Assembly: GCA_003170135.1 (NCBI GenBank)
Contig: PMZR01000098.1
Coordinates: 18,406-82,405, forward strand
Direction of reading: 5' to 3'
Length of the DNA stretch: 64,000 nucleotides
Origin: Acidobacteriota bacterium
GTDB taxonomy: Bacteria > Acidobacteriota > Vicinamibacteria > Vicinamibacterales > Fen-181
This document shows, piece by piece, positions 1-64,000 of this stretch (position 1 is the first letter of the stretch; the number at the start of each line of letters is the position of its first letter). The notes beneath the pieces were generated by a model. That model saw nothing but the letters and a program-made list of their open reading frames with translations, was not told the DNA's origin and did no database searches. Position numbers and translations under genes: made by a program.

Positions 1-210
1 CAGTTCGCCGAGCCTCGAGGCAACCCTGGAGTCCTCGATCTCGGTGCCCGGCGTCCCACCCACTTCCCGCGCCAGCGTGCGCTCGTCTTCATGGCTGCGG
101 GAGACCACCGACAGGTCGGCCCGATCGATCCCGAGGTCGCGGACGGCGGCCGCTGCGCGCGCGGCGCCGCCCCGGTCGCGAAACAGCGCGAGCACGAGCG
201 GATGGGTCAT
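1..210 (-). CDS. General stress protein 17M/YflT-like domain protein, N-terminal part only (runs off window edge)
   Basis: Manual translation of the minus strand from ATG at 210 is open to base 1: MTHPLVLALFRDRGGAARAAAAVRDLGIDRADLSVVSRSHEDERTLAREVGGTPGTEIEDS... Pattern fits the YflT-like fold. Absent from ORF track because it is partial. Confidence 0.6.
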   Translation of the reverse strand, partial: MTHPLVLALFRDRGGAARAAAAVRDLGIDRADLSVVSRSHEDERTLAREVGGTPGTEIEDSRVASRLGEL

Positions 211-395
211 GGCGGTACTTGTACGGTGCAGGTGATCCCGACCCGCCGCACCGGCACGATCAACGAGCCGCGGCGGCGACAGCCTTCGTGCCGGCGCGCG
301 TTGTCGGATTGAGGCTGTACCGCACATCGTAGCGTAAACGCTGACATGCGGCAACGCGCCGGCGTATGGCTGAGGCGGATCGGAGCCGCCGGGCG

Positions 396-1310
396 TCACC
401 TCGCCAGGTACCCGTCCCGCACGCGCACCCTCACGCCGGCCCGGTTCACCTTGACCTGGACGCCGCGCCACTCGGGCCTGGCGGGATCGATCGGACGCGA
501 GGGCGTGTAGCCCAACAGGTACTGGTGGCGCAGCTCCTCGGCGATTGTTGAAAGCGTCTTGTCGATCTGGCGCGGATCGCGGAGCTCGAACGACTGGCCA
601 CCGGTCAGGGCCGCCAGTTCGGGAAAGAGCGCTGGCCGTGGTCCGCCCAGGGCGATCGGGTAAATGAGGACGTCCGACGTCCGCGCGCGTTCGAGCGCAT
701 CGGCCGCCGTCGCGCGGCTGAATCGATCGACCCCGTCCGACAGCAGGACCAGTGCACGCCGGCCGCCGGCCGGTTGGATCATGTCGATGCAGGCGATGAT
801 GGCGTCGTGCAGGCCGGTCGTGCTCCACGGCTGGAGCCGCGCCAGCGCCTGCAGCGCCTGCGCACGCTCGGCCGACAGCGGCGCCACCACCTCGATATCG
901 CTGGCCACCGCGACGATCATCGCGCGGTCGCCCGGGCGCAGCCGCTCGAGAAACGTCCGCGCCGCGGCCCGGGCGAGCGACAGGCGCGCTCCCGCCATGC
1001 TCCAGCTGCGATCGATCGCCAGCGCCAGGGCGAGCGGGACATCGCCCGATGCAAACGTCGTAATGCGTTGCGGCGCGCCGTCTTCGAACACCTGGAAGTC
1101 GCGCTGCCCGAGCCCGGGCACCGGCCCACCGTGCGTGTCGGTGACGGTGGCATAAACCTCGACCAGTGTGATCCCGCTGGCGAACTGCGCGCGGACGACA
1201 ACCGCCCCGAGCGCCAGCACGACCGCCGCGAGGAACATCGCGCCGCGCCGGCCAGCGTTCGCCCCGATCGCCATGCCGTCCAACCAGCCTCCTGCCTCTT
1301 CCCGCACCAC
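396..1310 (-). CDS. VWFA-related (acidobacterial-type) von Willebrand factor A domain protein, secreted
   Basis: Signal-like N-terminus; 'VPGLGQRDFQVFEDGAPQRITTF' plus MIDAS-like 'AIDRSWSM'. Start may be internal (MAIGANAG...). Confidence 0.85.
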   Translation of the reverse strand: MVREEAGGWLDGMAIGANAGRRGAMFLAAVVLALGAVVVRAQFASGITLVEVYATVTDTHGGPVPGLGQRDFQVFEDGAPQRITTFASGDVPLALALAIDRSWSMAGARLSLARAAARTFLERLRPGDRAMIVAVASDIEVVAPLSAERAQALQALARLQPWSTTGLHDAIIACIDMIQPAGGRRALVLLSDGVDRFSRATAADALERARTSDVLIYPIALGGPRPALFPELAALTGGQSFELRDPRQIDKTLSTIAEELRHQYLLGYTPSRPIDPARPEWRGVQVKVNRAGVRVRVRDGYLAR

Positions 1311-1412
1311 CGCCGGCCCTTGGTGTACAATTGCCGCTGGAGCGGCACCTCAACTGTTTTTATGACGCAGCGCCTGGAGCCCGAAGCCGGAGCCTGCAGA
1401 CGAGGCTAGTCG

Positions 1413-1553
1413 ATGGGACGTATTGGTATTCCGGAACTCGTGCTCATCGTGCTCATCCTGCTGGTGATCTTCGGCGCGAACCGCCTGCCGGAGCTTGGCC
1501 GCGGCATCGGCAAGGCCATCAAGAACTTCAAGGAACCCGACAAGGAAGACTAG
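1413..1553 (+). CDS. tatA: Twin-arginine translocase subunit TatA/TatE (46 aa)
   Basis: Manual translation [47 protein letters not shown]-terminal TM helix, [14 protein letters not shown] amphipathic helix. Below ORF-track size cutoff. Confidence 0.92.
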
Positions 1554-3554
1554 TCAAATCACCACGCGCACGTCCCCTACCCGCCTGGTCAGTCGCTCCC
1601 GATCCAGATACTCCAGCAGCGGAATGGCGTACTTCCGGGTGATGCCGTACCGATCCTTGAACGCGCCCACGTCGAGTCTGGCGCCCGCCGTCTCCCGCTT
1701 CAGCGCCATCACATCCTCGCGCAACCGGCGCAACGCGTCGGCGTGGAAGAGCAGCGTCTCGACCTTCACCAGCACCTTCTGCCTGATCAACAGTTTCACC
1801 ATCCGATCGACCAGTCCCTGGTCGCCGCCGGTCAGGGCCGACAGCGATGCGGCGTCGGGCGGCTTCAGACCGCCATCGCGGAAGGCGCGCTCGAGCGTGT
1901 CACGCGCGCGCTCCTCGGCTGACGTGAGCGCCAGCGTGTGCCCGGCGAGAGCCAGGCGATCGCGGGCGACGATCTTCCCGGCGGTAACGAGGTCGGACAG
2001 GACGAGATCGAACAGCGCCGGCGCCGCCGGACCGAACCAGCGCTCGCGCACCTCCTCGCGCGGCATGCCTTCCCAGAGCGGCTGCTCCCGGTGGTACTGC
2101 TCGAGCGCGCTGACGACCTGCGCGGCAAGGGCTGCCGCCACTTTCCCGTCGACCAGGCGGTCTCCGGCCTGAACGATCGCGCCCGCCCGGAGCAGGGGGG
2201 CCGTGATCTCGCGTGCCACCTCGGGTGCCAGTCCAGCCCGGCTCATCGCGGCACCCGCCGGCAGGCCGGCCGCGCCCGATTCTTCAATCATCCACACCAG
2301 CGCCCGCTCGGACGCGTCTCTGGCGGGCTCCGGACTGCGGACTTCGGACTCCGGACTCCGGACTCCGGACTCCGGACCCTGGAGCGGATCCAGGCACACG
2401 AACCGACGCCGCGCGGCCGCGTTGCGGATCCCGCCACGCGCCGGACGTGGATCGATGACGGCGCCGCCGGCGATCGTCATCGGCGGCGAATAGGCGCGCA
2501 GGATGTAGCGATCGCCGCGGGTGACGACCGCGGGCGACTCGAGCCGCAGGCGGATGTAGGCGCGCCCGCCGGCCGGAATCTCGGCGACCTCGGACGTCGG
2601 ACTTCGGACCTCGGACGATGTCCCGTCCGCCATCCCCGCAACCGCGACCCGTCCGAGCACTTCGTGTGTTCCCTGGTGGAAGCGCACGCGGGTGCCGTGC
2701 CGCAGCGCCTTCCCGCCCGGCACCACTTCCACCACGGCGTCGAGCATCGTCGTGACCTCGAGGCTGCCCGGGGTCAGCAACGTATCGCCCCGGCCAAGAT
2801 CCGACGTCTCGACGCCCCCCAGGTTCAGCGCCACGCGCTGCCCGGCGCTGGCCCGCTCCTGGCGCATCCCGTGCACCTGGATGCCCCGCACCTTGATCAC
2901 CCGTCCGCCGGGCAGGACCTCGAGTTCCTCGTCGAGGCCGATCTGTCCGGAGACGAGCGTCCCGGTCGCGACGGTGCCGAAGCCCTTCATCGTGAAGACG
3001 CGATCGATGGGCAGCCGCGCCGGGCCCGCCGAGGGGCGCAGGCGCGCCGCGCGCCCACATGAGACGAGCGCCGCGCGCAGCAGGTCGAGGCCGTCGCCGG
3101 TTCGCGAGGAGACGGGCACGATCGGTGCCTCCTCGAGGAAGGAGCCCGCGACGAGCTCGCGCACTTCCAGCCGCACCAGCTCGATGGTGTCCGCATCGAC
3201 CAAGTCGGATTTGGTGAGGACGACGATGCCGGCGGGGATGCGCAGGAGGCGGCAGATCTCGAAATGTTCGCGCGTCTGCGGCATCACCGATTCGTCGGCG
3301 GCCACCACCAGCAGCACCGCGTCGAACCCGCCGACGCCCGCGAGCATGTTCTTGACGAACCGCTCGTGGCCGGGGACGTCGACGAAGGCGAAGTTGATCC
3401 CGTCCGCCTGCCAGTGGGCGAACCCGAGGTCGATCGTGATGCCGCGTTCCTGCTCCTCTTTCAGGCGATCCGGGTCGATGTCGGTCAGCGCGCGCACGAG
3501 CGCGCTCTTGCCGTGATCGATGTGCCCGGCGGTTCCGATGACGACGCTCTTCAT
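1554..3554 (-). CDS. selB: Selenocysteine-specific translation elongation factor SelB
   Basis: [45 protein letters not shown] (GTPase G1 and switch region), [15 protein letters not shown], long C-terminal winged-helix region ending [22 protein letters not shown]-like motif. ATG at 3554 overlaps rnr stop (ATGA). Confidence 0.93.
2328..2380. repeat. 7-bp-period repeat (GGACTCC/GGACTTC family) inside selB
   Basis: ctccggactgcggacttcggactccggactccggactccggactccggacc. Confidence 0.85.
2587..2618. repeat. Second 7-bp-period repeat inside selB
   Basis: acctcggacgtcggacttcggacctcggacga. Confidence 0.75.
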
Positions 3555-5836
3555 CTTCGTGATCGCTTGCGGCGTCCGGACGGCGGACGGCGCGATCGGC
3601 CGGCGGACGGCGGGGACACGCGCTCGCGCCGCGGCCGCGCCTTGCTCCGGGGCGCGCGGCGCCGCCCCTGCTCGGCGCGAACCGCGTCGAGAATCTGCAG
3701 CAGGCCGAGTTCGATCTGGCGGCGGTCCATGTCCACGCGCAGGACCTGGACCCGCACGCGGTCGCCCAGCCGGTAGGTCTTCTCCGTGTTCTCCCCGCGC
3801 AGCGTGTGCGTTGCTTCCAGGTACCGGTAGTAGTCGTCCGCCATCGTGGAGACGTGCACGAGCCCCTCGACGAAGTGCTCGATGAGCTCGACGAACAGGC
3901 CGAACGGCGCGACGCCGGTGATGTAGCCGTCGAACTCGTCGCCGACCTTGTCCGCCATGAAGCGGACCTTCTTCCACTGGATCAGCTCGCGCTCGGCATC
4001 GTCCGCGCGCCGTTCCATCTCGGAGGTGTGGCGCGCGATCTCCGGCAGCTCCTCGTCGAGCTCTTCCCGCCGTTCGGCCGTCATCGCCTTGCGGCGCGCC
4101 TCGCGCAAGGTGCGATGGACGACGAGATCCGGATACCGGCGGATGGGCGACGTGAAGTGCGTGTAGGACTCGAAGGCCAGGCCGAAGTGCCCGAGATTGC
4201 GAGGGTCATAGCGCGCCTTCTGCATCGTGCGCAGCATCAGGAACGCGACCGCTTTCTCCTCGGGCTTCCCGTGCAGGCGTTCGATGAGCTTCTGGAAGTG
4301 CCGCGGCCGGACGCCGTCGGGAGGCGCGGCCAGGCTGTACCCAAGGCTCGACACGAACTCCTCGAACTTCTCGACCTTCAGCGGATCCGGCTCCTCGTGC
4401 ACGCGGTAGAGCGACGGGATGTCGCTCTCGTCGAGATATTGCGCGACGGTCTCGTTGGCCAGCAGCATGAACTCTTCGATGATCCGGTGCGCGATGTTGC
4501 GCTCCGACGGGATGATCGCCTCGACCATCCCGGCCTCGTCCAGGATCACCTCGGGCTCTTCGAGATCGAAGTCGATCGACCCCAGCCGGCGCCGCCGGTC
4601 GTTGAGCACCTGGAACAGCTCGCGCATCAACTCGAACATCGGCACCAGGGGCCGGTAGCGCGCGGTGGCCTCGGCGTCCTGCGCGGTGAGAATCGCGTTC
4701 ACGGCCGTGTAGGTCATCCGCTCGGCGGTGTTGATGACCCCGTCGTGGAACTCGTAGCGCACCACGGTCCCGCGGCGATCGATCTCCATGACGCACGACT
4801 GCACCAGGCGATCGACGTGCGGGTTCAGGCTGCACAGGCCGGTGGCGAGCGGCTCCGGGAACATGTGCACCGCGCGATCGGGGAAGTAGACCGACGTGCC
4901 CCGCTCGTAGGCGTCCTGGTCGAGCGCGCTGCCCTCCCTGACATAGTGCGAGACGTCCGCGATGTGCACGCCGAGCCGATAGCCGCCCTCGATTCGTTCG
5001 ATCGAGATCGCGTCGTCGAAGTCGCGAGCGTGCTCGCCGTCGATCGTCACGATGGCCAGGCCGCGAAAGTCGGTCCGGCCCGCGAGGTCCTGCCGGCTCG
5101 CCTCGATGGTCTGGCCCGGCCGGCCGCGCGTCAGCCGGCGCGCCTCCTCGACGGCCTCGGGCGCGTGCGCGTCCGGGATGTTGTATTTCCTGATGATCAC
5201 CTGCGTGTCGACGCCCGGCGCGTTGAGATCGCCGAGCACTTCGACGACGCGTCCGATCGGCCCGCGCGCTCCCGTCGGCCACTTCGTGATCTCGGTGGTC
5301 ACCATCTCGCCGGCCTTCGCGTGCAGCGTCTCACCGCGCGGGATGTGAATGTCGGACAGGATGTGCTTGTCGAACGGCACCACGAACGAGACGCCGGCGT
5401 CGCCTGTTTCGAAGCGGCCGACCACGCGCGCGCTGCCCCGCTCGAGGATCTTGATGATGCGGCCTTCCGCGCGGCCGTCGCGAATGTGCTCGACGCGCGC
5501 GACGACGCGGTCGCCGTGCATCGCCTCCTGCAGGTTGGCCGCCGACACGTGAATGTCGCCCGTCGTTCCCTCGAGCGGCCGATCCGGCACGACGAAACCG
5601 TACCCGGACGGATGGGTCTGGAGGCGCCCGACGACCAGGTCCATCTTGTCAGCGAGCCCGTAGCGGCGGCCGCGGACCTGGACCAGGTCGCCATCGGCAA
5701 CCAGCCGGTTCAAATGCCGGCGGAAGGCGGGGCGCTCCTCGCGCGGGATCTTGAGCACCTGCATCAGCTCGCGCGTCGAGGCAGGATGGTGCACCTCTTC
5801 CCGCATCACACTGAGGATCTGTTCGCTCGATAACAT
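3551..5836 (-). CDS. rnr: Ribonuclease R (RNB domain + S1)
   Basis: DFRGLAIVTIDGEHARDFDDAISIER RNB catalytic motif, HFTSPIRRYPDLVVHR, C-terminal S1 domain and basic tail. Confidence 0.95.
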   Translation of the reverse strand: MLSSEQILSVMREEVHHPASTRELMQVLKIPREERPAFRRHLNRLVADGDLVQVRGRRYGLADKMDLVVGRLQTHPSGYGFVVPDRPLEGTTGDIHVSAANLQEAMHGDRVVARVEHIRDGRAEGRIIKILERGSARVVGRFETGDAGVSFVVPFDKHILSDIHIPRGETLHAKAGEMVTTEITKWPTGARGPIGRVVEVLGDLNAPGVDTQVIIRKYNIPDAHAPEAVEEARRLTRGRPGQTIEASRQDLAGRTDFRGLAIVTIDGEHARDFDDAISIERIEGGYRLGVHIADVSHYVREGSALDQDAYERGTSVYFPDRAVHMFPEPLATGLCSLNPHVDRLVQSCVMEIDRRGTVVRYEFHDGVINTAERMTYTAVNAILTAQDAEATARYRPLVPMFELMRELFQVLNDRRRRLGSIDFDLEEPEVILDEAGMVEAIIPSERNIAHRIIEEFMLLANETVAQYLDESDIPSLYRVHEEPDPLKVEKFEEFVSSLGYSLAAPPDGVRPRHFQKLIERLHGKPEEKAVAFLMLRTMQKARYDPRNLGHFGLAFESYTHFTSPIRRYPDLVVHRTLREARRKAMTAERREELDEELPEIARHTSEMERRADDAERELIQWKKVRFMADKVGDEFDGYITGVAPFGLFVELIEHFVEGLVHVSTMADDYYRYLEATHTLRGENTEKTYRLGDRVRVQVLRVDMDRRQIELGLLQILDAVRAEQGRRRAPRSKARPRRERVSPPSAGRSRRPPSGRRKRSRR

Positions 5837-5851
5837 AGTCGTTTCTTGTCG

Positions 5852-5883
5852 TCCCGAGTCCGGGGTCCGGAGTCCGGAGTCGC
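5852..5883. repeat. 7-bp-period repeat (GGAGTCC family)
   Basis: tcccgagtccggggtccggagtccggagtcgc, between stop of 5887..6324 and start of rnr. Confidence 0.8.
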
Positions 5884-5886
5884 TTC

Positions 5887-6324
5887 CTATCCTGTGGGAC
5901 CGCCGGTCTTCAGACTGGTGGCGACCTGGTCCAACAGGACGAGCGCCGCGGCCAGCCGGGTGTTCGCGGACTGATCGAGGCGCGATGTCTGGTCCGACGC
6001 CTGCACCACGCGCGCCGCCACGTCGCGCACGCGGCCGGCCTCGTCATTGCGGCCCAGCGCCGCGAGCCGCTGCTCCGCGTCCTGCAACGGCGCTTTGGCC
6101 GCCTGCAGTTCCTGGCTGGCACGGCCGAAGTTCACTTCGAACAGATCCACGCGAGCGGCCAGCAGATTCGCCCGCGCTTGCGTCAGGTCGAGCCGCAATT
6201 GCGCGTCATCGAACTGCATCTGCACGGCCGACCGCCCGGCGCGGCCCCAGAGAAATCCGGCAAGCAGCGCCACCAGCAACCCGACGACGACGTAGAGCCC
6301 GATTCTGACGTACTTCATCGTCAA
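5887..6324 (-). CDS. Membrane-anchored coiled-coil hypothetical protein
   Basis: 145 aa, N-terminal TM helix then Ala/Gln/Leu-rich heptad-like region. Confidence 0.65.
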   Translation of the reverse strand: MTMKYVRIGLYVVVGLLVALLAGFLWGRAGRSAVQMQFDDAQLRLDLTQARANLLAARVDLFEVNFGRASQELQAAKAPLQDAEQRLAALGRNDEAGRVRDVAARVVQASDQTSRLDQSANTRLAAALVLLDQVATSLKTGGPTG

Positions 6325-6355
6325 CTCCGGATATGAGGGCGACGCCCGAATCCCG

Positions 6356-7591
6356 TCACTCGACGAGCAACACCTGCAGGTCCCCGACGTTGGTGTCGGT
6401 CGCTCCCGTTTTGATCAAATCCCCAAGCGCCGCCAGCAATGCGTAGCTGTCATTGTTGTCCAGCGCCTCCGCGATCGAGAACCCGCCCTGCTCGACGCGG
6501 GCGATCGTCGTCGGATCCGCCATGGCGCCCGCGGCATCGGTCGGTCCGTCGATGCCGTCGGTGCCGATGCTCGCGAAGACGGCCGACCGTCCGAGTCGCC
6601 GGAGCCGTGATGCCGCGGCAAGCACGAATTCCTGGTTGCGCCCACCGCGCCCGGTTCCCGACACGCGCACGGTCGTCTCGCCCGCCGACAGCACCGCCGC
6701 CCGGCCGCCCGCGCGGCCCGCAATCTCCAGCATCCGGGCCACGTGTGCGGGCGCCACGTGCCGGGCCTCGCCGACGACCGGCTCGGTGATGACGGTGGGG
6801 ATGTATCCGGCGCCGGCCGCCGCGTCAGCCGCGGCGTGCAACACGTCGCGACTGGAACCGATGACGCGGGTGGTTGCGGTTTGAAGACGCAGATCACCGG
6901 GCTTGGGCGTGTCGGGTATGGTGCCGGCGTGACCGGCCAGGAGGAGGCGAACGGCAGACACCGGGTACGCCGACCGGCCCCCGAACCGGTCGAGCACGTC
7001 GAGGGCGGCAGCGAACGTCGTCGGGTCTGCCACGGTCGGGCCGGAACCAATCACGCTCAGATCGTCGCCCACCACATCGGAAATGACAAATGCAATCGTC
7101 GGTCGGCGCGACGCCGCCGCGAGCCATCCGCCCTTGATGTCTGACAGGTGCTTGCGCACGGTGTTCAGGGCGCCAATGTCGGCGCCCGCCGCGAGCAGTT
7201 GCCTGGTGACGAGGCGTTTGTCGTCGAGCGTCACACCGGGACGCGGCACCGCGACGAGCGCGGACGCGCCGCCCGACAGCAGGACCACGAGGGGCCCCTG
7301 CCTGGATGCGGCGAGGGCGAGCGCCCGCCGCCCCGCCTGTTCGCTGACGTCGTCGGGAACGGGATGGCCGGCGCGATACCACTCGACCGACGGGGGCAGG
7401 GAGACCGAGGTAGGCATCGACGCGGCCAGCGCCGCGGCAACGGGACCGGGATGCGATCGCAGGAAGGCAGACACCATGGGCGCGGCCGCCTTGCCGATGG
7501 CCACGACGGTCAGCGGCTCCGGGGAGAAGAGACAGGCATCCACCCGCTCGGCCAGCGCCCGGAGGAGAAAGCGGCCGGCATCGGCTGCCAC
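6356..7591 (-). CDS. Glycerate 2-kinase (GckA/TtuD, DUF4147 family)
   Basis: VVAIGKAAAPM, LLSGGASALVAVP, NTVRKHLSDIKGG, GRNQEFVLA, TDGIDGPTDAAGA motifs. Confidence 0.92.
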   Translation of the reverse strand: MAADAGRFLLRALAERVDACLFSPEPLTVVAIGKAAAPMVSAFLRSHPGPVAAALAASMPTSVSLPPSVEWYRAGHPVPDDVSEQAGRRALALAASRQGPLVVLLSGGASALVAVPRPGVTLDDKRLVTRQLLAAGADIGALNTVRKHLSDIKGGWLAAASRRPTIAFVISDVVGDDLSVIGSGPTVADPTTFAAALDVLDRFGGRSAYPVSAVRLLLAGHAGTIPDTPKPGDLRLQTATTRVIGSSRDVLHAAADAAAGAGYIPTVITEPVVGEARHVAPAHVARMLEIAGRAGGRAAVLSAGETTVRVSGTGRGGRNQEFVLAAASRLRRLGRSAVFASIGTDGIDGPTDAAGAMADPTTIARVEQGGFSIAEALDNNDSYALLAALGDLIKTGATDTNVGDLQVLLVE

Positions 7592-7644
7592 GATGCTCGC
7601 TTGAACAATCGTCAGGAGGTCGCGTCGAAGTCGTGCGAGAGGGT

Positions 7645-7935
7645 TCAGTGCGTCTTCTTCGGATCGGACCAGGCCGATGCGCCGGTCACGACATCGAACT
7701 GTCGGAGCAGGCGGCTGACGACCTCATCAGCGTTCTGCCGACTGCAGAGCTGATCGAGGCGCGACAGGATCCGCCCCAGCGCCGCTTCGGCGCTGACGAT
7801 CGCGTCTTTGGAATAGTACTCGCGCTGCTTCCGCAGGCAGCGCCGTTGCTTGAGAAATTCCTCCCGGTAGAACTCGATGGGGGCTGTCGGATCCTGCCGG
7901 CTTAATGGCCGTATCTCGGTCAGGAAGCGGGCCAT
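7645..7935 (-). CDS. Hypothetical protein (96 aa)
   Basis: MARFLTEIRPLSRQDPTAPIEFYREEFLKQRRCLRKQREYYSK...; start chosen inside longer ORF 7645..8469. Confidence 0.6.
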   Translation of the reverse strand: MARFLTEIRPLSRQDPTAPIEFYREEFLKQRRCLRKQREYYSKDAIVSAEAALGRILSRLDQLCSRQNADEVVSRLLRQFDVVTGASAWSDPKKTH

Positions 7936-8057
7936 TCGACTCCTCTTAGTTCTGAGAAATAACGGTGGGCGATTCCCAGTGTAGTGCCCGCGCGCCGCCC
8001 CTGTCAACGCGCCGGTTCCTCCATCCCATCCATCCCGCGCCGCCGCGTCACGGCGGC

Positions 8058-8942
8058 CTATCGCACGCCGCGGGTCGCAACGAACCCGCCAAGGCAGCCA
8101 ACGATGACGCCGCCTCCAACGATGCCGACCATGGCCAGTGGCGACAGGAATGCGATCGATGACGGATCGAGTCCCGGAATATCGCGGACGACGCGCAGCC
8201 GGGCGACTTCGTACGCCACGCGCAGGACCGCGAGCGCGAGGATTGCCCCGATGCCGCCCTGGAGCACACCCTCGAGGATGAACGGCCCGCGAATCGCGCT
8301 GAACGGCGCGCCGACCAGCGCCATGATCTCGACTTCCACATGCCGGCCCGCCATGGCCAGCCGCACCACCGCGGCCACCGTCAGACCCGCGGCGACGGCC
8401 AGCGCCGACGCCAGCACCAGGCCGATCCACCGCAGGGCGCCGACGATGCGCGCCAGCCGATCGAGCCACTGGCGATCGTAGCGGACGTCGGCCACTCCGC
8501 CCATCTGCGCCATCGATCCCGCGAGCCGGTCCACGCCGGCCGATCCGCCGTTGCTCGGGCGAAGGCGCAGCTCGAACGACGCCGGCAACGGATTCGAGCC
8601 GAGGCCCTCGGCCACGCTCGCCAGGTCCGGAAAGTCCCGGCGAAACCGCCGCGCCGCGTCCGTCTTGGACACGAACTGTCGGCTCTCAACGACGGTGCTC
8701 GCGCCGAGGACCGACCAGATGGCGGCGCGCTGGTCGTCCGACACGTCGTCACGCAGGTAGACCGACATCTCGGCCGACGCACTCCAGCCCGCCATCAGGC
8801 GATCGAGCGTGCCGGTGACGAGCAGGAACGCGCCGAGCACGAACAGGGCGAGCGCGATCGTCGCGATCGCCAGCACGTTCGATGCGCCGCCGCGCCGCAG
8901 GCTCGTCGTCGCCTCGCGGACAAAATAAGAGAGAGACGCCAT
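8058..8942 (-). CDS. ftsX: Cell division protein FtsX
   Basis: [41 protein letters not shown]; four TM permease layout; adjacent to ftsE. Confidence 0.92.
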
Positions 8943-8976
8943 ACTTCAAACCACGCAGTCCCGGAGCCAGCCTGGT

Positions 8977-9690
8977 TCAGCCCTCGATCACGCGTCCGTG
9001 GTCCAGCGCCAGCGTCCGTCGCGCCACGCGGCGAATCAGTTCGCGGTCGTGCGTGGCCACCACGACCGTCGTGCCGCGCGCGTTGATCTCGCGGAAGAGG
9101 TTCATGATCTCGAGCGAGAGATCCGGATCGAGATTGCCGGTCGGCTCGTCGGCCAGGATCAGCACCGGATCGTTGACCAGGGCCCGCGCAATTGCGACGC
9201 GTTGTTGCTCGCCGCCGGACAGCTCCTCCGGATAGGCGTTCATGCGGTGCTGCAAGCCGACCCATTTGAGCACCTGGAACGCGCGGCGGCTCTGCTGCAC
9301 GCTGGCGTGCCCGAGCACGCGGGGCACGAACGACACGTTCTCGAAGACCGTGCTCCGCTTGATGAGTTTGAAATCCTGGAACACGAACCCGACCGTGCGG
9401 CGGTAGGCCTGGACCTGCCGGCGCGTGAGGAGCGCGAGGTCCTTTCGCGCAACCTGGATACTTCCGGCCGATGGCGCGTCCTGGCAGAGCGCCAGGCGCA
9501 GGAACGTCGATTTGCCGGCGCCGCTGGGCCCGGTCAGGAAGACGAACTCGCCGCGCCCGATCTTGACCGACACGTCCCGCAGCGCATAAACGCCGCGTCC
9601 GTACAGCTTCGAGAGCTGATCTGTCTCAATCACCGGCGCGCGTCCAGGGGCAGTTTCGGGATCGAGAGTGAAGGAACTCGATGATAGCAC
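8977..9690 (-). CDS. ftsE: Cell division ATP-binding protein FtsE
   Basis: Walker [25 protein letters not shown], Walker [13 protein letters not shown]. True start may be GTG at 9633. Confidence 0.93.
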
Positions 9691-9708
9691 GCGGGCCTTG
9701 GTCCGGCC

Positions 9709-11163
9709 CTACTTCCCTTCCAGTTCCCGCCGCAGCAGGTCGTTGACGACCTGCGGGTTCCCCTGGCCGCGCGTCGCCTTCATCACCTGGCCGACGAGGT
9801 ACCCGAACGTCTTCGTCCGGCCCGCGCGGTACTGCCCGACGGATCCGGGGTTCGACGCGAGCACGTCACGGATCGCCACCAGCAACGCGCGCTCGTCGCT
9901 GACCTGCGCCAGGCCGCCGGCGGCCACCACCGCTTCGGCGGTTGCGCCCGTCTCGCACATCGTCTGGAACACGTCCTTCGCCACCGATCCGCTGATGGTG
10001 CCGCGCTCCACGAGCGCGATCAACTCCGCCAGTCGCGTGGGATCGATGGGCATCTCGGTGACCGCCGTGCCCGTCTCCTTCAGCCTGCGCAGCACCTCGC
10101 CGAGGATCCAGTTGCTCGCCGCGCGCGCGTTGCGCACCCGGGCGGCCGTGGCTTCGAAATAGTCTCCCAGGGCGACCGACTGCGTCAGGATGTCCGCGTC
10201 GTACTCGGGCAGGTCGTATTGCGCGACGAGCCGGTGTTTGCGCGCTTCGGGCAGCTCGGGCAGCGCACGGCGGATCTCCTCGACGCGCTCGGCGGTGACC
10301 TCGAGCACCGGCAGGTCCGGCTCGGGAAAGTACCGGTAGTCGTGTGCTTCTTCCTTGCTGCGCATCGCGACGGTCCGGCCGGCCACGCTGTCCCAGAGCC
10401 GCGTCTCGTGCACGACCCGCTCGCCGGATTGCAGCAGCCCGATCTGCCGATCGATCTCGTACTCGAGCGCCTTCTGCAGGTACCGGAACGAATTCAGGTT
10501 CTTCAGCTCCGCCTTGGTCCCGAGCGCCTCGCTGCCTGCCGGACGCACCGAGACGTTCGCGTCGCACCGGAGGCTGCCCTCTTCCATGTTGCCGTCGTTG
10601 ACGCCAATCGCCAGGAGAATCGCGCGCAGCCGTTCAAAAAAGTCGGCGGCCTCGGCGGCCGACCGCAGGTCCGGTTGCGTCACGATCTCGAGCAGCGGCA
10701 CGCCGCTGCGATTGAAGTCCACGTAGGTTCGTGTCGGCGAGTCGGGAAACCCCTCGTGCAGCGATTTGCCGGCGTCCTCCTCGAGGTGCGCGCGAATGAG
10801 GCCGATACGCCGGACCGCTTTGCGGACCGAGTACTCCAGGTGGCCGCCGGTGGCGAGCGGATGGTCGTACTGCGAGATCTGGTAGCCCTTCGGCAGGTCC
10901 GGATAGAAGTAGTTCTTGCGCGCGAACACCGACCGCGCGGGCACCTCGCAGTTGAGCGCCAGCGCCGCCCGAATCCCGAAATCGACGGCCTTGCGGTTCA
11001 GGACCGGGAGCGCCCCGGGCAATCCGAGGCAGACCGGACACACGTGCGTGTTGGGACGGGCGCCGAACGCCGTGCTGCAGCCACAGAAGATCTTGCTCTC
11101 AGTGAGGAGCTGGGCGTGGATCTCGAGGCCGATGACGGGCTCGTAGATGGAGTCGCTGGTCAT
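9709..11163 (-). CDS. gatB: Asp-tRNA(Asn)/Glu-tRNA(Gln) amidotransferase subunit B
   Basis: YEPVIGLEIHAQLLTESKIFCGCSTAFGARPNTHVCPVCLGLPGALPVLN; RCDANVSVRP; C-terminal YqeY-like helical domain. Confidence 0.97.
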   Translation of the reverse strand: MTSDSIYEPVIGLEIHAQLLTESKIFCGCSTAFGARPNTHVCPVCLGLPGALPVLNRKAVDFGIRAALALNCEVPARSVFARKNYFYPDLPKGYQISQYDHPLATGGHLEYSVRKAVRRIGLIRAHLEEDAGKSLHEGFPDSPTRTYVDFNRSGVPLLEIVTQPDLRSAAEAADFFERLRAILLAIGVNDGNMEEGSLRCDANVSVRPAGSEALGTKAELKNLNSFRYLQKALEYEIDRQIGLLQSGERVVHETRLWDSVAGRTVAMRSKEEAHDYRYFPEPDLPVLEVTAERVEEIRRALPELPEARKHRLVAQYDLPEYDADILTQSVALGDYFEATAARVRNARAASNWILGEVLRRLKETGTAVTEMPIDPTRLAELIALVERGTISGSVAKDVFQTMCETGATAEAVVAAGGLAQVSDERALLVAIRDVLASNPGSVGQYRAGRTKTFGYLVGQVMKATRGQGNPQVVNDLLRRELEGK

Positions 11164-11189
11164 GGATCTTTGGACCAGCGATCAGTATA

Positions 11190-11236
11190 AGGCCTTGGGC
11201 CTTGGGCCTTGGGCCTTGGACTTTGGGCTTTGGGCT
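11190..11236. repeat. 7-bp-period repeat (GGGCCTT family)
   Basis: aggccttgggccttgggccttgggccttggactttgggctttgggctt, between pckA stop and gatB start. Confidence 0.85.
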
Positions 11237-11252
11237 TACGGCTCTCGGCCCG

Positions 11253-12848
11253 TCACACGTCCCGTGGCCCTGCCGCCTTGACCTCGGGCACGGCCTGATC
11301 GTCGAACGTCTTGAAGTTCTCGATGAACATGCGAGCCAGCCGGCGGGCCTGCTCGTCGTAGGCGGCATCGTTTGGCCACGTCGTGCGCGGACGCAGCAGC
11401 TGCGACGGCACACCGGGGCACGAGGACGGCACGAGCACGTTGAAGATCGGATCGGTGTCGTAGGCCACCGTATCGAGCGCCCCCGACAGCGCCGCCCGCA
11501 CCATCGCGCGGGTGTAAGCAATGGGCATCCGCGATCCGATGCCGTACGGGCCGCCGGTCCACCCGGTGTTCACGAGCCACGCCGTCACCTGGTGGCGCGC
11601 CATCATCTCGCCGAGCGCCCTCGAATACACGGTCGGGTGCAGCGGCAGGAACGGCGCGCCGAAACAGGTGCTGAACGTCGCCGTCGGTTCCGTGACGCCC
11701 TTCTCCGTGCCGGCCACCTTGGCCGTGTACCCCGAGAGGAAGTGATAGCGCGCGGCGGTCGGGCTGAGGCGCGAGATCGGCGGCAGCACACCGAACGCAT
11801 CGGCAGTCAGCAGGATGATGTTCGACGGGTGGCCGCCCTGGCCCGACCTCACGTAGTTGTCGATGAAGGACAGCGGGTAGGCGCCGCGCGTGTTCTCGGT
11901 GAGCGAATCGTCTTCCAGATCGAGCTGGCGGGTTGCCACGTCGATCGAGACGTTCTCGAGGACCGTGCCGAAGCGCCTGGTCGTCGAATAGATCTCCGGC
12001 TCGGCCTCCGGCGACAGGCGGATCAACTTCGCGTAGCATCCGCCCTCGAAATTGAACACGCCGAACTCGCTCCACCCGTGCTCGTCGTCGCCAATCAGGC
12101 GCCGCTCCGGATCGCTCGACAGCGTGGTCTTGCCGGTCCCCGACAGTCCGAAGAACAGCGCGACGTCTCCGCCCGCGCCGATGTTGGCGGAGCAATGCAT
12201 CGGGAGCACGCCGCGCGACGGCAGCAGGTAGTTGAGCACCGTGAAGACCGATTTCTTGATCTCGCCGGCGTAGCTCGTGCCGCCGATGAGGACCAGCCCT
12301 TTCGCAAAGTGCACGAGGATGAACACCTCGGACCTGGTGCCATGACGCTCCGGATCGGCATGGAAGCGCGGCGCATCGATGATCGTCAGGGCCGGCTTGT
12401 GCTCGTCGGGGTCCGCGGCCGCGTCCACGGGCAGCAGCATGTTGCGGATGAACAGGCTGTGCCAGGCGTACTCCGTGATGACGCGCACCGGGTAGCGGTA
12501 GCGCGGATCGGCGCACGCGTGGCAGTCCTGGACGAAGAGTTCCTTCCCCTGCAGGTACCGCAGCAGCATCCGGTGCACCTCGTCGAAGTGCGCCTCGTCG
12601 ATCCCGCGATTGACCTTGCCCCACCAGATGCGGTCCTCGCTCGATTTCTCGCGGACGATGAACTTGTCGCTGGCGGACCGGCCGGTGTGGTGGCCCGTGC
12701 GGCACACCAGCGCGCCGTCGGCGGCAATCAGCCCCTCGCGCCGCCGCGCAACTTCTTCATAGAGCGCAGGCGCGTTCAGGTTCCAGTTGACCCGCGCCGC
12801 GTTCACGATGCCATGGGACTCGAGCGCCGGCAGCACACGGGTACTCAT
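11253..12848 (-). CDS. pckA: Phosphoenolpyruvate carboxykinase (ATP)
   Basis: [60 protein letters not shown] at 12848 selected ([13 protein letters not shown]). Confidence 0.96.
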
Positions 12849-12866
12849 CGACGGACTCCTCCGCGA

Positions 12867-12907
12867 GTAGATTCGAATGTGTTCAGTTGTCCCAGATTCG
12901 ACTCTAC
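12867..12907. promoter_or_regulatory. Inverted repeat upstream of pckA
   Basis: GTAGATTCGAAT (12867-12878) and ATTCGACTCTAC (12896-12907), 11/12 complementary, 17-nt spacer, 18 nt from pckA ATG. Confidence 0.55.
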
Positions 12908-13154
12908 CGAGAGCCAACGGCGGAGTCAATGGAGCCACGCGCGGGCGCGTCAACCGGTAAAGCGCGGCCAATCCACGGCGTCTCGGGGCGGTTGCGGCCT
13001 CAGGCGGGCCACCTGCCGGCTGAACCAGCTCGGCGGGGTCTTCGTCAAAGGCTGTGATAAGGTATGTAAACGCCAGAGCCCGGAGCATCGTAACTTGATA
13101 TTAGGATTGGGACTACCCGAATCCCCGGACGCGTCCGTCCCCAACAGAGCCTTA

Positions 13155-13826
13155 ATGGCGGGACAGCCGGTGGTTACAACAGCTGAGCTTGCCACGGTTG
13201 GCGTCGCCGATCCTGCGCCAGGTCCATCGATTGAGTCGCGGACCGCAGGCGAGGTGAAGGCGCTCGTCTCCCGGGGCGCGCTGGCGGAAGCCCGCGAGCT
13301 CTTCGCGATCATCGTCGCCCGGCAGCAGCGCCGGGCGGTGCGGATCGCGTATCACTTTCTCAGGGACGCGGCCGACGCCGACGAGGCGGTGCAGGAAGCC
13401 TTCCTGAAGGTGTTCCTGCACATCGGGTCGTTCCAGGAGGATCTGCCGTTCGAGGTCTGGTTCACGCGGATTCTCATCAACGGCTGCCTCGACCGGCGAA
13501 AGGCCAAGCGGCGGCGTGAACGGTGGCTCCTCCCGGCGCAGAACACCACGGCCGAGGATCAGGGCCGCGTCGAGAGTGTCCCGGCGACGGCCGCCTCGCC
13601 GGAAGAGATGTTGCTCAGGAGCGAGCGGCGCGCGCAGGTGGCCGAGGCCATTGAACGTCTGCCCGACCGCCAGCGCACGGTCCTGCTCCTGTCGCTGTAC
13701 GACGAACGCTCGCCGCGCGAGGTGAGCGAATTGACCGGGATGAACCAATCGACGGTGCGTGTGCACCTGTTTCGCGCGGTGCGGAAGATGCGCACGCTTC
13801 TGGAGGGTACCCGTGAAAGCCGCTGA
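13155..13826 (+). CDS. ECF-type RNA polymerase sigma factor
   Basis: Region 2 (ADADEAVQEAFLKVFLHIGSFQ...FEVWFTRILINGCLDRRK) and region 4 (LPDRQRTVLLLSLYDERSPREVSELTGMNQSTVRVHLFRAVRKMR). Confidence 0.92.
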   Translation: MAGQPVVTTAELATVGVADPAPGPSIESRTAGEVKALVSRGALAEARELFAIIVARQQRRAVRIAYHFLRDAADADEAVQEAFLKVFLHIGSFQEDLPFEVWFTRILINGCLDRRKAKRRRERWLLPAQNTTAEDQGRVESVPATAASPEEMLLRSERRAQVAEAIERLPDRQRTVLLLSLYDERSPREVSELTGMNQSTVRVHLFRAVRKMRTLLEGTRESR

Positions 13827-14442
13827 TGGCCGTCATCTCCGTGACGATCAGATGATCGCCGTCTACATCGGTGCCGAGCCGCGGTTCGGCCGGCAAGATC
13901 ACAACCTGGGACACCTGCGTGGGTGCGCCAGGTGCGCGCAGCGCTACCAGGCGTTTGTCGACCAGATGACCGACGTGCGCGACGAGGCGACCGCCGAGGC
14001 GGACGCCATCTTCACGCCGGCCCGGCTGGAAGCGCAGCGATTGCAGATCCTCCATCGGCTCGAGCACGCCTCGCATCCCGCGCGCGTCATCCAGTTCCCG
14101 TCGCACGGCGTCCAGAACCTGTCCATCTTCACCGGGACGCAGGTGCGCCGCTGGATCGCGGCTGCGGCCGCGGCGGGGCTGTTCATCGGCCTCACGCTTG
14201 GCCGGATGTCCGACTTCGGCATGCCGGTCGTCAGCAGGGCCGGGCACGTCGCGGCGCCGGTGGCGCTCTCGCACGTCGTGATCCCGGCACGCACCGCGGT
14301 CGAGCCCAACGTGAACGAGGACGACATCTTCTCGCGGGCCGAGCAGGCGCAGGGCGCGATGCAGGTACCGGCCGAACTCGAAGCGCTCGGCGCCCTCACG
14401 CCCATTCGGGAAGCAGCACTGACTCTGCCGTCGGGGCGTTGA
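13813..14442 (+). CDS. Putative anti-sigma factor (HxxxCxxC, single TM)
   Basis: GTG start overlapping sigma gene end by 14 nt; GHLRGCARCAQRY zinc-binding-like motif, TM helix 'RRWIAAAAAAGLFIGLTLGRM'. Confidence 0.75.
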   Translation: MKAADGRHLRDDQMIAVYIGAEPRFGRQDHNLGHLRGCARCAQRYQAFVDQMTDVRDEATAEADAIFTPARLEAQRLQILHRLEHASHPARVIQFPSHGVQNLSIFTGTQVRRWIAAAAAAGLFIGLTLGRMSDFGMPVVSRAGHVAAPVALSHVVIPARTAVEPNVNEDDIFSRAEQAQGAMQVPAELEALGALTPIREAALTLPSGR

Positions 14443-14474
14443 CAACGTCCCGACGTTCGGCGGACAGTGAAGAC

Positions 14475-15686
14475 GTGGACTACGCCGCTGCGCCCCCGGG
14501 TGCTCCTCTTATCTTCCGCAAGGGTCTCGATCTGAAGGCCGCGGTCGCCGGCTCCCTGGTCGCCGATTACCACAGCGACTTGGTCGAACGCATCAAGGCC
14601 GGCGGTTTCCGTCACGACACCCCTTCCATCACGGTTCACCTGGCGCGCGAGTTCGGCTTCTGTTACGGGGTGGACCGGGCCGTCGACTACGCCTACCAGG
14701 CCCGGCTGCGCTTCCCCGCCCAGCAGGTCTACCTGACCGGCGAGATCATTCACAATCCGCTCGTCAACGACCGGTTGCGCGCGCTCGGGATCCGGTTTCT
14801 CAGCGATCCGGGCGCCACGCTGGGCGACCTCGAGGCCGGAGACGTCGTCATATTGCCGGCGTTCGGGGTGCCCATCGCGGTCCTGGTCGAACTCCAGCGC
14901 CGCGGCTGCACGCTGGTCGACACCACCTGCGGCTCGGTGTTGAACGTGTGGAAGACCGTCAAGCGCTACGCCCAGGACGCGTTCACCGCCATCATTCACG
15001 GCAAGGTCCACCACGAGGAGACGCAGGCCACCGCGTCGCAGGCGCTCCAGTACCCGGGCGGCCGCTACCTCGTCGTCCTCGATCGCGCACAGACAGCGGA
15101 GGTGTGCGACTACATTCGTCGCGGCGGGGACAAGGCCGCGTTTCTGCAGCGCTTCCGCCATGCCGCGTCCGACGGCTTCGATCCGGACGTGGATCTCGAT
15201 CGCATCGGCCTCGCGAACCAGACGACGATGCTCATGTCCGAGTCGCTGGCGATTGGCGAGCAGTTCCGGGATGCGATGCGCGAGCGGTACGGTGAGCAGG
15301 CGCTGGACGCCCATTTCAGGGCGTTCGAGACGATCTGCAGCGCCACGCAGGATCGGCAGGACGCGGTCGTGACGCTGCTCGACGCGCAGGCGCTCGATTT
15401 GATGATCGTGATTGGCGGCTACAACAGCAGCAACACCGGGAACCTGGCGCGGATCTGCGCCGCGCGGCTGCCCACCTACCACATCGCCGATGCCGGCTGC
15501 GTGGTGTCGGCCGTCGAGATCCGGCACCGGCCGATCGGCAGCCACGCCGAATCCACCACAGCGCACTGGCTTCCCGCGACCCGCCCGCTACGCGTCGGCG
15601 TGACCGCCGGCGCCTCCACCCCCGACATCATGGTCGGCGCGGTCATCGAGAAACTGGACGCGTTTGCGACCGCGACCGCACGCTGA
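14475..15686 (+). CDS. ispH: 4-hydroxy-3-methylbut-2-enyl diphosphate reductase, long form
   Basis: EFGFCYGVDRAVDYAY, LTGEIIHNPLVNDRL, DTTCGSVLNVWKTV, FETICSATQDRQDAV, GGYNSSNTGNLARI. Start GTG inferred. Confidence 0.92.
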   Translation: MDYAAAPPGAPLIFRKGLDLKAAVAGSLVADYHSDLVERIKAGGFRHDTPSITVHLAREFGFCYGVDRAVDYAYQARLRFPAQQVYLTGEIIHNPLVNDRLRALGIRFLSDPGATLGDLEAGDVVILPAFGVPIAVLVELQRRGCTLVDTTCGSVLNVWKTVKRYAQDAFTAIIHGKVHHEETQATASQALQYPGGRYLVVLDRAQTAEVCDYIRRGGDKAAFLQRFRHAASDGFDPDVDLDRIGLANQTTMLMSESLAIGEQFRDAMRERYGEQALDAHFRAFETICSATQDRQDAVVTLLDAQALDLMIVIGGYNSSNTGNLARICAARLPTYHIADAGCVVSAVEIRHRPIGSHAESTTAHWLPATRPLRVGVTAGASTPDIMVGAVIEKLDAFATATAR

Positions 15687-15689
15687 ACC

Positions 15690-15965
15690 TCACCGCTCGC
15701 CCTGCGATTCCGGCTCGAACTTCACCTTCAGGCGCTGGCCGACGTGGGTCTTCAGCCACTTTTGCAGGTCTGACCCCTGCTTGGTGACCACCATGGTGTC
15801 CTGACCGAACGAAAAGTAGCCCTCGTCGGCCTCCTGGTAGGTGGCACCGACCTGGGCTTCGACTTCCATTCTGTCGTTCTGGGCGACCAGGCGACCGGCG
15901 CCGACCAGGACGAGCACGAACACGACCCAGAACCCGATAGTGCGGCGCACGTGTTTTCTCCCCAT
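15690..15965 (-). CDS. Hypothetical secreted protein (91 aa)
   Basis: MGRKHVRRTIGFWVVFVLVLVGAGRLVAQNDRMEVEAQ...; signal-like N-terminus. Confidence 0.6.
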   Translation of the reverse strand: MGRKHVRRTIGFWVVFVLVLVGAGRLVAQNDRMEVEAQVGATYQEADEGYFSFGQDTMVVTKQGSDLQKWLKTHVGQRLKVKFEPESQGER

Positions 15966-16149
15966 GGGGTGGAGCCTGCCTCCCGCTCCGGTCGAGCCGG
16001 CTAACCTGGACACACCCGCCCGGAGTCCCAGCTTAGCAATTCGGATACCAGCCTCACCCACCTAGGCCCCGGGAACCGACCCATCCGCCCCACCTCGGGT
16101 AAACAGCCGCGTACCCATTGTCGTAAAAAGCCTAGAGACGCAAGACCAG

Positions 16150-16620
16150 ATGCAAGGGGCTCGCAAGACCATGTTTCGTGCAGTCATCGCCTTTCTTCTT
16201 TTCGTCGCATTGCCCGCCAGCGCCGGCGAACCCCAGCAGCCATTCAAGTGGTGGCAGGGCCAGCAAGCCAGGGAACTGGGGCTGACAGGCGAACAATCGA
16301 CCCGGATCGAGGCGATTCACCAGGCGGCGCTTCCACGGGTGCAGACCGCGATGGAAGACGTCGAGCATGCGCAACAGGAGTTGAGCAAGCTCATCGCTGG
16401 TGACAAAACGACCGAGATGGATGTCGTCCGCCAGCTGAACATTGTCCAGGCTGCCCGCAGCGAGGTCGACCGGCAGATGACGTTGATGTTGTTCCGATTT
16501 TACCGGGAGCTGAGTCCCGACCAGCGGCTCAAGGTGAAGGCTCTACGAGACCGGTGGCAGCACGAACGGCGTGACCGGCGAAGCGACCCCCCGCAACGAC
16601 CGGCACAAATTAAGAAATAG
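16150..16620 (+). CDS. Periplasmic Spy/CpxP-like LTxxQ helical protein
   Basis: Signal peptide; 'LGLTGEQSTRIEAIH', 'ELSPDQRLKVKALRDRW' helical repeats. Confidence 0.72.
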   Translation: MQGARKTMFRAVIAFLLFVALPASAGEPQQPFKWWQGQQARELGLTGEQSTRIEAIHQAALPRVQTAMEDVEHAQQELSKLIAGDKTTEMDVVRQLNIVQAARSEVDRQMTLMLFRFYRELSPDQRLKVKALRDRWQHERRDRRSDPPQRPAQIKK

Positions 16621-16705
16621 CTGATAAGATGCGCGGCGCCGGTTTGACGGCGCGTCCGACCCGTCCGGCCCTTTTCTCCCGAATCTCAGCAATTGGAGGG
16701 ATCCC

Positions 16706-18457
16706 GTGAAGACGTGTTCCAGTCTCCTCAGGCTGGCCTTGATCGTTCCCGTCATGGCCGTCCTGACGCCGACATCCACTCTCGTCGCGCAACAGCAGCA
16801 GAAGGCCTCCGACGCGCACGTGGCCGACCTGATGAAGGCGGCGCTCCTGCAGGTGACCGCCGGTCAGCCCGCGCAGGGCACGGGGCAGCAGGCGCAGGGT
16901 CCGGTCGTGGACCTGCGACTCGAGGAGGCTGTCACGCGCGCGATGGATCTGAACATCGACCTCGCGGTGGCGCGGCTCAACCCGCAGCTCCAGGACCTTT
17001 CGATCGCGCAGACGCGCGCCGCGTATGCCCCGACGTTGACATCGACGCTGGGTGATCAGAGTTCCAGTTCGATGTCGACCAACACGTTGTCGGGCGGGGG
17101 CGCGGGCGCCATCACGAGCAACCAGACCTACACCTACAACGGCGGCCTGACCCAGGTCCTCCCGTGGACGGGCGGCACCGCCAACCTCAGTTGGAACAAC
17201 AACCGGTTGTTCACCGACAGCAACAACTTCACGATCAACCCGACCTTCACGACCCGGTTCACGGCGCAGCTCACGCAGCCGCTGTGGCGAAACCTCAAGA
17301 TTGACGCCACGCGCAATTCGCTGTGGACGGGCCTCATCGGCCGCCAGATTGCGGATGTCACGCTGCGCGCCACCGTGGTCAACACCGAGGCCAGCACGCG
17401 AAACGCCTACTGGGATCTCGTGTACGCGGTGCAGAACCTGGAGATTCAGAAGCAGGCGCAGATTCTCGCCGACCAGCTCGTGAAGGACAACCAGGCGAAG
17501 GTCGAAATCGGCACGCTCGCGCCGCTCGATGTCGTGACGGCGCAGTCCGGCGCGGCCCAGGCCCGCCAGCGCGTCGTCGCCGCCGAACAGACCCGGCAGC
17601 AGAACGAGATCGCGCTCAAGCGCCTGATCGTCAGCAGCGCGCAGGATCCGCTCTGGACGTCGACGATCAATCCGACCAATCGCCCGGATCCGCCGCCACC
17701 GTCGGCGGACATGGATGTGAAGGCGATGATTGCGACGGCGCTCGCCAACGCGCTCGACAAGCGCACCGATCTCATCACCTCCCGCGAGACGCTCCGCCAG
17801 AGCGAGATCACGCTCAAGTACAACAAGAACCAGACGCTGCCCGACGCCAACCTGACGGCCTCCTATGGCACGCTGGGCACGGGAGGCGACGTGTACACGC
17901 GCTCGGGCGTCGTGGGCGGCACGCCGATCCTGGCCAAACCGGGTGGCTACGTCGACGCGTTGAGCATCCTCGGGAAAGCCCAGGTTCCGACCTGGGTCAT
18001 GCAGGTGCAGTTCTCCTATCCGATCGGCACCAGTGCGGCGGACGCCACCTACGCCCGCGCGAAGGTCCAGTACCAGCAGTCGCTGACCCAGTTGAAGTCG
18101 GTGGAGTTGCGCGTCGCGACCGACGTGACGCAGGCCGCCCTCAACGTGCAGAGCAACCTGCAGCAGGTGGAAACGGCGAGGGTCGCGCGCGAACTGGCGC
18201 AGAAGCAGCTCGAAGCCGAGCAGAGCAAGTTCGAGGTCGGCATGCAGACGAACTACTTCGTCGTGCAGGCGCAGCAGAACCTGGCGGCCGCGCAGGTGTC
18301 CGAGCTCCAGGCGCTCCTCAACTACCGCAAGTCGCTCGTCACGTTCCAGCAGGTGCAGGAAACCGGCAGCGCGACCGTGTCGTCGGTGTCGTCGGGCAGC
18401 AGTTCGTCGAGCAGTTCGTCGAGCAGTTCGTCGACCGGTTCGACGGGCGGCCAGTAA
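16706..18457 (+). CDS. TolC family outer membrane efflux protein
   Basis: Signal peptide, paired OEP-type coiled-coil domains; poly-Ser C-terminus. Confidence 0.9.
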   Translation: MKTCSSLLRLALIVPVMAVLTPTSTLVAQQQQKASDAHVADLMKAALLQVTAGQPAQGTGQQAQGPVVDLRLEEAVTRAMDLNIDLAVARLNPQLQDLSIAQTRAAYAPTLTSTLGDQSSSSMSTNTLSGGGAGAITSNQTYTYNGGLTQVLPWTGGTANLSWNNNRLFTDSNNFTINPTFTTRFTAQLTQPLWRNLKIDATRNSLWTGLIGRQIADVTLRATVVNTEASTRNAYWDLVYAVQNLEIQKQAQILADQLVKDNQAKVEIGTLAPLDVVTAQSGAAQARQRVVAAEQTRQQNEIALKRLIVSSAQDPLWTSTINPTNRPDPPPPSADMDVKAMIATALANALDKRTDLITSRETLRQSEITLKYNKNQTLPDANLTASYGTLGTGGDVYTRSGVVGGTPILAKPGGYVDALSILGKAQVPTWVMQVQFSYPIGTSAADATYARAKVQYQQSLTQLKSVELRVATDVTQAALNVQSNLQQVETARVARELAQKQLEAEQSKFEVGMQTNYFVVQAQQNLAAAQVSELQALLNYRKSLVTFQQVQETGSATVSSVSSGSSSSSSSSSSSSTGSTGGQ

Positions 18458-18525
18458 CCGCGGGCATTCACGATAGTTATTCCTTGCCCCCCTTTTGGCC
18501 GTTGTTGGTCTGAGGCACAACCGAG

Positions 18526-20418
18526 ATGAAAAAGCTCTTCATCACCTTAGTCGTCGTCATCGTCGTCGCCGGCGCTGCGGGCGGCGCCTACTACTACAAG
18601 TATGGCAAGCCGCCGGAGCCGGAAGTCTCCACCGTGCAGGTCACCCGTGGAGACGTCATCCAGCAGGTCGGCGCCACCGGGACCGTCCAGGCCGTGACGA
18701 CCGTTGACGTCGGCACGCAGGTGAACGGCGTCATCAAGGATTTGTACAAGACCGACTTCAACTCGATGGTGAAGAAGGGGCAGCTCATCGCGAAGATCGA
18801 CCCCGCCACGATCTTAGCGACGATCGAGAGCGACCAGGCGAACCTCGAAAGCGCGCAGGCCACCCTCGAGCGCTTGAAGATCACGCTCGAGGATTCCCAG
18901 AACAAGCTCAAACGGGCGGCAGATCTGGCCAAGCGCAACCTGGTGACGGCGCAGGATCTTGAAACGGCGCAGGTGACCGTCAAGACCAACGACGCGTCGA
19001 TCAAGTCGCAGGTGGCGAGCATCAAGCAGACCGAGGCGAAGCTGAACCAGGACCGCGTCAACCTGGGCTACACGGACATCTACGCGCCGATTGACGGCAT
19101 CGTCATCAACCGCAAGGTGGACGTGGGCCAGACGGTCGTGTCGAACAACTCGGCGACCTCGATGTTCCAGATTGCCCAGGACCTGACCAAGATGCAGTTG
19201 AACGCGAGCATCGACGAGTCCGACGTGGGCATGTTGCGCCCCGGCCAGATCGCGACGTTCCGCGTCGATGCGTTCCCCAACAAGGAATTCCGCGGCACGG
19301 TGTTTCAGGTGCGGTTGCAGCCGGTCATTACGCAGAACGTGGTCACCTACACGACCATCATCGACGTCCCCAACCCGTTCTACGAACTGAAGCCGGGCAT
19401 GACGGCGAACGTGAAGATCGAAATCGCCCGGCGCGAGAACGTGCTGCGCGTGCCGCTGTCGGCCATGCGCTACCGGCCGACGCGCGAGATCTTCGAAGCG
19501 CTGAACCTCGAGGTGCCGCCCGAACTGCTGCGCGGTCGCGGCCAGGGCGGGGCGCGAGGCCAGAACGCGATGGGCGGCGGCGGCGCGCAGGGACAGGGTG
19601 GAAGCGGCGGCGGCGCGGCGTTCCAGCGGGGCGGCGGCGATCGGCCGGCGCAATCCGCCACCGAGCAGACCGCGCTTCCTCGCGGCGGCCAGAACCAGGC
19701 GCAGGCCACTCCGGGCCAGCCGCGCGGCAACCGGCAGGGACAGAGCGGTGACCGCCAGTCGGCCAACCGGGGCGGACAGGGCGGCGGACAGGGCCAGGCC
19801 GGCGACCGCCAGTTCGGTGGGCGCGGCGGCCAGGGCGGCCAGCAGCTGACGCCCGAGGAGCGCCAGAAGCGCCTGCAGGAACGGCTCGCGCAGATGACCC
19901 CCGAACAGCGCGCGCAGTACGAAGAGCGCATGAAGCAGTTCGGTCAGGGCGGCGGCCGTGGTCAAGGTGGCGGACGCGGACAGGGCTCGGGACGCCAGGA
20001 CAACGCTTCCGCGGCACAGGGCGGCCAGAACGGCCGATTCGGTGGACAGCGCAACCGGCCGGCGGCCAACGAGGCGGGCCCCAAGCAAGGCATCGCCAAG
20101 GGCGACGCGACGACGATCGACGCGCTGTTCGGCGACCTGGTCTTCACGGACTCGCCGGGACGCGTCTGGATCTATAGCGTCAACGGCACGGTCAAGAGCC
20201 TCAAGTCGATCAGCATCCGGACCGGCCTCACCGACGGCAGCGTCGCGGCCCTGGTCGACGGAGCAGGCATCGACGAGAACACCAGGCTCGTGACCAACAT
20301 CGACACCGGCCTGAGCAACCAGACGGTGCGGCCGGGCAGCAGCCCGTTGATGCCTGGTGGCCAGCGCGGCGGCCCCGGTGGGCCTACGGGCGGCGGCGGT
20401 CGGGGCGGTGGTCGGTAA
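18526..20418 (+). CDS. MacA-like periplasmic adaptor (HlyD family) with long Gly/Gln/Arg-rich insertion
   Basis: TM anchor, QVGATGTVQAVTTVDVGTQVNGVIKDLYK biotinyl-lipoyl-like region, coiled coil, 'IYAPIDGIVINRKVDVGQTV'; low-complexity segment about 19530-20090. Confidence 0.92.
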   Translation: MKKLFITLVVVIVVAGAAGGAYYYKYGKPPEPEVSTVQVTRGDVIQQVGATGTVQAVTTVDVGTQVNGVIKDLYKTDFNSMVKKGQLIAKIDPATILATIESDQANLESAQATLERLKITLEDSQNKLKRAADLAKRNLVTAQDLETAQVTVKTNDASIKSQVASIKQTEAKLNQDRVNLGYTDIYAPIDGIVINRKVDVGQTVVSNNSATSMFQIAQDLTKMQLNASIDESDVGMLRPGQIATFRVDAFPNKEFRGTVFQVRLQPVITQNVVTYTTIIDVPNPFYELKPGMTANVKIEIARRENVLRVPLSAMRYRPTREIFEALNLEVPPELLRGRGQGGARGQNAMGGGGAQGQGGSGGGAAFQRGGGDRPAQSATEQTALPRGGQNQAQATPGQPRGNRQGQSGDRQSANRGGQGGGQGQAGDRQFGGRGGQGGQQLTPEERQKRLQERLAQMTPEQRAQYEERMKQFGQGGGRGQGGGRGQGSGRQDNASAAQGGQNGRFGGQRNRPAANEAGPKQGIAKGDATTIDALFGDLVFTDSPGRVWIYSVNGTVKSLKSISIRTGLTDGSVAALVDGAGIDENTRLVTNIDTGLSNQTVRPGSSPLMPGGQRGGPGGPTGGGGRGGGR

Positions 20419-20458
20419 GCGCGTAACCTGACGACGCGAAGTTCAAGGACGTTTCCCT

Positions 20459-21199
20459 ATGGCTGTCATTTCCGTTCGCGACCTCACCAAGATTTACGTG
20501 GTTGGCGAGGTCCAGGTACGCGCGCTGCGAGGCGTTTCCGTGGAGGTCGAGCACGGCGAGTTCGTCTCGGTGACGGGCCCGTCCGGGTCGGGCAAGTCCA
20601 CGTTCATGCACATCCTGGGGTGCCTGGACAAGCCCACCAGCGGCCAGTACTTTCTCGAGAGCAAGGACGTGTCGCGGCTCTCGAAGAACGAACTGGCCCG
20701 CATTCGCAACCACCAGATCGGCTTCGTGTTCCAGGGCTTCAACCTCCTCTCCCGGACGAGCGCCCTGGAGAACGTCGAATTGCCGCTGCTCTACAACGGC
20801 AGGCCCGTCCGGGGATCGATCCGGCGGAAGCGGGCGATGGACGCGCTGGCCGCGGTCGGCCTCGGCGACCGCGCGCACCATCATCCCAATCAGCTCTCGG
20901 GCGGCCAGCAACAGCGCGTGGCGATCGCGCGGTCGCTCATCAACGAACCGTCGATCCTGCTCGCCGACGAGCCGACGGGCAACCTCGACACGCGCACGAG
21001 CATCGAGGTGATGGAGATCTTCCAGCGCCTGAACCTGGAGCGCCACATCACGGTGCTGCTCATCACGCACGAACAGGACATCGCCGAGTACGGGGCGCGC
21101 ATCATCGCGTTCCGCGACGGCAAGATCAAATCGGACGAAGCGGTCGTGCAGCGCCGCATCGCCGCCGAAGAGGCCGCGGCGTTACCGCCGGTCGCGTAG
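20459..21199 (+). CDS. ABC transporter ATP-binding protein (MacB/LolD type)
   Basis: [36 protein letters not shown]. Confidence 0.95.
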   Translation: MAVISVRDLTKIYVVGEVQVRALRGVSVEVEHGEFVSVTGPSGSGKSTFMHILGCLDKPTSGQYFLESKDVSRLSKNELARIRNHQIGFVFQGFNLLSRTSALENVELPLLYNGRPVRGSIRRKRAMDALAAVGLGDRAHHHPNQLSGGQQQRVAIARSLINEPSILLADEPTGNLDTRTSIEVMEIFQRLNLERHITVLLITHEQDIAEYGARIIAFRDGKIKSDEAVVQRRIAAEEAAALPPVA

Positions 21200-21213
21200 C
21201 AGATATAGATACT

Positions 21214-21249
21214 TGGAGTCCGGGGTCCGGAGTCCGGGGTCCGGAGTCG
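21214..21249. repeat. 7-bp-period repeat (GGAGTCC/GGGGTCC family)
   Basis: tggagtccggggtccggagtccggggtccggagtcg, between MacB ATPase stop and permease start. Confidence 0.85.
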
Positions 21250-21281
21250 CGCTGTTCGGTTCGTGAAACACTGAGGCCCAC

Positions 21282-22502
21282 ATGTCGATCGTCATGACGT
21301 TCCGGATCGCACTCAAGGCGCTCAATCGCAACAAGATGCGCACGGCCCTCACGATGCTCGGCATGATCATCGGCGTCGCCGCGGTCATCGCGATGGTCTC
21401 GCTCGGCAACGGCGCGACCAGCTCGATTGAGGCGTCCATCCAGTCGGCCGGAACCAACATCATCAACGTCAACGCCGGCAACTTCTCGCAGGGCGGCGTG
21501 CGCACCGGCTCGGGCGGCGCGAACACGCTGACCGTCGAGGATTCCGTCGCCATTCGCAACGAGGTGCGCGGCGTCCGCTACCTGTGCGCGGGCTTCAACT
21601 CCCGCACGCAGGTCATCTTCCAGAACCAGAACTGGCAGACGCGCATCCAGGGCACCGACGTCGACCTGCCGCTCATCCGGTCGTGGCCCAACGAGTTCGG
21701 CACGTTCTTCAGCAGCCAGGACGTCCAGACCTCCGGCAAGGTGGCGGTCCTGGGCGCCGTCGTGCGCGACCAGTTGTTCGGTGAGGGCGAAGACCCGACC
21801 GGCCAGGTGATCCGCATCAGGAACCAGCCGTTCAAGGTCATCGGGGTCCTGACCCGCAAGGGCCAGGCGGCCATGGGCGAGGACCAGGACGACGCGGTCT
21901 ACTGTCCGTTCACGACGGTCCAGAAGAAACTGCAGCGGGCCACCTACATCCAGAACATCACCGTGTCGGCCGAATCGGCCGGCAACATCAGCAAGGTGGC
22001 CGACGACATCGCCGCGCTGCTGCGCGTCCGCCACAAGATCATGCAGGGCGACACCGATGACTTCATGGTGCGGACCCTCGAGGAAATGGCCAGCCTGCGC
22101 GTGCAGGCGACGCAGACCATGACCTACCTGCTGGCCGGCATCGCGTGCGTGTCGCTGCTGGTCGGCGGCATCGGCATCATGAACATCATGCTCGTGTCCG
22201 TCTCGGAGCGGACGCGGGAAATCGGCCTCCGCATGTCGCTCGGCGCCCGCGGCTACGACGTGTTGCTCCAGTTCCTGGTCGAAGCCGTCGTCCTCAGCCT
22301 CATCGGCGGGATCATCGGCATCGGCATCGGGTTCGGGTTCGCGGAAGGCCTGACGAGATTCATGCAGTGGCCGACCGCCGTCTCCTCCGACGCGGTGGTC
22401 ATGGCCTTCGGCTTCTCCGCGGCGACCGGGATCTTCTTCGGGTTCTATCCGGCACGGAAAGCGGCCGCGCTGGACCCGATTGAAGCGCTGCGTTATGAAT
22501 AG
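21282..22502 (+). CDS. ABC transporter permease (MacB type, FtsX-like)
   Basis: ALNRNKMRTALTMLGMIIGVAAVIAMVSLGNGA; C-terminal GGIGIMNIMLVSVSERTREIGLRMSLGA...FGFYPARKAAALDPIEALRYE. Confidence 0.95.
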   Translation: MSIVMTFRIALKALNRNKMRTALTMLGMIIGVAAVIAMVSLGNGATSSIEASIQSAGTNIINVNAGNFSQGGVRTGSGGANTLTVEDSVAIRNEVRGVRYLCAGFNSRTQVIFQNQNWQTRIQGTDVDLPLIRSWPNEFGTFFSSQDVQTSGKVAVLGAVVRDQLFGEGEDPTGQVIRIRNQPFKVIGVLTRKGQAAMGEDQDDAVYCPFTTVQKKLQRATYIQNITVSAESAGNISKVADDIAALLRVRHKIMQGDTDDFMVRTLEEMASLRVQATQTMTYLLAGIACVSLLVGGIGIMNIMLVSVSERTREIGLRMSLGARGYDVLLQFLVEAVVLSLIGGIIGIGIGFGFAEGLTRFMQWPTAVSSDAVVMAFGFSAATGIFFGFYPARKAAALDPIEALRYE

Positions 22503-22602
22503 GTAAGATATCGGGTCTGGTCTCAGCGGGGCGGGAGCTCAGGGGCCGGCAGCTCGTCGCTGTCCCGGTCCGAATGGACAGGCAGTTTCACATGGAGGTC
22601 TC

Positions 22603-23082
22603 ATGAAGCGCTCAATGTTGTTCGGGGTGTTCCTCGCGTTGGTCGTGGTGACGGTCGCGTTCGCACAGGGCAAGCCCAATTTCCAGGGCGTCTGGGCACC
22701 CCAGACGCCACCAGCGGCGGCTGCGCCCGCCGGCGGCGGCGGCCGCGGCGGCGGCGGCGGGCCGATGACGGTCACCCAGACAGCCACGCAGCTGACCGTC
22801 GAGCGGACGATGGGCCAGAACACGATGAAGACCGTCTACAACCTGGACGGAACCGAGAGCAAGAACGAGATGGCGGGACGGGGCGGCGGCGCACCGACGA
22901 CCTCGACGTCCACGGTGAAGTGGGACGGGGCCAAGCTGGTCATCACGACCAAGTCCGAAGGGGCGAACGGTCCGCAGGAACGCGTGCAGACCTGGTCGCT
23001 GAGTCCCGAAGGCAACCTGGCGATCGAGCAGCCGGGTCAGGGCGGCGCCGTCCGGACGACCGTCTATTCCAAGGGCAAGTAG
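22603..23082 (+). CDS. Small secreted protein with Gly-rich segment
   Basis: Signal peptide MKRSMLFGVFLALVVVTVAFAQ; NFQGVW motif; GGGGRGGGGG tract. Confidence 0.7.
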   Translation: MKRSMLFGVFLALVVVTVAFAQGKPNFQGVWAPQTPPAAAAPAGGGGRGGGGGPMTVTQTATQLTVERTMGQNTMKTVYNLDGTESKNEMAGRGGGAPTTSTSTVKWDGAKLVITTKSEGANGPQERVQTWSLSPEGNLAIEQPGQGGAVRTTVYSKGK

Positions 23083-23118
23083 TTCTCATCTCGCCGGGAT
23101 CGGGGGTCGAAGATCCCC

Positions 23119-23214
23119 GATCCCTAGTCCTTGGTCCCTAGTCCTTGGTCCCTAGTCCTTGGTCCCTAGTCCTTGGTCCCTAGTCCCTGGTCCCTGGTCC
23201 CTGGTCCTCAGTCC
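23119..23214. repeat. Long 7/14-bp-period repeat (CCCTAGT-CCTTGGT)
   Basis: gatccctagtccttggtccctagtccttggtccctagtccttggtccctag...ccctggtccctggtccctggtcctcagtccc; overlaps folK 3' end. Confidence 0.92.
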
Positions 23215-23670
23215 CGCGAGCAGTTCCCGCACCGTCAACCCCGTCACCGGATCGATCATCTCGGGCGCGATCGCCGCGAGCGGTTCGAGCACGAAGCGTC
23301 GCTGCCGGAACCGCGGATGCGGAATCGTCATGCCCGGCTGTTCCACGATCTGGTCACCGAAGAGCACGAGGTCGAGATCGAGCGTGCGGGGCGCTCCCGC
23401 GTGGGGACGTTCGCGTCCCCGCTCGCCCTCGATCGCCAGCAGCGCGTCGAGCAGCGCGCGCGGCAGCAGGTGAGAGTTGCCGACGACGGCGGCGTTCAGG
23501 AAGAGCGGCTGCGGCAGGACGTCTTGCGGTTTGGTCTCGATGAAGGGCGACACGCGCAGGTCGGCGAGACAGGAGCCGAGGCGATCGATCGCGTACCGAA
23601 GGTGCGCCTCTCGGTTGCCGACGTTGCTCCCGAGCGCGATCGCAACCCGCGTGACAACCGCGTTCGCCAT
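23152..23670 (-). CDS. folK: 6-hydroxymethyl-7,8-dihydropterin pyrophosphokinase (HPPK)
   Basis: VAIALGSNVGNREAHLRYAI, GRERPHAGAPRTLDLDLVLFGD, TIPHPRFRQRRFVLEPLAAI. Confidence 0.95.
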   Translation of the reverse strand: MANAVVTRVAIALGSNVGNREAHLRYAIDRLGSCLADLRVSPFIETKPQDVLPQPLFLNAAVVGNSHLLPRALLDALLAIEGERGRERPHAGAPRTLDLDLVLFGDQIVEQPGMTIPHPRFRQRRFVLEPLAAIAPEMIDPVTGLTVRELLAGLRTRDQGPGTRDQGLGTKD

Positions 23671-23731
23671 CGAACCTCGGACTTTCGGCTGGCCCGCGGT
23701 AGCGCGTCGGCGCGAAGGCGGGACTCCGGAC

Positions 23732-24223
23732 TTATTCCACCCAGCGCGTGGGGAGTACTCGCCCGCTGGCCTCGCTCGGGCTCGTGCGTCGGCCCAGGAG
23801 GTCGTGGCGGCCGGCGATGGCCTGGTCGAAGAAACGCTTGTGTTCGAGCGTCTCGCCCAGGATCACCCCCAGCATCAGCTTATCCCGCGAGTCGATCACC
23901 TGCTCCACGCGCGGGCGCCACTTCTGGACGAACTCGTGCATCAGGCGGGCATCGTCGGTCAGGATTGCCGACTGGCCCTCCGCCCCCTTGCCGGCCGAGG
24001 GCGTCGTCAGGACCGGCACCTGGTCCGTCACGATGCCGCCCAGTTCCGCCACCGCGCGGCGCAACCACTCGAGCTGCGCCTGCTCGCGCGCAATGATGTA
24101 TTGGTACGTGTTGTTGAAGTCGTAGGCAGCGACCAAGCGGGCCGCCGCCTCGTGACGGCGCGTCAATCCCAGCTTGTCCGCGTAGAACTCACGCAGCAGC
24201 TCGCGCAAATCTGGCGATCTCAC
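23732..24223 (-). CDS. Helical protein, possibly ferritin-like
   Basis: GTG start at 24223 overlaps the DksA-like stop (GTGA); 'YDFNNTYQYIIAREQAQLEWLRRAV' and 'GETLEHKRFFDQAI' resemble ferritin-like E/H helices. Confidence 0.6.
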   Translation of the reverse strand: MRSPDLRELLREFYADKLGLTRRHEAAARLVAAYDFNNTYQYIIAREQAQLEWLRRAVAELGGIVTDQVPVLTTPSAGKGAEGQSAILTDDARLMHEFVQKWRPRVEQVIDSRDKLMLGVILGETLEHKRFFDQAIAGRHDLLGRRTSPSEASGRVLPTRWVE

Positions 24224-24549
24224 GCGTTCTGCTTCTCCTTGCACGCGATGCACACCCGCGTCCAGGGAATCGCGTTCAGGCGTGGGGCCGCGATCGGCTC
24301 GCCGCAGTCGCGGCACATGCCGTAGGTGCCCTTCTCGATGCGCCACAGTGCTTCTTCGATCGCCTGGAGGATCTTCGCGTCAGTCTGCTTGAGCCTCAGC
24401 TGGATGTGGACTTCGTTGTTGCCGCTCGCCTGATCGGCGAGGTCGCCTTGCCGGCTGTTGTTGTCGGGCTGCAGCGGCTTGACACCACCGGTCGCGAGGA
24501 TCTCGGCCCGCTTGTGCAGCAGCGCATCTTTGTAAGTCGAGAAGTCCAT
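24220..24549 (-). CDS. TraR/DksA family zinc finger protein
   Basis: MDFSTYKDALLHKRAEIL...; RIEKGTYGMCRDCGEPIAAPRLNAIPWTRVCIACK four-Cys zinc finger. Confidence 0.92.
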   Translation of the reverse strand: MDFSTYKDALLHKRAEILATGGVKPLQPDNNSRQGDLADQASGNNEVHIQLRLKQTDAKILQAIEEALWRIEKGTYGMCRDCGEPIAAPRLNAIPWTRVCIACKEKQNA

Positions 24550-24691
24550 CGTGCTCAACCCCCACGCTGCGGTTACCAGGCACTCCGCAATTGGTGATGA
24601 TAGCACGTTCGAACTGGACCGGAAGAGGCCGGATGAGGGCGCACGTTCGGCAATTTGCAGCAAGCTCAGGGGGGCCGAACGCGGATCTCGG

Positions 24692-24946
24692 TCAGCCGAT
24701 GTGCCGCAGCTGAAGGTCGAGCGCCCGCAACGCCTCTTCGAGCATCGAGCGGTGCGCGGGCGAGGTCGACGCCTCCAGATCCGCGGCCGTCCGGGCGCGC
24801 GCGAGTTCGAGTGTGCGCCGGCGATCGAGGGCCAGACGCTGCGCCGGCGACAGCGGCGCGGCCGATCTGCCCCGCGGCGCACCCAAATCCTGCTGCTGCG
24901 CTTCCACCGCCTTGCTTTCCCACCCTCGCGCCATGAGTTTCAGCAT
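24692..24946 (-). CDS. Hypothetical protein (84 aa)
   Basis: MLKLMARGWESKAVEAQQQDLG...; plausible helical protein. Confidence 0.5.
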   Translation of the reverse strand: MLKLMARGWESKAVEAQQQDLGAPRGRSAAPLSPAQRLALDRRRTLELARARTAADLEASTSPAHRSMLEEALRALDLQLRHIG

Positions 24947-24966
24947 ACCAGAGCGCCCTCACAGGG

Positions 24967-25048
24967 CTGAAGCCCTGTGCCACACGCCCAGTGACTCACG
25001 TGAAGCCCTGTGCCACATGGAACGAGAACGTGAAGCCTGTGCCAATGG
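24967..25048. repeat. Three degenerate copies of TGAAGCCCTGTGCCACA(tgg), about 30-33 nt apart
   Basis: tgaagccctgtgccaca at 24968, tgaagccctgtgccacatgg at 25001, tgaagcctgtgccaatgg at 25031; first copy sits in palindromic agggctgaagccct. Confidence 0.7.
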
Positions 25049-25058
25049 AAATGGAGAC

Positions 25059-25088
25059 GCGGGCGGGGAGACGCGCCTCCCCGCCCGC
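25059..25088 (-). terminator. Perfect 12-bp GC-rich hairpin 3' of the 25163..25882 gene
   Basis: gcgggcggggag-acgcgc-ctccccgcccgc; no clear U-tract. Confidence 0.5.
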
Positions 25089-25162
25089 TCGTGCGACACG
25101 TTACCAGCTGCCAGACCCAGTCTGCTGGCGCATCTATGCGATGTCGATCCGCGCGTGCCGTA

Positions 25163-25882
25163 CTACATCGATGCCGACGACGGCGGCACGCCGCCGCTCG
25201 CCGCCAGCTTGTAGAACTCGTCGAGGTGCATGCGGAAGTCGGAGAGCTTCGCACGGACGTCCGCGGGGATCGTCACCGGGGTGCTGGACATGGCGCTGCC
25301 CGACGTGCCGGTCTGCCCGGACGATCCGGACGTTCCGCTCACCGAGCCCGATCCCGTCGTGCCGCTCATCGAACCCGACGACCCGCTGCTGCCGTAGCTC
25401 GAAGACGCGCCACGCGGGGACGTGGCCGGGATGTTGAGACGATCGAGTGCCTGCGTAATCTGCGTGTACTCGGTCCTCCAGTCACTGGTCGTGGACGAAC
25501 TGCTCGATGACCCCGCCGGCGGATTCGCGCTCGAGCTCCCGGACGTGCCCACCTGGCTGCCGGTGGAACTGGCGCCGCCAGCCTGGCTCTTGTAGTCGTT
25601 GTACAAATTGTCGAAGTTCGTCTTGAGCGTGGAGATCCGGGTCGCGGCGTCACCGCTCAGCGAGGATATCGAGACCCCGTCGAGAGCCTTCTTGGCCTGG
25701 TCGAGGTGAAACTGCGGCGAGTTCTCATTGCTCGAGGTCTGCTCCGAGGTTGTCGTTCCCGACGTGGACTGTCCTGACGTCGAGCCTGACGGCGGGTAGG
25801 TCTGCGCGGCCCCGATGAGCGGCAACGCGACGAGCCCCGCTGTCGCGATCGCAATCGTCCACGATCTGGTTCGCTGTGCCAT
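25163..25882 (-). CDS. Secreted low-complexity Ser/Gly/Thr-rich protein
   Basis: Signal peptide (TIAIATAGLVALPLIGAAQ), extensive Ser/Gly/Thr tracts, C-terminal helical segment. Confidence 0.65.
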   Translation of the reverse strand: MAQRTRSWTIAIATAGLVALPLIGAAQTYPPSGSTSGQSTSGTTTSEQTSSNENSPQFHLDQAKKALDGVSISSLSGDAATRISTLKTNFDNLYNDYKSQAGGASSTGSQVGTSGSSSANPPAGSSSSSSTTSDWRTEYTQITQALDRLNIPATSPRGASSSYGSSGSSGSMSGTTGSGSVSGTSGSSGQTGTSGSAMSSTPVTIPADVRAKLSDFRMHLDEFYKLAASGGVPPSSASM

Positions 25883-26233
25883 AAGCGTGCTTCCTCCTCA
25901 GTTTTCGCACTGGTGAATACGTGAACAGCCGGACGCGCGCCTGAGTTCAGGGCCGGACGCACCGCAGGCCGAAAAGCCCAGCGCGATTCGCATCGACTGA
26001 CCTATCCGAGTCGAGCAAGCGAGATGCCACGAATGCATGCCGAATGGCCCTCGCCTGTGCATGCGGCCGCTGCAGTCTGCGCAGATGCTACACGGTGCAC
26101 CTGTCGTCTCCAGGTCCGGCCCCACCGAGCGCGAGCGGCAGCTCTCAATCAGGCACAGCCATACGGCCCCCGCCCCCGTTGCCCGACACACCCGCAATCG
26201 CGTGGGATTGACGAGTCCGGGTATACTCTCGCC

Positions 26234-29161
<2,928 letters not shown>

Positions 29162-29365
29162 CCGGCCGGGCCCCTCACGGGACTCCATCAGCCCGCACGC
29201 AGCTGGATACCCGGTAAGCAGTTAATCTGTCGGCTGCATACCAAGTATCCGTTTTTCCAATCAGCGTGCACGGGCGCTAGTCCAATCTAACGTCTGACAC
29301 ATCAGCCAGTTAGGGTCGATGATGCCCGCCGAGCGGCGGTCCTGGGGCGACGGTCCGGGCCTTGA

Positions 29366-29854
29366 TTGTCTGTTGGCAGGACCAGCCCCCGCGCGTCAGG
29401 TGAACCCGTGCACACAGACCTAGCGACCCCCGGCCCGACGAAGCCTGTGAATCCCGGACAAGAGCGCCGCAAGAGCGGGCGAAGACTGATGGGCCTGCCC
29501 GGCCGGATTATCTGGCGGGACAGCCGCGGCACCCCTCGCTTCAGCAGCATCGTCACCCGCGACGTGACCGAGCGTGCCGCCTACGTCGAGTGTCTGAGCG
29601 GCCCGCCTATCCCGATGCATCGCCTCGTGTACCTGCAAATCGACCGCACGACGCGCGGGCAGGACTTCCTGCCGGCGTCCCTGCGCCAGGGCAAGGTCCT
29701 CTCGGCGGTCTGCCGCATCGGCCCGGTGTCGAACGTGACGGGACTGCCCGACGGGTACGCGCTGCGATTGCTGGTCGATGCGGCGGGCCATGCGGGCGTC
29801 GGCGCCCCGGATTCGGCCGCCTTTTCAGGTGTCTCGCTCGCCCTGCCCGCTTGA
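29366..29854 (+). CDS. Possible PilZ-like hypothetical protein
   Basis: QERRKSGRRLMGLPGRIIWRD...; short beta-rich domain. Weak family assignment. Confidence 0.45.
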   Translation: MSVGRTSPRASGEPVHTDLATPGPTKPVNPGQERRKSGRRLMGLPGRIIWRDSRGTPRFSSIVTRDVTERAAYVECLSGPPIPMHRLVYLQIDRTTRGQDFLPASLRQGKVLSAVCRIGPVSNVTGLPDGYALRLLVDAAGHAGVGAPDSAAFSGVSLALPA

Positions 29855-30208
29855 GAACTCGGCGCCCCCCGCTCCCCTCCTCATCGGCGAAATAGTGCTA
29901 AGATAGGCGGTCGCACGGGCACCTCCAGCGCGGCTGCCCCCCCTCTGACTGCGATTGTTGTTCAGCTCAATCCGCCTCAGTTGCCGGGAGTCCGGCGACT
30001 ATTGTGATCCGCGCATCTGCCGCCTCCAAAACACGCGGAAACCGGGGAGATTGGCGGTCAGCACGGAGGTTGCTCCACTGAGCGCGGGGCACGCATTCAG
30101 GTTCCATGCGCGGCCGGCCCTCGCCGACCTCGACGGGCGGTTGCGCGGGAAACGCCGCGCTCCAGCCCGCACCTTTCAGATCAGCTGTCCATCGGAGAAA
30201 GCACTCAT

Positions 30209-33799
<3,591 letters not shown>

Positions 33800-33808
33800 G
33801 AGGACTGC

Positions 33809-34801
33809 ATGGATCTCTCGACGACCTATCTTGGACTTCGCCTGTTCAACCCGTTCATGCCGGGCGCGTCGCCGATGGCCGACGACATGGACTGGGTGAA
33901 ACGGCTGGAGGATGCCGGCTCGGCGGCGATCGTGCTCCGCTCGCTCTTCGAAGAGCAGATCACGCGCGAACAGCAGGGCCTCATCCATCACATGGAAGTG
34001 ACCGGGGAGTCCTCCGCGGAGGCCGTGTCGTACTTCCCGCGGCCCGATGACTTCACCTTCGGCCCGGCCGAGTATCTCGGCCACGTGCGGAAGGTGAAAG
34101 AGGCGGTGAACGTGCCCGTCATCGCCTCCCTGAACGGAACCACGCCCGAAGGCTGGCTGCAGTACGCGCAGCAGATTCAGCAGGCGGGCGCCGACGCGCT
34201 GGAACTCAACGTCTACCTCCTCGCGACGAACCCGGCGGAAACCGGGCTCGTCATCGAGAAGCGCATCCTCGAGGTGGTGCGCCTGGTCAAACAGAACGTC
34301 ACCATCCCGGTGGCGGTCAAGCTGTCGCCCTTCTTCTCCTCGCTCGCGCACTTCGCGCAGCAACTGGATCTGCTGGGCGTCGATGGCCTGGTCCTGTTCA
34401 ACCGGTTCTACCAGCCGGACATCGACATCGAGGCGCTCGAAGTCGCCCCGGTGCTTCACCTGTCCGATTCGATGGAACTGCCGCTGCGCCTGCGGTGGCT
34501 GGCGATCCTGTCAGGACACGTGCGCGCGTCGCTCGCCGTGTCGGGAGGCGTCCACACGTCCGCCGACGTCATCAAGTCGGTGATGGCGGGTGCGCACGGC
34601 GTGCAGATGGTGTCGGCCCTCATCGCGCAGGGGCCGCGCCACGTCCGCACGCTGACGCAGGAACTGACCGAGTGGATGGAAAAGCACGAGTACACGTCGC
34701 TCGTGCAGATGCAGGCGAGCATGAGCCTGCAGCGCTGCCCGGATCCGGCGGCGTTCGAGCGCGCGAACTACATGAAGGTGCTGCAGAGCCTGCGGGTCTG
34801 A
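33809..34801 (+). CDS. Dihydroorotate dehydrogenase-like protein
   Basis: TTYLGLRLFNPFMPGASPMADD; ALELNVYLLATNP; VAVKLSPFFSS; SGGVHTSADVIKSVMAGAHGVQ TIM-barrel FMN-binding pattern. Confidence 0.9.
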   Translation: MDLSTTYLGLRLFNPFMPGASPMADDMDWVKRLEDAGSAAIVLRSLFEEQITREQQGLIHHMEVTGESSAEAVSYFPRPDDFTFGPAEYLGHVRKVKEAVNVPVIASLNGTTPEGWLQYAQQIQQAGADALELNVYLLATNPAETGLVIEKRILEVVRLVKQNVTIPVAVKLSPFFSSLAHFAQQLDLLGVDGLVLFNRFYQPDIDIEALEVAPVLHLSDSMELPLRLRWLAILSGHVRASLAVSGGVHTSADVIKSVMAGAHGVQMVSALIAQGPRHVRTLTQELTEWMEKHEYTSLVQMQASMSLQRCPDPAAFERANYMKVLQSLRV

Positions 34802-34848
34802 CGCAGGAGGCTTTAGGCTTTAGGGCTTGTCTGGCTTTGGGGTTCTTC

Positions 34849-34878
34849 GGGCCCTGGCTGCGAAAGCGGTCAGGGCCC
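34849..34878 (+). terminator. Strong intrinsic-terminator-like hairpin with GAAA tetraloop, after nifJ/DHOD-like operon
   Basis: gggccctggctgc-gaaa-gcggtcagggccc: 13 bp stem (two G-U pairs), followed by ttcgtttg. Confidence 0.75.
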
Positions 34879-34905
34879 TTCGTTTGTACAAGGCCGAGGA
34901 GCCTA

Positions 34906-35075
34906 CGACGTGCTACGTGCTTCGTGCCAGGTGCTACGTGCGCGGTGGCGCTGGAACTGACGCGGCGCGCGGCATTCAGGACTTTGCGCAGGGCGGCCGC
35001 ACGTAGCGCGGCACTCAGCACGCACCGAGCACCCGGCACGAAGCACCAGCACCCAGCACCAGCACCAAGCACTGC
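34906..35075. repeat. GTGCTAC/GGTGCTG-type repeats arranged as inverted blocks between convergent genes
   Basis: Left: acgtgctacgtgcttcgtgccaggtgctacgtgc. Right: gagcacccggcacgaagcaccagcacccagcaccagcaccaagcactg, near-complementary to left. Confidence 0.75.
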
Positions 35076-35095
35076 CCCCAAGGCCGCAAGGCCCG

Positions 35096-36736
35096 TCAGC
35101 GCACCAGCAGCGACAGCAGCACCTGCGCCAGCACGATCTTCGTCACGGTCGCGACCGGGTAGGCGGTCGTGTAGCCGATGCTCGGCAGATCGTCGCCCGT
35201 CTGCTCGAGCGCGAAGCCGAGCACCGCGGGCTGCGTCTGCAGCCCCGCCAGCAGCCCAATCAGCACGCTCATCGGCATGCGCAGCCACTTGTGACCGACG
35301 AAGAGCACGACCAGGGCAACCAGGAACGTCAGGGCCGCGCCGGTCGCGAACACGGTCAGTCCCCCACCCTGCGTGAAGGTGGTCACAAACGAGTAGCCCG
35401 CACGCGTGCCGACGCCGGCGAGAAACATGATGAGGCCCACCTGCCGAAGCGTGAGGTTCGCGTTGTAAGGCAGCGTCCACACCATCGGGCCCGTGCGGCC
35501 GAGCGCGCCGAGCACCAGCGCCACGACCAGCGGTCCGCCGGCGAACCCGAGCGTGAGCACGACGCCGCCGGGCAGCGGGATCGGGACGAGGCCCACCAGC
35601 AGTCCGACCGCGATGCCCAGGCTGAACGTCATCACGTCGATCTCGCTGAGCGCGCGGAACGAGTCGCCGAAGAACCGCCTGACGGCCGTCATCCCGAACG
35701 GCGTGCTCAGCACGCGCACGCGGTCGCCGAGTTCGAGCACCGTATCCGGGTGCGGGAGGAACTCGTGATCCCCGCGCGTGACCCGCGTCACGATGGCACC
35801 GAACCGGCGGACGAGATCGAGATCGCGCAGGCGGCGGCCGGCCACCTGCGGGTCCGACACGAAGATCCGGCGGAAATCCACCTCGCGCCGATCGAGGTCG
35901 ATCGCCTCGAAGTGCTCGCCCAGGTGCTGAATGACGTTCTCGACATCCTCCGCCCGGCCGACGATGCTCAGGCGGTCGTCGAGGTCGATGACCGTGTCGG
36001 CCGTGACCACCTGTTCGTGTCCCACGTGGTCGATGCGCCCGAAGACCACCTCCCAGTGGTGTTTGCGGAACAACTCGCCGATGGCGCGGCCCGAGTGGGC
36101 GGGATCGGTAATCCGCACGGTCCGGCTCACCAGGTGCCCTTTCGCCTCGCGCAGCTCGCGGGATTGCTGCGACTCCGCGGCGTAGTCCACCTTCCACAAC
36201 CGCTGCAGCACCGCGATCGCCAGGATCACGCCGAGCACGCCCATCGGGTAGGCGATCGAATAACCGACCACCGGGTCGGTCAGCATCGGATCGTGTGCAC
36301 CGCCGGGCGCCCAGCGCTTCAGGAAATCGATCTCGCCGGCCAGCGCGGGCGTGTTCGTGAGGCTGCCGGCGAACATCCCCGCGGCGAGCGCGGGCTTCAG
36401 GTGCAGCACCCGGGCGGCCGCGAACACGAGCCCGGCGGCCATGGTGAGCACCGCGACGACCAGCCCGTTGTCGCGCAGCCCCTTGCGGCGAAACGACGCA
36501 AAGAAGCCGGGACCGCTGGCAAGGCCGACGGTATAGACGAAGATCGCCAGGCCGAGCAGGTAGACGACTTCGGGCAGCTTCAGGTCGGGATGTAACGCGC
36601 CGATCGCGAGGCCGGCAAAGAGGACGCCGGCGATGCCCAGGCTCGTGCCCCACACCTTGATGCGGCCGAGGGGATACCCGATCGCCGCGACCACGAACAG
36701 GAGAAGCAGCGGGTTCTGCAGGAGAAGTTGGATCAT
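35096..36736 (-). CDS. AspT/YidE/YbjL-type transporter with TrkA-C domains
   Basis: MIQLLLQNPLLLLFVVAAIGYPLGRIKVWGTSLGIAGVLF...; two membrane halves flanking RCK_C-like domains. ATG overlaps lgt stop (ATGA). Confidence 0.87.
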   Translation of the reverse strand: MIQLLLQNPLLLLFVVAAIGYPLGRIKVWGTSLGIAGVLFAGLAIGALHPDLKLPEVVYLLGLAIFVYTVGLASGPGFFASFRRKGLRDNGLVVAVLTMAAGLVFAAARVLHLKPALAAGMFAGSLTNTPALAGEIDFLKRWAPGGAHDPMLTDPVVGYSIAYPMGVLGVILAIAVLQRLWKVDYAAESQQSRELREAKGHLVSRTVRITDPAHSGRAIGELFRKHHWEVVFGRIDHVGHEQVVTADTVIDLDDRLSIVGRAEDVENVIQHLGEHFEAIDLDRREVDFRRIFVSDPQVAGRRLRDLDLVRRFGAIVTRVTRGDHEFLPHPDTVLELGDRVRVLSTPFGMTAVRRFFGDSFRALSEIDVMTFSLGIAVGLLVGLVPIPLPGGVVLTLGFAGGPLVVALVLGALGRTGPMVWTLPYNANLTLRQVGLIMFLAGVGTRAGYSFVTTFTQGGGLTVFATGAALTFLVALVVLFVGHKWLRMPMSVLIGLLAGLQTQPAVLGFALEQTGDDLPSIGYTTAYPVATVTKIVLAQVLLSLLVR

Positions 36737-37482
36737 GGTGTGCGGGCCGGGCGAACGGCAAGACGCGCGACGAGGAGGACGGCCACGCCGACGGCCATCC
36801 CGCCCAGCGCGAACCACTGCGCCACCGTCAGGCCCAGCGCGACGCGGATGTTCACGCGGACGAACTCGATGAGGAAGCGTGTCAGGCTGACGAGCAGCAG
36901 GTATCGTCCGAAGACATCCGCATCGCGGACGCCCTGGCGTCGCCACCGCACCAGCAGCCACGTGAAGACGAAGAGCGCGAGCGCCTCGTAGATTTGCGTC
37001 GGATGGACACGGTCGAGCGTGGGCGGGAGACCCTCGGGAAACGCGATGCCCCAGGGCAGGTTTGTCGGGCGTCCATAGTCGTCGCCGACCAGCAGACACC
37101 CGATGCGGCCGACCGCCTGGCCGAGCGTGATGGCCGGCGCCGCCGCAGCCAGCACCGGCATCACCGGCAACCGCTTCCACCGGACGACGACCAGGCCCGC
37201 GACGACGCCGCCGACCAGGCCACCGAACCAGCTCATGCCGCCGCGGCTCAGCAGGGTGTCGCCCAGGCCCTCGCCCAGATGCTCGAGGACGTACAGCAGC
37301 TTGGCGCCGACCAGTCCGCCCAGGACACCGACCAGTGCGGCATCGACGCCTGCAGAGGCATCCAGGTGACTCCGCAGGAGCTCGCGCCTGAGCAGCAGCA
37401 CGCCCAACCCGGCGCCGATGGCCACCATCAGGCCGAAACTCGTAACCTCGTACGAGCCGATGCGGAAGAGGACGGGGTACAT
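36733..37482 (-). CDS. lgt: Prolipoprotein diacylglyceryl transferase
   Basis: GGLVGAKLLYV, SWFGGLVGG, GRIGCLLVGDDYGRPTNLPWGIAFP, HPTQIYEAL. Confidence 0.94.
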   Translation of the reverse strand: MYPVLFRIGSYEVTSFGLMVAIGAGLGVLLLRRELLRSHLDASAGVDAALVGVLGGLVGAKLLYVLEHLGEGLGDTLLSRGGMSWFGGLVGGVVAGLVVVRWKRLPVMPVLAAAAPAITLGQAVGRIGCLLVGDDYGRPTNLPWGIAFPEGLPPTLDRVHPTQIYEALALFVFTWLLVRWRRQGVRDADVFGRYLLLVSLTRFLIEFVRVNIRVALGLTVAQWFALGGMAVGVAVLLVARLAVRPARTP

Positions 37483-37557
37483 GTGGCTGGTGCTGGTGCT
37501 ATGTGCTGGTGCTGGTGCTATGTGCTCGTGCTAGGTGCCTGGTGCTAGGTGCCGGTG
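37483..37557. repeat. GTGCTGG/GTGCTAG-type 6-7 bp period repeat
   Basis: gtggctggtgctggtgctatgtgctggtgctggtgctatgtgctcgtgctaggtgcctggtgctaggtgccggtg between anti-sigma stop and lgt start. Confidence 0.85.
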
Positions 37558-37814
37558 CGGCGCGATGACTCCGCCATCAGTTCGGCGATGCGCGCGCGGG
37601 CCCTGGCGCGTACGTCGGCGGGCAGCCGCCGCTTCCCCGCCTGCTGGCACAGCACGACGGTGCGCCGCAGGCTGTCGGCGAATTCCTCGCAGCACGGGCA
37701 CCGGCGCAGGTGCGTCACGATCGATCGGCGCTCTCGCGCGTCCATCTCGCCGTCGATGTAGCGCGACAGCTCCTCGAGCAGCTCACGGCAATGCGCACCG
37801 TCATGGCGCGTCAT
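37545..37814 (-). CDS. zf-HC2 anti-sigma factor
   Basis: HCRELLEELSRYIDGEMDARERRSIVTHLRRCPCCEEFADSLRR. Confidence 0.87.
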   Translation of the reverse strand: MTRHDGAHCRELLEELSRYIDGEMDARERRSIVTHLRRCPCCEEFADSLRRTVVLCQQAGKRRLPADVRARARARIAELMAESSRRTGT

Positions 37815-38440
37815 GACGTGTCCAACTCCTGGCGCAGGAACAACCGCGCGCGATGCAGCCGCGTCTTCACGTTCGCCTCCGAAAGCCCGGTGACCTTCGC
37901 CACCTCTCGCGTCGACAACCCTTCCATCTCGCGCAGAAAGACCACCAGCCGGTACGGCGCCGGCAGCGCCGCGAACGCCGACCGCAGGCGCCGGCGAAGG
38001 GCTGTGTTGATCGCGTGCTCGTCCGGCCGCCGGCCGGGATCGACGGCGTCGATCGGCCGGCGTTGCCCGTTCATCGTGGGCACGATCTCATCGAGCGACA
38101 GCACGTGCGCCGGTTCGTGCACGCGCCGCCGCCGGCCGATGAGACACGCGTTCTTGACCGTGCGGTAGAGCCACGTCCGGAACGCCTCGGGTTCGCGGAT
38201 GCGCGCGGCGTAGCGGTACGTCTTGAGCAGCGCCTCCTGCATCGCGTCTTCCGCGTCCTGCGCGTGGCCGCAGACGAGGTGGCTGAAGCGATAGGCCACT
38301 TCCTGCGTGCGCATGAGCAGTCGTTCCATCGCCTGGGCGTCGCCGCCCTGCGCCGCGCGCAGCAGCGACGCGTAATCGCCGTCCTCGCGGGCGGCGCGCG
38401 CCTCGATCACAGAAGGATTCGTCTGCGTTGATTTGGTCAC
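37811..38440 (-). CDS. ECF-type RNA polymerase sigma factor
   Basis: QDAEDAMQEALLKTYRYAARIREPEAFRTWLYRTVKNACLIGRRR; LPAPYRLVVFLREMEGLSTREVAKVTGLSEANVKTRLHRAR. Confidence 0.94.
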   Translation of the reverse strand: MTKSTQTNPSVIEARAAREDGDYASLLRAAQGGDAQAMERLLMRTQEVAYRFSHLVCGHAQDAEDAMQEALLKTYRYAARIREPEAFRTWLYRTVKNACLIGRRRRVHEPAHVLSLDEIVPTMNGQRRPIDAVDPGRRPDEHAINTALRRRLRSAFAALPAPYRLVVFLREMEGLSTREVAKVTGLSEANVKTRLHRARLFLRQELDTS

Positions 38441-38564
38441 AGCAGTACTTGCGCGCGGTTCAGGTGCAGGCGGCTCGCACGTCGCGGCAGCCCGGCTGTC
38501 GCCGGCTCATTGATTGTAGCCCGTGTCACCTTCCCACTCCCGCTGAATCTATCTCCACGACTCC

Positions 38565-39899
38565 ATGAAGGCCATATTCCTGTTCCCCACGCTCCTGCTG
38601 GCGTTTGCGCTCCCGTCGTTCGGGCAGGACCATCTGTCGCTCGCCGACGCCGTCGGCCGCGCCCTGTCGCAGAACCCGGCCATTCGCTCGGCCCAGGCCG
38701 AGGTCGGCGAGGCAGCCGAGCGCGTGACAGAGGCGCGGTCCGGCTACCTGCCGCGTGTCGATCTGGTCGAAGCCGCCCAGCGCGGCAACCAGCCGGTGTT
38801 CGCGTTCAGTTCGCTGCTGTCGGCGCGGCGCTTCGCGCCGTCGGATTTCGCGATCGACGCGCTCAACCGTCCCGACGCCATCACGAGCTACCACACCGCG
38901 TTGTCGTTCGAGCAGCCGATCTTCGACGGCCTGCGCGCGCGTACGGCCGTTCGCGCGGCCCGCATCGGACAAACGCTGGCCGAGACGCAGCAGGTCCAGA
39001 CCCGTGAAGATCTGGCGTTGAACGCCACGCGTGCGTACGGTCAGGTGCTGCTGGCCGGCGCGGCGATACGCGCCGCCGGCGCCGCGGTGCAGGCCGCGGA
39101 AGACGACGTCACGCGCGCCGAGCAGCGTCGAGACGCGGGCCTGGCGAGCGAGGCGGACGTGCTCGCCCTGCAGGTCCATCTCGCGCAGATGCGCGAACGT
39201 CTCATCACGGCCACGAGCGATGACACCATCGCGCGCGCCGAGCTCAATCAGTCGATCGGTGAACCGCTCGACCGCCAGTTCGTCCTCGACGACGTGCCGG
39301 CCGTTCCGGCACCGGCCGAGGCGGTGGCCGACCTGGAGCGGGAAGCGATGCGCGCGCGGCCCGAGGTGCGAACCGCGTCGCTGCAGGAGGACCTCGCCCG
39401 CGAGACGCGCCGCGGCGCCCGCGCGGCGTTCCTCCCCCAGGTGTCGTTCCAGGGAGTCGTCGAACTGAACGGCGTGGGTGGCGCATTCACGAGCCGCGCC
39501 TCCGCGTGGACGTTCGGCGCGCAGGCGCGCTGGAGCCTGTTCTCCGGACTCGCGGACGTTTCACGGCTGCGCGAAACCGGCCTCGCCTCTGCTCGCGCGG
39601 CGGCCGACCGGGAGCGGGCCGAGATTGCCGTGCGTCTCGACGTCCGCACGGCGTCCGCCCGCGTGCTGTCGGCTGTGGCGCGCGGACAAGTCGGACAGGC
39701 GGTTGTCGCCCAGGCGCAGGAAAGCCAGCGAATCATCCGCGACCGTTACGAAGCCGGCATGGCGTCGGTGAACGACGTGCTCCGCGCGGCCAATGCCGTG
39801 CTCGACGCCGAGTCGCAGCGGATCGGGGCGCTGGTTGACGTGCTGGTCAGCCACGCGATGCTCGACCGGGCGCTCGGCCGTGTACCCGGCGCGAAGTAA
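38565..39899 (+). CDS. TolC family outer membrane protein
   Basis: Signal peptide, LSLADAVGRALSQNPAIRSAQAEVGEAAERV, OEP repeats. Confidence 0.92.
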   Translation: MKAIFLFPTLLLAFALPSFGQDHLSLADAVGRALSQNPAIRSAQAEVGEAAERVTEARSGYLPRVDLVEAAQRGNQPVFAFSSLLSARRFAPSDFAIDALNRPDAITSYHTALSFEQPIFDGLRARTAVRAARIGQTLAETQQVQTREDLALNATRAYGQVLLAGAAIRAAGAAVQAAEDDVTRAEQRRDAGLASEADVLALQVHLAQMRERLITATSDDTIARAELNQSIGEPLDRQFVLDDVPAVPAPAEAVADLEREAMRARPEVRTASLQEDLARETRRGARAAFLPQVSFQGVVELNGVGGAFTSRASAWTFGAQARWSLFSGLADVSRLRETGLASARAAADRERAEIAVRLDVRTASARVLSAVARGQVGQAVVAQAQESQRIIRDRYEAGMASVNDVLRAANAVLDAESQRIGALVDVLVSHAMLDRALGRVPGAK

Positions 39900-39904
39900 A
39901 ACCC

Positions 39905-41149
39905 ATGAACAATCGGTACGGATTCCTTGCCGGCGCCGTCCTTTGCGCCACCGCGCTGGCCGTTGCGGCCTGCGCGCCCTCCTCGCACGATCACGCCGGG
40001 CTGGAGACGTCCCGGCCGCTGGACGTGCGTGTGTCCCGCGCCGCGGTCCAAAACGCCGTGGACTCAATTGAGATCGGCGGTGACGTGCGCGCCCGGGACA
40101 CGGCGACGATGGTGAGCCGCATCATGGCGGAAGTGCGGGAGGTTTGCGTGAAAGCCGGGGACCGCGTTCGCGCAGGACAGACGCTGGTGCTGCTCGACGC
40201 CCGCGACCTGGTGGCCGCCCGCACCCGCACGCAGGCGGGCGTCACGGCCGCCCGGGATACGGCCAGCCTCGCCGCGGCGGAACGCCAGGCGGCTGACGCG
40301 TCGCTCGCGCTCGCCTCGGCGACCTACGCGCGCGTCGCGGAACTGCGCGCCAAGAACTCGGCGACGCCGCACGAGCTCGACGAAGCGACGGCCGGCTTGC
40401 ACGCGGCCGAGGCGCGCGTGAAAGCGGCCGATGCGCAGATCGCGCAGGCGGGGGCCGGCATCGACGTGGCACAGGCAGCCGCCCAGGGCGCAGCGGTCGG
40501 GGCCTCGTATGCCACCATCACCGCGCCGTTCGACGGCGTCGTCACGCAGAAGCTGGTCGAACCCGGCAACATGGCATCGCCGGGCGCTGCGCTGCTGACC
40601 ATCGAAGACACGCGTGCGTTCCGCCTGGAGATTCGTATCGACGAATCCCGCGCCGCCCTCGTAAAAGTCGGCGCAACGGTCGACGTGGCCTTCGACACGA
40701 CCGACGGCCCGGGCGAGGCCGACGCGCAGGCGCGGCAGCCGGCGAGAGACTGGCAGGCCGGTCGCGTCGCGGAGATCTCGCGAGGCGTCGATCCCAGCGT
40801 CCACGCCTTTCTCGCCAAGATCGATCTGCCCGCCGTGCCCGACCTGCGATCCGGGATGTTCGGCCGCGCCAGGTTCGCCGGCGCGGCCCGGCGCATCCTC
40901 GCGATGCCCGCCGGCAGCATCGTGCGGAGCGGCCAGTTGACCTCGATCTTCGTCGTCGATCGCTCCAACACCGCGCGGCTGCGACTGGTCACCCTCGGCG
41001 AGACCCTCGACGGCCAGGTCGAAGTGCGGGCGGGCCTCGATCCCGGCGAGACCGTGATCGTCGACCCGCCGTTCGGCCTGCTCGACGGGATGCCCGTCCG
41101 GCCGATCGGGACGCCATCTGACGCCGGATCCCGCAAGGTGGGCGCATGA
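39905..41149 (+). CDS. RND efflux periplasmic adaptor (MFP)
   Basis: Lipoprotein-like N-terminus (VAAC), [59 protein letters not shown]. Confidence 0.92.
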
Positions 41150-44100
41150 GCCGCCCGACCGGGCTCGCGGGGCGATTCGCCGCGGCGTTCGTTCACTCGA
41201 AGCTGACGCCGCTCATCATCATCGGCTCGCTCGCGCTCGGGCTTCTCGCGGTCCTGGCGCTGCCGCGCGAGGAAGAGCCCCAGATCGTCGTGCCGATGAT
41301 CGACGTGTTCGTGCAGATGCCGGGAGCGACGCCGCAGGAGGTCGAACAGCGCGTCACGTGTCCGCTCGAGAAGCTGCTGTGGGAGGTCCCGGGCGTCGAG
41401 TACCTGTATTCGACGTCGAGCCCCGGCCAGGCGATGGTCATCGTCCGGTTCTATGTCGGAGAAGACGAAGAGCGCGCCCTCGTCCGCCTGAACCAGAAGT
41501 TCGCGGCAAACCTCGACCGGCTGCCGGCCGGCGTCTCGCCGCCGCTCGTCAAGGCGCGCTCCATCGACGATGTCCCGATCCTCGCGTTCACGCTGTGGGG
41601 CACCCGGTACGACGACTTCCAGCTGCGCCAGGTGGCGGGCCAGGTGCAGGACGCCGTCAAGGAGATCCAGGACGTCGCCGAGGTCACCGTGATCGGCGGC
41701 CGGCGGCGGCAGTTGACGGTCGAGATCGATCCCGCGCGGCTCAACGCGTACGGCCTCGATCCGCTCGCCGTCCAGCGCGCGATTCACTCCACCAACGCGC
41801 TGCAGCCGGGATCGGATGTCGTCGCCAACAATCGGCGCCGGAGCCTCGAGGCGGGCGCATGGCTGAAGGATGCGTCCGAGGTGCGGGCCGTCGTCCTCGG
41901 CGGCCGCGACGGCCGCCCCGTCTTCATCGGCGACGTCGCCAACGTTCGCGACGAAGATGCGGAGCCGACCAGCTACGTGCAGTACCAGGATCGCGACGGC
42001 CGTGCGTATCCCGCGGTCACCCTGGCGATCGCGAAGCGCAAGGGCACCAACGCCATCGACATCGCACGGCGCGTGCAGGCGAAAGTGGACACGCTGCGGG
42101 GCCATGTCATCCCGGCCGACCTGCACCTGACGGTGACGCGCAACTACGGCGAGACGTCCGAGCAGAAGTCGAACGAGCTGTTGTTCCACATGCTCATCGC
42201 CGTGCTGTCGGTCTCGGCACTCATCTGGCTCGTCCTCGGCCGTCGCGAGGCCGCCGTCGTCCTCGTGGCCATCCCGGTGACGCTGGCACTGACGCTGTTC
42301 GTGTTCTATCTCTACGGCTACACGCTGAACCGCATCACCCTGTTCGCGCTGATCTTCTCGATCGGCATCCTCGTCGACGACGCGATCGTCGTCGTGGAGA
42401 ACATCGTGCGCCACGCGCGCCTGGCGGGCGGCGATGGCTCCTCGCTGACGGCGATCGCCATCCGTGCCGTGGACGAAGTGGGCAACCCGACGATCCTGGC
42501 CACGCTGACCGTCGTCGCCGCGATCCTGCCGATGGCGTTCGTGGGCGGCCTGATGGGCCCCTACATGCGCCCGATCCCGATCGGGGCGTCGGCGGCGATG
42601 ATCTTCTCGCTCCTGGTCGCCTTCATCGTCACGCCCTGGGCGGCCGTGCGCCTGCTTGCCACCCGGAGCGCGGGCGACGCGCACCGCGAGGATCGCCTGA
42701 CGGCCCTCTACCGGAAGGTGATGGCGCCGCTGATTGCCCGGCCACCGCTTCGCCTGGCGTTTCTCGCCTCGGTCGCCGTGCTCCTGCTCGCGGCCGTCGC
42801 GCTGGTGCCGCTCGGGCTCGTCACGGTGAAGATGCTGCCTTTCGACAACAAGAGCGAGTTCCAGGTCGTCGTGAACATGCCGGAAGGCACACCGCTCGAG
42901 CAGACGGCGCGCGTCGCCTCTGAAGCCGCCCGCCTCGTCCTGCAGGAGCCGTCTGTCGTCAACGTCGAGAGCTACGTCGGCACGTCCGGCCCGTACAACT
43001 TCAACGGCCTGGTCCGCCACTACTTCCTGCGCCGCGATCCGTACCATGCGGACCTGCAGGTGAACCTCGCCGGCAAGGACGAGCGATCCGAGCAGAGCCA
43101 CGTGATCGCCAAGCGGGTTCGCGACAATCTTGCGCCCCTGGCGCGCCAACTCCACGCGCGCATCCAGGTGGCCGAGGTGCCTCCGGGACCGCCGGTCCTG
43201 CAGACGCTGGTGGCTGAAGTCTACGGGCCCGACCAGACCCGGCGCACGGCGCTCGCCAGACGGGTCCGCGACATCTTCCAGAACACGGCCGGAGTGGTCG
43301 ACGTGGACTGGTACGTCGAGGACCCCACGGCGAAGGTGCAGTTGCGGGTGGACGATGAGAAGGCGGCCGCGGCCGGGGTGTCGGCCGCGGAAATCGGATC
43401 GGTCGTGCGGATGGCGGGGGCGGGCGAATCGGCCGGCCTGCTGCACGACGCAAACGCGCGCGAGGACGTGCCGATCGTGCTGCGTCTGCCGCGCGACCAG
43501 CGCGGGTCGCTCGACAGCGTGCGCGCGATTCGGCTGATGGCCTCGTCCGCACCTTCACCGGCAGGTCAAGGCGCATCCGGCGTGGCGGTCGGCGAACTCA
43601 CGCGCGGCGTCGAGACGAGCGAAGACCGCAGCATCTATCACAAGAACCTGCTGCCGGTGACCTACGTCACCGGGGATGTCGCCGGCGTGCACGAGAGCCC
43701 GGTCTACGCGATCCTGCAGATGAACAAGGCGCTCGAGCACATCACGCTCCCGGAGGGCTACCACTTCGACATCTACAATGCCCACCTGCCGTTCGACAGC
43801 ACCCGGTACGCGATGAAGTGGGACGGCGAGTGGCACATCACCTACGAGGTCTTCCGCGATCTCGGCCTGGCGTTCGCCGCGGTGCTCCTGCTCATCTACA
43901 TTCTCGTCGTCGGGTGGTTCCAGTCGTTCAAGACGCCGATCATGATCATGGCCGCGATCCCCTTCTCGCTGGTCGGCATCCTGCCGGCGCACGCGGCGAT
44001 GGGCGCGTTCTTCACCGCGACGTCGATGATCGGGTTCATCGCCGGCGCCGGCATCGTCGTCCGCAACTCGATCATCCTGGTCGACTTCATCGAGTTGCGG

Positions 44101-44367
44101 CTCAGGGACGGGATGCCCCTCGAGCAGGCGGTGGTGGATGCGGGCGCCGTGCGGTTCCGGCCGATGGCCCTGACCGCGGCGGCCGTGATCGTGGGCTCGG
44201 CGGTGATCCTGTTCGATCCGATCTTCCAGGGGCTCGCCATCGCGCTGATGGCCGGCGAGGTCGCCTCGCTGCTGCTGTCGCGGATGACCGTGCCCGTTCT
44301 CTACTACATGACCGCATCCTCGAAAGCGGTAGCGGGTCGTTCCGCTGGCGCGGCCCACGACGCGTAG
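41146..44367 (+). CDS. RND efflux transporter permease (AcrB superfamily)
   Basis: 1073 aa; [58 protein letters not shown] overlaps adaptor stop. Confidence 0.95.
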
Positions 44368-44511
44368 GCCGCGCGGGCTCTCGGCAGTTGTGGCTGAAAC
44401 CGTTTGCGGGGATCTGAATCCTTTCATGTGCCTTGTTCGCGCTCGGCCTTGCATCTCGGCTGTGCGCCTGTCCGCAGGCGACGCCGAATTGTTCAGTTCC
44501 GGAGCGGTGGA

Positions 44512-44739
44512 ATGACCATCGAACGCATATTGCGCCTGGCTGCGGGGTTCTTCGTCATGCTCAGCCTGGTCCTCGGGCTCAGGGTGGATACGCGCTTCTT
44601 CTGGTTCACCGGGTTCGTCGGCCTCAACCTGTTCCAGTCGGCGTTCACGAACTGGTGCCCGCTGATGACGGTACTCAAATGGGCCGGGATGAAGGACGTG
44701 CCGGCTGGCCACACGAGCACCGGCAGGGTATCGTTGTAA
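44512..44739 (+). CDS. DUF2892 / YgaP-type inner membrane protein
   Basis: MTIERILRLAAGFFVMLSLVLGLRVDTRFFWFTGFVGLNLFQSAFTNWCPLMTVLKWAGMKD. Confidence 0.88.
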   Translation: MTIERILRLAAGFFVMLSLVLGLRVDTRFFWFTGFVGLNLFQSAFTNWCPLMTVLKWAGMKDVPAGHTSTGRVSL

Positions 44740-44751
44740 AGGTCAGGTCGA

Positions 44752-44871
44752 TAGTTGACAGTCAACCGTTGACAGTCAACCGTTGCAGTCAACCGTTGAC
44801 AGTTGACCGTCGCCGGACGACGGTCGGAACATGCGTTCAACGGTTGACCATCAACTATCACCTATCAACCC
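44752..44871. repeat. GTTGACAGTCAACC 14-bp repeat array with palindromic units
   Basis: gatagttgacagtcaaccgttgacagtcaaccgttgcagtcaaccgttgacagttgacc... then caacggttgaccatcaactatcacctatcaacc, between DUF2892 and DUF302 genes. Confidence 0.88.
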
Positions 44872-44898
44872 CGAACTCATCCTCTGCGGAGAACTGCG

Positions 44899-45318
44899 AT
44901 GGAAGAAAGTCGCTACGGCCTGCGGGTGACGCTGACGGTCGCGTATGACGAGGCGCTGGAGCGCACGACGGCCGCGCTCAAGGCCGAAGGGTTCGGCGTG
45001 CTGACGACGATCGACGTGAAGCAGACGATCAGGCAGAAGCTCGACAAGGATTTCCGGCGCTACGTGATTCTCGGCGCGTGCAATCCGCCGCTGGCACACA
45101 GGGCGCTCACCGCGGAACTGGAAATCGGCCTCATGCTGCCCTGCAACGTGATCGTGTACGAAACGAGCCCGGGACGCGCCGTCGTCGCCGCCATGGCGCC
45201 GCTGTCGGCCCTCGGCATCGTCGGCGACAACACGGAACTCCAGGAAGTGGCGAAAGAGGCGGACGCGCGCTTGCGTCGCGCGCTGACCGGGCTCGAGGCG
45301 AATCAATGGACTACCTAG
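44899..45318 (+). CDS. DUF302 domain protein
   Basis: LTVAYDEALERTTAALKAEGFGVLTTIDVKQTIRQKLDKDFRRYVILGACNPPLAHRALTAELEIGLMLPCNVIVYE. Confidence 0.93.
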   Translation: MEESRYGLRVTLTVAYDEALERTTAALKAEGFGVLTTIDVKQTIRQKLDKDFRRYVILGACNPPLAHRALTAELEIGLMLPCNVIVYETSPGRAVVAAMAPLSALGIVGDNTELQEVAKEADARLRRALTGLEANQWTT

Positions 45319-45392
45319 CACTGTTGGCGTTCTTCGTCGCATGGTATGCGCTCAGTCGCTGGGTGCTCCCGCGCCTCGGCGTGCCGACGTGA
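45306..45392 (+). CDS. Candidate 28-aa single-TM microprotein
   Basis: Manual translation MDYLALLAFFVAWYALSRWVLPRLGVPT*; ATG overlaps the DUF302 gene end by 13 nt. Confidence 0.5.
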   Translation: MDYLALLAFFVAWYALSRWVLPRLGVPT

Positions 45393-45563
45393 GCGAGTGA
45401 TGCCTGCCGCGTCGAGTCTCGACGCGAAAAGCCGATCGAACAGGCGGATGGGGCGCGCACGCCGGGCCGGTAGACCCGGCCCTCCGCCTCCCGCCTTCCG
45501 TCCCCCGCCTCAGCCATGTCCCGCCTTCCACACGCCGTCCTCCCACCGTCATGATGGAAGAGG

Positions 45564-45857
45564 ATGAGCAAAGGACGCCTCGAAGCGTCCAGCGATGGCG
45601 TGATCGCGATCCTGATCACGATCATGGTCCTGGAGCTGAGAGTCCCGCGCGGGTCGGATTGGACCGCGCTGCGCCCGCTGCTGCCGGTGTTCCTCACCTA
45701 CGTCCTGAGCTTCGTCTTCCTCGGCATCTACTGGAACAACATCGAGATGCGCGAGAGCTATCAAACGGCGAGCGCACGCATCGACTGCCTCGCGCGTTAT
45801 TCCAATTTCCGCCGCTTCCAGATTACAACCGACGAAGTGATCAAGAGGCCCGAGTAG
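45564..45857 (+). pseudogene. Truncated TMEM175/DUF1211-like channel gene
   Basis: SKGRLEASSDGVIAILITIMVLELRVP...LLPVFLTYVLSFVFLGIYWNN, then ends; family normally has more TM helices and an FSD motif (SSD here). Confidence 0.5.
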
Positions 45858-45926
45858 CCGCGGCCCGGTTGCGCGAGGCTCCGCTGCCGGACGGTCGAAT
45901 CCAAACCGAACGCCAGGGCACCCGCG

Positions 45927-48497
45927 CTACGGCTTGCGCGTCAGCGTCGTCGCCGGCCGGCTCGTGTATTTGACGATTTCGAACCACAGCAGGCTGAGGA
46001 ACGCCGCCCCCGCGCACAGCAGGACGTCGTGAAACTCCAGGCGTGAGAAGCGGAACAGGTTCGTGAGGAACGGCACGTAGAGCACGAGCGCCAGCACGCC
46101 GAGCGCGAGGCCGGACACCCACCACAGCGCCGCGTTCCAGCGGCCCAGCGTCGAGAAAATGATGCCGGACCAGGTCCGGTTGCCGAAGATCAGGCCGACG
46201 TTCGCGAACACCAGCGTCGTGAACGCCATGGCGCGCGCCGCAAACTCCGAGCGGCCGGAGCGCAGCGTCAGCCAGAAGACGAGCATCTCGGCGACCAGCA
46301 CGCTCGTCCCTTGCACCAACCCCACCATCACCATGCGGCGCCCCAGGAGCGGGCGCCCCGGATCGCGCGGCGGCCGCCGCATGACATCCACCTCCTCCGG
46401 CTCGGCCTCGAAGACGACCGAGCAGGCGGGGTCGATGATGAGTTCGAGAAAGACGATGTGCACGGGGAGCAGGATGAGCGGCCAGCGGAAGACCACCGGC
46501 AGCAGCGACAACCCGGCGATCGGGACGTGGATGGCGAAAATGTAGGTCATCGCCTTCTTCAGGTTGTCGAAGATGCGGCGGCCGAGGCGCACGGCTTTCA
46601 CGATCGACGAGAAATCATCGTCGAGCAGGACCAGCGCCGAGGACTCACGGGCGACGTCGCTGCCGCGCCCGCCCATCGCGATCCCGATGTGCGCCGCCTT
46701 GAGCGCCGGCGCATCGTTCACGCCGTCGCCGGTCATCGCGACGATCTCGCCGTTCGCCATCAACGCGGTGACGATGCGCAGCTTCTGCTCGGGCACGACG
46801 CGCGCGAAGATGTTCACCTTGGCGATGCGCCGCCGCAACGCTTCATCGTCGAGCGCGTCCAGCTCGGGCCCGGTGATGGACTCGTCACGCGGCTCGAGGC
46901 CGATCTGCGCGGCGATGTTCTGCGCGGTGCCGGGGTAATCGCCGGTGATCATCACGACGCGAATCCCCGCCTCGTAGCATTCGCGGATCGCGGCGGGCAC
47001 CGCGGGACGAATCGGGTCGGCCAGGCCGAGCAGCCCCAGGAACTCGAAGGTGTAGTCGTGCTGCTCGGGCGGCAGCGGACGCTGCGGGCGGAACCGCGCC
47101 CTGGCGACGGCCAGAAGCCGCAGGCCTTCGCTGGCCATCGACGTGACCGGCCCGTGCAATTCGGCGACGCGCGCGGCGCTCAGGTGGCACAGGTCGAAGA
47201 TCGCTTCCGGCGCGCCCTTGGCCGCGATGACGTAGTCCGCCCCGTCTCGCGACTTCCAGACCTGCGACATCGCCAGCAGCGACTTCGACAGCGGGTATTC
47301 GCGCACCAGCGTCCAGTCGCCGTGCAAGTGCTCGGTCTGGGCCAGGTCGCGGAAGCCGAGATCGCGGAACGCCTTTTCCATCGGATCGAAGGGATCGAGC
47401 CGGCTCGCCAGGATGCCGAACTCGACCACCTCGTGGAACGCTTCCGGCAGCCCCCGCGGCCGGTCGGCCACGCGCATGTCCACGTCGCGCCCGTTCGCGT
47501 AGATCCTGGCGACCGACATGCGGTTCTGCGTCAGCGTCCCGGTCTTGTCCACGCACAGAACCGTCGCCGCGCCGAGTGTCTCCACCGCAGCGGTTTGTCG
47601 CGTGAGCACCTGGCTCTTCGAAAGCCTCCATGCGCCGAGCGCCATGAAGATCGTCAGGACGACCGGGAATTCCTCGGGGAGGATGGCCATCGCCATCGTG
47701 ATGCCGGCCAGGATGCCGTTCAGCCAGTTCCGCTGCGTGAAGCCGTAGATGATGATGACGGCGGCACACAGAGCGAGGCCGACGACGGCGAGCGTCCGCA
47801 CGAGGTGCTGCGTTTCCCGTTCGAGAAGGGTCTCCTCCTGCATCACCTGCTCGAGCGCGCGCCCGATCTTGCCGAGCTCGGTTCGCGATCCGGTTGCATG
47901 AACCCGCGCAACCCCCTGGCCCGACACAATCAAGGTGCCGGAGAAGACGAACGGCAGGTCGTCGCCCCCCGGCCGGCCGAACGGTGTCTTGCCGTCCCAC
48001 GGCTGCTTGCGCACCGGGACCGATTCGCCCGTGAGCAGCGATTCATCGACCGACAGGTTCGCCGAGTCGAGATCGATCGCGTCGGCCGGCACCCGGTCGC
48101 CCTCGCTGAGCAGCACGATGTCGTCGACCACCACGTCCCGGCCGGAGATGCGCTTCCGCTCGCCGCCGCGAATGACGAGCGCGCGCGGGCTCGACAGATC
48201 GCGCAGCGCCTCCAGCGCGCGCTCCGTCTTGCGCGTCTGGTAGAGCGTGATGCCCATGACGACGACGACGAACGCGAGCAGGAAGAGCGCTTCCTCGAGG
48301 TCCCCGAGCAGCAGGTAGATGATGCCGCTGCCGAGCAGCAGCAGGAACATCGGCTCGCGGACGACTTCGAGCGCGATCGCGAGCACGCTGCGCGGCTTGG
48401 TGGACGGGAGATCGTTGTAGCCGTCCGCGCGCAGCCGGTCGGCCGCCTGTTCGTCGGTCAAGCCGACGATCGCGCTGGCATCGAAGGTGTCGGTCAT
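45927..48497 (-). CDS. Cation-translocating P-type ATPase (P2-like)
   Basis: DKTGTLTQNRMSVARIY, TGESVPVRK, MTGDGVNDAPALKAAHIGIAMGGRGSDVARE; N- and C-terminal cation ATPase domains. Confidence 0.95.
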   Translation of the reverse strand: MTDTFDASAIVGLTDEQAADRLRADGYNDLPSTKPRSVLAIALEVVREPMFLLLLGSGIIYLLLGDLEEALFLLAFVVVVMGITLYQTRKTERALEALRDLSSPRALVIRGGERKRISGRDVVVDDIVLLSEGDRVPADAIDLDSANLSVDESLLTGESVPVRKQPWDGKTPFGRPGGDDLPFVFSGTLIVSGQGVARVHATGSRTELGKIGRALEQVMQEETLLERETQHLVRTLAVVGLALCAAVIIIYGFTQRNWLNGILAGITMAMAILPEEFPVVLTIFMALGAWRLSKSQVLTRQTAAVETLGAATVLCVDKTGTLTQNRMSVARIYANGRDVDMRVADRPRGLPEAFHEVVEFGILASRLDPFDPMEKAFRDLGFRDLAQTEHLHGDWTLVREYPLSKSLLAMSQVWKSRDGADYVIAAKGAPEAIFDLCHLSAARVAELHGPVTSMASEGLRLLAVARARFRPQRPLPPEQHDYTFEFLGLLGLADPIRPAVPAAIRECYEAGIRVVMITGDYPGTAQNIAAQIGLEPRDESITGPELDALDDEALRRRIAKVNIFARVVPEQKLRIVTALMANGEIVAMTGDGVNDAPALKAAHIGIAMGGRGSDVARESSALVLLDDDFSSIVKAVRLGRRIFDNLKKAMTYIFAIHVPIAGLSLLPVVFRWPLILLPVHIVFLELIIDPACSVVFEAEPEEVDVMRRPPRDPGRPLLGRRMVMVGLVQGTSVLVAEMLVFWLTLRSGRSEFAARAMAFTTLVFANVGLIFGNRTWSGIIFSTLGRWNAALWWVSGLALGVLALVLYVPFLTNLFRFSRLEFHDVLLCAGAAFLSLLWFEIVKYTSRPATTLTRKP

Positions 48498-48647
48498 GCT
48501 CGATGTGCCGGACGTGCAGATGCGGGGTGGGCCCGCCGGGCGAAGGACCCTTCAGGATAGCGTAGGAATGGCCCGGCAAACCGTGCGAATGGATCTCACA
48601 AACGAACTATCTGCGGCCTGGAGCCGGGCCGGGGTGAGTGCCCCTGT

Positions 48648-49847
48648 TCAGACCGTCGGCGTGCTGTCGGTCGCCGGATCGTAGGTGCAGAAGGGCTCCG
48701 CTTCCATGTAGTCGCCGGTTTCCGAGAAGGCCCGCGCGCGGCACCCGGCACAGATGGCCTCGTAGCGGCAGGCGCCGCACTTGCCGAGGTAGGCGGTGGG
48801 CGTGCGCAGGCGCTCGAAGACGGGCGACGAGGCCCAGATCTCCGAGAACGGGCGCTCGCGCGTGCTGCCGGCGCTGACCGGCAGGTACCCGCACGGATAC
48901 ACCTCGCCGACGTTCGAGACGAAGCAGACCGACGTGCCGGCCAGACACCCGCGCGTCATCGTCGACAGCGGCCGTCCGCCGGCCGGATCCGGCGCCGCCT
49001 TCAGCCGGGTGCCGTGCGCGATGAACGGGGTGCTGCGGTCGCCCTGCTTCCGCTCCTCGATGATGCGTTGGGCACGGACGCGGAAGTAGTGCGGCGCGCA
49101 CGTCGCCTTCAGGTCGATGCCGCACGTCTTCGACTGATCGTAGAACCAGTGGAGGACGCGCTCGTATTCGTCGGCCGGGAGCATCTCGCGGTCGGCAATC
49201 GTCACGCCGCAGCCGACGGGCACGAGCATAAAGATGTGCAGCGCGTCGGCGCCGATCGACATGGCGAGATCGAGCAGGCGCGGCAGTTCCTGCACGTTGT
49301 GGCGCGCGACCGTCGAGTTGACCTGGATCGACACGCCCTCGTCTCGCAGGTGCCGCAGGCCCTCGAGCGCGCGGGCGTGCGAGCCGGGCAGGCGCCGGAA
49401 GGCATCGTGCGTCTTTGCGACCGCGCCGTCCAGGCTGACGGCGACGCGCGAGAACCCGGTCGTGCGGATCCGCTGCGCGACGGCGCGATCCACCAGCGTG
49501 CCGTTGGTGGCGAGCGCCATCCGGAAGCCGCGATCGCGGCCGTGCGCGGCGAGGTCGAAGATGTCGGCCCGGTACAGCGGTTCGCCGCCCGAGAGAATGA
49601 GCACCGGCCTGGTGACCTCGGCCAGCTGATCGATCAGGCGGATGCCCTCGTCTGTCGTCAGCTCGCTCTGCGAGCGTTCGGTCTCGGGAATCGCGCGGCA
49701 GTGCTGGCAGCGCAGGTTGCAGGCCTTCGTCGTTTCCCAGAAGACGAGCCGCAGCGGCGGGACGCCGCTGGTCGGGCGCGGCTCGGCGGCATGGCCGTGC
49801 ACGTGCGGGTCGTCGTGTCCCCTACCGTGAAGATTGGGGGCCGTCAT
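48648..49847 (-). CDS. Radical SAM/SPASM protein (NirJ/Ahb-like)
   Basis: WETTKACNLRCQHCRA (CxxxCxxC), LILSGGEPLYR; C-terminal SPASM cysteines CLAGTSVCFVSNVGEVYPCG...CGACRYEAICAGCRARAF. Confidence 0.9.
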   Translation of the reverse strand: MTAPNLHGRGHDDPHVHGHAAEPRPTSGVPPLRLVFWETTKACNLRCQHCRAIPETERSQSELTTDEGIRLIDQLAEVTRPVLILSGGEPLYRADIFDLAAHGRDRGFRMALATNGTLVDRAVAQRIRTTGFSRVAVSLDGAVAKTHDAFRRLPGSHARALEGLRHLRDEGVSIQVNSTVARHNVQELPRLLDLAMSIGADALHIFMLVPVGCGVTIADREMLPADEYERVLHWFYDQSKTCGIDLKATCAPHYFRVRAQRIIEERKQGDRSTPFIAHGTRLKAAPDPAGGRPLSTMTRGCLAGTSVCFVSNVGEVYPCGYLPVSAGSTRERPFSEIWASSPVFERLRTPTAYLGKCGACRYEAICAGCRARAFSETGDYMEAEPFCTYDPATDSTPTV

Positions 49848-49957
49848 GGGTCTCCACCCGGCCGCGCCGACACGCGACGCGACCTCGAATTCTGGTTGGA
49901 CGTCCGGCCCTGCGCCGACGCGCCGGGCCGTCAGATGGTCGATCGGGCCCGCGTGGA

Positions 49958-50197
49958 TTACGCCACTTCGACCAGGATCATACGCGCCACCGACGGTTCA
50001 ACCGCCAGCTCGGTCTGGTCGCACTCGAAGACGAACCCGGGGAACCGCTGCAGCAACCGCACGCTCGCGCCCGGCGTGACGCCAAGCGCTGCCAGGCGGT
50101 CCGCCCGCGCGAGATCGTCGCTCGCCACCCGCACGACAACGCCTCGATCGCCCGGTCGCAGGGAATTCAGTCGGCGAATCACGTCAAAACGACACAC
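49958..50197 (-). CDS. feoA: FeoA domain protein
   Basis: LNSLRPGDRGVVVRVASDDLARADRLAALGVTPGASVRLLQRFPGFVFECDQTELAVEPSVARMILVE. GTG start at 50197 inferred, overlapping feoB end. Confidence 0.88.
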   Translation of the reverse strand: MCRFDVIRRLNSLRPGDRGVVVRVASDDLARADRLAALGVTPGASVRLLQRFPGFVFECDQTELAVEPSVARMILVEVA

Positions 50198-51968
50198 GGA
50201 GGAAGTGAAGGACATAATTGAGCGCAACGCCCGTTGAAAGCGCAACGATGGTGATGAAGGTCAGCATCGTCAGGCCCACCCGGACACCCTGTTCGCGAAT
50301 GATCATCAGCAGGTTGGCGACACACGGAACGAAGAGCGTCATGACCGTCAGCGCGATGACCGCCTGCACGCTCGACAGCGTGCCGGCATGGGCCATCTGG
50401 TACAGACCCGCCGCGCCGTAATCGCGGCGAAGAAACCCCATCACGAAGACCTGGGCCGCGCCTGCCGGCAGGCCCAGCAGGCCCGTGACGACCGGCCGCG
50501 CCACCGCCACGACGAGTTTCAGCGCGCCCGTCCGATCGAGCAGGAACAGCAGCACGGTGCCGATGAGGAAGAGCGGCACCGCTTCGCCCAGGTACCAGCG
50601 CACGCGCATCACCGTCTTGCGCAGCAGGTTGCGCATCGACGGCAGCCGGATGGGCGGTAGCTCCAGGATGAAGTCCGACCGGTCGCCGGAGAGGACGCGC
50701 GCCGCGAGAAATCCGACCAGGAACATCTGCGCGACGACCACGCCAAACAGCGTCAGCAACGCCGCGAACGAGATGCCGCCCAGGATGCCGAGGATCGTGG
50801 CGAGCTGGGCCGAACACGGGATGCCGAGCGCCAGCAGGAGGATGGCAATCAGCCGCTCCTTGCGCGACCCGAGGATCCGCGTCGTCATCGTGGCCATCGT
50901 GTCGCAGCCCAGGCCGAGGACCATCGGCAGGACGGCCTTGCCGTTCAGCCCCATCATCCGGAAGATCCGATCGCAGAAGATCGCCAGCCGCGGGATGTAG
51001 CCGCTGTCCTCGAGCCAGCCGAACATCAGGAAGAAGGTCGTCACCACCGGCAGCACGATCCCGATGGCGTAGGTGAGGCCCATCGTGATGAGGCCGTACT
51101 GGCCGACGAGCAGGTCCCGGACGAACGCAATCGGCACCAAGCGCGTGACCAGCGCAATCGCGGCGGGATTCACGATGCCGGCGAACAGATCGTGCTCGAT
51201 CAGGCGCACCAGCGTCTGGGCGCCGAAGACGCCGACGAAGAGGTACAGCAGGTACAGCACGCCAGCGAGGATCGGCAGGCCGGTCAGCGGCTGCCGCACG
51301 GCACGGCCGATCGCCTCCTGGATCCGCGGCGAGACGTGCGGCCGGATGGCGCGCACGCGCTCGCTGTATTCGTGCGCCCAGGAGGCCGCATCGGAATCGG
51401 CCGGCACCGCGACGACGCTGGCATGGCCGAGCGCGCGCCTGAGGTCGGCCAGGCCGCGGCCCTCGGTGGCCACCGTCTCGACGACCGGCACGCCCAGATC
51501 CGCGCGCAACTGCCGGGCGTCGATGTCGATTCCCCGCGACCGGGCCTCGTCGCTCATGTTCAGCACGAGGACCATCGGCCGGCCGCATCGCGCGATCTGC
51601 CAGGTGAGCATGAGCGCGCGGCGGATGTTGCGCGCGTCGGCCACCTGCACCACGACGTCGGCCTGGCCGCTGGTAATGATGGCCCGCGTGATCTGTTCGT
51701 CCTCGCTCAGCACACCCTCGAGCGCGTTGACGCCCGGGGTGTCGATGAGATCGCAGACCTCGTTGCCGACCAGCGCACGGCCCTGCGTCAGGGCGACCGT
51801 CGTTCCCGGGTAGTTCGACACCACGGCATAACGACCGGTCAGCCGGCCGAACAGGGCGCTCTTGCCCACGTTCGGGTTGCCGACGAGCGCGAGCCGTCGA
51901 GGTCGGGCGCGCAGCGTCAACAGCGGTTCGGAAGAGATGGTAGAAGGAGAACTGCGGGAACGCCGCAT
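50184..51968 (-). CDS. feoB: Ferrous iron transporter FeoB
   Basis: ALVGNPNVGKSALFGRLTGRYAVVSNYPGTTV; DTPGVNAL; membrane Gate motifs (GYIPRLAIFCDR, GLGCDTMATMTTRIL, GIPCSAQLATILGILGG). Confidence 0.95.
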   Translation of the reverse strand: MRRSRSSPSTISSEPLLTLRARPRRLALVGNPNVGKSALFGRLTGRYAVVSNYPGTTVALTQGRALVGNEVCDLIDTPGVNALEGVLSEDEQITRAIITSGQADVVVQVADARNIRRALMLTWQIARCGRPMVLVLNMSDEARSRGIDIDARQLRADLGVPVVETVATEGRGLADLRRALGHASVVAVPADSDAASWAHEYSERVRAIRPHVSPRIQEAIGRAVRQPLTGLPILAGVLYLLYLFVGVFGAQTLVRLIEHDLFAGIVNPAAIALVTRLVPIAFVRDLLVGQYGLITMGLTYAIGIVLPVVTTFFLMFGWLEDSGYIPRLAIFCDRIFRMMGLNGKAVLPMVLGLGCDTMATMTTRILGSRKERLIAILLLALGIPCSAQLATILGILGGISFAALLTLFGVVVAQMFLVGFLAARVLSGDRSDFILELPPIRLPSMRNLLRKTVMRVRWYLGEAVPLFLIGTVLLFLLDRTGALKLVVAVARPVVTGLLGLPAGAAQVFVMGFLRRDYGAAGLYQMAHAGTLSSVQAVIALTVMTLFVPCVANLLMIIREQGVRVGLTMLTFITIVALSTGVALNYVLHFLRVSF

Positions 51969-52005
51969 ATATGAGCTCAAACGCAAACGGAGTGCCACGT
52001 GATTT

Positions 52006-52020
52006 TGCGAATCATTCTCA
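52006..52020 (-). promoter_or_regulatory. Fur-box-like palindrome upstream of feoB
   Basis: TGCGAATcATTCTCA (7-1-7 layout) 38 nt upstream of feoB ATG; matches 12 of 14 arm positions of TGATAATnATTATCA. Confidence 0.7.
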
Positions 52021-52272
52021 AAGTTACGCACAAACTCTGCGCCGGAGTGACGGTTTCCCGCCAAGGTCGGCCGCAGCCGTGCTCCGTGACGAACGCCCCT
52101 GACCTCCGGCCCTCTGGCAACCGATTCAGCAGGAACGTTGGGATTATACACGAACTAGGACTGGAAGTGTCGGGGTTGCGGAAGGCAGGCAGAGGCAAGA
52201 CTGGACGTGGTCCAGTTTCTGTTCGCAGCACCGCGGCTCGACGCGTCGACTTCCCGGAGGCGCCCCGCCAGT

Positions 52273-52548
52273 TCAGCCGACGCGGAGGCGTGGCGCCTGC
52301 TCGGCCCAGCGCGCTCTCATCATCTCGTAGGCGAGCCAGCACAAGGCAGACCCGGCAACGACGCCCAGGGGAAACAGGAAGAACACGAAGATCCCCGAGT
52401 ACGGGTTGCCCCCGCCACCACCGGTTACGAGCATTGCGAGCAGCGCCAGTACGAACAGCACGCTGTCGAAAATCAGCAGGAAGCCGACCACGCCGACTGC
52501 CAGCCAGAAGACGTCGGCGACGCGTGGAGATACGCGAAGAGCGAGCAT
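52273..52548 (-). CDS. Small membrane protein, hypothetical
   Basis: MLALRVSPRVADVFWLAVGVVGFLLIFDSVLFVLALLAMLVTGGGGGNPYSGIFVFFLFPLGVVAGSALCWLAYEMMR; two to three TM helices. Confidence 0.6.
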   Translation of the reverse strand: MLALRVSPRVADVFWLAVGVVGFLLIFDSVLFVLALLAMLVTGGGGGNPYSGIFVFFLFPLGVVAGSALCWLAYEMMRARWAEQAPRLRVG

Positions 52549-52680
52549 CCCTTCCTCCCGGCCATTGAATGTCGTCGGATTTGCCGGGGTATCGCAATCC
52601 GCATGCCGGCGCGTTTGTGGGCGCTTTTCGCCGTTTCACGGGGCGGGCGGAGACCCGTAGCCGGGAAGCCGGCGGTCCGA

Positions 52681-52728
52681 GACCCCGGACCCCGGACTCC
52701 GGACTTCGGACTTCGGACTTCGGACGCG
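52681..52728. repeat. 7-bp-period repeat (GGACTTC family)
   Basis: gaccccggaccccggactccggacttcggacttcggacttcggacgcg, next to stop of the barrel remnant. Confidence 0.85.
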
Positions 52729-52734
52729 TTGTTC

Positions 52735-53170
52735 TCAGAAGATATGCATCATGCGAACCCAGAACGCGTTGGCGGTGTAGGGGCGGTTCCCGTAGCCGAG
52801 CAGGACGATGCCGGGAAGTATGACCTGGTCCTCGATCTGCGAGCCGAGCGCGAAGTCGCTCACCGTGTAGCGTTCGTACGAGTACATGAACCCCGCCGCG
52901 ATGTTGCAGCGCAGGAAGTAGCGCAGGTCCAGCATCAGCGTGTGCCAGCGGTTCAGGATCGGTGGCAACTGCTGCGGGGCGGCCAGTGACGAGCCGACGG
53001 CAAAGGTGTAGGGCGAATCCGCCCGGTTGTTCGTCGATCTCGGCGGCCGCCATGCCGGTGAACGTCTTGATCTTCGTCTTGTCGCCGCCGCCATCGACGT
53101 GCGCCTTGCCAGGGCCGTGACAGGTTTCGCACCCGTGCTGCGCCGCCGTCGCGCACGCACCACGCCACAA
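52735..53170 (-). pseudogene. Collapsed remnant: cytochrome c fragment joined out of frame to MtrB/PioB-like C-terminus
   Basis: Frame 1: HGCETCHGPGKAHVDGGGDKTKIKTFTGMAAAEID (CxxCH). After a frame change near 53025: SPYTFAVGSSLAAPQQLPPILNRWHTLMLDLRYFLRCNIAAGFMYSYERYTVSDFALGSQIEDQVILPGIVLLGYGNRPYTANAFWVRMMHIF*. Confidence 0.72.
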
Positions 53171-53341
53171 CCCGCGTGCGGACGCGGATGTAAACGGCAA
53201 GACGTTGATTATTCGGAGGTTCGAGGCCAGCTCGGCTCGATCACGCGCGCGTCACGCCGCGCCGCACGCGACGGGCGCGGCCCGCGAATTGTCGCGCTCG
53301 GTGGGTTATGCGGGAGGTGAGAAAAGTGGAAGGAAGCGTCC

Positions 53342-53370
53342 AAGGAGAGGCCCCCGCGGGGCCTCTCCTT
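53342..53370 (-). terminator. Perfect 13-bp hairpin just 3' of the MtrB/PioB-like gene
   Basis: aaggagaggcccc-cgc-ggggcctctcctt, 26 nt past the stop at 53396. Confidence 0.75.
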
Positions 53371-53395
53371 CACGCCTGCCGGCAGATGCAAGCAG

Positions 53396-55786
53396 CTAGA
53401 ACCGATAGCTGAGACTGGCGCGGACGATGTTGGCGTTGTAGTTCGGTACCGTCGCGCCGAGGAACAGCGCCCGGTTCGCGCCGGAATCGAGCTGCGGGTA
53501 GATGCTGGCCACGGCGCCCGGCGTGGTCGCATACAGGCTCGCACCCGGCAGCATGTAGGGCGACAGGCCGTCATAGGCCCAGTCGGCCTGGTCGAACTTC
53601 TGCCGCCAGTAGAGGAGGCTGAGCGTCACGTTCTTCTGCACGTGGACGTTGACCCAGGTCTTCCAGATCGTCGTGGCGTTGAAGACCTGCGGATAGTTCA
53701 GGTACGGACCCATGACCGGGAAATTGGTCGATGCCGACGTCGGGAACAACATGTCGCCGCCGGCCTGGCCGCCGGGAACGATCGTGAAGGCCGAGTCGCT
53801 CCGACCCTTCGAATAGTCATAGTCCGACCCGATGTCGAGGCGCTTCGGCACCAGGTTCCACCGGAGGCCGGCGGTATAGGTGTCGACCCGGTCGACGATA
53901 TTGTTGAAGTACTGGTCCGCGGTGTTCGTGGCGACGGGGGTCACGGTGTTCCCGTTGGCGCCGTACCAGAGGTTGGAGTCCATGTGGTACGTCTCGTAGA
54001 TGTACCCGCCGTTCAGGCTGAACTTGTCGGTGAAGGCGTAGACCAGGTCGACACCGTAGTTCCTCATCGTGCTCTTGCTGAGGCCGATGGACGTGTCCGG
54101 GAAGTCGCTGTCCATTCCCTGGACGGAGAAGCTCAACGCGGCCTTGTCGACAGGCGTCAAGGTCAGCACGGCGCTGTAAAGCTTGGAGTTCTGCTTGGCG
54201 ACGTCCTTCATTTCCGCATTGATGTCGAGCGGACCGCCCGTCGCGCCTTCGGCCGCTTCATCGGGGCTTGCCGCGCCGGGAGTGCGCCACAGGCCGGTGT
54301 AGCTGCCGTGGACACTGGCCCAGCTGCCGGTGACGTCCGCGGTCACGCCGACCGTGTTGTCCCCCACGTCCAGGAAGCTGCGGTCCTCGTAGGTCGACTT
54401 CAGGTGGCCGGCATTCACGCCGATCCTCAGACCGCGGACGGGCGTGAAGTGGCCCTCAGCCTTGAACTGGCCGGTGCCATACCCTCGGGCATCCTCGGCG
54501 CTCGTGATGCCGGTGGCACTGTAGCTGGCGCCGCCGTCGCTGTTGACCTGGCTGTGGAACGTGTAGGGCGCCAGCGTCGCGTCTTTCACGTCGAAGCTGC
54601 GATAGAACACGCTGTAGCCGAACTTCGGAATCGGATTGGCGGTGAAGTTCGCCATCAGCAGCGTCTGGTTGAGCCGCGGGTTGACGGTGGCGTACTCGGG
54701 CGTGAGGGTGAACTTGCCGAAGTTCGGATCCGTGGTGGCCAGGTTGAGGTTCGGGTTGGTGGCCTGGGGGATGAGCGTGTAGTCCACCTTCATCTGCATG
54801 CGCGACGCCGTCAGCGTGAGATTGCTGTGCATCGGCAACCGATAGACGCCCGTCAGGTCGAAGCTGATGGCCTTGTTGTCCGGAGCATTCCACAGCCGCG
54901 CCGTCGCGTTGGCGGTCGTGTTGGTCACCGGCGCGGTCCAGAAGAAGTCGGTGTTGTTGAGCCGGACCGGGTTGTCCACCGTGGTGAACGGCACGTCATT
55001 GGTGAACTGACTGTAGGTGAACACGCCGTTGACGACCAACCGGTTCTTGGCGTATTCGACTTCCGCCCGCGTGTCCTGGGTCGTGTAGCTGATCGGGTTC
55101 GCCACTTCGTCGATGCCGGGGCCGGCCGTGAAATCCACCGGCTGGCTGCCGTTGCGGGTTTCGCGCTGATAAGACCCCTTGAAGGTCCAGTTGTCGAACG
55201 GCGTGAGATCGATGCCCACGTCGCCGGTCTTGCGAATGTAGCGCAGGTCGACGGGCTCGGCGCCGTTCATGTAGTCGCGGACCGACCAGAAGCGGTTGTC
55301 GCTGGAGTTGGCCGGCGCCGCCGTTTCGGCCTTCGCGGGCGACCAGATCCGCTGCAGGGCCGTGCGCATACCGTCCGAGAGGTTGAACACGCCGGGCGAC
55401 GACTCGTTGTAGAGCGTCTCGGCCTTGTTCGAGAACCAGCGGGGATTCTGGTTCAAGGACAGGTGGAGGGTCCAGGTCCCCTTCTTCCCGCTCTCGAAGG
55501 CCGCGTACTGGTCGTCGAGCCCGAGCTTGGTGCCGTCGAACTTCATGAAGTAGTTCGAGGCGTTCTTCCAGGCGAAGTTCACGTCGAAGAGGCTGACGCC
55601 CGTCGGGACGGTCTCGTACTGCTGCAGCTTCGAGGAGTCGTTGATTCCCGAGCCGCCCTGGGCGCCGACCGTGGCGCCGCCGGTGATCTGGGGTTCCTTG
55701 ACGTCCTGCGCGCGAACGGGAAGGGCCACCAGGGAGAAGATGATCGCGAGGGCAAAGAGAAGATGAGTTCTGTTCATTCTGTTCAT
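53396..55786 (-). CDS. MtrB/PioB family outer-membrane beta-barrel protein
   Basis: 796 aa, signal peptide, many alternating aromatic strands ('RNYGVDLVYAFTDKFSLNGGYIYETY', 'KNVTLSLLYWRQKFDQADWAYDG'), C-terminal ASLSYRF; immediately downstream of decaheme cytochrome. Confidence 0.87.
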   Translation of the reverse strand: MNRMNRTHLLFALAIIFSLVALPVRAQDVKEPQITGGATVGAQGGSGINDSSKLQQYETVPTGVSLFDVNFAWKNASNYFMKFDGTKLGLDDQYAAFESGKKGTWTLHLSLNQNPRWFSNKAETLYNESSPGVFNLSDGMRTALQRIWSPAKAETAAPANSSDNRFWSVRDYMNGAEPVDLRYIRKTGDVGIDLTPFDNWTFKGSYQRETRNGSQPVDFTAGPGIDEVANPISYTTQDTRAEVEYAKNRLVVNGVFTYSQFTNDVPFTTVDNPVRLNNTDFFWTAPVTNTTANATARLWNAPDNKAISFDLTGVYRLPMHSNLTLTASRMQMKVDYTLIPQATNPNLNLATTDPNFGKFTLTPEYATVNPRLNQTLLMANFTANPIPKFGYSVFYRSFDVKDATLAPYTFHSQVNSDGGASYSATGITSAEDARGYGTGQFKAEGHFTPVRGLRIGVNAGHLKSTYEDRSFLDVGDNTVGVTADVTGSWASVHGSYTGLWRTPGAASPDEAAEGATGGPLDINAEMKDVAKQNSKLYSAVLTLTPVDKAALSFSVQGMDSDFPDTSIGLSKSTMRNYGVDLVYAFTDKFSLNGGYIYETYHMDSNLWYGANGNTVTPVATNTADQYFNNIVDRVDTYTAGLRWNLVPKRLDIGSDYDYSKGRSDSAFTIVPGGQAGGDMLFPTSASTNFPVMGPYLNYPQVFNATTIWKTWVNVHVQKNVTLSLLYWRQKFDQADWAYDGLSPYMLPGASLYATTPGAVASIYPQLDSGANRALFLGATVPNYNANIVRASLSYRF

Positions 55787-55803
55787 GATTCGTCTCCTCT
55801 GCC

Positions 55804-56676
55804 CTAGCGCTTGAACGTGTTGCCACGTGGATGCATGGAGCCGTGAATCATCGGGTGGCAGTTCATGCAGCTCTGGTTGAGGGCATAGCGGTCGCGCGAC
55901 GCGTGCGCATTGCCCATGCCGCCACTGGCGAATCCGTTGTGGCACTGGATGCAGAGGATCGGCTGTTTGACCTTGAGCAGGAAGTCGTTGATCGTGCCGT
56001 GCGCGTCATGGCAGTTCATGCAGTTCTCGCGAACCGGGGCATGTTCCCAGAGGAACGGCCCGCGCTTCTCGGCATGGCACGAGTAACAGTTCTGATTGAC
56101 GGACACCTGCAGCAGCATCCGCGGATACGGCGTGCCGTGCGGATTGTGGCAGCTCGTGCAGGTCATCTTGCCTTCGCGCAGCGGCATGTGGCTGGAGCGC
56201 ATCAGGGCCGCCTTCTTCTGCAGATGGCAGCCGGTGCACAGCTCGAACTGGGGCTTGGCCAGCAGCGCCTTGGGGACCGAGCCCTGCGGATGCGGGTCGT
56301 GGCAGGTGATGCAGGACACGTTGCGGCCATCGTGCATCGAACCGGCCCAGTGCTTCTGTGCGCCCTTGTCGTGACACGTCAGGCAGACGGCCGAGGCATC
56401 GGCGGCCGACAGGGCCTTGAAGTTCCTCATCGTGCCCTTGCCGCCCCCGGCCGCCACGTGCGCCTTGCTGTCGCCGTGACACCCCTCGCAGCCTTTCGCG
56501 CTTTCGGCGTGCGGCGTTCCCTTGAACGCGTTGACCGTATCCGTGTGGCAGTCAACGCACACCGCCGCCCCCGACTGGGGTGCTGCCTGGGGCTGTGCCG
56601 CCGACACCGGCGCCACGCCCACCAACAGGACCAGCCCGGTCAACGGGGCCAGCAGTAAAGAGAGCTTCTTACCCAT
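55804..56676 (-). CDS. Decaheme c-type cytochrome (DmsE/MtrA-like)
   Basis: Signal peptide and ten CxxCH motifs counted (CVDCH, CEGCH, CLTCH, CITCH, CTGCH, CTSCH, CYSCH, CMNCH, CIQCH, CMNCH). Confidence 0.93.
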   Translation of the reverse strand: MGKKLSLLLAPLTGLVLLVGVAPVSAAQPQAAPQSGAAVCVDCHTDTVNAFKGTPHAESAKGCEGCHGDSKAHVAAGGGKGTMRNFKALSAADASAVCLTCHDKGAQKHWAGSMHDGRNVSCITCHDPHPQGSVPKALLAKPQFELCTGCHLQKKAALMRSSHMPLREGKMTCTSCHNPHGTPYPRMLLQVSVNQNCYSCHAEKRGPFLWEHAPVRENCMNCHDAHGTINDFLLKVKQPILCIQCHNGFASGGMGNAHASRDRYALNQSCMNCHPMIHGSMHPRGNTFKR

Positions 56677-57243
56677 TCCGTCCCTCCATGAAGAAACGCT
56701 GCTAACGCAAGACCTGCGAACGAATGCGAGAAAACCGCTGCTGCCGGGACGCACTCCGCGGGTGTATCTGTCCGCGACCAGGGGCGACCGTGTTCACGGG
56801 GTCTCGAAATGAACTGGAAAGCGTCGGCCTTTCGGAAGACGCAACGCCGTCGGAGCGGGCTGCAAGCCGGGTGCCCGGGGTGCGGGTGACCAGGCTGACG
56901 TTGTGAAATTCTGCACAAGCGAAAGATCGCGAGGAAATTACAGCGCTGGGCTAGCTGCAATTTTCAACAGTTCGCACGGATTATTGGAGATCCGAGGTGT
57001 TCCTACCGGATTTTCGGCGGTGCCGCCATGGTTCCGGCACTGCTGACAATTCGGCAGATGCCCGGCAGAAGCCGCACCGCGATTTGGACTTGGAACGCGA
57101 GCGTGGGAAATACCCGCCATGACAACGTCTGAACCGAGGGCGCCCGGTGCCCGAGCGAGGAGCGGGCCCAACCTCAGCGTCTGGCCCAACTTCCCGACCG
57201 CGCCTTCGACTCGCTGCCCTCGCTCCCGGCAGACGACCAACGA

Positions 57244-57300
57244 CTAACGACCCCGACCAACAACCAACAACCAACAACCAACAACCAACAACCAACGACT
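57244..57300. repeat. 7-bp-period repeat (AACAACC)
   Basis: ctaacgaccccgaccaacaaccaacaaccaacaaccaacaaccaacaaccaacgact, directly abutting the stop of the NapC/NirT-like gene. Confidence 0.92.
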
Positions 57301-57301
57301 C

Positions 57302-58684
57302 CTACCGCGCGCCTTCCAGCATCTGGTGACACAGTTCGCAATCCTGCGGGATGGTCTTGCCGTCCTTGGTCGAGTGGTTCTCGTCGTGGCACCGGAAGCA
57401 GCCGGGGAAATCCGTGTGCCCGATGTTGTTCGCGTAGGTCCCCCACGACACGTTCATCGTCGGGAAGACGTTACGCCGGTACAGGTTCTGCGCGATGCCG
57501 ATCGCCTCGTTCAGCTTCGGCTCGAAGCCCTGGTACTGCTGCGCGTACTGGCCGCGGTAGAACTCGCGCAGGCTGCGCGCGATCGCCTCGGCCGCCGCGT
57601 CCTGGGTCTGGTACTTCTGCTTCAGCGCGGCAACCATCTGGCGCCTGATGAACGGCAGCCCCTTGTCGACGCGTTCGAGACCGATGGCCTCGTCCACCGC
57701 CGCTTCGGCGGTGGCCGTGAACGGATGGCTCGGGCGGTTGTGGCAGTCCATGCAATCCATCTGGCGCGGGGCGACGCCGGATAGTTGCGCGTCGCTGACG
57801 CCCGGCGCGCGGTACTCCCGCGTCTGGCCGTGCGGTCCCTCCACGGTCACCTTCGCGATCGTCTGGCGTTTCGGATCGGTGGTCCAGTACCGGATCCGCG
57901 TCGACGGCGCCATGTGCCAGTGGATGCCCGTGGCGGTGCCGTACTTCTCGCTTCCGCCGCCCACGTGCACACGCATCGTCGTCGTCGTCTCGGTGTTGGC
58001 CTCGTCGTCGGCCACGTCGTGGAACGTGACGATCTTGTCGCCGGTGAACTTCTCCGGCCAGTGGCACTCCTCGCACGTTTCGCGCGCGGGTCGCAGGTTC
58101 GTGACCGGCGACGGGATCGGCCGCGGATAGGTGTTGAGCACGACCGCGAACACCTGGCGCGTGCCGGACAGCTTCGAGCGCACGAACCACGGCGCGCCGG
58201 GACCGATGTGGCACTGCACGCAGGCCACGCGCGCGTGCGGCCCGTTCTGGTAGGCGGTGAACTCCGGGTGCATGACGCTGTGGCAGACCTGGCCGCAGAA
58301 GCCGACCGAGTCCATGTACTCGATGCCGCGATAGGCGGCGAGCGACAGCACGACGATGTTCACGGCGGTGGCGGCGAACACGAAGAAGGCGACGGTGCGC
58401 TGCCACGGTTCGTTCAGGTCGATCCGCGGCCACTGCGCCAGGGGCCGTCCGAGCCGCTCGCGCCGGCGTCGCCGGTACACGCCGAGCGGCATGAGCAGCA
58501 GGCCGAAGACGAAGATGCCGGGCAGCACGAGGAAGAAGACGATGCCGAGGTACGGGTTCGAGAAGAGGCTGAACAGATCGGCGAAGAAGAAGATGAGGAA
58601 CAGGAGCGCGCTGACGGCGCTCAGCCACATGCCGAAGAGCGAGAGGGGATGGCGGAACACCGCGACGATCGGTTTGGCGGGCAT
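57302..58684 (-). CDS. NapC/NirT-like inner-membrane multiheme cytochrome c with three N-terminal TM helices
   Basis: Three hydrophobic segments, then CGQVCH (CxxxCH), CVQCH, CEECH, CMDCH, CFRCH, CELCH. Confidence 0.9.
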   Translation of the reverse strand: MPAKPIVAVFRHPLSLFGMWLSAVSALLFLIFFFADLFSLFSNPYLGIVFFLVLPGIFVFGLLLMPLGVYRRRRRERLGRPLAQWPRIDLNEPWQRTVAFFVFAATAVNIVVLSLAAYRGIEYMDSVGFCGQVCHSVMHPEFTAYQNGPHARVACVQCHIGPGAPWFVRSKLSGTRQVFAVVLNTYPRPIPSPVTNLRPARETCEECHWPEKFTGDKIVTFHDVADDEANTETTTTMRVHVGGGSEKYGTATGIHWHMAPSTRIRYWTTDPKRQTIAKVTVEGPHGQTREYRAPGVSDAQLSGVAPRQMDCMDCHNRPSHPFTATAEAAVDEAIGLERVDKGLPFIRRQMVAALKQKYQTQDAAAEAIARSLREFYRGQYAQQYQGFEPKLNEAIGIAQNLYRRNVFPTMNVSWGTYANNIGHTDFPGCFRCHDENHSTKDGKTIPQDCELCHQMLEGAR

Positions 58685-58839
58685 AGGCGGCCTCGTGTGA
58701 GTTCCCGGCGCGCTCGCCTGGATGGCCCGCCTCGGGATCTCGACGAGGACGAGCGCGCGCGGGCGGACAAATCCTGGGGAGTGTACATCAACCTGCCGTC
58801 ACCCGCGCGCGGCAATCGGGGATGTCGGGAGCGTCGGCA

Positions 58840-59679
58840 TCAGGACAGAAAGGCGTAGAGGATCAGGACGACCAGCGTCAGGCCCACCGCCACGGCCACC
58901 GTGCCGATCGTGCGCCCGAGCGGCAGCACCCACGGCTTGGGCGGCTCCACGCGGAGCCGGCCGAGCGCGTGCTCGCGCTGCAGGCGCTCGAATTCATCGG
59001 GCCGCTCCGCGCGCAGTTCCTCGTCGGACACGCGGCCGGTGAAGATCACCGTGTCCATCGGAAACTTCTCGGGCCGGAGGTGGCTGTTGAAGAAGTGAAT
59101 CGTGAAGATGAAGCCGACCGCGAGCAGCGCCTCTTCGCCGTGCACCAGCATCGCCAAATTGAAGAAGTACCCGGGCAGCAGGCGCGAGAAGAACATCGGG
59201 AACCACAGCATCAGCCCCGAGAAGCCGATGATGCCCATCCCCCAGAAGACCGCCCAGTAGTCGAACTTCTCCCAGTAGGTAAAGTGATCGAAGCGTGGGT
59301 GCGGGCCGAGGCCGAGGAACCAGCGCAGGTGGGCGAGCATCTCGACGACGTCGCGCGGTTGCGGCGTCATCGAGGCGGGCCCCCAGAGGATGTACAGCTC
59401 CTTCTTCACGAAGAGCCGGTGCAGCAGGCGGAACACGTGCGCGCAGAAGACGCTGATGAGCAGGACCGCCAGCGTGCGGTGCACGAGGCCGGCGGCGTGA
59501 AAGCCGCCGAACACGCGCGCCAGCGTGCCGGCCCACGGCGCCTCGCTGAACAGCAGCGGCAGGCCCGTGAGCGCCAGGCCGAGGAAGCTGACCATCAACA
59601 GGCCGTGCAGGATCCGGTGGTAGCGATCGAATCGCAGATACTGCAGCCGGCTCTCGGGCGTCGGGTGGCCGCTACTCAT
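58840..59679 (-). CDS. Cytochrome b (FDH-gamma/b561-like)
   Basis: [84 protein letters not shown]; His-rich TM helices. Confidence 0.9.
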
Positions 59680-60976
59680 CGTTCTTCTCCGCCGTCGCAT
59701 CCGGCTCGGGCGCCGGCTTGGGGACCGCGGGCTTGCCCGGGCCCTTCTTCGCGCGGACCGATCGCGCGAACCAGAGGCTCGTGTGGACGCCGAAGAACGC
59801 GAACACGAAGATGAGCAGCGAACTCATGAACCGCGCGGCGTAATAGAGCGCCGGGTTGCGCGCCTTGTTGGACTTGTCGGCGTGCGGGTCGTAGCGCGCG
59901 AACTGCGCCGTCGCCCCCGCATGGCACCGGCTGCAGGTGGCGACGATCCGCCCCGGCGAGATGGTCGAGCGCGGATCGCCCTTCGGGAAGATCTCGTGCG
60001 CGCCGTGGCAATCGGCGCACGCCGCGGTCCGGACGAAGCCGAGCGCGGTCACCTGGCCATGGAACGTGTCGCGATAGGTCCTGATCGACTCGGCGTGGCA
60101 GCGGCCGCACTCCCGCAGCACCTGCAGGTGCCAGCTGTCCGACTCCACGCGCTGGATCTGGTGCGCGGTGTGACAGGTGCTGCAGACGGGCGCGAACGTG
60201 TTCCCGTCGCGCATCGCCTTGCCGTGAATCCCGTCCTCGTAGCGGTGCTGGACGCCTTCGTGACATTTCCCGCACGTGGCCGGGATGCTGGTGCGGAAGA
60301 TGCGGCTGCCGGCGTCGGTCTTGCGGCGCACGTCGTGCGAGCCGTGGCAATCGGTGCAGGCGGGCGCCACCATCAGGCCGCCCTTGGCGAGCGCGCGCCC
60401 GTGGATGCTGTCCTGGAACATCTGCACGACGTTGCCGATCTTGATGCCGCCGCGCTTGATGATGTCCGCGTTGCCGTGGCAGGCGCCGCACGTGCCGGGC
60501 AGGTTCAGGTGGTAGGTCCGCGATTCCGGATCGGCGGCGGGCCGGATGTCGTGGGTGCCGTGACAGTCCCGGCACGACGCCGCGACGCTGGTCTGCGGCG
60601 CGGCCCGGCGCGCCTCGGCGTGCACGCTCTGCTCGTACTGCGCCGCGGGCGCTTCATGGCACGCCGCGCAGTTCACCCGCGCGAGTTTCTCCGGGTGCGG
60701 CAGGTCCGCCACCGCCACGTCCGTGTGGCAGTCGACGCACCCAATCCCCGACTGTCCGTGGATGGAACCGGCAAACACGCCCGGCGCGACGGCCGGGCCG
60801 GCGGCGCCGTCACCGTGGCAGGCCAGGCAGTCGTCGTTCGCATGACGTTGCGGCGCCGCCGCGGCGGCGCCCGCCTTCGGCCTGGGCGCCCTTGGCGCCG
60901 CGGATTGCGCGGCGAGCGGAACCGATGACAACGCGGCGAGCAACAGCGTGGCGAGAATGCGCAAAGCGACCTTCAT
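59672..60976 (-). CDS. 11-heme c-type cytochrome with C-terminal TM anchor
   Basis: Signal peptide; eleven CxxCH motifs counted (CLACH, CVDCH, CAACH, CRDCH, CGACH, CTDCH, CGKCH, CSTCH, CGRCH, CADCH, CSRCH); C-terminal TM FMSSLLIFVFAFFGVHTSLWFARSV. Confidence 0.93.
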   Translation of the reverse strand: MKVALRILATLLLAALSSVPLAAQSAAPRAPRPKAGAAAAAPQRHANDDCLACHGDGAAGPAVAPGVFAGSIHGQSGIGCVDCHTDVAVADLPHPEKLARVNCAACHEAPAAQYEQSVHAEARRAAPQTSVAASCRDCHGTHDIRPAADPESRTYHLNLPGTCGACHGNADIIKRGGIKIGNVVQMFQDSIHGRALAKGGLMVAPACTDCHGSHDVRRKTDAGSRIFRTSIPATCGKCHEGVQHRYEDGIHGKAMRDGNTFAPVCSTCHTAHQIQRVESDSWHLQVLRECGRCHAESIRTYRDTFHGQVTALGFVRTAACADCHGAHEIFPKGDPRSTISPGRIVATCSRCHAGATAQFARYDPHADKSNKARNPALYYAARFMSSLLIFVFAFFGVHTSLWFARSVRAKKGPGKPAVPKPAPEPDATAEKNDE

Positions 60977-61188
60977 CCGCGCGGTCGCCCGTCGCAATCG
61001 GCTTCCGTCCACCCGTGACGCGGTTCCCACCGCCGGCACCGCTCGCATTGAGTGCGGTCGGAAACCGGGCGGGCCTCGTCGGCCAGGCAGGCCCATTGCG
61101 CCAGCCACTCGTTCACCCACATCGGCGCGGGGGTGGCCGGTCGATACTCGCTCCATCGACAGGTCCACGGCATGCGCTCGGTGTTCAT
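60973..61188 (-). CDS. Trp/Cys-rich small protein (71 aa), ATGA-coupled to 11-heme cytochrome
   Basis: MNTERMPWTCRWSEYRPATPAPMWVNEWLAQWACLADEARPVSDRTQCERCRRWEPRHGWTEADCDGRPRG*; upstream ggggaaggaacgagt-ATG gives a good RBS; stop overlaps next ATG. Confidence 0.7.
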   Translation of the reverse strand: MNTERMPWTCRWSEYRPATPAPMWVNEWLAQWACLADEARPVSDRTQCERCRRWEPRHGWTEADCDGRPRG

Positions 61189-61210
61189 ACTCGTTCCTTC
61201 CCCTGTACGG

Positions 61211-61243
61211 CAACAGGCCCTCGACCTCGTCGAGGACCTGTTG
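61211..61243 (-). promoter_or_regulatory. Leader hairpin upstream of the small protein/cytochrome operon
   Basis: caacagg-c-cctcgac-ctc-gtcgagg-a-cctgttg: 15-position stem with one mismatch, 23 nt upstream of ATG at 61188. Confidence 0.55.
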
Positions 61244-61704
61244 GTCTTACCGTTATGAGCTGCGCGAACGTCCGCCGCCCGGCGTGGCCGCCCTGTGGTT
61301 AAGGGTCTGGCGGGAAACAAGAATGCGGATCGACACGACCGGCCGTTTCATGGGCTGACCGATCGCGGTAGGCCCGTAGAGGATACTTACGCGCGACCCC
61401 ACCGGGCGGACAGAACTTCGCGCTCATACGACTGTAGATCATCAGGAAAACTGCTTGCCCTGCCGTAGTCGCAAACGCGGTGCCATCGAAGCCGCAGCCC
61501 GGATTCCGGCCAATTCCGGGCGCTTGCGTGTGGGTGCGCGCGCTTACCGGACCGGCATGCGGCAGCGATGCCGGAAAGCCGGCGCAACCCGCGACGTGAC
61601 TGATTGACTACGGGTGGACACCGAGAATATACGGCGCGACCCGCGGAATTGCAAGAGGGAATCGTTCGGAGAAAATCGTCGGCAGGACCGGCTCGCGGCC
61701 GGCG

Positions 61705-61950
61705 TCAGACAGACTCGAAGCGCTTCTTGAACACCCGGAACTGCGTGCCCATCTGCACCTGCTCGGCCAGGTAGCAGATCTCGCCGCACTGAATCGAGAA
61801 GTGATAGCCGAACTCCGGCTCGCGCGACGTCACGTCCTCCCATTCATCGTCCAGCCCGACGATCGCGTTGGCCGCGGCCGCGAACTGATCCTGCGTGGCG
61901 CCAGGAAAGCGCTTGCGCAGGACCGCGAGGACCTTTTCTCGATCGATCAT
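61705..61950 (-). CDS. Hypothetical protein (81 aa)
   Basis: MIDREKVLAVLRKRFPGATQDQFAAAANAIVGLDDEWEDVTSREPEFGYHFSIQCGEICYLAEQVQMGTQFRVFKKRFESV. Confidence 0.75.
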   Translation of the reverse strand: MIDREKVLAVLRKRFPGATQDQFAAAANAIVGLDDEWEDVTSREPEFGYHFSIQCGEICYLAEQVQMGTQFRVFKKRFESV

Positions 61951-62263
61951 ACCGCCTCCCCGTTTTGCGAACCGGCAACCGCCGGCGCTCTCGGCCGCCT
62001 CGCGAGGGCCGTCACGCGGTGCTCGCTGGTCTTGCGGAACGACTTGGCTGTCGTCGCGTGAGATGACCGGATCGGGGAACATGCGATCCCCACACGCCGA
62101 ACGGAATCGGGCAACCGGCATCGAGTCCGGCCCGCCGCTCATCCCAACCGCGTGCAGGCCCCCATCTGCCCGTGACCAAGTATGAGCGGCGAACCCGACG
62201 AACAGGGTGAGAGAACGCAAGCGGGATGCCACGCTGGAGCTGTGCCGAAAAGCGCCCGTGTTT

Positions 62264-63553
62264 TCAAGCGGAAACGGAGCCGGGCCGGCCGGCGTCGGAG
62301 GCGCCGTTTGGCGGGATCTCGCCGACCTCGCCGGGTTCCCGTCGCGGACGCAGTCGTTGGCGCCTGGCGAAGATGGGCCGGGCCGCCACACGGGCCAGGC
62401 GGCGGTACGCCTCGTACATGTAGAAGCCTGGCGTGCGCGGCGACAGGAACGGCGTGTCGTCCGGGTTGACGACGATGCTGACCTCGATGTTGGGCGCGGC
62501 ACCAATCGGAATCCAGTTCCGGCGGCACGCCTCGTAGAGATGGTGCATGACCAGGCGCATGTCCTCGTAGCGCGGCGAGGGCCACTGCTCCATGTCGGCG
62601 CCGACGGTCGGCCGGAAGATGCAGACCGTCGGAAAGGCGCCCATCGCCGCGATCGTGTCGATGCCCCGCAGCGTGTCTTCGATCGGTTCCACGCCGGCGA
62701 TGATCTCGCCCGACACGGCGCCGCGTCCCAGCTTCTTCACGCAGTAGGCGATCGAATCCATGAACACCTGCTGGCCGAGCATCTTCGCCTTGCCGGGGCA
62801 GATGCGCGCGAACCAGTCGGGATTGAGGAACTCGACGCAGAACGAGAGGTGATCGACGCCCAGATCGACCAGCCGATCGTACTTGGAGAAATCCTTCTCC
62901 GGTGCCAGCTGCGCGCCCACGAGCGCGCCGACCTGCTGCTTGATCGCCGCGATGTAGGGCTCGGCGAACTGGATGCCCCGCGTGCCCTGGAACCCCGCGT
63001 TGAGATGCACGAACGTGATGCCGGACTCCTCTTTCGCCGCCAGGCACGTTTCGATCACGTCCGACACCGCCTTGTCGGCCACTTCGTGCTCGCCCACGTT
63101 CTCGCCCGTCGTGCAGAATCGGCAATTGAGCGGCGGGTCGTAGTTCCAGAACGTGCACACCATGTTCACGTAGATGCCGAGGTAGGTGCCCTGGAGAACG
63201 CCGACGCGGTTCATCGGGATGCCCCGCGAGGTCTGCCGCGAATACCACGCCGGCTGGCGCGGAATCTCGATCGGATACCACGCGTCGCTCGACTCGTCGT
63301 GAATCCGGTAGCCAGATTGCGGCGACCCGGTGAGCGCGTAGGGTGACTGCCGGGCGAACTGTTCTTCGACGGGCACGTTCACCCAGATCTGCTTCTTCAA
63401 CCACGACCCGGTCGGGATCACGACTTCGAGGCCGTCACCCAGGCCGGCGCGCGTGCGCGTGATCCCGCGGGCGCCGTCGAGCGACACCGCCTCCGGGATG
63501 CGCATGCCGCGGCAGAACAGATCGATCTCGAGTTCGCAGGGATTGAGCGACAT
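62264..63553 (-). CDS. Radical SAM protein with non-canonical cysteine spacing
   Basis: NMVCTFWNYDPPLNCRFCTTGENVG; HLNAGFQGTRGIQF; GLGRGAVSGEIIAGVEPIEDTLRGID-like radical SAM barrel pattern. Confidence 0.8.
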   Translation of the reverse strand: MSLNPCELEIDLFCRGMRIPEAVSLDGARGITRTRAGLGDGLEVVIPTGSWLKKQIWVNVPVEEQFARQSPYALTGSPQSGYRIHDESSDAWYPIEIPRQPAWYSRQTSRGIPMNRVGVLQGTYLGIYVNMVCTFWNYDPPLNCRFCTTGENVGEHEVADKAVSDVIETCLAAKEESGITFVHLNAGFQGTRGIQFAEPYIAAIKQQVGALVGAQLAPEKDFSKYDRLVDLGVDHLSFCVEFLNPDWFARICPGKAKMLGQQVFMDSIAYCVKKLGRGAVSGEIIAGVEPIEDTLRGIDTIAAMGAFPTVCIFRPTVGADMEQWPSPRYEDMRLVMHHLYEACRRNWIPIGAAPNIEVSIVVNPDDTPFLSPRTPGFYMYEAYRRLARVAARPIFARRQRLRPRREPGEVGEIPPNGASDAGRPGSVSA

Positions 63554-64000
63554 ACCAGTCCTCGATGCCGATTGAAAGTGGCCCGGACCACAGCCCGGGC
63601 GCACGTATTATGACGCCGTTGACATCGATTCCGCACGCGTCGAGGCTAGGGGCCTCCGGCCGACCGTGACCACCTCATCCTTGGACGCGCGCCTTCCTGA
63701 CCATCTGCCGTGCGAGTCCCGGGCTAAAGCCAATGCCTTTCGGAATTATTGCTCCGGCACTGCCGCCAGTCATGCGCGCGTATCCGGTCGTGGAGAAGAC
63801 ACCGAGGGCATCTTGCGACGCGAGAAGGGACAGTCGGCGCGCGTCGCCGGAAAGCGAGCAACGCGAGGACGTGTTCCCCGACGGCGGAGCCGGCTCGGCG
63901 AGGGCGCGGCCGCTCCGGCTGCGGTCGCCGCGTCGTCCGCGGGTCGCGGTCAACGTGGGTTCCCGCCGTCAGGCTGTTGATGTTGCCTTGGAACGACGTC

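Follow-up and report, generated by a model that had tools for sequence, protein, structure and literature searches.

Known porin-cytochrome pairs and the present locus

The closest described systems are the MtrAB, DmsEF and PioAB pairs, and the structure of MtrAB serves as family background for the architecture of such conduits (available text of PMC7198977). In Geobacter, adjacent porin-cytochrome clusters share less than 64% identity and are too different to be duplicates (PMC4245776), and the available text of a survey of mtrCAB documents transfer between lineages, duplication and loss of mtr genes (PMC8805035). Candidate mtrA and mtrB genes were already known in Acidobacteria (PMC5900883).

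The window considered here is a stretch of 64,000 nucleotides, part of contig C54 in a 141-contig, 5.8 Mb acidobacterial assembly, and carries on its minus strand an intact decaheme cytochrome gene, then an intact outer-membrane barrel gene, and then the remnant of a second such pair (Table 1). Both pieces of the remnant and both intact neighbouring genes match the families of the MtrAB, DmsEF and PioAB pairs (TIGR03508, PF11854); unlike those pairs, the remnant keeps 39 cytochrome codons and 97 barrel codons, out of frame with each other, and makes no working conduit. As in Geobacter (PMC4245776), the neighbouring pairs are not duplicates of one another, although in Geobacter both are listed as gene clusters, whereas in this locus only a stump is left of one pair and the two clades differ in taxonomic range. 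Loss and probable transfer of mtr-type genes are shared with the mtrCAB survey, the acidobacterial matches of which belong, in its available text, to Acidobacteriia; that text contains neither the string 'pseudogen' nor a feoB-linked displaced pair (PMC8805035). Duplication, transfer and loss of these genes are already known; the stump adds a further case of such an event and is an ordinary pseudogene.

Table 1. Features of the remnant and of the genes around it (positions are those of the window).
Feature	Coordinates	Strand	Description	Evidence
Cytochrome piece	53033..53149	(-)	39-codon stretch with the second CxxCH of a DmsE/MtrA-type decaheme cytochrome	Three-frame translation, homology
Barrel piece	52735..53028	(-)	C-terminal end of an MtrB/PioB-type outer-membrane barrel: 97 codons plus the stop	PF11854, relatives
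Deletion junction	53022..53034	(-)	Frame switch; 2.39-2.75 kb absent relative to intact pairs	Translation, gap comparison
Second, 5' breakpoint	53145..53155	(-)	End of cytochrome homology; first haem site and signal peptide absent	Profile search
Intact barrel	53396..55786	(-)	MtrB/PioB barrel, 796 aa, of another clade than the remnant	PF11854 222.7 bits; start codon, length; tree
Intact cytochrome	55804..56754	(-)	DmsE-family decaheme cytochrome; start may be an internal ATG near 56680	TIGR03508 248.6 bits, above cut-off; ten CxxCH
NrfH-like gene	57302..58684	(-)	NrfH/NapC-like multihaem quinol-side cytochrome	PF03264; TIGR03153 sub-threshold; syntenic in relatives, 62-65%
FeoB	50184..52151	(-)	Ferrous iron importer, gene downstream of the pair in relatives; true start probably inside the ORF	TIGR00437 374 bits; syntenic, 70-72%

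Anatomy of the remnant

The remnant extends over about 52735-53149 and starts about 250 nt beyond the intact barrel. Its cytochrome piece reads TAAQHGCETCHGPGKAHVDGGGDKTKIKTFTGMAAAEID in one minus-strand frame from 53149 to 53033, whereas the barrel piece, NRADSPYTFAVGSS through GNRPYTANAFWVRMMHIF and the stop codon, lies in a different minus-strand frame that ends at 52735; the CETCHGPGKAHVDGGGDKTKIKTF segment belongs to the cytochrome part and is likewise in another frame than the barrel end. The first-pass annotation had described a CxxCH fragment joined out of frame to a barrel C-terminus, with the frames switching near 53020-53035, and three-frame translation and homology bear this out, placing the change of frame at GACGA/ACAACCGGG (plus strand, about 53022-53034). 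The large internal deletion that it had proposed for a cytochrome-barrel pair is equally apparent from the relatives, in which the same two points lie 2386-2749 nt apart in 14 intact pairs. A second truncation, near 53149, had escaped that annotation. Cytochrome homology begins there abruptly, just before the second CxxCH, and neither the first haem site nor a signal peptide was found upstream of 53149 in any frame searched, so that both are missing as well. The 250 nt upstream of the cytochrome piece have no homologue in the fetched loci except for a 32-nt match (E 0.005). The simplest account would be a single deletion of ~2.5 kb across both genes, the 5' part of the cytochrome gene having been lost in a separate event. 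The remnant cannot give a conduit, since it has kept one of the ten haem sites and a short end of the barrel and lacks a signal peptide.

Third-position GC is 0.90 and 0.91 in the two pieces, equal to that of the intact genes (mean 0.92, sd 0.03 in 97-codon windows), and intergenic GC is 0.67. This equality faintly suggests, on the basis of few codons, that the gene died recently.

Family membership of the two pieces

The barrel piece matches positions 551-631 of the 635 in the Pfam family MtrB_PioB (PF11854, E 3e-7), a match that covers the C-terminal end and thus falls short of a whole barrel, and it also matches TIGR03509 (E 6e-5). Against the intact barrels of relatives it shows 46-49% identity (best E 8e-25) and aligns through to their ends, as expected of a family-typical C-terminus. 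A lack of similarity to MtrB/PioB C-termini had been named in the first-pass annotation as one finding that would refute it, and the barrel piece does show this similarity. Over 39 aa, the cytochrome piece shares 64% identity with a 10-haem cytochrome (G017:C22, E 4e-15), and it reaches 64-75% over 36-39 aa among decaheme cytochromes. A profile built from 17 relatives gave one strong match, which coincides exactly with this piece (E 7e-18), and around the second haem site identity is up to 66% over 41 columns. It holds one CxxCH in 39 codons, compared with ten over about 260-320 aa in the DmsE family, and is a fragment derived from a DmsE-family decaheme gene rather than itself a member of the family. 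To judge from these alignments, neither piece is a chance match.

Gene order around feoB

In two genomes of the same family (G003 and G004) the order of genes is multihaem cytochrome, cytochrome b, NrfH-like cytochrome, porin-cytochrome pair, FeoB, FeoA and radical SAM protein, and a third (G005) has the same order up to FeoB, where its contig ends. A pair lies directly before FeoB in G017 and G027, and two tandem pairs do so in G008 (contig C174). The flanking genes in the window match those of the same family at 61-77% identity, and the divergent intact pair, followed by the remnant, stands between the NrfH-like gene and FeoB; the remnant therefore holds the feoB-adjacent slot and shares its neighbourhood, from NrfH-like gene to FeoB, with the feoB-adjacent pairs of G003, G004 and G005.

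A decaheme cytochrome and a barrel beside FeoB/FeoA were observed in several families of the order (L033, L034, L036, L037, L027, L028 and window positions 48648-61213), often together with a heme-b-synthase-like radical SAM protein, an NrfH-like cytochrome, cytochrome b and a multihaem cytochrome. To judge from this shared neighbourhood, ferrous iron uptake and extracellular electron transfer may be linked. From the families of its two proteins, the intact pair of the window would place a cytochrome within a barrel as a conduit for electrons through the outer membrane, with the upstream-encoded NrfH-like cytochrome as its probable electron donor.

Some smaller features lie close to the remnant. 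Just downstream of the stop codon of the intact barrel is a near-perfect inverted repeat of 29 nt (53342-53370, 90% over 29 nt), which was not reported by a scan for T-run terminators and is possibly the barrel gene's transcription terminator or a processing hairpin. A membrane-protein-like ORF of 91 aa (52273-52548) separates the remnant from FeoB; no homologue of it was found in the fetched feoB-adjacent loci, and a weak one lies near another pair in G038:C22 (40% over 58 aa).

Phylogenetic placement of the remnant and the intact pair

Trees built from concatenated pairs put the remnant inside the resident clade, together with the feoB-adjacent pairs of the order (support 0.985-0.99), and the intact pair groups with those of G271, G255, G279 and G337 (support 1.0), genomes of other classes that have only the phylum in common with that of the window. 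Supports were taken from FastTree, and topologies were compared by the AU test with 5000 resamplings, whose p-values are rough. When each is given its own tree, the two short pieces (41 and 97 residues) come out at slightly different positions. The AU test rejected a strictly sister relationship between the remnant and the feoB-adjacent pairs of the same family, which belong to a sister genus (p-AU 0.0007-0.005), and allowed deeper positions within the resident clade; simple orthology with the sister genus's pairs is thus not established.

The barrel of the intact pair finds its best match among 162 genomes of the order at 106 bits, as against 404 bits and 41% identity to the barrel of G271, from another class, beside which lies a cytochrome 61% identical to the intact cytochrome. 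The weakness of the best match within the order, set against the match in G271 and the conserved flanks, suggests that the intact pair was probably acquired horizontally.

Origin of the remnant

The stump is very probably a pseudogene of a porin-cytochrome pair of the resident clade, which includes the feoB-adjacent pairs, lost by deletion beside a divergent pair. A deletion of about 2.4-2.75 kb would have fused the region just past the second haem site, in a different frame, to the final 97 barrel codons, and the start of the cytochrome gene would have been lost as well. The intact pair would have been inserted by horizontal transfer, with the NrfH-like gene on one side and the resident pair on the other, and would have taken over electron transfer across the outer membrane, the redundant resident pair then being lost by deletion. 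Such a displacement, comprising transfer, takeover and loss, is on balance slightly favoured; that a resident, iron-uptake-linked conduit was displaced in place by one from another class, with the stump as the record of the swap, is an evenly poised proposition.

A different history, possible but less probable, is that two pairs of resident type once stood in tandem, that the remnant derives from one or both of them, and that the divergent intact pair represents an old paralogue rather than a transfer. The two tandem pairs before FeoB in G008:C174 offer a precedent, a position of the remnant at the base of the G008-type group is allowed (p-AU 0.34), and the slightly different placements of the two pieces would fit this history; against it, a close relative of the intact pair is absent from the 162 genomes of the order and present in another class, although the same picture could arise if an ancient paralogue had been lost elsewhere in the order. 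The remnant had also been read in the first-pass annotation as a tandem copy of the adjacent pair. That it is the decayed product of a recent tandem duplication is very improbable, even though the stump directly follows that pair and agrees with it in orientation and gene order. Identity to the adjacent barrel is 20% for the barrel piece, as against up to 47% to barrels of another clade; the corresponding values for the cytochrome piece are 42% and 66%, and placement of the remnant as sister to its neighbour is rejected (delta lnL 83, p-AU 1.7e-4), so that a recent duplicate was discarded as a candidate on both identities and topology.

Instead of a deletion there might be an assembly error, in which reads from an intact pair of the same strain or of one living alongside it were misjoined, and the fragmentation of the assembly into 141 contigs and its estimated contamination of 5.56% lend this some plausibility. 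Such an artefact is nonetheless unlikely, because neither piece has a second copy elsewhere in the assembly, and searches of the assembly for the missing middle or an intact second copy of the pair found none; there are moreover two separate breakpoints, both flanks are collinear with the same family, and the sole repeat common to the stretch and the intact pair is 71% identical, too divergent for collapse. Least credible is the production of a functional small protein from the fused stretch. The barrel codons do form an open frame whose last residue is aromatic, as is typical of outer-membrane proteins, and third-position GC is still coding-like, but open frames are common at about 67% GC, the N-terminal part would be an out-of-frame reading of the cytochrome with no visible signal peptide, about an eighth of the barrel is left, and no promoter-like site was found. 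A candidate for a second stump, a 140-aa barrel frame in G073, proved to be a contig end.

If confirmed, displacement of the resident pair in place would be of more interest than the stump. Outer-membrane conduits would then appear as interchangeable modules beside a fixed inner chain (NrfH-like cytochrome, cytochrome b and multihaem protein) and FeoAB, and the locus would be a natural record of a conduit swap that left the ferrous iron importer and the genes for inner electron transfer in place. It would also bear on the prediction of extracellular electron transfer from gene content in Acidobacteriota. The locus also cautions against taking every short multihaem or barrel ORF of a metagenome bin for a conduit.

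Repeats in the window

Arrays of the (GGACTYC)n type of heptamer occur at 52676-52725, an array whose position was checked and is intergenic, and at 2324-2377, 5851-5881 and 21215-21248. A 23-base pattern of the heptamer has 82 exact matches in the genome, compared with one for a reversed control pattern, and none in six other acidobacterial genomes; the arrays look like a genome-specific dispersed heptad repeat. Tandem arrays with other units, of 7, 14, 13 and 19 bases, are present at 23121-23207, 37481-37558, 44753-44810 and 57233-57299, and one of these sits between the NrfH-like gene and the intact cytochrome.
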